NCBI GenBank assembly: GCA_937958625.1
Contig: CALGNO010000145.1
Coordinates: 1-41,006, forward strand
Direction of reading: 5' to 3'
DNA from: an uncultured Neomegalonema sp.
GTDB lineage: Bacteria > Pseudomonadota > Alphaproteobacteria > Rhodobacterales > Rhodobacteraceae
DNA length: 41,006 bases
This document shows, one piece after another, positions 1 to 41,006 of this stretch (positions are counted from its first letter, which is position 1; each line of letters opens with the position of its first letter). The notes under the pieces were generated by a model. That model was not told where the DNA came from and did no database searches. It worked only from the letters and a program-made list of their open reading frames with translations. A program made the translations under genes and the position numbers.

Positions 1-479
1 TGCATCAGGACCAGGGTCAACCACCGGTCGAATTTTCGGCCTATCTCGGGCATCCGTCCCACTTCGTGAAAATCAAGACGGCGATGCAGGTCGATACTGC
101 CTGTATTGGTCGCGTCGATACAGCCGATCAGGGCGTGGACGCCCGCCGCATCGGCATGGTCGAGCAAGACCGGCATCAGCGCGCTCGCGATGCCCTTGCG
201 TCGGTGATCCGGGGCGATATGGACCGAATGTTCCTTGGTCAGGGCATAGCCCTCATAGGCGCGAAAGGGGCCATAGGTGGCCCAGCCCATGATTCCGTCG
301 CCTGCGCCGTCCGCCACCAGAACCGCCTCGCCCGCCGCCAGTCGCGTCTGGATGAGCGCCTCGATCTCAGAGACCGGGCGCGGGTCGTTGCGCCAGATGG
401 CAAGCCCGGTCCTGATCTCGTGGTTGACGATGGCGGCGATGCCGGGTGCGTCGTCTGGGGTGGCGGGCCGGATATGCAT
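1..479 (-). CDS. GNAT N-acetyltransferase, phosphinothricin acetyltransferase-like (3' end outside window)
   Basis: The frame opens at an ATG (MHIRPATPDDAPGIAAIVNH) and runs off the left edge after about 159 residues with no stop. The family is usually 160-180 residues, so only the extreme C-terminus should be missing. The N-terminus is typical of the Pat/MnaT branch of GNAT enzymes. The acetyl-CoA pyrophosphate-binding loop is visible as HRRKGIASALM near residues 101-111, followed by the late motif NTGSIDLHRRLDFHEVGRM. Known relatives acetylate small amines such as phosphinothricin or methionine sulfoximine; the substrate here is unknown. It lies 58 bp downstream of the RTX gene on the same strand. 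I see no functional link between the two. Confidence 0.85.
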   Translation of the reverse strand, partial: MHIRPATPDDAPGIAAIVNHEIRTGLAIWRNDPRPVSEIEALIQTRLAAGEAVLVADGAGDGIMGWATYGPFRAYEGYALTKEHSVHIAPDHRRKGIASALMPVLLDHADAAGVHALIGCIDATNTGSIDLHRRLDFHEVGRMPEIGRKFDRWLTLVLM

Positions 480-537
480 GGCGGATCGATCCTCGCTGTC
501 TCGCCATGCCCGTATACCAGAGACCGCCCCCGCGCGA

Positions 538-3402
538 TCAAGCGAAGATAAAGTCCTCCGCGCCGAGGTCCGTTGCGGCCACATCCAGCACGACGATGCT
601 GGTGGTGCCGTACTTTACCGATGCACCCAGCTCGTGATCGTCGATCAGCAAATCGCCGAAGCCGCCACCGATGATCTGGATCAGATCAGTGCCAGCCTCG
701 AAATCCTGGATACGATCATTGTCGTCATCGGTCCCGAAAACGAACGTATCGGCCCCGGCCCCGCCATCGAGAATATCCCGTCCAGCCCCGCCTGTCAGAA
801 CGTCATCCCCACCATTGCCGTGCAGGAAATTCGCCTCGGCATCACCGACGAGCACATCGGCGAAATTGGACCCCTGAATATCTTCGATGTTCAAGAGCTG
901 ATCGCCGGTCGCATGGCCGCCGCTTGCGGTGCCTGCCGCGAGGTCGATAACGACAGCCGCATCGGAGCGAAAGTAGTTGACCGTGTCGATCCCCGCGCCG
1001 CCATTCATCGTATCGGCCCCGTCTTCGCCGTGGAGGGCATCCTCTCCATCGCCGCCATTGAGGGTGTCGTCGCCAACAGAGCCGCGCAGGACGTTATCGC
1101 CCGCATCGCCGGTCAGGGTGTCGTCGAAGGCAGAACCCGAAAGGCGTTCGATCGCGACCAGCGTATCCCCCGCAGCCTCGCCCCCCGTGGCCGTTCCGGC
1201 CTCCAGGTTCACATGCACGGCTGCGGCTGAATTGGTGTAGAGCGCGGTATCGGACAGGCTGGCGCCGCCATCGAGGAAATCTGCGCCCGCGCCGCCCTCG
1301 AGCCGGTCTGCACCGCCATTGCCGCGCAGGATGTCGTCGCCGCCTGCCCCGGCGAGCGTATCCTTTTCCGCACTGCCGCTGATTTCATCGGCGAAGCGTG
1401 AGCCCATGATCCGCTCGATCTCGGCGAACGTGTCGCCCTCGGCATCGCCGCCGCTCGCGGTGTTCGCCGCAAGATCGACGGTGACGGCGCTGGCTGAATT
1501 GACGTAGGTGACCCAGTCCTGCCCGATGCCGCCGTCGAAGGTGTCGGCTCCCGCGCCGCCATCGAGAGTATCGTTGCCTGCGCCGCCGATCAGGGTGTCA
1601 TCGCCGTTGCCGCCCTCGAAATGATTGGCGCTCGCATCGCCGACGAACCGGTCGTCATGGTCAGAGCCTCGGATCGCCTCGATATTGATCAGCACGTCAC
1701 CGGCGGCATCACCGCCGGTATGGATGCCGGTGGCGAAATCCATCGTCACGGCTTCGCCGGATCGGTCATAGCTGGCCCAGTCGAACCCGCCGCCCCCGTC
1801 GATGGTGTCGGCCCCGGCCCCGCCGACCAGCATGTCCGCGCCGCCCCCGGCTGAGAGAATGTCGGCACCGCTCCTGCCGAACAAGATATTGGTGCCCGCA
1901 TCGCCGGTCAGGGTGTCGGCATGGTCCGATCCCTGAAGGTTCTCGATGCTGATCAGGGTATCGCCGGTCGCGTCGCCGCCCGAGGTTTCGCCGGTGGTGA
2001 GGCTGACCACGACGCCTTCGGAGGATTCGGTATAGAGCGCCCAGTCGGCTTCCGCGCCGCCATCCAGAATGTCGGCCCCCGTACCGCCGTCGAGCCGGTC
2101 AATCCCGACCCCGCCCGACAGGGTATCGTCGCCGCCCTCGCCGCGCATGAAGTCGCGCGCGTCGCTGCCGGTCAGGGCGTCATCATGGGCCGATCCGGCG
2201 ACGCGCTCGATAGATGTCAGAATATCGCCCTCGGCATGGCCCCCCGCCGCCGTTCCGACATTCAGGTCGATCATCACGCCAGCATCCGAGGACGCGTAGC
2301 TGACCCAGTCCGTGCCGTCCGATCCGTCAAGCGTATCGGCCCCGGCCCCGCCCTCCAGAATGTCATTACCGTCATTGCCGATGACCGTATCGTCACCAGC
2401 CCCCGCCGAGAGGATATCGTCGCCAGCGCCGCTCCGGAGGATATTCGCCGCGTCCGAGCCGGTCAGGACGTCATCCTGATCCGAACCTTGAATGTTCTCG
2501 ACCCCGACCACCGTGTCGCCCTCTGCGGTGCCGCCCGACCCGGTTCCGTCGCCCAGATCGACCGCCACCCCGTCGGCAGAACCGCTGTAATCAACGGTGT
2601 CCGTACCGTCGCCGCCATCAATGAAATCGCCGCCCGCGCCGCCATCGAGGGTGTCATTGCCTGCGCCGCCGCGCATGACATCGTTGCCCTCGCCGCCCGA
2701 GATCGAGCCGTCATCGTCGCCGCCTTCGATCAGGTCTTCGCCATCGGTCCCGGTCAATGTGCCATCGCCTTCGACATAGGCATCGAAATCCCGGTCGAAG
2801 GTGATGCGGTCAAAGGCGGGCAGGCCGATGCCGCCCCCCACTCCCGCAGGATAGGACAACGATACGGCGGCATCGGAGACGGCAATCGGCAGAATCTCCG
2901 CCAGATCGACCACGAGAAACGGATCATCGCCGCCGAGCAGCCCCCCGCCGGTCGCGGCGTCGAGCAATCCGGCCACCACATCTGCCGCACCGTCCAGCAA
3001 GGATGCGGGGTCGATATTATCGACCATCGTCTGCACATCGTCCCAGATCTCGATCCTGGCGATGCCGTTGGTCTCGGATTCGAACGAGACCACGGTCCGG
3101 GTCATGCCCTCGGCAAGTTGCTCGGCAAACAATATATTGCCGCGCGCATCGTACCCGACCACGATCGACCCCGTCGGCGCGCCGTTGAGGGTCGCATCGA
3201 CTTCGCGCACCGGAATACCGAAGCTCGCTGTGACGGGTGTGTAACCAGCAATCCCGTTGGTCGTATATCCCTTGACGACCATATCGTCCGGAAACTCGGC
3301 ATCCAGAGAGACTTCGCCCTGAAGCGAGACCGTATTGCCGTCGAATGTGTATACGGGATCGGTATCGAACAGTTGTTCGTCGTTAAATTCAATTGTGCGC
3401 AT
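538..3402 (-). CDS. RTX-repeat calcium-binding protein, probable type I-secreted surface protein or adhesin
   Basis: 954 residues with no N-terminal signal peptide. Residues 1-210 form a domain I do not recognise. From about residue 215 the protein is built of GGxGxDxLx nonapeptides (for example GGAGNDTLDGGAGGD). These are arranged in seven modules of about 90 residues, each opening with a D[WT]xxYxxS...VxVxL...GG segment followed by a GDtlxxIExixGS segment and an RTX block. The C-terminus (GADTFVFGTDDDNDRIQDFE onward) resembles serralysin-type C-terminal domains that carry the uncleaved type I secretion signal. RTX nonapeptides fold into calcium-bound beta-rolls outside the cell. No ABC/MFP/TolC exporter genes lie in the window. 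The ATG is preceded by AGGAGA at 8-nt spacing. A strongly acidic, repetitive composition fits an extracellular protein. Function is inferred. Confidence 0.9.
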   Translation of the reverse strand: MRTIEFNDEQLFDTDPVYTFDGNTVSLQGEVSLDAEFPDDMVVKGYTTNGIAGYTPVTASFGIPVREVDATLNGAPTGSIVVGYDARGNILFAEQLAEGMTRTVVSFESETNGIARIEIWDDVQTMVDNIDPASLLDGAADVVAGLLDAATGGGLLGGDDPFLVVDLAEILPIAVSDAAVSLSYPAGVGGGIGLPAFDRITFDRDFDAYVEGDGTLTGTDGEDLIEGGDDDGSISGGEGNDVMRGGAGNDTLDGGAGGDFIDGGDGTDTVDYSGSADGVAVDLGDGTGSGGTAEGDTVVGVENIQGSDQDDVLTGSDAANILRSGAGDDILSAGAGDDTVIGNDGNDILEGGAGADTLDGSDGTDWVSYASSDAGVMIDLNVGTAAGGHAEGDILTSIERVAGSAHDDALTGSDARDFMRGEGGDDTLSGGVGIDRLDGGTGADILDGGAEADWALYTESSEGVVVSLTTGETSGGDATGDTLISIENLQGSDHADTLTGDAGTNILFGRSGADILSAGGGADMLVGGAGADTIDGGGGFDWASYDRSGEAVTMDFATGIHTGGDAAGDVLINIEAIRGSDHDDRFVGDASANHFEGGNGDDTLIGGAGNDTLDGGAGADTFDGGIGQDWVTYVNSASAVTVDLAANTASGGDAEGDTFAEIERIMGSRFADEISGSAEKDTLAGAGGDDILRGNGGADRLEGGAGADFLDGGASLSDTALYTNSAAAVHVNLEAGTATGGEAAGDTLVAIERLSGSAFDDTLTGDAGDNVLRGSVGDDTLNGGDGEDALHGEDGADTMNGGAGIDTVNYFRSDAAVVIDLAAGTASGGHATGDQLLNIEDIQGSNFADVLVGDAEANFLHGNGGDDVLTGGAGRDILDGGAGADTFVFGTDDDNDRIQDFEAGTDLIQIIGGGFGDLLIDDHELGASVKYGTTSIVVLDVAATDLGAEDFIFA

Positions 3403-3456
3403 GACTTATTCTCCTATTGGTTGCAGGAGAAGCATTACGTTATTTTGGTTGTATGT

Positions 3457-3485
3457 ATATTAAATACTCGTTTTTAGACTTTAAA
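3457..3485 (-). promoter_or_regulatory. candidate promoter of the RTX gene
   Basis: On the minus strand TTTAAA (3485-3480) and TAATAT (3462-3457) are separated by 17 bp, about 55 bp upstream of the RTX ATG. The 3403-3639 gap is strikingly AT-rich against its GC-rich surroundings. The -10 overlaps an imperfect palindrome, GTATATTAAATAC (3455-3467), which resembles sites upstream of the exopolysaccharide unit (see 12927-13249). Each hexamer matches consensus at only 4 of 6 positions. Confidence 0.35.
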
Positions 3486-3600
3486 CATTGAGTTAAAGTT
3501 GTAAAAACTGGCATATTTTCAAGTTACATGCCTTTGAATTTGAAAGGAAAAAGCGTTCCAAGAGCTGTGCAATCGAATACGATCTGATTTCGATGCAACT

Positions 3601-3631
3601 GCAAGACGGTTAGAAATTGGCCCGGTCTTGC
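3601..3631 (-). terminator. inverted repeat just downstream of the large DUF11/barrel gene
   Basis: GCAAGAC (3601-3607) and GTCTTGC (3625-3631) are perfect 7-bp arms, extendable by two pairs with a one-base bulge. They sit 9 nt past the stop codon of the 1942-residue gene. There is no U-run after the stem on the transcribed strand, so this may be an mRNA 3'-end stabiliser or a Rho-assisted terminator rather than a classic intrinsic one. Confidence 0.35.
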
Positions 3632-3639
3632 TCGTCAGC

Positions 3640-6600
3640 TCAGTCGATCAGATTCAGGGCGTCGGACAAGCCGAGCTTGTCGAATTCATCCCACACCGAA
3701 CCGTCGAATTTCAGTCTCAGCCGGGCATAGAAACCGGACTGATAGAGATCACGTAGGCGGTCTTGTTTGACGCCGATATGGTTATAGCCAATGCCGATCT
3801 GTACGTTCTCGATAACATTGGCCTTCAGTTCGACCCCGACGGCGGCGCTGAGATTATCGCCGTTGTCGTCACTGAAAACGGCGACATGGCCCCCGAGCGC
3901 GATCCGGTCGCGACCCTGTTCATCTTTCAGAACATCGACCTCGACCCCGGCGCGGGCGAGATGCAGGGTCGAGGACAGGGTTTGCGAGTCCGTCTTGATC
4001 TCGAAAGCCTCGCCCGCGATCTTGGCGTTCAGGCGCAGGTCGCCGGTGGCCGAATAGATCACGGCGGTGCTCCAGCGGTGCGAGGACTCGGTCAGCTCGG
4101 TCGCGTCATCCAGCTCATATTCATAAAGCGCCAGTGCCTTGATCCGGCTGTCATCCGCCGGACGCCAAGCAAATCCGATCCGCATCCGGTCGCGCAGGCG
4201 GGTTTCGTCGCGCAGGTCTATGGCGAGCCGATTGCGGAACAGCAGGCTGAAATCCTGATTCAACTCGTACCCGAGCGCGGTATCGAGATAGACGCCATAG
4301 CCTTCGGTATCGCGGTCGAGTTCCAGATCATTGCTGGCAATCAACCCCGTTTCGTCATTCTCGTAGGTGACGCCGAAGGTCGCCGCCGATGAGCGGTCAT
4401 CGCCCCCGGCGACGGGTTCCAGATGCTCGGCCCCCATGCGCATGGACAGGCGGTCGTCGAGCTTCCAGTCGCCCTTGACGCCACTGGCAACCCCGCCTGT
4501 ACCCTCGCCGCTTTGTCTGAATTCGCTGAACGTGCTGACCTCGGGGCTGAACTGATATTCGGCCCCGACCTTGGTCGTCAGGCTGGGAGCATCGCCGCCG
4601 CCGAGACCGAAAAAGCCGCTCTCGGTGCTGGATATCTCGTTGATGGCGTGAAAGCGCAGCGCGGGGCTGTACTGGTAATCGCCGCCGAGGACCAAACGCC
4701 AGTTTTCGGCATCGAGGAAGTCTTGTTCGTATTCTGCGCTTAGGGTTGTGCCCGCGATGAACTCGGGGCTGTAATCGACGCCGATGATGCCGCTGAGAAC
4801 GCGTTCCGTGTCGCCGTTGCCGCCGGTTTCGGTCGCACGCACGCCGCCGATGATCGCAAGGGCCGGACTGACCGCGTAGCGCCCCTTCAGTTCGGTGCCG
4901 ACCCTGCGCTCGCCGGTCTCCAGGCTGCGTGAATAGATCGTGTCCGTCGTGACGTCGGCGTTTTCGCTCAGGCGATGGCCGGTGCTGACGCGCACTTCCT
5001 CGCGCCCCGGGCTGAGCGAGGCATTGGGGGCATCGAAGCTCTCTTCCGTCCGTGCCACCTCAGCCCGGATGGAATGATTTTCGGTCTTGATCTCGTAGGA
5101 GGCCCGCGCGCCGATGCCGGTATCGCCGGTCTGGTCCTCGGTCTGCGCAAGCTCGATTTGCACCTTGCCCCAGCCCTTCAGGTCGGCCTCGGCATAGCCC
5201 GAGCGAACCGTGCGGCGTTCATCGACATCGCGGCTGGCATCCGAGCGGACCTCGCGATAGCCGACGGCGATGCCCTCCACCGGCTCCACGCGGACCTCGG
5301 CACCGAAGATGTAATAGCTCTCGCCCGCGCCCTCGTCGGTCTCGTAGGTGATGCGGATCGAGACCGGGTTCAGGTCATCGTTGATCAGCGGCACGGGGCG
5401 ATTGAACAGCAGCGACCCACGAAAGAAGTCGATGGTGTAATCGCTCAGCCGGTTTTGTCTCACGGCGGTGAGGATGATAGCGGGCTGGTCGCGGTCGCGG
5501 GTGATGATCTCGACGATCTCGCTGCCGTCGATCAGGCCGGGCAGATCGACGTCATAGGGGCCGGAGACACCGCGCCCCGGAATCTCGATCACGCGCTGGG
5601 CCTCGTTTGTCTCCGCGACGAAGACATCGACGGTGACGGTGTCATTCTCGTAATGGGCGCGCGCCCCGGTCAGCGAGCGGCGATAGGCCCCCAGCCGGAT
5701 CGCATCCGCCTGGGCCTGGATCGCGACGTCGCCATAAAGGATGTAGGACTGCCCGCGCTCGACCTTGACGTAAAGCGGCGAGTCCGACTGGGCGTCGAAC
5801 CCGCGCTCTGAATTGTCGCCGTAGACCGGATAGAATTCGTCGCTGGCAATGTCGCGGAACAGACGCTCGCCGGTATCCCGGTCGCCGTCATAGCGCAGGG
5901 TCAGCAGGTTTTCGCCGAGGATCTTGCCCTTGAGATAAAGCTGCCCGCGTAGGCCGTCGGTGGTTTCTTCGAAGGCTGAGAGGTCGTCTTTCTCGACGTA
6001 ACCCTCGATCGAGTCGCCCTCCTTGCCGAAGGAATACGCGCCTTCGACGACGCCGACAAAGATGCGCTCGCTCAGGTCGGGGACAAAGCCGATCTCGGCC
6101 TCGGCCTTGGCGAAATCGGCCTCGACGCCGATGATCTCGCCGCCCACGAGGTCGGGGGGGATAAAGTCAAAGCTCGCCTCGCCGTCGTCGATATACGTTT
6201 GCAAGCCGAAGACAGTGTCGCGAATATCGCGAACATCCCACTGGCCCTTTTGCGAGGTCAGCGTCACCTCGGCGGGGCTGCGCACCAGACGGCCCTCGTC
6301 ATCGACCACGCGCACCACAATCGGTATCCGCGCCCGGGCATCCGCCGGGGCCTTGTCCGGCGCAACGATCACGAGGGCAGCAGGTTTGCCCGGGGCAAAG
6401 ACCTTGATTTCCTCGCGCCCGCGATCATTGCCGAACGGATCGGTGACGATCACGGCGATGGTGTTCTCTTTCGGCTTGAGGCCCAGCGCGATGTATTCGA
6501 GCAATTGCACGCCGCTTTCGCTGTCGATGGCCGTGGCCCCGATCTTCGAGCGCGGAATGTCCTCGCCGTTCAGTTCCAGGCGCAGAGTGCCCTCCATCGG

Positions 6601-9468
6601 GCCTTTCACGCGCAGGGTCAGGGCGGATCGTGCGACCTCGGCGCCATCTTCGATGTCGACAAAGCCAAGCTTGGAATCGAGGGTTGCGATGCGGGTTTCG
6701 ATGTCGATGGGTTTTGGCTCGGCGGTCTTCGTTTCCGCCGGTTTTGAATCTGCATCGACCGGGTCGGCGGTGACCACTTCGGTTTTGGTGTCGAGACCGG
6801 CCTCGCTGCGCGAACTGACGCGGCCCGCCCCGCCTGCGGCAAGGGGCAGATCCGACCGGAGCAAGGAGTCGCGGTTGTCGAGCCCCTCGAATTTCGAGCG
6901 GCGCTCGGCCACATCGGCGGCGGCCTCTTCAGTCCAGAGCAGCGGGAAATCCTCGCCCCTGACCTCGCCGCGTTTTGCATCGATCAGGCGAGACCCCGCC
7001 GACAGAATGTCGTCGATATCCGCATCGACCGAACGCGTTCCCTTGGGCAGGGTCGCCGACTGCAGGGCAAAGGCATGGGTCACGGGACGCAGGCCGAACA
7101 GCGAATAGCGCCCCAGCGCATCGGTCACCACCGACAGGCCGGTCGAGGTGACGATCTTTACCCCCGGCACACCGGGTTCATCATGGGGATTGCCCTCGGC
7201 ATCGCTTGCGGTCTGAACCCCGTCGCCATTGCGGTCGAGGAAAACGCGGCCCATCACCACCGCCTGATCCGAGAACACGCCGCCCCGGTCATCCACGGTG
7301 ACGGTCGCAAAGGCGGGGTCGGACTCGATGGCGATGCCGAGGCCCGCCTGAAGTCCCTGAAGGGTCGCCACGTTGGTTTTCTCGCCTTGGCCCGATGCCG
7401 GTCCTGCCTTTGCGATATAGGTCAGGCTGACCTCGCCCGATGCAGCCAGATCGCCGAGCGGAAAGGTAACGACACCATCGGGCGATACCGTCGGCTCACC
7501 CGGCAAGGGGGCCTTGTCCAGCCGCGCGCTGCCCTCCTCATAGATAAAACCGGCGGGAAACCGGTCAACGATTGCCGCGTTGACCAGCCCTTGCCTCATG
7601 CGGTTTTGCGCCGTCAGGGTATAGATGACGAACTCGCCCCGGCGCATCGTGTCGCGGTCGGCGGTCTTTTCCACCGTGACATCGATCTCGGTTGTCGGAT
7701 CAAGGGGCACGTCCAACTCGTTGACTTCGCCGCCGTTGAAACTGAACTCGATGCCATAGGACACCTGAGAATCGACGATTCGGCCAAAGCCGGGAAAGCT
7801 CTGTCGCACCGAGGGATAGTTGTAATCCGCCGGTGGAAAAACCATCAGCTTATAAGTGCCGGGTGCGAGTGCCCCCAGATTATAATACCCAAAGCCGTCC
7901 GAAGTCGTCTCGGCGACCACGACGTCCAGCGCGTCGGTCACCACGATCCGCGCATTGGCAATCGGCGCGTTGGTGACGCTGTCGAAGAGAAAACCGCCGG
8001 GTTGAAGCGCCAGTTGAACGCTCAGTTCCTGATTGATGCAATCGGACATAACGGCGGCGCGCGCGGTACTGCCGGGTCGCCCCTCGAGCACATTGTTATC
8101 GGGCGTCGCAGACAGCGCCTCGATCAATCCGAGGGGTGCGGAAACGAAAACGCCGGTATTGGGACCGGTCTCGCGGGCGATGACGGTTTCTCGGTCCAGG
8201 GTGCCGGTGGTGGAAATCGGCACCGCGATCTCGTCGAGTCCGGCGCTGATATTGCAGCTTGCCGCCGTGATCGACACGGTCAGATCCTGCCCGAAACCGG
8301 TCGTCGTCACCGGCAGGCCATCGGTGCCGGAGCGGAACGTGATCGTGCTGCCATTGCCGGTAACGGGGGTGCTGACCCGGTTCGATTCGAGCGGCGTCAC
8401 GCCCTCGCCGTCATCGACATAGGTCTCGGCGACATTGGCGATCAGCCCTTCGGCCATCGAGGCAAGCAGCGAGACGGTAAAGCTGACCGACGTGCGAAAA
8501 CCCGGCTGGAAATCGCTGGCCATCAAAAACGCGATGGCGTCGATCTCGCCGGGGTCTATCGGGCGCTGGGAGACATAGCTATGCTCGGGCTGGCCGCGAA
8601 TGTGATAGACCGGTTCGAAATCCGGGCTGTCGCGAAAGGCCGCAAACACGGTGTTGAGCGGTATCTCATCGCGGATGACGACCGCGCTTCTCGAAACGTC
8701 ATCGACCAGCAAGTCCAGCTCGCCGATACGGTCATAGGCTGCGATTGCCGCACCGGCGGTGTTATGGGCCGCGATGGTATAGTCGATCTGATGATCGGAC
8801 TGACGCAGGGCGGCGGATTTTGACAGTTGCAGCGTGCCCGTTTCGACGACCGTGCGCGCCTGTTGCCGTTGCACAATCGGGGTGCTCGGTTCCCCGCCCT
8901 GCCGGATGGCGGTTGCAGTGGCGCTCAGTTCCGTCAAAGAGATGTCGTCGATTTCCACCCCGGCGGGGACGTGGAAATCATAGACCAGCGAAAAGCTGGC
9001 CCCGGAGATAAAGCGCACCGGTGTATCCGGATCGAGGATGACGTCGCCCGTATCGGCAATGCCATTGCGGTTGAGATCGAGATAGAGCCTGCCCGCAACG
9101 TCGAAGGCATCGTCATTCAACTCGGCGGCGTTGAAGCGCACATCGAGATCGACATTGCCGGTATTGGTGGCCTCGAAAATATAGCGGCCCCGGGCGGTGG
9201 CCGCGAGGGATTGCGGAGGTGCCACGCTTAAACTCAGCGCCGGAAGCTCCGGAACCCGTGCGACAACATCGTTCGACAGAAGGGTCTCGAAGATGCCGAG
9301 GCGGCCATTGAAATAGCTGACCTCGGCGGACTCGCCAATGGGCGTATTCGCAGGCGGTGCCGCGCTATGGCCGATGCCACCGGCCAGAAACCCGAACAGC
9401 AGCGCGGCAAGACCAGCCGCGCGTCGGCGCAGGGTCTTTCGGCTTTCTGGTTTCGGGTGTTGGCACAT
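3640..9468 (-). CDS. giant exported protein with DUF11, SdrD-B-like and C-terminal beta-barrel regions
   Basis: 1942 residues. The N-terminus is basic then hydrophobic (RKTLRRRAAGLAALLFGFLAGG, ending ...GHSAAPP), consistent with a Sec signal. A carboxypeptidase-regulatory-like module (NAPIANARIVVTD...GTYKLMVFPP) lies near 500-560. It is followed by a DUF11 domain (VTVEKTADRDTMRRGEFVIY) near 600-700 and an SdrD B-like module (GRVFLDRNGDGVQ...GLRP) near 755-820. Ig-like strands follow, then a segment with YPVYGDNSERGFDAQS. From about residue 1400 to the end, alternating amphipathic strands look like a large outer-membrane beta-barrel. I infer a surface-displayed stalk anchored by its barrel. 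It is the last gene of a three-gene set. The ATG is preceded by a purine-rich GAGGAAGAGG. The exact role is unknown. Confidence 0.8.
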   Translation of the reverse strand: MCQHPKPESRKTLRRRAAGLAALLFGFLAGGIGHSAAPPANTPIGESAEVSYFNGRLGIFETLLSNDVVARVPELPALSLSVAPPQSLAATARGRYIFEATNTGNVDLDVRFNAAELNDDAFDVAGRLYLDLNRNGIADTGDVILDPDTPVRFISGASFSLVYDFHVPAGVEIDDISLTELSATATAIRQGGEPSTPIVQRQQARTVVETGTLQLSKSAALRQSDHQIDYTIAAHNTAGAAIAAYDRIGELDLLVDDVSRSAVVIRDEIPLNTVFAAFRDSPDFEPVYHIRGQPEHSYVSQRPIDPGEIDAIAFLMASDFQPGFRTSVSFTVSLLASMAEGLIANVAETYVDDGEGVTPLESNRVSTPVTGNGSTITFRSGTDGLPVTTTGFGQDLTVSITAASCNISAGLDEIAVPISTTGTLDRETVIARETGPNTGVFVSAPLGLIEALSATPDNNVLEGRPGSTARAAVMSDCINQELSVQLALQPGGFLFDSVTNAPIANARIVVTDALDVVVAETTSDGFGYYNLGALAPGTYKLMVFPPADYNYPSVRQSFPGFGRIVDSQVSYGIEFSFNGGEVNELDVPLDPTTEIDVTVEKTADRDTMRRGEFVIYTLTAQNRMRQGLVNAAIVDRFPAGFIYEEGSARLDKAPLPGEPTVSPDGVVTFPLGDLAASGEVSLTYIAKAGPASGQGEKTNVATLQGLQAGLGIAIESDPAFATVTVDDRGGVFSDQAVVMGRVFLDRNGDGVQTASDAEGNPHDEPGVPGVKIVTSTGLSVVTDALGRYSLFGLRPVTHAFALQSATLPKGTRSVDADIDDILSAGSRLIDAKRGEVRGEDFPLLWTEEAAADVAERRSKFEGLDNRDSLLRSDLPLAAGGAGRVSSRSEAGLDTKTEVVTADPVDADSKPAETKTAEPKPIDIETRIATLDSKLGFVDIEDGAEVARSALTLRVKGPMEGTLRLELNGEDIPRSKIGATAIDSESGVQLLEYIALGLKPKENTIAVIVTDPFGNDRGREEIKVFAPGKPAALVIVAPDKAPADARARIPIVVRVVDDEGRLVRSPAEVTLTSQKGQWDVRDIRDTVFGLQTYIDDGEASFDFIPPDLVGGEIIGVEADFAKAEAEIGFVPDLSERIFVGVVEGAYSFGKEGDSIEGYVEKDDLSAFEETTDGLRGQLYLKGKILGENLLTLRYDGDRDTGERLFRDIASDEFYPVYGDNSERGFDAQSDSPLYVKVERGQSYILYGDVAIQAQADAIRLGAYRRSLTGARAHYENDTVTVDVFVAETNEAQRVIEIPGRGVSGPYDVDLPGLIDGSEIVEIITRDRDQPAIILTAVRQNRLSDYTIDFFRGSLLFNRPVPLINDDLNPVSIRITYETDEGAGESYYIFGAEVRVEPVEGIAVGYREVRSDASRDVDERRTVRSGYAEADLKGWGKVQIELAQTEDQTGDTGIGARASYEIKTENHSIRAEVARTEESFDAPNASLSPGREEVRVSTGHRLSENADVTTDTIYSRSLETGERRVGTELKGRYAVSPALAIIGGVRATETGGNGDTERVLSGIIGVDYSPEFIAGTTLSAEYEQDFLDAENWRLVLGGDYQYSPALRFHAINEISSTESGFFGLGGGDAPSLTTKVGAEYQFSPEVSTFSEFRQSGEGTGGVASGVKGDWKLDDRLSMRMGAEHLEPVAGGDDRSSAATFGVTYENDETGLIASNDLELDRDTEGYGVYLDTALGYELNQDFSLLFRNRLAIDLRDETRLRDRMRIGFAWRPADDSRIKALALYEYELDDATELTESSHRWSTAVIYSATGDLRLNAKIAGEAFEIKTDSQTLSSTLHLARAGVEVDVLKDEQGRDRIALGGHVAVFSDDNGDNLSAAVGVELKANVIENVQIGIGYNHIGVKQDRLRDLYQSGFYARLRLKFDGSVWDEFDKLGLSDALNLID

Positions 9469-9532
9469 GGACCTCTTCCTCTACCGCGCGCGTTGGAGCG
9501 CGGAGCAGACAGTGTCGGGGCGGGCAAATCAG

Positions 9533-9554
9533 GAGGGCCGGTTTCCCGACCCTC
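9533..9554 (-). terminator. GNRA-tetraloop hairpin between the two large DUF11 genes
   Basis: On the minus strand GAGGGTCGG and CCGGCCCTC form a 9-bp stem (one G-U pair) closed by a GAAA tetraloop. It begins 9 nt after the stop codon of the 920-residue gene. No U-run follows, so it may act as a processing or stability element or a partial terminator that sets the ratio between the two surface proteins. Confidence 0.35.
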
Positions 9555-9563
9555 TGGTGTTGT

Positions 9564-12326
9564 TTACTCGTCGATCTTGACGGTGAACTCGACGCTGGCG
9601 GACTCGCCGGGCAGCAGGTCGCCATGGGTGGTGACGAGCGCACCGGTCGCACCCTCGGCGGGTTGCTGGCTGATCGCCGATGTCCCGGCGGGCGTCACGG
9701 TGATCGCGCAGGCGCTGGCCGAACATTCCGTCAGCGTCGTAAAGCTGGGGATCGTGTCCTTGATCGTAACCGTGCTGGCGCTGGCGCTGCCCTGATTGAG
9801 GGCTTCGATGCGATAGCGGATGCACTCGCCGGGTTTGGCGTCGAGGCCGGTGGTCACAAATGTCACCGCCGTGCCATTGCACGCCGCGTCGATGCCTTGT
9901 TGCTTGTTCAGGGTCAGATCACCCGACACGACCGAGGCGGTGTCAGAGACAGCGTTGTTGAACGTGTTGCCGTCCGTGACGGTGCCCGCCGCCACATCGC
10001 TGGCCGCGTTCAGCGAGGCCTCGAGGGTCAGGGTTTCAGTCTCGCTCAGGCCCGCCGCGCCGTTGGCCGGGGCCTGAACACGGTAGATCAGTTGCACGCT
10101 GGCACCGGGGGCGATACCGCCCGCGATATCCAGGATGTTGTCGATGACAATGTCGCCGCTATCGGCTGCCCCGTCTTCGTTCACATCGTAGAACAGCGTC
10201 CCGGTAAAGGCCGAGAAGCCCCCTGCCGCCGTGATGCCCCCTTCGGTGATCGTCACGTTACCGATGTTCTGCAGGGTATGGATGACCGACCCGATGCCGC
10301 CCGGGGCCAACTGGATCGACTGATCCGCCGTCAGGCTCATGTCGATGACCTGATTTACGGCGACGGTGTTGGTGATCGTGTCGTTCTGGCCGGATGTGGG
10401 CGAGGTCACGGTGACCTGCACATCGGTGTTGCCCGGTGCCGCCGTCGAGGGCGGGGTGATGATGGCGAAGACTTCCTTGGTGGTGCCTGCGCCCACGACG
10501 CCGGTATTCGAAATCGGCGTTCCGTCACTCAGCCGGAATTCGAAGGTCCAGCCAGCGGGGAGGGCCTGCTGCATCGTCAGGTCATAGGTGTCCGCCGTCA
10601 CCCCGTCATTCTCGATGATGAAGGGGAACGAGACCGCCTGGCCCGGATCGGTGGACTGGGTCAGCAAGGGCGTGGCGTTGCCCGGACCATCGCCCTCGTC
10701 GCCGGGTGCCACGAAGTCACGGTTGGTGATGTCAACGGCACCCGCAAGCACTGCACCGGTGAACAAACCGGTCGCGGTGTTGGCTGCACCGCCATTGGTC
10801 GACTGGGCGGTCAGGACCACCTCGTAGTTGCTCGATCCCGAGGCGACCGGAGCTGCATTGGCGGGCAGGCGGGCGATGATATTCACCCGCTGGAAGGCAC
10901 CAGCGGCAAGCGGCCCGATGGGCCCGGACACGGGCGTTGCGCCATCGGCCCCGACCAGCGAGAAGGTGGTCCCCGCCGGGAAGCCGTTCACGCCGTCATT
11001 GGCGACGGTCAGACCGATCGTATCGGTGACGTTGGCGTTGTTGGTCACCACGAATTCCATCGTGACGGTGCCGCCCTGATGGATATCGCTGTCTTCCTCG
11101 ACCACGTCGTTGAGAACGCCGTCATCGTCGGTCGCCGAAGCATTCGCGCCATCCAGATGCGCCGCATCGAGCAGCGGATCGACATTGGCATCCGGGTCGC
11201 CGTTAAAGCTGGTCGCGGCGGCATCGGCGGCGGTCACGCGATAGGCCGGGGCGACCGTGATCTTTGCGATGTTCGAAGGCGGAAAGGCCACGCCGCCAAC
11301 GGTTTGCGTCGCCTGGTTCGTCAGTTCACCGGCGGGCACATCGCTGTCGATGGTCGCCTGGAAGGTAACACTGGCAGTTCGGCCCGAGGGAACGCGGTCG
11401 ATCTCGAATTCGACCGTATCGGTGCCGTCATATTCATAGGCGATCTGATAGCCGCCGCCGTTTTCCTGCTCGAAGCCAAGCGGGCTGCCCGGTTCCACCG
11501 TGCCGATAGCGTCTTCGCCATCGGTCATGGCGACGCTGCTGCCCGTATCGGACCAGCGGCCCGAACCGGCGACATAGGTCAGGTGCTGGCTCAACTGGTC
11601 GGTGATGATCAGGTCATCGGCATCGTCGAAGCCCGAGCTGGAATAGGTCAGGGTCACGGTGACCGTATCGCCCGGTCCGATCACGCCATCGGCAACCGTA
11701 TCCGCAACCGTCATCGACTTGACGACCTCGGTCACGGGACCGGTCGAGACCGTGACCGTATCGGTGTCAGTATCGGTCACGAGGGGTGCGTTTGTCTGGC
11801 TGAAATCACTGGTGGCAGTGACGTCGATGGTCTCGCTGGTGCCCGACCCCGCGCCACCTGGAACCGTAGCCTCGATCACGAAGCCGAAAGATGTGCCCTG
11901 GGCGAGAACCGGGGTCTGCGTAATGGCCGTGGTGCTGTCCGCGACGCCGTCGAAGTTGGCATCGGGAAAGATCGTGATGGCCGTGAAGTCATAGGGACCG
12001 GTGCCCCCGTCAACGGCGGCCAGCGTGAAGAAATCAGGACCGTTACCGTCGTTGGTCACGGTATGAGGCAAAAACACCTTGCCGCCCGGTGAGACCGACT
12101 TGGTGTTGTCCGCTTGCAGCGTTACGCCGGCAACCTGCTGAACCGTCGTCTCGACCCGGTTCGAGGTTACGCTGACCGTATCGCCAGAGGCGTTGACATA
12201 GGTTGCAGAGGCCTGGTTGCCGATCTTCGATCCCGCCGGGGGCGGCGCCGCATAACTGACGGCGGCAGCCATCGAGGCGGCGGACAGCATCAGGCCGAAG
12301 CGAAGGGTGCGATTCTTGAATTGCAT
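9564..12326 (-). CDS. exported DUF11-repeat surface protein
   Basis: 920 residues. It starts MQFKNRTLRFGLMLSAASMA, with a Sec signal probably cleaved after SYA, followed by APPPAGSKIGNQASATYVNA. That segment is a hallmark opening of bacterial DUF11/conserved-repeat proteins. The rest is a chain of Ig-like DUF11 modules, recognisable from repeats such as PGDTVTVTLTY, DDADDLIITDQL, PGECIRYRIEALNQGSASAS and VTIKDTIPS. No transmembrane anchor or barrel is evident, so it is probably periplasmic, secreted, or held by the larger neighbour. The ATG has AAGGA 9 nt upstream. It lies between a 167-residue relative (96 bp upstream) and the 1942-residue barrel protein. The three genes share theme and strand and are likely co-expressed. 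Precise function unknown. Confidence 0.85.
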   Translation of the reverse strand: MQFKNRTLRFGLMLSAASMAAAVSYAAPPPAGSKIGNQASATYVNASGDTVSVTSNRVETTVQQVAGVTLQADNTKSVSPGGKVFLPHTVTNDGNGPDFFTLAAVDGGTGPYDFTAITIFPDANFDGVADSTTAITQTPVLAQGTSFGFVIEATVPGGAGSGTSETIDVTATSDFSQTNAPLVTDTDTDTVTVSTGPVTEVVKSMTVADTVADGVIGPGDTVTVTLTYSSSGFDDADDLIITDQLSQHLTYVAGSGRWSDTGSSVAMTDGEDAIGTVEPGSPLGFEQENGGGYQIAYEYDGTDTVEFEIDRVPSGRTASVTFQATIDSDVPAGELTNQATQTVGGVAFPPSNIAKITVAPAYRVTAADAAATSFNGDPDANVDPLLDAAHLDGANASATDDDGVLNDVVEEDSDIHQGGTVTMEFVVTNNANVTDTIGLTVANDGVNGFPAGTTFSLVGADGATPVSGPIGPLAAGAFQRVNIIARLPANAAPVASGSSNYEVVLTAQSTNGGAANTATGLFTGAVLAGAVDITNRDFVAPGDEGDGPGNATPLLTQSTDPGQAVSFPFIIENDGVTADTYDLTMQQALPAGWTFEFRLSDGTPISNTGVVGAGTTKEVFAIITPPSTAAPGNTDVQVTVTSPTSGQNDTITNTVAVNQVIDMSLTADQSIQLAPGGIGSVIHTLQNIGNVTITEGGITAAGGFSAFTGTLFYDVNEDGAADSGDIVIDNILDIAGGIAPGASVQLIYRVQAPANGAAGLSETETLTLEASLNAASDVAAGTVTDGNTFNNAVSDTASVVSGDLTLNKQQGIDAACNGTAVTFVTTGLDAKPGECIRYRIEALNQGSASASTVTIKDTIPSFTTLTECSASACAITVTPAGTSAISQQPAEGATGALVTTHGDLLPGESASVEFTVKIDE

Positions 12327-12422
12327 TTCTTATTTTCCTTGTCGAAGCGCATTATCGTCGCGGCGCGTGGGTCTGTTTGCTGATGAGCGGTTAAAGGGGG
12401 TACTGCCGGGTCTCGGGGCCGA

Positions 12423-12926
12423 CTATTCGACCCGAATTCGGTATCCTTGATGGACCGATGCGTCCTGTTGCATCGCATCGGATAACCGCCACCGTACCGC
12501 CGTGAAGTGCTCGGGCAGGGCTGGCTCGACCGTCCGCGTGCCATCCTCCAAAATCACGATGCGTTCGGCGGGAAGGGTCGACCATTCCTCGCCCTCGGAA
12601 TCGGGATCGAACTCGCCCCGAACCTCGAAGGTGGCGGGCACGTCGGTATAGCTCCAGTCCGGAACCAGAATGCCGCCCGTGGGCACGGGGCCAGTCACGG
12701 CGACCCCGCCGATGGCCTCGGGGAAGGTGTTCGTATGGGCCAACCGGTATTCGATCAGTTGTCCGGGCTTGACGCTGGTCGCCTGAAAGTAGCTCTCGAC
12801 CCCGTCTTCGTCCGTCGTGACGACATAGGCCGTCATATCGCTGACGAGGTCCGCAAAGGCGGTCGTCGGGACGAGGGCAAGGCAAAAGATTGCTGTTCTG
12901 GCAATGAAGGAGCTTGAGGTCGTCAC
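12423..12926 (-). CDS. small exported DUF11-like protein
   Basis: 167 residues from a GTG start with GGAG 7 nt upstream. The N-terminus (MTTSSSFIARTAIFCLALVP, ending TTAFA) is a good Sec signal with cleavage after AFA. The mature part contains SVKPGQLIEYRLAHTNTFPE and GVAVTGPVPTG, which match the core of a single DUF11 Ig-like domain. It is the first gene of the set that continues with the 920- and 1942-residue DUF11 proteins, separated from the next by 96 bp. It may be a subunit or chaperone for the larger proteins; that is inference from position and shared domain. Confidence 0.8.
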   Translation of the reverse strand: MTTSSSFIARTAIFCLALVPTTAFADLVSDMTAYVVTTDEDGVESYFQATSVKPGQLIEYRLAHTNTFPEAIGGVAVTGPVPTGGILVPDWSYTDVPATFEVRGEFDPDSEGEEWSTLPAERIVILEDGTRTVEPALPEHFTAVRWRLSDAMQQDASVHQGYRIRVE

Positions 12927-13249
12927 GGTGTTCTCCGCTGTTCAAATACGAGTGAAGTGCGGAGGCCAATTAAGGCTAAACTCGTTGAATGCGGATTAAT
13001 ATACGGGGTCTTATTCGGAGTAATTTCCTTGATTTGTCCGTATTAATACTTAACATAGATAAGTATCATAAAATTTTATTCGAATTGTTTGGCGGCAATA
13101 TTTGCGTCTTAGATGTCGTGACTCCGTTCGCCATGGCGGCACGTATGGATGGCGCACGATTTGGTCTGGTCAAGAAACCTCTTTGGTGCCATTGGTGCAG
13201 CGCAATATGGGGCCTCGGGGTAATGGGCCAGAGTGAAAAGGGACGAACT
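12927..13249. other. AT-rich divergent intergenic region between the DUF11 set and the exopolysaccharide unit
   Basis: This 323-bp gap must hold the promoters of both divergent units. It contains a 10-bp perfect palindrome GTATTAATAC (13040-13049), the related ATTAATATAC (12995-13004) and a 7+7 bp inverted repeat (13046-13066). A plus-strand frame stays open through it, in phase with the oxidoreductase gene. Its AT-rich, non-family sequence and lack of a ribosome site argue that it is leader, not coding. Confidence 0.6.
13029..13066 (+). promoter_or_regulatory. candidate promoter with overlapping operator-like inverted repeat
   Basis: TTGATT (13029-13034) and TAACAT (13051-13056) are spaced by 16 bp, each matching consensus at 4 of 6 positions. 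A perfect inverted repeat, ATACTTA (13046-13052) / TAAGTAT (13060-13066) with a 7-nt spacer, overlaps the -10, where a repressor would act. The implied transcript has a leader of about 185 nt before the GTG start at 13250. Confidence 0.35.
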
Positions 13250-15403
13250 GTGCGGACGCTGCTTCAAGATCTGAAATCCGGAGAACTGCTTGTCGAAAAC
13301 GCCCCCAGCCCGCGGGTCGGGGCGGGCATGGTTCTGATCCGCACGAACCGCTCGCTGATCTCGGCGGGAACCGAGCGGATGCTCGCCAGCTTTGCCAAGG
13401 GCGGGTACATCTCGAAGGCGCGGCAACAGCCGGAGAAGGTCAAGCAGGTCATCGACAAGGCCAAGACCGATGGCCTTGTCGCGACCTATGAAGGCGTGAT
13501 GGACAAGCTCTCCCAGCCGATGCCTATGGGCTATTGCAATGCGGGAACCGTGATCGCGGTGGGTTCGGGCGTGACCGAGTTCGCCGTGGGCGACCGGGTA
13601 GCCTCCAACGGTCGCCATGCCGAGGTGGTCAGCGTCCCGAAGAACCTGTGCGCGAAAATCCCCGATGGCGTGTCGGATGAAACCGCGTCCTTTACCGTGA
13701 TTTCCTCGATTGCCCTGCAAGGTCTGCGGCTGGTCGAGCCGACCCTGGGCGAGACGGTGGTGGTTTCGGGCCTTGGCCTGATAGGTCTGATCGCCGTGCA
13801 ATTGCTGGTGGCGAATGGCTGCCGCGTGGTCGGGTTCGACTACAGCGCCGCGCGGGTCGAGCAGGCCCGGGCCTTCGGGGCCGAGGCGCATTTGCTGGAC
13901 GAGTCGAGCGATCCGGTGGCGCTGGCCATGGCGGCCTCGAACGGGCGCGGGGTCGATGCGGTGATGATTACCGCCGCGACCAAGAGCGACACGCTCATCA
14001 GCCAGTCGGCGCAGATGTGCCGCCAGCGCGGGCGCATAGTGCTGACCGGTGTGATCGGCCTCGACCTGAAACGCGAGGATTTCTACGAGAAGGAGATTTC
14101 GTTCCGGGTCTCCTGTTCCTATGGGCCAGGGCGCTACGACCCGCTCTATGAGGAGGGCGGACAGGATTATCCGCTCGGTTACGTCCGCTGGACCCAGCAA
14201 CGCAATTTCGAAGCAGTGCTGGAACTGATGCGCGCCCGTCGCCTCGATGTCGCGCCGCTGGTCACCCGCCGCCATGCTTTTGCCGAAGCGTCCGAAGCCT
14301 ATGCGGGGCTGAATGATCCGAGCGCCATCGGTATCGTGCTGGAATATGACGCCGAGCAAGCCGAAGAGACCCTGCGCGCACCGTCGGTGACAATGACGCC
14401 TGCCGCCCTGACGAAAACCGGCGGGGCCTTTGGCGTCATCGGCGCAGGACCGTTCACCCAGATGAAGCTACTGCCCGGTCTCAAGAAGGCAGGCGCGACG
14501 GTGCGCAGCATCGCCAGCTCCCAAGGCGTCAGCGGGTCCGTGGCCGCGAAACGCTTTGATGTGGGCGAGAGTGTCAGTGACCATCGGCTGATCCTTGACG
14601 ATGAGGCGATTTCGACCGTCATCATCTCGACCCCGCACAACACCCACGCGCGCCTGACCATCGAGGCGATGAAGGCCGGCAAGCATGTTTTCGTCGAAAA
14701 ACCGCTTTGCCTGACCGGCGACGAACTCGACACGATCATCGCCGAGCGTGAAGCGATTGCCGCCGATAAGGGCGCCGCGCCGCTGGTTATGGTGGGTTTC
14801 AACCGCCGTTTCGCACCCTCGGCGATTGCCATGAAGGACGCGATGAAGGGGCGGGTCGGGCCTGCCTTTAGCTCATTCGTCTGTAATGCCGGGTTCATCC
14901 CTGCCGATAATCCCTATCAAGACCCCGAGATTGGCGGCGGACGCATTATTGGCGAGGCGTGCCACTTCATCGACTTCGTCGCGTGGTTGACGGACTCGCC
15001 CATTACCTCTGTCACCGCCATGAAGCAGGAACCCGCGAGCGGGCCGGACCTCGAAGACAATGTCGCGATGACGCTCGGTTTTGCCGACGGGTCGGTGGCC
15101 CAGGTCGCCTATATCGCCACGGGCGCGAAATCCTACCCCAAGGAACGCTGCACGGCGATGTGGGATGGCAAAGTCGCGGAACTCGATAACTTCATGCGGA
15201 CCAAGACCTACGGCGTGAAGGGCGGCGGGCGGTATATGCGTCAGGACAAGGGCCATGACGCCGAACTCGCCGCGCTGAAGGCGTTTGCCGAGGGCAAGGG
15301 CGATGCGCCGATCTCATTCGAGCAGACCGTAAACACCATGCGCGCCACCTTCGCGGCGGTCGAGTCCATGCGGGGCGGTGGCCGCGCGATCCGCATCGAC
15401 TGA
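13250..15403 (+). CDS. bi-domain oxidoreductase: zinc-type alcohol dehydrogenase fold fused to Gfo/Idh/MocA dehydrogenase
   Basis: 717 residues from a GTG start chosen because AAGGGA lies 6 nt upstream and the resulting MRTLLQDLKSGELLVENAPS matches the family's usual opening. An ATG at 13223 has no spaced ribosome site. Residues 1-370 are an MDR/alcohol dehydrogenase-like domain with the nucleotide-binding VVSGLGLIGL (171-180). Residues 390-717 are a Gfo/Idh/MocA domain with FGVIGAGP (394-401), VEKPLCL (482-488) and the GEACHFIDFV segment. Proteins with this fusion are recurrent next to heparinase II/III genes in polysaccharide loci. The reaction is not established; redox modification of a nucleotide sugar is plausible. 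It is the first gene of the plus-strand unit, and its stop overlaps the next start by one base. Confidence 0.9.
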   Translation: MRTLLQDLKSGELLVENAPSPRVGAGMVLIRTNRSLISAGTERMLASFAKGGYISKARQQPEKVKQVIDKAKTDGLVATYEGVMDKLSQPMPMGYCNAGTVIAVGSGVTEFAVGDRVASNGRHAEVVSVPKNLCAKIPDGVSDETASFTVISSIALQGLRLVEPTLGETVVVSGLGLIGLIAVQLLVANGCRVVGFDYSAARVEQARAFGAEAHLLDESSDPVALAMAASNGRGVDAVMITAATKSDTLISQSAQMCRQRGRIVLTGVIGLDLKREDFYEKEISFRVSCSYGPGRYDPLYEEGGQDYPLGYVRWTQQRNFEAVLELMRARRLDVAPLVTRRHAFAEASEAYAGLNDPSAIGIVLEYDAEQAEETLRAPSVTMTPAALTKTGGAFGVIGAGPFTQMKLLPGLKKAGATVRSIASSQGVSGSVAAKRFDVGESVSDHRLILDDEAISTVIISTPHNTHARLTIEAMKAGKHVFVEKPLCLTGDELDTIIAEREAIAADKGAAPLVMVGFNRRFAPSAIAMKDAMKGRVGPAFSSFVCNAGFIPADNPYQDPEIGGGRIIGEACHFIDFVAWLTDSPITSVTAMKQEPASGPDLEDNVAMTLGFADGSVAQVAYIATGAKSYPKERCTAMWDGKVAELDNFMRTKTYGVKGGGRYMRQDKGHDAELAALKAFAEGKGDAPISFEQTVNTMRATFAAVESMRGGGRAIRID

Positions 15404-17184
15404 TGCGCGGTCGGCTGGCGCGGGCAGGGCGGTTGTGGCGGACCGTGAAGGTCATGACCAGGCCCCAGATCATGACGCGGGTGCGGCGAAAGCTGCGCAA
15501 GCCGCCGATGCCTGCGGCAGGTGCCGTGCCGGTGCGGGCGATGCCCGAGGGATGGGTTCGACCCTGTGTGCCCGCGCAAAGCTGGGACGGTGCGGAGACG
15601 TTTACGTTTCTGAACGAGACCGGCGGCGGGGACTGGCGCGCGCCCGACAAGGCGCTGCTGTGGCTCTATAACCTGCATTATTTCGATGACCTGAATGCCG
15701 AGGGGGCGGGCGAGCGGGTCGAGGCGCACCGGGCGCTGTTGGCGCGCTGGGTTGCCGAGAATCCGCCCGTCGAGGGGCCGGGATGGGAGCCGTATCCGCT
15801 GTCGCGGCGGATCGTTAATATCATCAAATGGGCGCTGCGCGAGGGGCCGTTGGATGTGGCGGTGGCCGAAAGCCTTGCGGTACAGGTACGGGCGCTGGCG
15901 GATCGGCTTGAGACCCATCTGGGGGCCAATCACCTCTACGCGAATGGCAAGGCCCTGTGCTTTGCGGGTCTGTTCTTCGAGGGGGCCGAGGCTGACCGCT
16001 GGCTCAAAACCGGCACCGCGATCATCGAGGCCGAGACACGCGAGCAAATTCTGCCCGATGGCGGGCATTACGAGCTGTCGACGATGTATCACGGGTCGAT
16101 GCTGGAAGATGCGCTCGACCTCGTGAACCTGTTCGCGGCCTATGGGCGCGAGGCTCCGGCGGGGCTGCGGGCGGCAATCCCGGGACAGCTTTCGTGGCTG
16201 GCGGTGATGAAGCATTCCGATGGCCGGATTGCCCTCTTTAGCGACGGCGCGCACGGGATTGCGCCGGAACCGGCGGCGATTACGGATTATGCCGGGCGGC
16301 TGGGTATGAGTAGCCTAGATGAAACGTCACCCTCGGACCTGATCCGAGGGTCCAGAGCGGTGGGTTCGGAACTGGATCGTCGTGTCAAGCCCGACGATGA
16401 CAATGCTCGGGGGGCATCTTTTGAATCATCCGAGGAAGCGGGGCTGATAGACCTGCCCGATAGTGGCTATTCGCGGCTCTCAGGTAGTGGCATCACCGCG
16501 TTTTTCGATGCCGGTGCCGTGGGCGCGCGCTCCATTCCCGGCCATGGCCATGCCGATACCCTGAGCATCGAAGTGTCCGTCGGCGAGACCCGCATTTTCG
16601 TCAATGGCGGCACCTCGGTCTATGGCGAGGGCGAGTTGCGGATGCGCGAACGGGGGACGGCGCACCATAATACGGTGACGCTGGACGGGCTGAACTCGTC
16701 GGAGCTGTGGGCGGGTTTTCGCTGTGGGCGGCAGGCGCGGATCATCGACCGGCAAACGGGGATCGAGGGCGGCGTGGCTTTTGCCAGTGCGGGTCATGAC
16801 GGCTATGCGCGTTCTCCCGGCTGGATTCACCATCGCCGGGTGGCGCTGGAACAGGGCGGGTTGGTCATCGAGGACCGGCTGGACCCGGCGCGCCCATCGC
16901 CCGGCACACCCATGGCGCGCATCGCCTTTCGGGTAAATCCCGCATTGGGCATCGAGCGTGTCGGAGCGGCCACATTCCAGCTGACCGATGGCCTTCGTAC
17001 GGTCGCGACCTTCACCGGGGATACAGCCCTCGAATGGTCGCTGGAGGATACCCATTACAGCCCGGGTTTCGGCCTGCGCCTGCCTGCCTTCGCCCTGTGC
17101 GGCACCCTCGAAATCTCCGGTTCCCGGCGGTTTTCATGTATGTTGCATAGCAACAACGGCGTTGACTCGGCAGAGTCGATCTAA
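15403..17184 (+). CDS. heparinase II/III family protein with an in-frame repeat insertion
   Basis: 593 residues; the ATG overlaps the preceding TGA. The N-terminal half is an alpha-toroid typical of the family (LGANHLYANGKALCFAGLFF near 168-187, ILPDGGHYELSTMYHGSMLE near 217-236). The C-terminal half is a beta-sandwich with GHGHADTLSIEV near 379-390 and RGTAHHNTVTLDG. In known relatives the central His/Tyr residues catalyse beta-elimination of uronic-acid polysaccharides. No signal peptide is visible, so it may act in the cytoplasm, or be exported in an unusual way. Residues ~308-333 are encoded by a palindromic repeat (16326-16401), giving an odd charged insert (SDLIRGSRAV...RRVKPDDD). It is placed between the oxidoreductase and wecB and may process the polymer made by this locus. 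Confidence 0.88.
   Translation: MRGRLARAGRLWRTVKVMTRPQIMTRVRRKLRKPPMPAAGAVPVRAMPEGWVRPCVPAQSWDGAETFTFLNETGGGDWRAPDKALLWLYNLHYFDDLNAEGAGERVEAHRALLARWVAENPPVEGPGWEPYPLSRRIVNIIKWALREGPLDVAVAESLAVQVRALADRLETHLGANHLYANGKALCFAGLFFEGAEADRWLKTGTAIIEAETREQILPDGGHYELSTMYHGSMLEDALDLVNLFAAYGREAPAGLRAAIPGQLSWLAVMKHSDGRIALFSDGAHGIAPEPAAITDYAGRLGMSSLDETSPSDLIRGSRAVGSELDRRVKPDDDNARGASFESSEEAGLIDLPDSGYSRLSGSGITAFFDAGAVGARSIPGHGHADTLSIEVSVGETRIFVNGGTSVYGEGELRMRERGTAHHNTVTLDGLNSSELWAGFRCGRQARIIDRQTGIEGGVAFASAGHDGYARSPGWIHHRRVALEQGGLVIEDRLDPARPSPGTPMARIAFRVNPALGIERVGAATFQLTDGLRTVATFTGDTALEWSLEDTHYSPGFGLRLPAFALCGTLEISGSRRFSCMLHSNNGVDSAESI
16326..16401. repeat. alphaproteobacterial-type palindromic repeat inserted within a coding sequence
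   Basis: Two hairpins make up the element. The first is CCCTCGGA (16330-16337) / TCCGAGGG (16343-16350). The second is ATCGTCG (16376-16382) / CGACGAT (16392-16398). Outer GTCA...TGAC arms bound them. The sequence resembles an intergenic repeat I recall from many alphaproteobacteria. Here it reads through in frame inside the heparinase II/III gene. Confidence 0.75.
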
Positions 17185-17239
17185 GAGAAGTAAGCCGCTT
17201 TCCGGCCCGCCCTTATAACCCAGAGAAACCTAGCAGATC

Positions 17240-18358
17240 ATGCGTGTAGTCAGTGTTTTCGGTACGCGGCCCGAGGCCATCAAGATGATGCCGGTGGTGC
17301 AGGCGCTCAATGCCGCCGAGGGCATCGACTCCCGCGTTGTGGTCACCGGTCAGCATCGGGAGATGCTGTATCAGATCGTGCGCCTGTTCGACGTGACGCC
17401 GGACCATGATCTTGAGGTGATGCAACACGCGCAAGGGCTGACCCATGTGACCACCGCGGTCCTGTCGGGACTTGAGCCGGTTTTTGCCGAGATGAAACCT
17501 GATTGGGTGCTGGTCCACGGCGACACGACCACGACCATGGCGGCGGCGATGGCGGCGTTTTATCAGCAGATCAAGGTCGGCCATGTCGAGGCGGGCCTGC
17601 GCACGGGCAATATCTATTCGCCGTGGCCCGAAGAAATGAACCGCAAGATCACCGGTGCGCTGACGACCCGGCATTTCGCGCCGACGGCGCTGGCCCGCGA
17701 GAACCTGCTGCGCGAGAATGTGGCGGCGGATGCGGTCGAAGTCACCGGCAATACCGTGATCGACGCCCTCTACTGGGTGCGCGACAATGCCTTGTCCGCC
17801 GATAAGGTCGAGGCGGAGATGCGCGCGGCCTATCCGATGCTGGATGACAGCAAACGCCTGATCCTCGTGACCGGCCACCGGCGCGAGAACCACGAGGGCG
17901 GTATTGTCCGCATTTGCGAGGCGATGGCTCAACTGGCGGCGCGGGGTGATGTGCAGGTTGTCTATCCTGTCCATCTCAATCCCAAGGTGCAGGACGCGGC
18001 CAATGCCGTGCTGGCCAATGTCGACAACGTCCACCTGATCCCGCCGCAGGATTACTTGCCCTTCGTGTGGCTGATGAACCGGTCGTCGCTGATCGTGACT
18101 GACTCTGGCGGTATTCAGGAAGAGGCCCCCAGCCTCGGCAAGCCTGTTCTGGTCACCCGCGACACGACCGAGCGGCCCGAAGCGGTCGACGCCGGGACCG
18201 TCAAGCTGATCGGCGCCGATACCGCCGCCATCGTGACCGAGGCAAACCACCTGCTCGACGACAGTACGGCCTATTCGACGATGTCTCGTGCCCACAACCC
18301 CTATGGCGATGGTCAGGCAGCAGGCCGCATCGTCGCCTCCCTTCTGGAAAAGAGTTGA
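17240..18358 (+). CDS. wecB: UDP-N-acetylglucosamine 2-epimerase (non-hydrolysing)
   Basis: 372 residues, the usual length. The enzyme interconverts UDP-GlcNAc and UDP-ManNAc in the cytoplasm. The N-terminus has [13 protein letters not shown] (7-19). The residues known to be important in the E. coli enzyme fall at the same numbers: K15, D95 in HGDTTT, E117 in VEAGLRTG, E131 in WPEEMNR, and H213 in [11 protein letters not shown]. The UDP-binding [16 protein letters not shown] segment is present. Immediately downstream (4 bp) lies wecC, which oxidises the product. The pair therefore supplies UDP-ManNAcA for the surface polymer. The start is an ATG 55 bp after the heparinase gene. Confidence 0.95.
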
Positions 18359-18362
18359 TCCC

Positions 18363-19598
18363 GTGATTTCGCGTATTTCCGTTATCGGGCTGGGCTATAT
18401 CGGCCTGCCCACCGCCGCCGTCTTTGCCGATGCCGGGGTCGAGGTTATCGGCACCGATGTGAACGAAGAGGCCGTTCGGTCGATCAATGCGGGCGAGCCG
18501 CATATCGTCGAGCCTGATCTCGATGTGCTGCTGCGCCGGGTTGTGGAAGCCGGAAAGCTGCGCGCGACCACCGAGGTCGAGCAGGCGGACGGGTTTATCG
18601 TCGCCGTGCCGACGCCCTTCAAGGGCGATCACGAACCGGACCTCAAATATATCGAGGCCGCCTCGAAGGCGATTGCGCCGAAGCTGAAGACAGGCGACCT
18701 AATCATTCTTGAGTCCACCTCGCCCGTGGGTGCAACCGAGAAAATGGCCGAGTGGCTCGCGGCAGAGCGCCCGGACCTGACCTTTCCGCAACAGGCCGGC
18801 GAAGCGTCCGACATTCGTGTCGCCCACTGCCCCGAGCGGGTTCTGCCGGGAAAAATCCTGATCGAGGTGATCGAGAACAGCCGTGTGGTTGGTGGCATGA
18901 CACCGAAATGCGCGCAGGCCGCTGTCGATCTCTATAAGATCGTCGTCAAGGGCGAGTGCATCGTCACGACCGCGCGCACCGCCGAGATGGCGAAGCTGAC
19001 CGAGAATGCTTTCCGGGACGTCAATATCGCCTTTGCGAACGAGCTTTCGCTGATCTGTGACCGGCTCGACATTGATGTCTGGGAACTGATCAAGATGGCG
19101 AACCTGCATCCGCGGGTCTCGATCCTGCAACCCGGCCCCGGCGTGGGCGGGCACTGCATTGCCGTCGATCCGTGGTTCATCGTCGACAGTGCGCCCGAAG
19201 AGGCAAAGCTGATCCGCACCGCGCGCACGGTCAATGACGGCAAGCCTGAATGGGTGATTGGCAAAGTCACTGAAAAGGCCGCGAAGCTGAAAGACCCGGT
19301 GATTGCCTGCTTTGGCCTCGCGTTCAAACCCGATGTCGATGACCTGCGCGAAAGTCCGGCGCTCGAAATCACCCGGCGGCTCGGTGCGGCAGGCGGCGCG
19401 CGTATTCTGGCCGTCGAGCCGCATGTGAAGGCGCTGCCGAGTGCGCTGTCTGATCTTGGCGTCGAGCAGGCCGACCTCGATACGGCGCTGGCCGAGGCCG
19501 ATATCTGCGTGCTGCTTGTCGATCACTCCGACTTCAAGACCATCGACCGCGCGCGGCTGGACGATAAGATCGTCGTCGATACGCGGGGCGTCTGGTGA
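18363..19598 (+). CDS. wecC: UDP-N-acetyl-D-mannosamine dehydrogenase
   Basis: 411 residues from a GTG start just after the wecB stop. That start gives MISRISVIGLGYIGLPTAAV, the canonical Rossmann opening (GLGYIG); an upstream ATG would put 25 wecB-overlapping residues in front of it. The enzyme oxidises UDP-ManNAc to UDP-ManNAcA with two NAD+. It has the NAD-binding, central and UDP-binding domains, the lysine/asparagine motif AEMAKLTENAFRDVNIAFAN (207-226) and catalytic C265 in GVGGHCIAVDPW. The C-terminal GLAFKPDVDDLRESPA is also present. The next gene starts inside its stop codon (GTGA overlap), so the two are translationally coupled. Confidence 0.93.
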   Translation: MISRISVIGLGYIGLPTAAVFADAGVEVIGTDVNEEAVRSINAGEPHIVEPDLDVLLRRVVEAGKLRATTEVEQADGFIVAVPTPFKGDHEPDLKYIEAASKAIAPKLKTGDLIILESTSPVGATEKMAEWLAAERPDLTFPQQAGEASDIRVAHCPERVLPGKILIEVIENSRVVGGMTPKCAQAAVDLYKIVVKGECIVTTARTAEMAKLTENAFRDVNIAFANELSLICDRLDIDVWELIKMANLHPRVSILQPGPGVGGHCIAVDPWFIVDSAPEEAKLIRTARTVNDGKPEWVIGKVTEKAAKLKDPVIACFGLAFKPDVDDLRESPALEITRRLGAAGGARILAVEPHVKALPSALSDLGVEQADLDTALAEADICVLLVDHSDFKTIDRARLDDKIVVDTRGVW

Positions 19599-20767
19599 GC
19601 GTGAGTGAGGGCCGACCCCTCCGCATCTGTTTCGTCTCCTCGGCGCATCCATCCGATGACAAGCGCGTGCATTACAAACAGGCGATGAGCCTTGTGCGCG
19701 CCGGCTTCGACGTCACCCATGTCGTGCGCGATACCGGCCAGCCCGAGATGGTCGACGGCGTGCGCCTCGTGAAGTTCGAGGGCGCGAAATCGCTCTGGAA
19801 CCGGGCGATGCAGGTGTTCCGGGTCTACAAGGCCGCGCGCAGTGTTCCGGCGGATGTGTATCACTGCAACGAAGTGGATTCCTGGCTGGTCGGATTGTTC
19901 TTGAAGCGCAAGACCGGCGCGAAGCTGATCTTCGATATTCACGAGATCTACTCGTCGAACTTTGCCGAAAACCGCGTGCCGCGCCTGTTTCGTCCGCTGG
20001 TGATGAAGCTGTTCCGGCTGGCCTTTCGGCCCATGGTGCGCGGGACGGATCACATGATCTTGGCCAAGCAATCGGTGGCGGTGGATTACCCGGAATCCTC
20101 GCGCGAAAAACAGATCGTCATCTCGAATTACGTGGAACTCGACGACGAGGCGGCGGTCGAACCGGTGCGGGCGGACGACGGCCAGTGCGTCATGATCCAT
20201 CTCGGCGGCATCAACCGCCAGCGGGGATGGCCGCAAATGCTGGAGGCCTTTGCGCTGGCGAAGTCTCAGCACTTGTCTATCCGGGTGATCGGGTCGTTCT
20301 GGGATGGGACCGACGGTGAGTTTCTGGATCGCGCCCGGGAACTCGGCGTGGCGGATCGCGTCGAGCACAAGGAATGGATCCCCTACGAGACCGTACCGGC
20401 GGCGACTCGCGCGTGTCATATCGGTCTGATCATGTTCCAGCCGGTCCTGCTGAATTTCACCCATGCGATGCCGCACAAGCTGTTCGATTACATGCTGGCT
20501 GGCCTGCCGGTGATCGTCCCTGATTTTGCCGTCGAGGTCGCGCAGATCGTGCGGGAGACCGAGGCCGGATTGATCGTCGATGTCAGCGACCCCGCCGCGA
20601 TTGCCGAAGCCTTCGACCGTCTGGCCAATGATCCTGAACTGCGGCGCAGGCTGGGCGAGAATGGCCGCAAGGCCGTGCTGGAGACATATAATTGGGGTGC
20701 CGAGGCCGAACGCCTGATCGCGTTTTACCGCGGCCTTGAAGGTGAACAGCGCGCCGAGGCGGCCTGA
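19595..20767 (+). CDS. GT4-family glycosyltransferase
   Basis: 390 residues from a GTG that overlaps the wecC stop by four bases. The N-terminus RICFVSSAHPSDDKRVHYKQ is a GT-B acceptor domain. FDIHEIYSSNF and the C-terminal donor-binding stretch (MPHKLFDYMLAGLPVIVPDF, with EAGLIVDVSDPAAIAEA) are typical of GT4 retaining transferases. It should add one sugar to a lipid-linked repeat unit on the cytoplasmic face of the inner membrane. Given that it is coupled to wecB/wecC, the donor could be UDP-ManNAcA, but the sequence does not prove this. It is the last gene of the plus-strand unit. Confidence 0.88.
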   Translation: MSVSEGRPLRICFVSSAHPSDDKRVHYKQAMSLVRAGFDVTHVVRDTGQPEMVDGVRLVKFEGAKSLWNRAMQVFRVYKAARSVPADVYHCNEVDSWLVGLFLKRKTGAKLIFDIHEIYSSNFAENRVPRLFRPLVMKLFRLAFRPMVRGTDHMILAKQSVAVDYPESSREKQIVISNYVELDDEAAVEPVRADDGQCVMIHLGGINRQRGWPQMLEAFALAKSQHLSIRVIGSFWDGTDGEFLDRARELGVADRVEHKEWIPYETVPAATRACHIGLIMFQPVLLNFTHAMPHKLFDYMLAGLPVIVPDFAVEVAQIVRETEAGLIVDVSDPAAIAEAFDRLANDPELRRRLGENGRKAVLETYNWGAEAERLIAFYRGLEGEQRAEAA

Positions 20768-20793
20768 TACGGGATTTGCTGACGCGGATATAG

Positions 20794-20814
20794 GCCCCGG
20801 ATCAAGCCCGGGGC
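20794..20814. terminator. GC-rich hairpin between convergent polysaccharide units
   Basis: GCCCCGG (20794-20800) and CCGGGGC (20808-20814) form a 7-bp stem with a 7-nt loop in the 63-bp gap between two convergent genes. It could end transcription from both sides, although neither side has a clear T-run. The motif also resembles half of the palindromic repeat seen at 16326-16401. Confidence 0.45.
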
Positions 20815-20830
20815 AATGCCAAATAGTGGA

Positions 20831-22129
20831 TCACGCCCGCACGACTGTATCGCCGCCATCCCTGAACTTGCCGCGCGTGTCGATGATCAGCGGTGCGTGC
20901 TGGCCGATCATCGCGTAATCGAAATCGTCATGGTCGGTCAGCAGGATCACCGCATCCTGTGCCGCCAGCGTCTCGGGCGTCACCGGTGTTGACGTCATCT
21001 CAAAGCGGTGTTTGCGCATCCTTGGAAAGCGCGGGACATGGGGATCGGAATACGACAGGTCCGCGCCGAGATCGCGCAGGCGCTCCATCACCAGCACCGC
21101 CGGGCTTTCGCGCATATCCTCGACATTGCGCTTATAGGCGATGCCGAGGGCCAGCACTTTTGCGCCCTTGATCGCCTTGCCGCGCGTGTTCAGCGCCCGG
21201 AACAATCGGTCGATGACATAGTCGGGCATGGCGGCATTCACCTCGCCCGCCAGTTCGATAAAGCGGGTATGCAGACCGTATTCCCGCGCCTTCCAAGTCA
21301 GGTAGAACGGATCAATCGGGATGCAGTGCCCGCCGATCCCCGGTCCGGGATAATAGGCGGTAAAGCCGAAGGGCTTGGTGGCGGCGGCGTCGATCACCTC
21401 GAAAATATCGAGGTCCATACGTTCGGCGACCACCTTCATCTCGTTGACGAGGCCGATATTGACTGAGCGGTGGATGTTTTCCAGCAGCTTGACCATCTCT
21501 GCCGCCGCCGTCGAACTGACCGGCACCACCTGCTCGACCGCCGTGCCGTAGAGCGCCAGTCCCGCCGCGAGGCAGGCGGGGGTCGTGCCGCCGACGATCT
21601 TGGGAATGGTGTTGGTGGTATAGTCGGGATTGCCGGGGTCTTCGCGTTCGGGAGAATAGACGAGGTAGAAATCCTCGCCCATGGTCAGGCCCGCACGCTC
21701 GATATAGGGGCGCAGCACTTCTTCGGTGGTGCCGGGCCACGTCGTGCTTTCGAGGCTGAGAAGCTGTCCGGTGCGCAGATGCGGCGCGAGGGCGTCCATC
21801 GTGCCGGTGACGAAGCTCAGGTCGGGTTCGCGGTGGCTGTCGAGGGGCGTGGGCACGCAGATGATCAGCGCATCGGCCTCGGCTATGCGCGCGGGGTCCG
21901 TCGTTGCCTCGAACCCGCGCGCCAGCATGGCGGTGATCTGCTCGTCGGGTACGTGGCGCATCAGGCTCTTGCCCGCATTCAGGCCCGCGACCCGATCCGC
22001 GTCGATGTCGAGACCGAGCACCTGAAAACCGGCGGCGGAAAATCCCAGCGCAATCGGAATCCCGACATAGCCGAGGCCGACGACGCCGATGACCGCCGTC
22101 CGGTCCTGCACCCGCTGTTCGAAGGTCAT
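20831..22129 (-). CDS. wbpA: nucleotide-sugar dehydrogenase, WbpA-like (UDP-GlcNAc 6-dehydrogenase type)
   Basis: 432 residues from an ATG at 22129, 8 bp after the stop of the upstream gene. The same frame continues upstream, but only as antisense-free overlap with the beta-helix gene and without family sequence. Features: [15 protein letters not shown] (16-30), [25 protein letters not shown] (158-168), [19 protein letters not shown], and catalytic C269 in [20 protein letters not shown]. This last stretch is characteristic of WbpA, which converts UDP-GlcNAc to UDP-GlcNAcA. UDP-GalNAc or UDP-Glc dehydrogenases of the same superfamily cannot be excluded. As last gene of the minus unit it supplies a second amino-uronate donor besides WecC's product. 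Confidence 0.85.
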
Positions 22130-22137
22130 GGCCAGCC

Positions 22138-23610
22138 CTATCGCTGGGGCGGCAGCTTGACCTTGCCCCCCGGCGCAATGCGCGTTCCCTCCATCAGGAA
22201 ACCGGTCAGGATTGGTTTGACCTTGCCCTGGGTTTTGATTCCGCCAATCTCGCCGCCGAGGATGGTCAGGCCGCTGATGGTGCCGAAATCCGTCTCGCCG
22301 ATGACCGCAACACGCTGCCCGCGCTCGTCTGTCAGGGAGTCGAGGCGCATGGTGCCGTTGTTGTCTTGCAGGATGACCGTGTTGTTGCGGCGTCCGCTGA
22401 CCTTTACGTTGCGGCCCGCCGCATCCTTCCATGTCGCCCGGCCCTTGCCCCTTGGTTCGGCAATCTGGACCCGGCGCTGGGGCGAGCGTGTCAGGGCGAT
22501 CGCGCCCTCTAAGCGACAGTCCTCGATCCGCGTGTTGAACGTCCCGCTTTCGATTGCCACCGCAGCCTTGCGATTGCCGCTGGTCGAAACGCGGCGCAGG
22601 GTGGTGTTGCGGGTCACGGTGGTTGAGTCATTACTGCGCGAAGTGATGCGAACGCCCCAGGTATTCGCACTCAGATTGCTGTCCAAGATGGTCAGATCAG
22701 TCGTGCCATTCGAGACGTTGATTCCCGCGATGGCCGCGCCGGACCCGTTGCAGCGTTCGATCACCGCCCCGATCAGATTATTGAGCTTGATGCATTGAGG
22801 GCCGGATTTCTGTTTTTTCTCGAATTTCGGTTTGTGCTTTGGATTGCGCCCGTCGGAAACTTCGATGGTCAAATCCCGCATGGTCAGGCCGCGTGAGGCC
22901 GGAGCGTCGCCGCTCTGAAGGCGCGGGAAAAAGTTGATCCCCGACCCGGTTCCCGCCACGCCGCAAGCGCCGGAGATGCTGATCCGCTCGACCAAGACAT
23001 CCTGAAAAACGGAATCGTCATCGCCGCAGGCAATGGCGAAGTTCACGCAGTCGAAAATTTCCATATTGCGCAGGGCAATGCGCTGGGTTTGGCCACTCAG
23101 CTTGACGGCCTTGCGCACTTGTTCCTCGCCATCGACGATAAAGCCGTCGACGGTCACATCGGACACATCGCGAATATCGAACAGCTCGTTCCGGCCCTCG
23201 GGCGTGCGGGCGCGGTGGATGATGCGTGATCCCTCGCCCTGCCACGCAACGCCGGAGGGACAGCGCAGGCTGGTGCCCGGTCGCCGCCCATCGCCGATGA
23301 CATAGCCGACGCTGGGCCGGGGCACGACGATGGTGCCGCCGGTCAGGGCAAGTGCGCCGATGGCGGCCTGAAACGCGGCGGCATCGTCGGTATAGCCGTC
23401 GCCCCGCGCCCCGAAATCGAGCACGGAGACGGTGTTTGCACTAGCGACATTCGGCAAAAACGGAACCGCCGCGAGTCCGGCGATGATGGCGCGGCGGGTC
23501 GGGTCAGGAACGCGATACCCGCTCGATCCGCAAGCGCCGCTCGGGATCGTCGCCGCCGAACCGGTCCGAAAGAACGAGAACCGGGGCCGGACGCTTTTGT
23601 GCATAGCCAT
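22138..23610 (-). CDS. Tat-exported right-handed beta-helix protein, pectate-lyase-3/GH28-like
   Basis: 490 residues. The ATG at 23610 is chosen because AAGGAGAG sits about 8 nt upstream; no other start exists before the export signal. The N-region is long, with a twin-arginine motif TRRAIIAG at 38-45, a hydrophobic core and cleavage after NVASA (about residue 58). The mature protein starts [20 protein letters not shown], the signature opening of the Pectate_lyase_3 family, followed by parallel beta-helix rungs ([47 protein letters not shown]). Relatives cleave or bind acidic polysaccharides in the periplasm or outside. Catalytic residues cannot be assigned. The 5' end overlaps the heparinase gene by 107 bp, implying coupling. 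It may trim or release the locus polymer. Confidence 0.8.
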
Positions 23611-25477
23611 CGCTGATCTCTCCTTCATCGAGCCGGGCCGTTGTGCCCTCATCCCATGACACGATGACCGAAACGGGGCCAAGGGTAATCTCGCACGATT
23701 GCCCGTCGATCACGGCCTTGGCATCGGCGGCGAAGTGCAGAAACCGCTCGGCGGCATGGGGTGCGCCGGATTCGACGCGGTCGGTGATTTCCAGCGTTTC
23801 GGCGCTCGGATCAAAGGCAAAGCGCCGGTGGTGCAGGGCGGGGTCATCGAGACGGCGATAGCCGCCATGGCCGCCCTCGATATACCAGACGTGGCCCTTG
23901 CGGGTCATGGTCGCGGGCAGGGGTACGGCCTCGGGCGAGACGCGGAACGGGCCTTGGTCGAGGCTGGCAATCTCGGCTCCGTCGAGCACCAGCCCGTTAT
24001 GGGCATCGGTCCGGCGAAACCGCTCCCGCGCCGCCAGATCGCCGGTGTAGATATACGAACCGGGGTCGATGATGACCGCGCGCCCGCCGAAGCTGAGATC
24101 AAAGCTGAGAATATCGTTATGGCCATGGCCGCCGCGACCGGCGAGGCCGACCTCGCCGACATCGACGATCAGCTGGGTATCGTCCTCGCGGATGATGGCA
24201 AAGCCGCCCGCGTCGAGAAAGCGGGTTCTCTCAAAGGGTTCGGGTTCGGGCAGCGCCGCCGTCCCCGTCATCCAAACCGAGGCGGGGGAGGGGCGCGCCG
24301 GGGCCAGCGCCGGGTCGCCATAAAGCGCGGCGGCGACGGCAAGGGTTGCGCCATGGTCCTGAATCGCGCGGGAGTCCATGGTGAAGACCTCGGCATCGTC
24401 GCTGTCGCCGATGATCGGCCAGAAACCGTCGGGCCGCTGGAACAGGCGCATGACGCGCACCGACTCGCGCAGGCGCTCTTTCGCCGCATCGGACGGGGCA
24501 CTGCCAAAGCGAGTGGCGACTGCATCGCAGACCAGAAACAGATCACTGACGAGGCGGTGGTAGTAGGTCGCTTTCTCGAAATTCACCCCGTCGGGCAGGA
24601 TTTGCCCGAGGATTTCACGATCCAGCCGGGTGGCGGCATAGGTGAACCAGCGCCGTGCGGCCTTGAGTTCGGGGCCAAGGGCTGCCCCGGCGACGAGTAG
24701 GGCGGTCACGCTGGCGGTGTAGTGATTGCCGCGAATGTCCGTATCCTCGATGGTCCGCTCGACGAAGTGGGCGCAGCGGTCGATGTCGGCCAGAAGCGGC
24801 GCTTGCTGGGCGGCGCTGGCCCCGGCGGCCCGGGCCATTTCCAGCGCCATGACGAGGGTCACGGCGCGCATCGAGGTTTCCATGGGGTTCCAGTTGACCG
24901 TGCCCGCCAGTGGATTGGCCGCGCGCCAGTCCTCAAGGATCGCCAGCGCGGTTTCCAGATGGCCGCTGGCCGGGTCGAGTACGGCACCTTGCAGCAGGGG
25001 CAGCAGGAATTGCAGGCGGTTCAATTCCCACGGGAATTTCACGTCATAGGGTTGGTCGCGCTTGCCATAATGGCTGAAACCGTTTGCGGGACCGGGGGGC
25101 CATTCGGTGCCAAAGCGCCAATCCTGTAGCCATGGCCATGGTCCCTCCCGCGGCAAGGGGGCGGAGAAGATCGAAAAATCGCGGCGGGCAATGCGCTCGG
25201 CGCGCTCCAGCATCGCCGTCCGGTCGAGCGTGCCGTCCTCTGCCGCCGCGCGCAGGGCATCGGCGGCTCCTTCCGCAAAGGTCGCCGAGGGGCGTGCCGC
25301 CGTCAGCCGCTCGGCGCGCTCCGGCGTCCAGCGCCGGGTGGCCGCGCGGTCGATCCGCCCCCAGGCACCGGTCGCGTACATCCAGTGCAGCCGAGCCTCC
25401 TGAGTGCCGCGCACGAAGATAACGCGCGGTCCCTTGGCCAGAATGGCGGAGAGTCGGGCTGGGGTCAGTCGGGGCAT
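23504..25477 (-). CDS. heparinase II/III family protein (second copy)
   Basis: 657 residues. The alpha-toroid domain carries WELNRLQFLLPLL, VNWNPMETSMRAVTLVMAL, DIRGNHYTASVTALLVAG and ILPDGVNFEKATYYHRLVSD. The C-terminal beta-sandwich carries GGHGHNDILSFDLSFGGRA (about 445-463), DPGSYIYTGD and RRTDAHNGLVLDG. The conserved Asn-His and Tyr/His positions expected of active lyases are present. There is no signal peptide. It differs clearly from the plus-strand copy at 15403-17184, so the two are probably not a recent duplication. Its start overlaps the end of the SGNH gene by 13 bp. A role in modifying or degrading an acidic, possibly sulfated polymer is inferred. Confidence 0.9.
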   Translation of the reverse strand: MPRLTPARLSAILAKGPRVIFVRGTQEARLHWMYATGAWGRIDRAATRRWTPERAERLTAARPSATFAEGAADALRAAAEDGTLDRTAMLERAERIARRDFSIFSAPLPREGPWPWLQDWRFGTEWPPGPANGFSHYGKRDQPYDVKFPWELNRLQFLLPLLQGAVLDPASGHLETALAILEDWRAANPLAGTVNWNPMETSMRAVTLVMALEMARAAGASAAQQAPLLADIDRCAHFVERTIEDTDIRGNHYTASVTALLVAGAALGPELKAARRWFTYAATRLDREILGQILPDGVNFEKATYYHRLVSDLFLVCDAVATRFGSAPSDAAKERLRESVRVMRLFQRPDGFWPIIGDSDDAEVFTMDSRAIQDHGATLAVAAALYGDPALAPARPSPASVWMTGTAALPEPEPFERTRFLDAGGFAIIREDDTQLIVDVGEVGLAGRGGHGHNDILSFDLSFGGRAVIIDPGSYIYTGDLAARERFRRTDAHNGLVLDGAEIASLDQGPFRVSPEAVPLPATMTRKGHVWYIEGGHGGYRRLDDPALHHRRFAFDPSAETLEITDRVESGAPHAAERFLHFAADAKAVIDGQSCEITLGPVSVIVSWDEGTTARLDEGEISDGYAQKRPAPVLVLSDRFGGDDPERRLRIERVSRS

Positions 25478-26403
25478 CGGAGCGTCCCTTCACTCACGCG
25501 CCCGAGCTCTGGCGTATCGCGCAGGATGTCGATCAGCAGCGCGCGGCCAGCGCGGGGCTTCAGGTGGTTATGGTCATAGAAGTTGCCGGGGTCCGCCGAT
25601 AGGGTCTCGCCGGTATCATAGTCGATATGGCGGCCCAACCCCGTCACCCACTCCTTGAAGCGTTGATAGCCCTCGGCATGAACCAGCGCCTCGGCCCGGG
25701 CTTCCGGGCTGGCGGGCGGCGTGAAGAGGGTGACCTCGATCCCCGCATCGTTCAGGTCGCAAAGCAGCGCCTCAAAGGCCGGGATCAGGGTGTCCGGGGC
25801 GGCGCGGGCGACATACTTGTTGCGCATCCCGCTCAGCCGTATGCGCATGTCGCGATCCGAGGCGACGGCTTCGGGGTCACGCGGGGTCTTGCGCGCCAGT
25901 CCCGTCATATGGCCGATACCGGCGAGCGAAGCCTCGGTGGTCTTGAGCGCCAGATTTGCCCGCAGGGGCGAGCGGATGGCCTCGGCATTCTCGGCAAAGA
26001 CCCGCGTGTTGGACCGGTCGTCGAAATGGCGAAAGGGCACGCCAATGTAGACGCGGCGCAAAGGCTTGACGGCGACGGCATGGCGCACTGCGTCGATGGT
26101 ATCGAACAGGGTCTGGCCGCCGACGCCGAAATTGTAGATGTCTCCGGTCAGTTCTGGCGCGACCTTTTCCGGGTCGATCATGTTGACGGTGCTGTCCCCG
26201 AAAAACGCGGTATCGCCCTGCCACTGACGAAAACCGCTGATCTTGTAGGCATTGCGCCCCAGCTCGTAGGAAACCAGCCGCCGGTCATAGTCCACCAGCC
26301 GGGTGCCGTTATAGCCGAACGGGTCGACGGCCCAGTTCATCGCGTAGATCGCCGCGACGAAGGCGAAGAGACCGCCGATCAGGCGCAGGACATATCCTCT
26401 CAC
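25465..26403 (-). CDS. SGNH/AlgX-AlgJ-like O-acetyltransferase partner of MBOAT
   Basis: 312 residues from a GTG with AGGGG 6 nt upstream. An uncleaved N-terminal membrane helix (YVLRLIGGLFAFVAAIYAMN) should hold the domain in the periplasm. The SGNH block I serine is in FFGDSTVN (G69-D70-S71). The late Asp and His are in YDHNHLKP (D277, H280), giving a complete Ser-Asp-His set. Known analogues (AlgX, AlgJ) receive acetyl from the MBOAT partner and move it to the polysaccharide in the periplasm. The gene begins 9 bp after the AlgI-like gene, which is the expected pairing. Specificity is not visible. Confidence 0.82.
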   Translation of the reverse strand: MRGYVLRLIGGLFAFVAAIYAMNWAVDPFGYNGTRLVDYDRRLVSYELGRNAYKISGFRQWQGDTAFFGDSTVNMIDPEKVAPELTGDIYNFGVGGQTLFDTIDAVRHAVAVKPLRRVYIGVPFRHFDDRSNTRVFAENAEAIRSPLRANLALKTTEASLAGIGHMTGLARKTPRDPEAVASDRDMRIRLSGMRNKYVARAAPDTLIPAFEALLCDLNDAGIEVTLFTPPASPEARAEALVHAEGYQRFKEWVTGLGRHIDYDTGETLSADPGNFYDHNHLKPRAGRALLIDILRDTPELGRVSEGTLRCPD

Positions 26404-26412
26404 ACGCGCCCC

Positions 26413-27960
26413 CTAGAACTGGAAATACAAAAATTCGGTCGCACGCCCCAGCAACAGGATGCTCGATACCGCCGCCAACATCGCCCAGGCTAGGCCAAGG
26501 CCCGTCGGACGCCAGCGCAGGCGCGTGGGGGCCTCGACCGCGACCGGGGCGTCGATGGTCGGGCGATAGCGGCGCATGATCTGATGCGTGTTGGGCATGA
26601 ACAGCGCCACCGCGAGCAAGCCGATGATCCAAGCGGCGGCCATCGGTAGCTGGCTGAGCGGAACGATATTCTCGCCCGTAAAGGACAGGCCCGCCGATTC
26701 CAGTGGTACGAGGTAGCGCCGCATGTCCATCGGCGCCGTGCACCCGCCATCGAGGCAGAACATGGCGGAGAAGATGGTGTATCCGCCCGACAGGGTCGTC
26801 GCGCGAAAGAACACCCATGCGACGATCACCGCCAGCAGGGTCAGGGCGATCTTGAAGGCGCGCGGTGCGGTGGGCAGGGCGGCCAGCGGCCCTCGCCTGG
26901 TCAGGCCGATCCAGAAGTGGTTCACGGCCAAATAAACCCCATGCAGCCCGCCCCAGACCACAAAGGTCCAGCCCGCCCCGTGCCATATTCCGCCCAGCAG
27001 CATGGTCAGAAACAGGTTGAGGTATCGGCGCGGTTCGCTGACCCGGCTACCTCCAAGCGGGATGTAGAGATAATCGCGCAGAAACCGCGACAGGGTCATG
27101 TGCCAGCGCCGCCAGAAATCGACGATGCTGGTGGATTTATAGGGTGAATAGAAATTGGTCGGCAGGCGTATTCCGAAGAGCCGCGCGAGGCCGATGGCCA
27201 TGTCGGAATACCCGGAAAAGTCGAAATAGAGTTGCAGCGTATAGGCCAGCGCCGCGATCCATGCCTCGACTGTCGAGACGCTATACCCGCCATCGGCGGC
27301 CCCGAAGATCGGCGTGGCATAGACGGCGACGGAATCCGCCAGCACGACTTTCTTTGCCAGACCAAAGGCCAGCAAGGTCAGGCCGACCGCCACATCGGTC
27401 CAGTCCGGCCCGCGTCGCCGCGCCGCGAATTGCGGCATCATCTCTTTGTGGTGGACGATGGGTCCTGCGATCAGTTGCGGGAAGAACGTCACGAACAGGC
27501 AATAGTCCAAGGCGTCGATATGGCGAACCTCGCGGCGCCTTGCATCGACCAGAAATGCGATTTGCTGAAAGGTGAAGAACGAGATGGCGATGGGCAGGAC
27601 AATCCGTTCCCAGCCAATCGCCTCGGCAATGCCCAGAACATCGCCGACCAGAAAATTCGCGTATTTGAAGAACCCGAGCAGGCCGAGATTGAACACGATC
27701 CCGGCGAGCATCAGGCCCTTTCGCTGGCCGTCATGATCCTCGCCAAGGGCCAGGATGCGCCGCGCTAGCCCATAGTTCACGACCAGCGATGCAAGCAGGA
27801 TGGCGAGGTGATCGACCCGGCTGAAGGCGTAGAAAACCAGCGAGGCGATGACCAGCACCGCCTTTGCCCCGCGCAGCCCCGCGAAATGCAGCGCCGCGTG
27901 ATAGGCAAGCAGAACCAGTGGCAGAAAGACGAACAGGAACTCGAAGGAGTTGAAAAGCAT
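26413..27960 (-). CDS. AlgI-like MBOAT O-acyltransferase
   Basis: 515 residues with about ten or more membrane segments, starting MLFNSFEFLFVFLPLVLLAY, the standard opening of the AlgI/DltB branch. Conserved features include LQLYFDFSGYSDMAIGLARL (243-262), VDFWRRWHMTLSRFLRDYLY (280-299), and the catalytic region GGIWHGAGWTFVVWGGLHG with H327 and H340. The enzyme passes acetyl groups across the inner membrane for O-acetylation of an exported polysaccharide. It is directly followed by the SGNH partner and preceded 15 bp upstream by a sulfotransferase, so the same polymer may carry both decorations. Confidence 0.93.
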   Translation of the reverse strand: MLFNSFEFLFVFLPLVLLAYHAALHFAGLRGAKAVLVIASLVFYAFSRVDHLAILLASLVVNYGLARRILALGEDHDGQRKGLMLAGIVFNLGLLGFFKYANFLVGDVLGIAEAIGWERIVLPIAISFFTFQQIAFLVDARRREVRHIDALDYCLFVTFFPQLIAGPIVHHKEMMPQFAARRRGPDWTDVAVGLTLLAFGLAKKVVLADSVAVYATPIFGAADGGYSVSTVEAWIAALAYTLQLYFDFSGYSDMAIGLARLFGIRLPTNFYSPYKSTSIVDFWRRWHMTLSRFLRDYLYIPLGGSRVSEPRRYLNLFLTMLLGGIWHGAGWTFVVWGGLHGVYLAVNHFWIGLTRRGPLAALPTAPRAFKIALTLLAVIVAWVFFRATTLSGGYTIFSAMFCLDGGCTAPMDMRRYLVPLESAGLSFTGENIVPLSQLPMAAAWIIGLLAVALFMPNTHQIMRRYRPTIDAPVAVEAPTRLRWRPTGLGLAWAMLAAVSSILLLGRATEFLYFQF

Positions 27961-27975
27961 CCTGTTCGGCCCGCC

Positions 27976-28956
27976 CTACGCGCCGTAGCCGAGGCGTTCG
28001 TTCATTCGCCCCGCGATGTCGTCGAACGTGGCGAGGTCTTCGGCGGTCAGCTCGTCGCGCCAGCGTTCGTCCAGCGTGATGTCGGTTTCGGTCTTGCGAA
28101 GGCGCATCGGGTTGCCGCCGACATTGTGACTCTCGGCGCGGAAATCGAGCATCCCCTCTTCGAACGTGATGCCGAGCCAGTCGCACAGGCCCTCGAGCAC
28201 GCCTCTTGGGTCGGTCGCCAGGTCTTCGTAATGGACGATCCGGCGTTTGGCGCGGCGGGCGGTGGCACTGGCGGCCATGCGTTTGAGGTGCTCGTTGCGC
28301 CAGACCTCGGCACAGCGCAGCATCGAATAGCCATCGCGCCGCATCCGCGAGGCGGTGACCGCGCGGCCATCGCGAACCAGCAGGATGAAGCGGATGTCGC
28401 GCTCGTCGCTTTCCATCCAGACATTCTTGAAGGTGCCGGGGTTCTTGGTCGAATCGACGATGATCGGTGTGCCATGGGCACGGCGCACCGCCGTATAGAG
28501 CAGGCCGAGATTGCGCCCGATTTCCCGGAACATGGCCACATCGGGCGAGACTTTGCCCGCCAGCCAGCGCAGGGGCGGGATGCCGAGGACCAGCGTTGCC
28601 TCGTTCAGACGACTGCGGAACGGGAACTTGCGATTGATGTCGTTGATGAACCGCCCTTGTTCATCGCGCAGGGAGGCAACGCGCAGATCGGCGATGTTAA
28701 AATCCGGCAGGGCAGGGCGGTCGCCGGTGCCAAGCATCTGGCGCAACTCGGCATCGACGGCCAGCCAGAAGGGGCACTCCATGACCCGCTTGCCGCAGGT
28801 GCAATAGTCGCTCTCGGTTTCATGGTTGGTGTTGTAGCGCAGATAGGCGGTCTCGCCGAGGGAGGAGACGGCGCTGTGCCCGCCAAGCATCATGTCAAGC
28901 AGGGTCGAGCCGGAATGGCCGCTGCCGATGATCTGAACGCAAATGTCCCCGTTCAC
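27976..28956 (-). CDS. sulfotransferase family protein (PAPS-dependent)
   Basis: 326 residues from a GTG overlapping the previous stop by four bases. The 5'-phosphosulfate-binding loop is GSGHSGSTLLDMML (11-24). The 3'-phosphate-binding stretch is ILLVRDGRAVTASRMRRDG (191-209), with S203 in the expected place. A Cys cluster, CTCGKRVMECPFW (52-64), and IVDSTKNP (166-173) are typical of prokaryotic sulfotransferases acting on polysaccharides or glycolipids. The donor is PAPS and the enzyme is cytoplasmic. Sulfation of the lipid-linked repeat or its precursor is inferred from its position between a glycosyltransferase and the MBOAT gene. Confidence 0.87.
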   Translation of the reverse strand: MNGDICVQIIGSGHSGSTLLDMMLGGHSAVSSLGETAYLRYNTNHETESDYCTCGKRVMECPFWLAVDAELRQMLGTGDRPALPDFNIADLRVASLRDEQGRFINDINRKFPFRSRLNEATLVLGIPPLRWLAGKVSPDVAMFREIGRNLGLLYTAVRRAHGTPIIVDSTKNPGTFKNVWMESDERDIRFILLVRDGRAVTASRMRRDGYSMLRCAEVWRNEHLKRMAASATARRAKRRIVHYEDLATDPRGVLEGLCDWLGITFEEGMLDFRAESHNVGGNPMRLRKTETDITLDERWRDELTAEDLATFDDIAGRMNERLGYGA

Positions 28957-30227
28957 TTCGTCACCTGTTTCTGGTTGTCGGCTGCGCGCCGCGCGGCCTG
29001 CACTGGACGGTTCAGGGCCAGTTGCAGGGATTTCAGGGTATCCTCGGCCTGCCGTTCGCGCGAGTAGCGCGGGGCGGCGGCGTGGGCATTCTCGGCGAGG
29101 CGTTTGCGCAGGTCCGGCTCGGTCTTCAACCGGCGGATCGCGTCGGCCATGGCTGCCGGGGCCTCGGGCGCGAAGATCAGGCCCGCCTCGGCATCCTCAA
29201 CGATGCGCGAGCCTTCGCCCGCAGGCGCGCCGTAGAGGATCGGGCGGCCCATGGCCATGGTCTCGAAAATCTTCGACGGGATCACGCTTTCGAATACCGG
29301 GTCATTGCGCAGGTGGATGAGGGCGGTATCCACGACGCTCCAGTAATCGGGCATCTCGTCCTTGGTCTTGCGACCGGTGAAGATGATGTTGGTGAGGCCC
29401 TTTTCGGCGGCGAGCGCCTCGAGATCATCCTTGGCCGCCCCGGCCCCGACGATCAGCAGCACGACGTTCTCCTCGCGCAGCATCGCGGCGGCCTCGATGG
29501 CGGTTTCCAGCCCGTGGGCACCGCCGACGGTGCCGAGATAGCCGACCACGAACTTGCCGGTCAGGCCAAGACTGTCGGCCAGCGCCTCGTTTCGGGGACC
29601 GGGGGAGTAGGTGGAAAGGTCTGCGCCGTTGATGACAACGGAGATTTTATCTGCCGGAACCCCGCGCGACGTCAGGTCTTCGACGAAGGAATGGGTCATC
29701 ACGTTGACCCGCGCCGAGCGGCGATAGAGGCTGAGTTCCAGCTTTTCGAGCATCCGGTAGACCCGGCCCTGACGGTTCCACCCGGCGACGGCGGCGATCG
29801 AGGCGGGCCAGATGTCGCGCACCTCTAACACATGCGGTATCCGGCGCAGGCGCGCGTAATTCACCCCCGCTAGCGGCACGAAGAGATGCGGTGAGGTCGA
29901 GATCACCACATCGGGTTTTTTCTCGCGAAATGCCTGCACTAGCGCGGAGACGGCATAGGAGAAATAGTCGAGGGTGCGTTTCACCGTGCCCTTGTTTTCG
30001 GCCATGTACGTTTTGACCCGCACCACCCGCACGCCGTCGATCTCTTCGATCTTGCGCAGGACATTGCGATAGCCCTCATAGACTTCGCCGATGGGAAAGT
30101 TCGGGTGGTTCGTGATCACCGTGACCTCGTGGCCTTGGCTTGCCCAGATGCGGCAGCGGTCATGGACATGGGCCGCGGGCGCGCTGGGTTCGGGGTAGTA
30201 GTGGTCGGTGAAAAAGAGGATGCGCAT
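28953..30227 (-). CDS. WbuB-like GT4 glycosyltransferase
   Basis: 424 residues. The N-terminus MRILFFTDHYYPEPSAPAAH and the LEVRDIWPASIAAVAGW segment are characteristic of WbuB-type GT4 enzymes, whose known members transfer N-acetyl-fucosamine-type sugars. The donor site is represented by GYLGTVGGAHGLETAIEAA and IPSKIFETMAMGRPILYGAP. No membrane segment is evident; it probably works at the inner membrane surface on undecaprenyl-linked intermediates. It is 3 bp downstream of the deacetylase-like gene and coupled to the following sulfotransferase gene. The sugar donor in this organism is unknown. Confidence 0.88.
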   Translation of the reverse strand: MRILFFTDHYYPEPSAPAAHVHDRCRIWASQGHEVTVITNHPNFPIGEVYEGYRNVLRKIEEIDGVRVVRVKTYMAENKGTVKRTLDYFSYAVSALVQAFREKKPDVVISTSPHLFVPLAGVNYARLRRIPHVLEVRDIWPASIAAVAGWNRQGRVYRMLEKLELSLYRRSARVNVMTHSFVEDLTSRGVPADKISVVINGADLSTYSPGPRNEALADSLGLTGKFVVGYLGTVGGAHGLETAIEAAAMLREENVVLLIVGAGAAKDDLEALAAEKGLTNIIFTGRKTKDEMPDYWSVVDTALIHLRNDPVFESVIPSKIFETMAMGRPILYGAPAGEGSRIVEDAEAGLIFAPEAPAAMADAIRRLKTEPDLRKRLAENAHAAAPRYSRERQAEDTLKSLQLALNRPVQAARRAADNQKQVTK

Positions 30228-30230
30228 GGG

Positions 30231-31622
30231 TCAGGGACTCCGCGGGGCCGCAATCGTCACACTGGCCCCCGGGGCCAGCGTAAAGACAAACCAATGCTCA
30301 CCCCCATCGTCGCGGCTGGATACGGGGTCTCCCGCCGTGACGCAAGACCCGTGCAAGGCGCGGATCGAGACGCCCTCGATTGGTTCTGCGCCTTTGTTCG
30401 TCATGGTTGTCGCGCCGCTGTCCTGCACGACCGCGACCTGAGCCAGCCGGTCCATCCATGCGCTCATCACCGCCATGGTCGGATTCCAGACCGAGCCGTC
30501 GTCGATCCGGCCTCGAAGCAGCGCCAGAAAGGCGTCGAGTCCGGGGGCCACTGCATATCCCTCGCCGTCACTGACGAAGGCGCGCGCATTCGGCGAGGGG
30601 TGGTTCACGCCCAGATAGGTATGCGCGATGCAGATGCCCGCCCCGTCCACCAGCTGGTCGAGGGCGGTCTGGTTCAGGCTGTCATCGAAATAGACCAGAC
30701 GGATGGTGTCGAACCAGTAGAGGCGGTTCTTCTCGTCCCAGCGCAGGGGAAAGCGGGTGCGGAAATCACCGCGCAGGCGCTTGGCCCAGAACCGAAAGAA
30801 CTCGACGGGAATGGCCGCAATGGCGCTGATGCGCTGTTTGCGGGTGCGGTTCGGATTGCGCAGGAATACCAGCTTGTCGATCAGGGTCGGGCCGACCGTC
30901 TGTTGCACCAGATAGGTCGCAAGGCTCTTGGTGCGGCGCATATCCACCGCTTTGCCGCGCACCCGCTGCGCGATATTCGAGAGCAGTCGCCGGGCATAGG
31001 CGAGGGTCGGCGGCGGTTTGAGAATATCCAGCGAGGGGGTCGGCGGGTTGAGATAGGCGTCGTAATAGCTCCACGCCGCGCGGCATCCATTGCGCTGAAT
31101 ATCGGGCAGAATGTAGTGCGGCGAGTCCGGGTTCAGCCCTTGCTGAGTCAGGTTCGAGGGCAGGTAATTGTGGTCGATCCACGTATTCACCGCCCCGAAA
31201 TGCTCGGTGTAGCGGTCGATGTCAGCGCGGGTGTCCTCGGGGGGCAGGTCGTAGTTTTCCGAGGTGTTATGCGGGCAAATCTCGATCCCCGCCCCGTGCG
31301 CCTCTCGCATCAGCGCCAGAAACTCGGGATTGCCGAGATAGTCATAGCCGTCCCAGCCGGTCCAGAACGTGCCCTGGGTAATGACGACGCCGCGTCCGGC
31401 AAAGCCGCGCTGGCCGTGGTCGGGATGGGCCTTGTCGGAATGGCCGAAATAGACGGCGCGGAAAATCGGCTCGCGCGACCGGTCGCCGTGATCCGTCGCC
31501 AGAAAGGCCGCGCGGCGACCTTCGGGGCAGAAATGCAGGCGCACGGGATTGGCGGCATCGGGCGCTGTGCCGGTACGCCACTGGTCCAGCAAGGCGGTGC
31601 GCGGGTCGCGGGTATCAGCCAT
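30231..31622 (-). CDS. putative NodB/polysaccharide-deacetylase-like protein
   Basis: 463 residues, not clearly assignable. The N-terminal half reads like a beta/alpha barrel of the NodB-deacetylase/glycosidase superfamily: RAAFLATDHGDRS (37-49) where NodB motif 1 would be, then GAGIEICPHNTSENY (110-124) like an H-box strand, WIDHNYLPSN (148-157) and a late CIAHTYLGVNHPSP. No signal peptide. The C-terminal ~80 residues look like a small beta-domain (GATTMTNKGAEPIEGVSIRA). If the fold call is right it could remove N-acetyl groups, exposing amines for N-sulfation by a neighbouring sulfotransferase, as in heparan sulfate synthesis. That is speculation. Its start overlaps the sulfotransferase stop by 8 bp. 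Confidence 0.65.
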   Translation of the reverse strand: MADTRDPRTALLDQWRTGTAPDAANPVRLHFCPEGRRAAFLATDHGDRSREPIFRAVYFGHSDKAHPDHGQRGFAGRGVVITQGTFWTGWDGYDYLGNPEFLALMREAHGAGIEICPHNTSENYDLPPEDTRADIDRYTEHFGAVNTWIDHNYLPSNLTQQGLNPDSPHYILPDIQRNGCRAAWSYYDAYLNPPTPSLDILKPPPTLAYARRLLSNIAQRVRGKAVDMRRTKSLATYLVQQTVGPTLIDKLVFLRNPNRTRKQRISAIAAIPVEFFRFWAKRLRGDFRTRFPLRWDEKNRLYWFDTIRLVYFDDSLNQTALDQLVDGAGICIAHTYLGVNHPSPNARAFVSDGEGYAVAPGLDAFLALLRGRIDDGSVWNPTMAVMSAWMDRLAQVAVVQDSGATTMTNKGAEPIEGVSIRALHGSCVTAGDPVSSRDDGGEHWFVFTLAPGASVTIAAPRSP

Positions 31623-32430
31623 GGTAGCCGAGCTTTGCCAGCCGGTCGCCGATCTTGCCGTCGAGCAGGGTCAGCAATTCGGGGCCGAGGGCCTCTTTCC
31701 AGGCATCAATCGAGCCTTTGCGAAAAGTCTTTCCCTTGCCGAACATGTCCCGGCCAATGGCGGCGGCTTCCTCCAGCGTCAATGCGATGCCGATATGATC
31801 GCCAAGGCCCTTGATGGCGCTGGCCTGCACCGCGCTGTCGCCGCCCCCGGCCTCGCCGACCAGGTCTTCGAACCGCACGGTCAGCACGTCAGGGTCTTCG
31901 ACCCAGCCGAGGATCAGGTCGATCTGGTGCGCAATACCGCGCCGCAACTCGCCCTTGGTCGATTCGACGCCCGAGATGAGCGCGGCGAGGCGTTCTTCGT
32001 CCGATGCCATGCCCTGCAAGCGGTCGTGCAGGAAGTGATCGGATTCCGACATGGAATGATGCATAAGAGACACGACGATTGCGCGCGGATCGCGGATGGC
32101 AACCACCGGAACGATATGCGCCCGGTCGATCAGACGCTTGGCCGTCTCACTATAGGGAACATAGCCGAGGCCATAGGTGCCGGGTTTGATCTGGTTCAAG
32201 CGTTGGCGCAGGGCGGCGGTGTGGACCGTTCGGGGCCGTCCGATGCCGACCTGACAGCGCTCGCCGAAGGGCAATAGATTATAGGGATGCAGGCGTAGAT
32301 TGGCGCTGAGACCGATTTTCTTGACCCGTCGCATGGGCGGCATCCGTTCGAGGATGCTGTCGAGCAAATGCGTCCCCGATTTCGGAATCGTCGTAACGAC
32401 GACCTTCGGTGCCTCCGACGATGCGGGCAT
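31615..32430 (-). CDS. sulfotransferase (cytosolic ST-like, PAPS-dependent)
   Basis: 271 residues from the ATG at 32430, which has GGAG 6 nt upstream. An in-frame TTG at 32475 is rejected because it lies between the predicted -35 and -10. All three classic motifs are present: PKSGTHLLDSIL (16-27) for the 5'-phosphosulfate, VVAIRDPRAIVVSLMHH (109-125) for the 3'-phosphate, and the C-terminal FRKGSIDAWKEAL (236-248), equivalent to the family's RKGxxGDWK. It transfers sulfate from PAPS to a hydroxyl or amine. It is the first gene of a nine-gene minus-strand polysaccharide unit, so the likely acceptor is a sugar of that polymer. It is unlike the sulfotransferase at 27976-28956, so the polymer may be sulfated at two positions. 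Confidence 0.9.
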   Translation of the reverse strand: MPASSEAPKVVVTTIPKSGTHLLDSILERMPPMRRVKKIGLSANLRLHPYNLLPFGERCQVGIGRPRTVHTAALRQRLNQIKPGTYGLGYVPYSETAKRLIDRAHIVPVVAIRDPRAIVVSLMHHSMSESDHFLHDRLQGMASDEERLAALISGVESTKGELRRGIAHQIDLILGWVEDPDVLTVRFEDLVGEAGGGDSAVQASAIKGLGDHIGIALTLEEAAAIGRDMFGKGKTFRKGSIDAWKEALGPELLTLLDGKIGDRLAKLGYHG

Positions 32431-32459
32431 GTGCCACTCCGGGATTTTCGTGAAAGCGC

Positions 32460-32488
32460 CTATTAGTTTTGCCAAACGACGTTGTCAA
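32460..32488 (-). promoter_or_regulatory. promoter of the nine-gene polysaccharide unit
   Basis: On the minus strand a perfect TTGACA (32488-32483) is followed after 17 bp by TAATAG (32465-32460). Transcription would start near 32453, about 22 nt before the ATG at 32430. This gives a short leader containing the GGAG site. The remaining gap to 32716 must hold the yjbH promoter; I see no convincing pair of hexamers for it. Confidence 0.5.
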
Positions 32489-32716
32489 TCTTGCCGCAGG
32501 GTCACGGCTGGTGTCCTGTGGGGCAGGAAACGCGCTTTGCGGGGATTCGGCCATGGGATTGCCAATGTTGTTGGCCTTTGTTTACGAAATCGCCTAGGCA
32601 AACATGAAGATGCGGCGAGTCTTGCAATCCTTATGGACGGTTCGAAGCGGATGTTGCGATTTGAGTTTGATTGTAAAAGTTAACGCCGGCCCGGTAGAAA
32701 CGATGATGCGGAAGCG

Positions 32717-34876
32717 ATGTCTTATCTGAAACCTTGCGGGACGTTCCTGGTGGCGCTGGTGGTCTGCGGACCGGCCCCGGCGGATATTTTCGGCGCTCCT
32801 GTCGAGGAACCGCCGGTCATCCACAGTCATTACGGCGGTGTTGGCCTGCTGCGCACGCGGACGGCGCGCATGGCGGCGGATTCGACCCTTGCCGCCAGCG
32901 TGAGCTGGGCCGAGAATCAACAGCGTTATGGACTGACTTTTCAGGCGGCTCCGTGGCTGGAAACGACCTTTTCCTACTCTGGTTTTGACCGTTCGCCGCC
33001 GCTGAGCGATACTTTTGATCGCCAATTCGACATCAAGATCAAGCTGTGGAACGAGAGCACGTATATTCCGCAGGTTGCCGTCGGCCTTCAGGATTTTCTC
33101 GGCACGGGATTGTTCTCCGGTGAATATGTGGTTGCCAGCAAGCGCCTTGGCCCCCTTGATCTGAGCTTCGGCGTCGGCTGGGGTCAGCTTGGCTCGCGCG
33201 GTGATCTGGACAACCCCTTGCGCATCGTGTCGGACCGTTTTCGCAGCCGCACAGATACGGATGGCGGCGGTCAGGTCAATTTCGGCGAATTCTTCTCGGG
33301 CGAGGATGTCGGCTTTTTCGGGGGTGTTTCGTACCAGACCCCGATCGAGGGGCTTCAGCTCGTCGCCGAATACGATGGTGATGACAGGTCCGCCGTCGAC
33401 GGCCTGAGCAGTAATCCGCTCAATTTCGGGGCGGTCTATAATCTGTCGCCCGGCATCCAGTTGACCGCGTCGTATCTGGGGATGGAGGACATCAATCTTC
33501 AGGCGACGATTTCTGCGCCGGTCGGAGAGAATGTTCAGCCTACGCCGACGGGATCGCCGCCGCCGCTGTTTTATGTTCGCGAAGATATTCCGGCACCGGA
33601 TGGCGGGGCCGATGGGTTGATCGCGCCGGTTGCACCGCCCTTGTTCACGCCCCTCGATCCCGCTGACCCTAGCTATACCGAGACCATCGGTGCCGATCTG
33701 GCGCGGCTTGGTGTCGATTTGCTGTCGGTGGAAACCGGCGAGAATGCCGTTCGGGTGCGGGTCGAGAACAGCCGCTATCGCTCGGCATCGAAGGCCGTGG
33801 GCCGGGTTGCGCGCATCCTGTCGCGCTATGCCCCCGCATCCATCGAAACCTTCCAAGTGGTTTTGGTGACCCGCAATCTGGAAAGCGCCGAATTCAAGCT
33901 CAATCGCACAATCCTCGAAGAATCGGCGCGCGAGATTGGCTATTCGATGGCCCCGCCCGCGCTCGGCTTTGCCTATATCCCGCCGGGCAGCGAGCCGGTG
34001 AACGGACGCTTTGCGAGCGTCGAGAGCTATCCGAAGTTCGATTGGTCGGTCGGGCCGGACGTGCGCTATGGCTTGTTCGATCCCTCCGATCCCCTGCGTG
34101 TCGATATACGCGCCCAAGCCTCGGGCCGCGTCGATATTGCGCCGGGCCTTTCAGTGACCGGTCAGGCCTCGGCATCGCTGTTCGGCAATATCGATGATGC
34201 GTTGCTGAATACGAACTCGCAACTGCCGCAGGTCAGAACGAACGCCGCGCGCTATAATGACGAGACGACCATCGGTATCGACCGGCTGGTCGGCGAATAC
34301 CTGTTCCAGCCTGCGCCGAATGTCTATGCCAAGGCGTCCGCCGGATTGCTGGAACAGATGTTTGGCGGGGCGGGCGGCGAGGTTTTGTGGCGACCGCCGA
34401 ATTCGCGCCTCGCCTATGGCGCTGAGGTCTATTACGCCCGCCAGCGCGATTTCGACACGCTGCTGACGTTCCAAGATTATGACGTCGTGACGGGGCATGC
34501 CAGCGTCTATTGGGACACGCCCTATGCCCATTGGGATGTCGCCCTACATGCCGGGCGCTATCTGGCCAAGGACTGGGGCGCGACGGTCGAGGTGTCTCGC
34601 CGCTTCCCGAACGGGTGGGAAATCGGTGCCTTTGCGACCCTGACCGATGTGCCGTTCGACGAATTCGGCGAGGGCAGCTTTGACAAGGGCATCACCCTCA
34701 GCGTGCCGCTGGATTGGGGTTTGCCGCGCGATACCAAGGCCAGTGCGGGGTTGAACCTGCGTCCGATTCAGCGTGATGGCGGTGCCCGCCTGAATCCGGG
34801 GTCGCGGCTTTATCGCCTGACCCGTGAAGGGTCGCGGGGCGAGGTCGCACCCCAGTGGAACAGCTTTGCGCATTGA
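32717..34876 (+). CDS. yjbH: YjbH-family outer-membrane protein for exopolysaccharide export
   Basis: 719 residues, close to the E. coli length. The signal peptide (LKPCGTFLVALVVCGPAPA) is followed by HSHYGGVGLLRTRTARMAAD, the family's recognisable opening, and then by long runs of amphipathic beta-strands. These appear in two halves around a central periplasmic-like region (TIGADLARLGVDLLSVETGE, 342-361). YjbH proteins are predicted outer-membrane barrels needed for export or retention of the Yjb/group-4-capsule-type polysaccharide. The C-terminus DWGLPRDTKASAGLNLRPIQ is also typical. It is transcribed away from the polysaccharide unit and followed 10 bp later by yjbF. The homologues of yjbE and yjbG are not seen. 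Confidence 0.88.
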   Translation: MSYLKPCGTFLVALVVCGPAPADIFGAPVEEPPVIHSHYGGVGLLRTRTARMAADSTLAASVSWAENQQRYGLTFQAAPWLETTFSYSGFDRSPPLSDTFDRQFDIKIKLWNESTYIPQVAVGLQDFLGTGLFSGEYVVASKRLGPLDLSFGVGWGQLGSRGDLDNPLRIVSDRFRSRTDTDGGGQVNFGEFFSGEDVGFFGGVSYQTPIEGLQLVAEYDGDDRSAVDGLSSNPLNFGAVYNLSPGIQLTASYLGMEDINLQATISAPVGENVQPTPTGSPPPLFYVREDIPAPDGGADGLIAPVAPPLFTPLDPADPSYTETIGADLARLGVDLLSVETGENAVRVRVENSRYRSASKAVGRVARILSRYAPASIETFQVVLVTRNLESAEFKLNRTILEESAREIGYSMAPPALGFAYIPPGSEPVNGRFASVESYPKFDWSVGPDVRYGLFDPSDPLRVDIRAQASGRVDIAPGLSVTGQASASLFGNIDDALLNTNSQLPQVRTNAARYNDETTIGIDRLVGEYLFQPAPNVYAKASAGLLEQMFGGAGGEVLWRPPNSRLAYGAEVYYARQRDFDTLLTFQDYDVVTGHASVYWDTPYAHWDVALHAGRYLAKDWGATVEVSRRFPNGWEIGAFATLTDVPFDEFGEGSFDKGITLSVPLDWGLPRDTKASAGLNLRPIQRDGGARLNPGSRLYRLTREGSRGEVAPQWNSFAH

Positions 34877-34886
34877 GGATCTGATT

Positions 34887-35579
34887 ATGACTTCGAGATT
34901 TTCGCTCTGCGCAGCCGGTATCGTCGCCCTCGGAACCCTCGCGGCGTGCTCGAACGGCGATTTTATCTATGGCAAGGCGCTGGGTGATCTGGCGTCGTTC
35001 ACCGGGATCACGACCGGTCTCGAGGAAGTCGACCCGAATACGGCTGAGATCGCGGTGACGCCTGCGGATGCGGAGCCGCCGCTGGTTGTGGGTTTCGAGG
35101 CAATCCGGGTGGCGATACCGTTCGCCGGGGCCAGCGGACCGAGCAAGACCTATGTCTCGCCGGATAACGTCGTGATCGCGATGAATGGGCCATTCGTGAC
35201 CCGCGCGACCGGCATCGGTGCCGATCTGAACGGCGGTTATCTGCCCGCCGGAAGCCCGTGGTTCGGCAACCTCGCCGCTGCGGCTGACGAAGGTGCCAGC
35301 AGTGACCGGGTGCTGGAATACTGGGAGCTGGGCCGTCTGACCCGCGCCAAGTTTCGGTGCGATCTCAGCACATCGCCGCGGGCGGATGGCGGACAGGTGA
35401 TCGAGGAATACTGCAAACGGTATTTCGAACCGGAAGAGTTTACCAACCGCTATTGGACCCGCGCTGATGGCAGCGTCGAATGTTCGCTGCAACAATTCCA
35501 CCCGCAGCTTTCCCAGCTCCAGTTCTTTGCGACCGAGCAACAGGCGTTGACGCTGAACCTGACCGAACAGGGCTGCTAG
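34887..35579 (+). CDS. yjbF: YjbF-family lipoprotein
   Basis: 230 residues from an ATG with GAGGA 8 nt upstream. A start further upstream would overlap yjbH and bury the export signal. The lipobox is LAAC with Cys21, in MTSRFSLCAAGIVALGTLAA followed by C. The mature part resembles YjbF/GfcB, the exopolysaccharide lipoprotein family: EPPLVVGFEAIRVAIPF, a basic-acidic central region with YWELGRLTRAKFRC, and late cysteines. It is presumably anchored in a membrane facing the periplasm. It probably acts with YjbH in handling the polymer made by the adjacent genes; the physical partner is inferred from gene pairing. Its stop lies 6 bp from that of a convergent gene. Confidence 0.85.
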   Translation: MTSRFSLCAAGIVALGTLAACSNGDFIYGKALGDLASFTGITTGLEEVDPNTAEIAVTPADAEPPLVVGFEAIRVAIPFAGASGPSKTYVSPDNVVIAMNGPFVTRATGIGADLNGGYLPAGSPWFGNLAAAADEGASSDRVLEYWELGRLTRAKFRCDLSTSPRADGGQVIEEYCKRYFEPEEFTNRYWTRADGSVECSLQQFHPQLSQLQFFATEQQALTLNLTEQGC

Positions 35580-35585
35580 GCGGCG

Positions 35586-36533
35586 CTATTCCCACTCCAT
35601 CGCCTCGAAAACGCGTCCGGCATTGCGGGTCGCGAGTTCTTCGAACGTGTCGAGATGGGCGTAGGGCGACTGGTCCACGTAATACGCCTCGGCCAGCCCG
35701 TCCCCGGCCTCGATAACCTCGGCGACTTTGCCGCGCAAATAGACGAGGTAGTCGCGGGTATAGCGCCGGACCTGATCCATATTGGTCGGGTGGCCATGGC
35801 CGGGAATCACGTAAAGCGCGCCGAGGGCCTCGAATTCTTCCTCCCAAGTCTCGATCCACCCGGCGGAGTCCGTCTCCTCGAAAATCGGCGGCACGCGCTC
35901 GTGAAAGGCCATGTCCCCGGCGATGACCAGTTGTTGTTTTGGTAGCCAGACCTGCGTGTCACCGGGCGAATGGGCGGGGCCGAGATAGAGCACTTCGATG
36001 GTGAAATCGCCCAGCTCGATGACCTTGCGATCCTCGAAGGTTTCGGTCGGCAGGGCGACGTCGGTGCCCTCGGCGCGATCTTTCAGACGGGTCTTGGCCG
36101 CATCGAGAATGTCATAGCCCCGTTCCTCGAACTCCGCTGCCGCGTCCTCATGGGCGAGGATCGGCACGCCCTGCGCCGCCCAGTATGAATTGCCAAGCAT
36201 GGCGTGGCCCTGGCCGTTCTCGTTGATGACCAGAACCACCGCCTGATCGGTGATGCGCTTGATCTCGTTGTGCAGCGCCTCGGCCAGTTTTGCCGCGCCG
36301 CCGCCATTGATGACGACGACGCCCTCGCCGGTGACGATGAAGCTGAGATTGTTGTTATGGCCGCTGTTTTCATAGGTCGACGGGGCGGTCTGGCCGATGG
36401 ATGTCCAGAAATGGGGGATCACCTCCACCGGGGCGGAATAGAGCAGCGAGGCGGGATACTGATCCGGTATCGCCTGATTGGCCGCTGCCGGGGTCATGCT
36501 GAGGGCGAGGCAAAGGGCAATCGGGCGCAGCAT
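35586..36533 (-). CDS. exported metallo-beta-lactamase-fold protein with altered metal motif
   Basis: 315 residues from an ATG with GGAGAG 5-6 nt upstream. The signal peptide MLRPIALCLALSMTPAAA is probably cleaved before NQ. The fold is recognisable from GEGVVVINGGGAAKLAEAL (70-88), LYLGPAHSPGDTQVWLP (183-199, H188), LVIAGDMAFHER (202-213, D207) and YVIPGHGHPT (241-250). The usual HxHxDH motif is replaced by NENGQGH (104-110), so the first metal site lacks its normal ligands. Related periplasmic families (SoxH/quinoprotein-relay type) keep the histidines or partially lose them. The substrate is unknown. It is convergent with yjbF and divergent from the flavoprotein gene. Confidence 0.87.
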   Translation of the reverse strand: MLRPIALCLALSMTPAAANQAIPDQYPASLLYSAPVEVIPHFWTSIGQTAPSTYENSGHNNNLSFIVTGEGVVVINGGGAAKLAEALHNEIKRITDQAVVLVINENGQGHAMLGNSYWAAQGVPILAHEDAAAEFEERGYDILDAAKTRLKDRAEGTDVALPTETFEDRKVIELGDFTIEVLYLGPAHSPGDTQVWLPKQQLVIAGDMAFHERVPPIFEETDSAGWIETWEEEFEALGALYVIPGHGHPTNMDQVRRYTRDYLVYLRGKVAEVIEAGDGLAEAYYVDQSPYAHLDTFEELATRNAGRVFEAMEWE

Positions 36534-36548
36534 CGCATCTCTCCATTC

Positions 36549-36570
36549 TACATTTCTGAACTGTAATGTA
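36549..36570. promoter_or_regulatory. operator-like inverted repeat in a divergent promoter gap
   Basis: TACATT (36549-36554) and AATGTA (36565-36570) are perfect 6-bp arms with a 10-nt spacer. They lie in the 99-bp gap between the divergent MBL-fold and flavoprotein genes, 16 bp from the MBL-fold start. The spacing suits a dimeric regulator, but the sequence shows no more than symmetry. Confidence 0.3.
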
Positions 36571-36632
36571 CGCGCGCTTTTGCCCTCACTCAATGGGTAT
36601 CGGTCGCAGCGAGGCTCGGGTATGACCCGGCC

Positions 36633-37814
36633 ATGTTTGATGCGATCATTATCGGGGCTGGAGCGGCGGGCATGATGTGCGCCGCCGTGGCGGGGCAGGG
36701 GGGACAGCGGGTGCTGCTGCTCGACCATGCGAAAGCGGCGGGCGAGAAGATTCGTATTTCGGGCGGTGGGCGCTGTAACTTCACCAATATCCATTCCGGC
36801 CCCGCGAATTTCCTGTCGCAGAACCGGCATTTCTGTAAATCGGCGCTGGCGGGATACACTCCGCGCGACTTTCTCGATCTGGTCGACGCCCATGGCATCG
36901 CGTGGCACGAAAAGACGTTGGGACAGCTTTTCTGCGATGACAGTGCCAAGCAGATTATCCAGATGTTGCTGAATGAATGTGCGCAGGGCGGGGCGGAGCT
37001 TCGCCTGCGGACCTCGATCACGGGCGTTTCGCGGGGGGAGAGCGGGTATACCGTCGAGACTGATGCGGGCAGATTTCGCGGGCGCAATCTGGTGGTGGCC
37101 TGCGGCGGGCCGTCGATCCCGAAGATGGGGGCGAGCGGCTATGGCTATCGGCTGGCGGAGCAGTTCGGCTTGCCGGTGATCGAACCGCGCGCGGGGCTGG
37201 TGCCGCTGACCTTTACCGATGCGCTGAAGGAACCGTTGAAGACCCTGTCGGGGATCAGCGTCGATGCCGCCGTGCGCCATGGCAAGACGTTGTTCGAAGA
37301 GGCGCTGCTGTTTACCCATCGCGGCTTGTCCGGGCCTGCGATCCTGCAAATCTCATCCTATTGGCAGCCGGGGGATGCGATCCGCATTGACCTCGCGCCC
37401 GGTGCCGATGTGCTGTCGGCCCTCAAGGATGCGCGCCGCGAGACGCCGAAGCAGGCACCGGGCGCGGCGCTGGCGCGGGTGTTGCCGACGCGCTTGGCGG
37501 GGTTTTTGGCCGAGGGGACCGGCTTTCAACGCATTGCGGATATGGGGGACAAGGCCCTTGGCGCGCTGGCCGGGTCGGTCAATGACTGGCAGGTCAAGCC
37601 CGCCGGGACCGAGGGTTTTCGTACCGCCGAGGTGACGCTGGGCGGGGTCGATACCGCCGCGCTGAACTCGAAGACCATGGCGGCGAAATCGGTGCCGGGC
37701 CTCTATTTCATCGGCGAGGTGGTCGATGTGACCGGGCATCTCGGCGGGCACAATTTTCAGTGGGCCTGGGCGAGCGGTGTTGCGTCGGGGCGGGCGCTGA
37801 TCTCGGGGCAGTGA
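36633..37814 (+). CDS. BaiN/HI0933-type FAD-dependent oxidoreductase (NAD(P)/FAD-dependent)
   Basis: 393 residues, normal length. FAD binding is shown by FDAIIIGAGAAGMMCAAVAG (2-21), the family hallmark KIRISGGGRCNFTN (39-52) and the C-terminal YFIGEVVDVTGHLGGHNFQWAW. The central HI0933-like domain carries LLFTHRGLSGPAILQISSYW. Members include BaiN of the bile-acid pathway and proteins annotated as aminoacetone oxidase; the physiological role of most is unknown. It is a housekeeping-type gene with no obvious link to either the polysaccharide or the retron, and ends 5 bp from the convergent reverse transcriptase stop. Confidence 0.92.
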   Translation: MFDAIIIGAGAAGMMCAAVAGQGGQRVLLLDHAKAAGEKIRISGGGRCNFTNIHSGPANFLSQNRHFCKSALAGYTPRDFLDLVDAHGIAWHEKTLGQLFCDDSAKQIIQMLLNECAQGGAELRLRTSITGVSRGESGYTVETDAGRFRGRNLVVACGGPSIPKMGASGYGYRLAEQFGLPVIEPRAGLVPLTFTDALKEPLKTLSGISVDAAVRHGKTLFEEALLFTHRGLSGPAILQISSYWQPGDAIRIDLAPGADVLSALKDARRETPKQAPGAALARVLPTRLAGFLAEGTGFQRIADMGDKALGALAGSVNDWQVKPAGTEGFRTAEVTLGGVDTAALNSKTMAAKSVPGLYFIGEVVDVTGHLGGHNFQWAWASGVASGRALISGQ

Positions 37815-37819
37815 GCGCG

Positions 37820-39565
37820 CTATCGCCGCCGGAACCACAGCAGATAGATCACAAGACCGGCTATGAACCCTCCCAACGGGATCGGGATGACCGCCACCAC
37901 GGCCAGAATCGACAAGAGCACTTTCCACGGCCACGCCATTGCCGCGCCGCGTGTAGGACGCGCGCTTGGTGTGGCCGTGGGTGGGGTTTGTGCGCCTGTT
38001 CTGCCGGTCGTGCGGGTGCGGGGGACTTGGGAGGCGGCGGGTTTTGGTTGATAGCCGCTCGGTTTGGCGACCTGTTCCAGTTCCGGCATCGCCTTTTTTT
38101 TCGGTGTCCACCAGTTTGCCGAGGGCGCGGTGCCCTTTGCCGCAGCCTCGCGCAAAGACGACGCGGTTTCGGGGCGCGGGGCTGGCGCACCGTGTATCTT
38201 GCGCGCCTGTGCCGTCAGGGCGGCGACCCCGTCGCCATGGACCATCTCCAGAAATTGCGCATAGCCCAGCGCGCTTGATTTGGGCGACCCACGCCGGAAG
38301 GGGCCATCGGCAATGCCAAGCTCGGTGTGGTGCAGGTGGGCCTTGAACTTGCGGCGCTCTTTTCGCGAAACGCTGAGGCCGTCATTGACGGTGATGCCTG
38401 TCACCTCTTGCCGCGAGCCGCGCCGCATAATCCGGGTCTTGTCTTCGTTGAGGGTGAAGCCCTCGTCCTCGATGATGTTGCGCACGGACCAGAGCAGCTT
38501 ACGCAGGGAGGTGCCGTCATCCTCAGCGGCGGAAAACGTCAGGTCGTCGGCGTAGCGGGTGTAGACAAACCCGTATTTCCCGGCGACGCCGTTCATGCGC
38601 CGGTCCAGCCTTCGGCACAGCAGATTGGTGATTGCGGGTGAGGTCGGCGCGCCCTGGGGCAGCACCCGCTCGCCATTGGCCACATGCCATGAGCGGCCAT
38701 CCAGCGTCATTTCCGTGCGGTCGGCCTCGGTCGCGAGCAGGGCGAAAACCGCCGCCTGCGCCTCGGCATAGCCGAAGGAGCGGAAGAGGCCCTTCACGCG
38801 GCGGTAGCTGATGCTCGGGAAAAAATCCTTCAGGTCGAGATTGATGACCACCGCCTGTTTTTGATGCGGCGCGGCGTTGGTCAGGATCGAGCGACCGATG
38901 CGAAACCCGTGGGCGGCCTCGTGCGGCTCGACTTTTTCCAGCACGGTATCGAGCAGCCAGTATTGCGCGCGTTTCAGGCGCGGCATCGGGGCAGACAGCG
39001 TGCGATAGCCGCCGGTTTTCTTCGGGATGCGGAACCGTTGATAGTGGGTCACGGTCGAGGCCGCGCGATCATAGGCAAGGAACCGCAGTTCGGCGATTTC
39101 GATCCCCATCGCCTCGGCGATTCCGGCTACGTCGTCAAAGGCGGGCACGCCATGGGCTTTCAGGCGCTCGGGATTGGCGCCGCGTTCGGACAGGGCCGCC
39201 GAGACCGTGTCGCCGAGATGCACGATGTCGTCGCTGCGCCGTTGGTGCCATGCGAGAGCGCGGTCGTGGCGCGCCTTGGCTTGCCGCTCCTTGGTTTCGA
39301 TCCGGCGGGCGCGCGCCTCGGCCATGCGCTGTTTCATGATCTCGCGCAGGGCACGGTCGGGGTTGCGCCAGCCTCGGGCTTTCGAGGCCAGATCGGTGAT
39401 TTCTTTCTGAAGTTCGCCGCGCCGCTTGACCATTTCGGCGGGCAGGTCGTTCACCGGGTCATCGGCCTTCCAGAACCCGTGACGGATCATTTCTTCGAGC
39501 GTCACCTCATCGAGGGAGGATTCGCGGATGCGATCATAGAGTTGCTGGCGGGTATCGCTGGTCAT
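37820..39565 (-). CDS. retron reverse transcriptase with C-terminal membrane hairpin
   Basis: 581 residues. Polymerase motifs: RFRIPKKTGGYRTLSAP (177-193), INLDLKDFFPSISYRRV (241-257), LPQGAPTSPAITNLL (302-316), YTRYADDLTFS (335-345) with the catalytic YADD, and LNEDKTRIM (372-380). Two retron-specific marks are present: NAAPH (230-234), fitting NAxxH, and VTG (388-390) in the template-recognition thumb. The first ~160 residues are a charged, partly coiled-coil extension. After the polymerase comes a Pro/Thr/Ala-rich linker (about 505-545) and two closely spaced hydrophobic helices (546-578) ending WFRRR, so the enzyme may be membrane-bound. It should reverse-transcribe the RNA predicted at 39696-39917 into msDNA. 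With the SWIM-protein gene it probably forms an anti-phage retron. Confidence 0.93.
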   Translation of the reverse strand: MTSDTRQQLYDRIRESSLDEVTLEEMIRHGFWKADDPVNDLPAEMVKRRGELQKEITDLASKARGWRNPDRALREIMKQRMAEARARRIETKERQAKARHDRALAWHQRRSDDIVHLGDTVSAALSERGANPERLKAHGVPAFDDVAGIAEAMGIEIAELRFLAYDRAASTVTHYQRFRIPKKTGGYRTLSAPMPRLKRAQYWLLDTVLEKVEPHEAAHGFRIGRSILTNAAPHQKQAVVINLDLKDFFPSISYRRVKGLFRSFGYAEAQAAVFALLATEADRTEMTLDGRSWHVANGERVLPQGAPTSPAITNLLCRRLDRRMNGVAGKYGFVYTRYADDLTFSAAEDDGTSLRKLLWSVRNIIEDEGFTLNEDKTRIMRRGSRQEVTGITVNDGLSVSRKERRKFKAHLHHTELGIADGPFRRGSPKSSALGYAQFLEMVHGDGVAALTAQARKIHGAPAPRPETASSLREAAAKGTAPSANWWTPKKKAMPELEQVAKPSGYQPKPAASQVPRTRTTGRTGAQTPPTATPSARPTRGAAMAWPWKVLLSILAVVAVIPIPLGGFIAGLVIYLLWFRRR

Positions 39566-39598
39566 CGCACCACCCCTGTCAGTGGGGTCGTGGCGTCC

Positions 39599-39680
39599 TT
39601 CGAGACGCGGCTGCGCCGCTCCTCAGGATAAGGATGACGCGATGGCCTCATGCTGAGGAGGCGGGCAGTGCCGTCTCGAA
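39599..39680. repeat. alphaproteobacterial-type cloverleaf palindromic repeat between the retron RNA and its reverse transcriptase
   Basis: Outer arms TTCGAGACG (39599-39607) and CGTCTCGAA (39672-39680) are perfect. Inside are GCGGC/GCCGC (39607-39619) and CTCCTCAG (39619-39626) / CTGAGGAG (39653-39660). This element resembles one I recall from intergenic regions of many alphaproteobacteria. It lies between the a2 arm and the start of the reverse transcriptase gene. Confidence 0.75.
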
Positions 39681-39695
39681 GCATCAGGCAGTGAT

Positions 39696-39917
39696 GGAAA
39701 GGCACGCGGCGGACTTTCGAACAAGTCCCGGCGCTGGAACGCTCAACTCCAGGGCCATGCGCCCCACCGTGCGACTTCGACTTCAAGGAAGTCATACCGC
39801 GAAGCGCACGGTGGGGCGACATGGCCCATATGAAGAGCGCGCCAGCGATGCATGTGCGGTCAATGGGCAAGGACGGCGAAACACCGCCCGGATTGCAAAG
39901 CCGCCGCGCGCCTTTCC
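39696..39917 (-). ncRNA. predicted retron msr-msd RNA
   Basis: Read on the minus strand, the RNA would open with a1, GGAAAGGCGCGCGGCGG (39917-39901), and close with a2, CCGCCGCGTGCCTTTCC (39712-39696). These pair over 17 bp with a single G-U, and a further CTTT/AAAG extension is possible across a one-base bulge. Just inside a1 is a small msr hairpin, GGGCGG (39889-39884) / CCGTCC (39876-39871). The centre is a long nested hairpin (39752-39827), the likely msd. In known retrons the branching G follows a1 as AGC; here TGC with G at 39896 is the positional equivalent, a weak point. The RNA lies just upstream of the reverse transcriptase on the same strand, as expected. About 222 nt in total. Confidence 0.82.
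39752..39827 (-). repeat. long nested hairpin, probable msd core
   Basis: On the minus strand GGGCCATG pairs with CATGGCCC. CGCCCCACCGTGCG pairs with CGCACGGTGGGGCG, and CTTCG pairs with CGAAG. The segments are separated only by single-base bulges, for 27 bp. Above a 7-nt bulge, ACTTC/GAAGT adds a 5-bp tip with a CTT loop. Such a stem is far beyond chance and has the shape of the double-stranded part of an msDNA. Confidence 0.9.
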
Positions 39918-39925
39918 TGAGAGAG

Positions 39926-39954
39926 ACGCTAACGCGGGTCGCGAGTCGCGGCAA
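39926..39954 (-). promoter_or_regulatory. weak candidate promoter for the retron RNA
   Basis: TTGCCG (39954-39949) and TAGCGT (39931-39926) with 17-bp spacing place a start site within a few bases of the a1 arm, as expected for a separate msr-msd transcript. The -10 matches consensus poorly (3 of 6), so the position is the main support. Confidence 0.25.
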
Positions 39955-39986
39955 GGGCGTGCGTTGTGGCGAGGCCCCCACCCCGA

Positions 39987-40007
39987 CCCTCCCCCGAGGG
40001 GGGAGGG
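39987..40007. repeat. C/G-rich intergenic hairpin
   Basis: CCCTCCCCC (39987-39995) and GGGGGAGGG (39999-40007) form a 9-bp stem with a 3-nt loop. It resembles dispersed GGGAGGG-type intergenic palindromes and may help end the SWIM-gene transcript before the retron RNA. Confidence 0.5.
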
Positions 40008-40029
40008 GGAAGAATGTGCCGCATCGCGA

Positions 40030-40061
40030 AAGCCCTCCCCCCGCAAACGAGGAGAGGGCTT
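40030..40061 (-). terminator. hairpin after the SWIM-protein gene
   Basis: AAGCCCTC (40030-40037) and GAGGGCTT (40054-40061) are perfect arms beginning about 21 nt past the stop codon of the SWIM-protein gene. No U-run follows on the transcribed strand, so termination strength is uncertain. Confidence 0.35.
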
Positions 40062-40082
40062 CGACCGTGCTGTACCGCGCCA

Positions 40083-41006
40083 TCACGCCTTCGCCTCCCA
40101 CGGGCCACGCAGGACGCGGCCCGCCTGTCCGCCCTCGGCGGCGACTCGGCGCAGGGCGAGGATATGCTCGCACGGCCCTTTGCGCAGGGCGTTCATGCGG
40201 AAGAAATTACAGCCGCATTGGGCATCGGCCAGCCGTTCGTCACCGTCCAGCGCGACACTGACCCGCAGGTCGCGCCCATTATCGGTGACGCGGCCCTCGG
40301 CGGCGCGGCTGTGGCGGCGGGTCAACTCGACCATGCCGCCGAGAATCAGGCGATCGGCGCGTCGCTCCTCGTCGGACTGGAAGCGCATGGCCTCAAAGTC
40401 CATCGGCTCGCGCACCATGTCGCGGTACCGCCAGAGGCGCTTGTCGAGGTCGTACATGGCGCGGCCATGCTGAGTCAGGATGGTCAGGGCCGAGGCGACT
40501 TCGGTGCGTTCCAGCCCGGTCGCTGTCATCAATTCGGCCTCATCGGCCATCCAGCGCGAGGCGAGGGCGGAGAATACCCGTTCGCGGGTCTCGGTCGCGA
40601 TCCGGCGGCGCGGGGCGAGCAGGTCGAATTGTCCGGCGCGGGACCAGTCATTCGCGGTCCAGCCCGACAGGCCAAGGGTAAAGCTCATCGGGCCGAGATC
40701 GGCGACCACAAAGGCCGGCATTCCGTTGCCGAGCAGATAAAGATCAAAGCTGCGTGCGACCGGGATCAGCCGCTCAAGGATCAAGAGCCGCCGCCGTCCC
40801 CAGACCCGAATCTCCGCAGGGTCGCTGCCATGATAGACCGCGCGGGGGCAGGGGATGCGCGTGCCCCATGGCTCGAACACCATTTCCGGCGCTTCGCCCG
40901 GTTTCAGCACAAACTTCAGCGAGCGCGGGCCATTGCGCTCTTTTTTGGATTTCAGCGCAAAGCACAGATTGTGGACATCCATCGGATGCAGGGTCACGCG
41001 ATGGGC
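40083..41006 (-). CDS. winged-helix + SWIM zinc-finger protein, retron partner (N-terminus outside window)
   Basis: At least 307 codons; the frame is open to the right edge. The in-frame GTG at 40997 is probably internal, since the following sequence already reads like the middle of a domain (EIRVWGRRRLLILERLIPVA, MSFTLGLSGWTANDWS). Counting from that GTG, a winged helix fits about 130-195 (TRERVFSALASRWMADEAEL, then EVASALTILTQHGRAMYDLD and LWRYRDM). A SWIM finger follows: C261-x-C263-x12-C276-x-H278, in AQCGCNFF...KGPCEHILAL. SWIM fingers bind zinc and usually mediate DNA or protein contact. As I recall the retron classification, type XIII systems pair the reverse transcriptase with such a WHSWIM protein and an ARM-repeat protein. 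The ARM gene would then lie just beyond the window. Toxic effector or adaptor role is inferred. Confidence 0.85.
   Translation of the reverse strand, partial: AHRVTLHPMDVHNLCFALKSKKERNGPRSLKFVLKPGEAPEMVFEPWGTRIPCPRAVYHGSDPAEIRVWGRRRLLILERLIPVARSFDLYLLGNGMPAFVVADLGPMSFTLGLSGWTANDWSRAGQFDLLAPRRRIATETRERVFSALASRWMADEAELMTATGLERTEVASALTILTQHGRAMYDLDKRLWRYRDMVREPMDFEAMRFQSDEERRADRLILGGMVELTRRHSRAAEGRVTDNGRDLRVSVALDGDERLADAQCGCNFFRMNALRKGPCEHILALRRVAAEGGQAGRVLRGPWEAKA

What the first reader, a model, noticed from the sequence alone, without database searches (positions are those of the whole stretch)
37820..41006. Retron locus: reverse transcriptase, structured RNA and winged-helix/SWIM partner
Three independent signs converge. 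The reverse transcriptase has the retron marks NAxxH (230-234) and VTG (388-390) besides YADD. The gap upstream has an a1/a2-bounded structured RNA. The next gene encodes a winged helix plus a C-x-C-x12-C-x-H SWIM finger. From memory this gene content corresponds to type XIII retrons, for which little mechanistic work is known to me. Retrons are anti-phage systems, so this locus is a defence candidate.
Basis: partly seen in the sequence, partly recalled or inferred. Interest (0 to 1): 0.9.

Follow-up and report, generated by a model that had tools for sequence, protein, structure and literature searches.

The report
Membrane-tethered retron with a DNA clamp
This is a type XIII retron, a bacterial gene set that likely protects its host from viruses; its reverse transcriptase is predicted to sit in the cell membrane, and one partner protein is predicted to have the ring-clamp fold that holds enzymes onto DNA, which would be a new way for such a system to work.

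Summary
Confirmed: 37820-41006 (minus strand) holds most of a type XIII retron. The RT (581 aa) matches PADLOC RT_XIII (E 4e-175) and falls in a fully supported type XIII group. The next gene is the C-terminal part of SWIM_XIII, cut by the contig end. The WGR/HEAT-ARM gene and the SWIM start lie at the end of another contig of the same genome. Between SWIM and RT is a 226-nt RNA (39694-39919) with a 17-bp a1/a2 helix; 15 loci share its fold (42 of 61 pairs show changes on both sides).

Anti-phage function, msDNA and clamp action are untested. The locus is a new member of a known type; clamp and hairpin make a little-studied type testable.

The parts
37820..39565 (-). Type XIII retron reverse transcriptase, 581 aa
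   Evidence: PADLOC RT_XIII 4e-175; Pfam RVT_1 6.8e-26; tree; Foldseek best PDB match retron Ec86 RT
37832..37936 (-). RT residues 544-578: C-terminal hydrophobic helical hairpin, predicted membrane anchor
   Evidence: hydropathy 2.49 at residues 550-568; AF2 helices 544-559 and 565-578, pLDDT blocks 71-81; 111 of 120 listed type XIII RTs vs 0 of 108 controls
37937..38125 (-). RT residues 481-543: linker; 506-540 with pLDDT under 50; its start carries the conserved W485-W486-x-P488
39696..39712 (-). a2 arm of the retron RNA
   Evidence: pairs with a1 over 17 bp in the minimum-energy and centroid folds; helix varies with compensation in relatives
39694..39919 (-). Retron non-coding RNA (msr-msd), limits set by hand at a1 and a2
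   Evidence: z -11.5; covariation in 15 loci; no Rfam family
39752..39827 (-). msd-like long stem-loop
   Evidence: inverted repeat; helix 5: 23 of 26 pairs with changes on both sides
39871..39889 (-). msr hairpin GGGCGGUGUUUCGCCGUCC, nearly invariant
   Evidence: helix 3, 100% of cells paired
39896..39896 (-). Invariant G of UUGC just inside a1: candidate branching guanosine (inferred from position, by recalled analogy with other retrons)
   Evidence: invariant column G24
39901..39917 (-). a1 arm of the retron RNA
39926..39954 (-). Promoter-like TTGCCG-N17-TAGCGT, ending 6 nt before the RNA
   Evidence: pattern chosen after seeing the data
40083..41006 (-). C-terminal 307 residues of the SWIM_XIII partner (5' end cut by the contig end)
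   Evidence: PADLOC SWIM_XIII 4.4e-112
40653..41006 (-). Part of SWIM_XIII that corresponds to the last third of the PCNA-like clamp (relative's residues 249-366)
   Evidence: fold from the relative L038; register from tblastn
40425..40595 (-). Winged-helix-like region (relative's residues 386-442)
   Evidence: HHH-beta-beta order in the model; weak Pfam HTH_9 0.056; weak PDB match to TFE 0.14
40152..40259 (-). SWIM zinc finger, C-x-C-x12-C-x-H
   Evidence: Pfam SWIM 2.1e-5, residues 250-285; the three Cys and the His invariant in 14 relatives, His at 90% or more in 50

Best explanation
This is a type XIII retron, whose RT likely makes msDNA from the adjacent RNA and is predicted to hold it at the inner membrane through a C-terminal hairpin, while the SWIM partner is predicted to be a PCNA-like clamp that would close round the msDNA duplex or invading DNA, and the whole likely serves as an anti-phage device. 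Shown by sequence: the four parts (WGR/HEAT-ARM gene, SWIM gene, structured RNA, RT), their order in complete relatives and their conservation. Predicted from models: the membrane hairpin and the clamp fold. Inferred only: the clamp and the WGR/HEAT-ARM protein bind the RT-msDNA complex and are kept inactive there; a phage product that cuts, binds or modifies msDNA frees or re-loads them; this stops infection, probably at the cost of the cell. Separate likelihoods in my judgement: type XIII membership 0.97, clamp fold 0.9, membrane insertion 0.75, clamp acting on msDNA or phage DNA 0.35.
Against: No experiment. The window's own SWIM is incomplete, so the clamp is modelled on the same-genus relative L038 (77.5% identical over the shared 307 residues), and only one model was made. 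No clamp family was found by sequence (Pfam; PDB sequences), so the relation is by fold alone at about 10% identity. The enrichment of conserved basic residues in the four inner helices is weak with strict helix limits (6 of 20, p 0.067; 0.098 without the insert) and p 0.005 only with limits that I had widened; two of the four helices are near neutral. The two hairpin helices are short (16 and 14 residues), so it may be re-entrant or interfacial rather than a full crossing. 9 of 120 RTs lack it; 5 of the 108 control RTs are cut at the end of their locus and many are near copies. Pfam WGR was weak in 2 of 4 ARM proteins scanned and absent from the window genome's own. No clamp-loader ATPase is among the operon's genes. 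No domain with known toxic activity was found.
Confidence: 0.5

Rival explanations
1. The C-terminal hairpin of the RT is itself the effector: an RT-2TM fusion that damages the membrane when msDNA is disturbed, with the clamp-SWIM and WGR/HEAT-ARM proteins as regulators that sense or shield the msDNA.
For: No other candidate toxin domain was found in the operon's proteins; the hairpin is kept while its sequence varies. Other retron types fuse effector domains to the RT (PADLOC model names RT-Toprim, RT-TIR, RT-Protease), and type IV retrons have a two-TM effector (recalled).
Against: The hairpin has no match in PADLOC and none above cut-off in Pfam (3 tails tried); five relatives seem to have a short basic tail instead; long disordered linkers are typical of tethers (recalled).
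Confidence: 0.25
2. An ordinary type XIII retron in which the clamp fold and hairpin are structural details; the effector is an unrecognised activity of the WGR/HEAT-ARM protein (for example cleavage or trapping of host nucleic acid).
For: The ARM protein is the largest and most divergent part (22-26% identity to those of the other families) and has no assigned catalytic domain; WGR domains bind DNA ends (recalled; PADLOC names it WGR_XIII; Pfam WGR only 0.0075-0.0087 in 2 of 4).
Against: The best PDB sequence matches are designed helical repeats, E 5e-5 and 2e-4; no structure of it was predicted here.
Confidence: 0.2
3. Not a defence system: a chromosomally fixed retron with a housekeeping role, such as genome maintenance through a clamp and a break-binding protein.
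For: Between the same two neighbours (an oxidoreductase gene and an HI0933-like gene) in G054 and G1522, and in the own genome as far as two contigs show, with an RT fragment beside HI0933 in G1520: 4 of the 6 genomes examined, of 14 in the genus. The best 80 of 374 viral loci reached at most 39% identity and matched no RT residue before 119.
Against: Patchy: 4 of 394 family genomes, own included, have a strong RT_XIII match; 3 of 219 and 7 of 200 genomes in two other families, the known carriers included, have SWIM_XIII, unlike a housekeeping gene. Retrons with tested function are described as defence systems (PMC12548924, start of abstract and one passage seen).
Confidence: 0.1
4. The RT belongs to a group II intron, DGR or DRT system and the RNA is a chance palindrome.
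For: RVT_1 is shared by all of these (recalled; match).
Against: Scores against group II maturase and DRT models are far below cut-off (71 of 300, 39 of 390 bits); the tree; no Rfam match; covariation. DGR was not tested directly.
Confidence: 0.01

Closest known systems
Type XIII retrons (PADLOC RT_XIII, SWIM_XIII, WGR_XIII/HEAT-ARM_XIII; classification of Mestre et al. 2020, recalled, paper not held)
   Same: RT, long SWIM piece and ARM protein match at E under 1e-100; order ARM-SWIM-RNA-RT as in the complete relatives
   Different: Operon split by an assembly gap; a dispersed repeat lies between RNA and RT. The hairpin and clamp fold reported here concern the type as a whole and were not found in the papers searched
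Retron Ec86 and Eco7 RTs with solved structures (7v9x, 9kjx)
   Same: RT core fold: TM 0.74 and 0.72 by target; a1/a2-bounded RNA (recalled for them)
   Different: Their chains have about 310-330 residues, too few for the long N-terminal helices and the C-terminal linker plus hairpin; their partners are not clamps (recalled)
PCNA and other sliding clamps
   Different: About 10% identity; an insert at about residues 60-135; winged-helix-like region and SWIM finger added; no loader in the operon
Retron-free SWIM protein beside a DUF6493 protein (L068)
   Same: The SWIM protein is a relative (hhalign 99.8%, columns 140-543)
   Different: No match to this RT in the 10-kb stretch fetched; the DUF6493 neighbour is not detectably related to the ARM protein

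Membership tests
Type XIII retron | RT of the type XIII clade | tested here: met
Type XIII retron | Retron RT motifs NAxxH, YADD, VTG | tested here: met
   Invariant in the 22 aligned RTs; that these mark retrons is recalled
Type XIII retron | SWIM partner | tested here: met
   C-terminal part; N-terminal 91 aa on C195; middle not sequenced
Type XIII retron | WGR/HEAT-ARM partner | tested here: met
   L047:1895-5050, WGR_XIII 4e-199, on another contig; adjacency shown in L038 and L169
Retron | a1/a2-bounded msr-msd RNA next to the RT | tested here: met
Retron | Branching guanosine and 2'-5' linked msDNA | not testable with these tools
   An invariant G inside a1 is only a candidate
Retron | msDNA made in cells | not testable with these tools
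   Needs extraction
Anti-phage defence system | Protects against phage | not testable with these tools
   Inference from family
Group II intron RT | Matches the maturase model above its cut-off | tested here: not met
   TIGR04416 71.1 bits of 300
DRT defence RT | Matches Drt2, Drt3a or Drt4 model above its cut-off | tested here: not met
   38.8 of 390, 34.6 of 200, 15.1 of 450 bits
DGR | Template repeat and variable repeat | not tested
   No DGR model or TR/VR search was run
Sliding clamp (PCNA-like), for SWIM_XIII | Clamp fold | tested here: met
   On the AF2 model of L038 SWIM:
Sliding clamp (PCNA-like), for SWIM_XIII | Sequence match to a clamp family | tested here: not met
   None up to E 0.5 in Pfam for two full-length SWIM proteins or E 1 in PDB sequences for the profile; hence 'clamp fold', not 'member of the PCNA family'
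Sliding clamp (PCNA-like), for SWIM_XIII | Basic inner helices | tested here: inconclusive
   One helix +4 to +5 in all 50 sequences, another +1.2 on average, two near neutral; strict enrichment p 0.067
Sliding clamp (PCNA-like), for SWIM_XIII | Closed ring on DNA | not testable with these tools
   No multimer prediction on hand

The most novel reading that the evidence does not exclude
Type XIII retrons are clamp retrons: a membrane-tethered reverse transcriptase displays msDNA as a loading site for a bacterial PCNA-like ring (clamp, winged helix, SWIM finger), and phage attack on the msDNA releases that ring onto phage DNA or the replisome. This would be the first retron, and the first bacterial immune system that my searches show, built on a PCNA-type clamp.
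Probability: 0.3. Interest if true: 0.93.

Novelty: new member of a known kind. Interest (0 to 1): 0.72.

Why it matters
I found no mechanistic paper on type XIII in the library searched. A covariation-supported RNA, a predicted membrane anchor on the RT and a PCNA fold in a bacterial protein give three separable, testable handles on how this retron type senses and acts. A PCNA-type clamp in a bacterial accessory operon would also matter for the history of sliding clamps.

Tried and rejected
Genome scan for close RT relatives gave one locus (Muricauda, 31% over the RT core); it was not used. Viral scan: the best 80 of 374 matched at 29-39% identity and no residue before 119, so none was taken as type XIII; they served as controls. 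A first control of 25 other RTs (one locus unread) was replaced by the 108. Phage records had no SWIM match; plasmids had one SWIM match, in a full locus on a 2.8-Mb Methylobacterium record. Rfam gave nothing. I considered that the SWIM and ARM pair derives from the SWIM and DUF6493 pair of L068; the SWIM side holds, the ARM side does not show (hhalign probability 0.1%). I considered the conflict systems of eLife 52696 (PMC7159879): a term search of its main text found no SWIM and no WGR. PADLOC and Pfam searches with three hairpins alone gave no usable match. The promoter pattern (9 of 15 loci vs 204 of 15000 random windows) was noticed by eye in the same data and is only suggestive. The structural second look barely tested residues outside 34-366 of the SWIM model.

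Rows left out before counts: the tree used 43 of 108 control RTs, 4 of 14 locus RTs and 15 listed type XIII proteins besides the window; A1 used 22 of 120 listed RTs; A5 used 44 of 120 listed SWIM proteins plus 6 loci; A2 used all 15 loci with both genes then in hand (L068 without RT, and the later L168 and L169, not included). The protein searches list the best 120 of 7763 and of 3700; nothing beyond them was tested.
Full report
What is there. The minus strand of 37820-41006 carries, in order of transcription, the 3' part of a SWIM gene (40083-41006), a 517-bp gap, and an RT gene (37820-39565). The RT matches PADLOC RT_XIII with 581 bits (E 4e-175) against 311 bits for the next model; the SWIM fragment matches SWIM_XIII (E 4.4e-112) over profile positions 214-503 of 509. 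NAxxH, YADD and VTG are at the stated residues and are invariant in the 22 aligned RTs, window included.

The rest of the operon. The contig ends at 41006. In the same genome, contig C195 (5313 bp, L047) ends with an ORF of 1051 aa (1895-5050) that matches WGR_XIII (4e-199) and HEAT-ARM_XIII (best 7e-23), overlapped by the first 91 residues of SWIM_XIII at the contig end. Pfam lists no WGR for this protein up to E 0.5, and weak ones for two of three relatives. In the same-genus relative G054 (L038) the same genes stand as ARM 677-3820, SWIM 3820-5487 and RT from 5789.

The RNA. The 15 loci in hand that have both SWIM and RT all carry, between them, a related RNA of 223-236 nt, with limits that I set by hand at a1 and a2. 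It has an a1/a2 helix (17 pairs in the window), an invariant UUGC inside a1, a nearly invariant hairpin, and a long stem whose sequence changes while pairing is kept. RNAalifold gives 61 pairs, 42 with changes on both sides. Of the cells, 92.2% are paired against 70.4% after shuffling and 39-47% after sliding; 195 cells show double changes against a mean of 72 shuffled and 27-56 slid. The window copy folds 11.5 standard deviations better than shuffled sequence and has no other full copy in its genome. No Rfam model matches. The structure counted was derived from the same alignment, which favours it on cells paired; the double changes are the stronger evidence.

Phylogeny. A tree of 63 RTs (quick IQ-TREE, 337 columns) puts the window with 19 other type XIII RTs on one side of a branch with SH-aLRT 100; the other side holds 41 retron-like RTs from family genomes and viral contigs and two distant RTs of unknown kind used as root. 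On the RT model (mean pLDDT 82.8), Foldseek ranks retron RTs 1-18 and the first group II intron RT 19.

Membrane hairpin. Of the 120 RTs listed closest to the window, itself included, 111 have a segment of mean hydropathy at least 1.6 over 19 residues that reaches into the last 110 residues, 109 at 1.8 and 90 at 2.0. The same test on 108 other RTs found none; 5 of those are cut at the end of their locus and many are near copies of each other. Of 120 SWIM partners, 6 have any such segment anywhere. Of the nine exceptions, three look truncated, five end in a short basic tail and one has a different long tail (my reading of the tails). The model gives two helices, 544-559 and 565-578 (pLDDT blocks 71-81), after a linker with pLDDT under 50 at 506-540. 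The linker begins with a conserved segment (R472, A476, G478, P481, W485, W486, P488), a possible docking site.

Spread and setting. Strong RT_XIII matches (E under 1e-150) occur in 4 of 394 family genomes, own included. SWIM_XIII matches: 5 of 398 phylum genomes, own included, one weak; 2 of 385 class genomes, own included; 3 of 219 and 7 of 200 in the families of two other carriers, the known carriers included. In the genus, 13 of 14 genomes have the HI0933-like neighbour. I looked at 6 of the 14: G054 and G1522 have the retron between HI0933 and the oxidoreductase gene, the own genome has these parts on two contigs, G1520 has an RT fragment beside HI0933 at a contig end, and the fetched stretches of G1518 and G1524 show none. 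The best 80 of 374 viral loci include no close type XIII RT by identity.

Mechanism. Reported for other retrons: the RT, RNA and RT-DNA complex holds a toxic effector until a phage triggers it (PMC12548924, start of abstract in a listing and one passage); msDNA of Eco8 senses phage SSB (PMC13158370, start of abstract in a listing). By analogy I infer that the WGR/HEAT-ARM protein and the clamp-SWIM protein form the effector module of this type, held by RT-msDNA at the membrane. Which part is toxic is not known; the RT hairpin itself is the main rival.

Literature. Searches for retron with 'type XIII', with 'XIII', with SWIM and msDNA, with classification terms, with WGR or transmembrane, with WHSWIM or Ne144, with membrane-anchored, and for SWIM zinc finger or retron with sliding clamp or PCNA listed no paper that, by title and start of abstract, treats a type XIII retron mechanism, a membrane-anchored retron RT or a clamp-fold SWIM protein. 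Several lists were capped (25 of 115, 15 of 2746, 12 of 29, 12 of 18). The defining classification paper and the experimental census are not held. So this is not proof of absence from print.

Noticed in passing
39596-39684: Dispersed palindromic repeat between the retron RNA and the RT; 57 of the 59 matches listed lie elsewhere in the genome, some at one place on both strands, with 40 of 193 candidates scored. The a2-to-RT distance is 128 nt here and 35 nt in L038, so it probably inserted in this lineage.
   Followed up: partly
39930-40082: C-rich palindromic stretch just after the SWIM stop, with 8 weaker matches elsewhere in the genome.
   Followed up: partly
L068:4299-8263: SWIM_XIII relative with no match to this RT in the 10 kb fetched, next to a DUF6493/DUF7825 protein and near an integrase and a KfrA gene: a retron-free SWIM plus large-partner pair.
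   Followed up: partly
P0060, P0070, P0100, P0101, P0105: Type XIII RTs that lack the hairpin but end in a short basic tail that looks amphipathic, perhaps a substitute membrane contact.
   Followed up: no
RT residues 471-488 (about 38102-38155): Conserved segment with WWxP at the start of an otherwise variable linker; could dock on the clamp or ARM partner.
   Followed up: no
P0115: Vibrio nigripulchritudo relative named RT-Ne144 by a source; Ne144 is, from memory, an msDNA of Nannocystis exedens, which would be an existing msDNA to compare.
   Followed up: no
32717-35579: YjbH and YjbF/GfcB-like exopolysaccharide genes near the retron.
   Followed up: no
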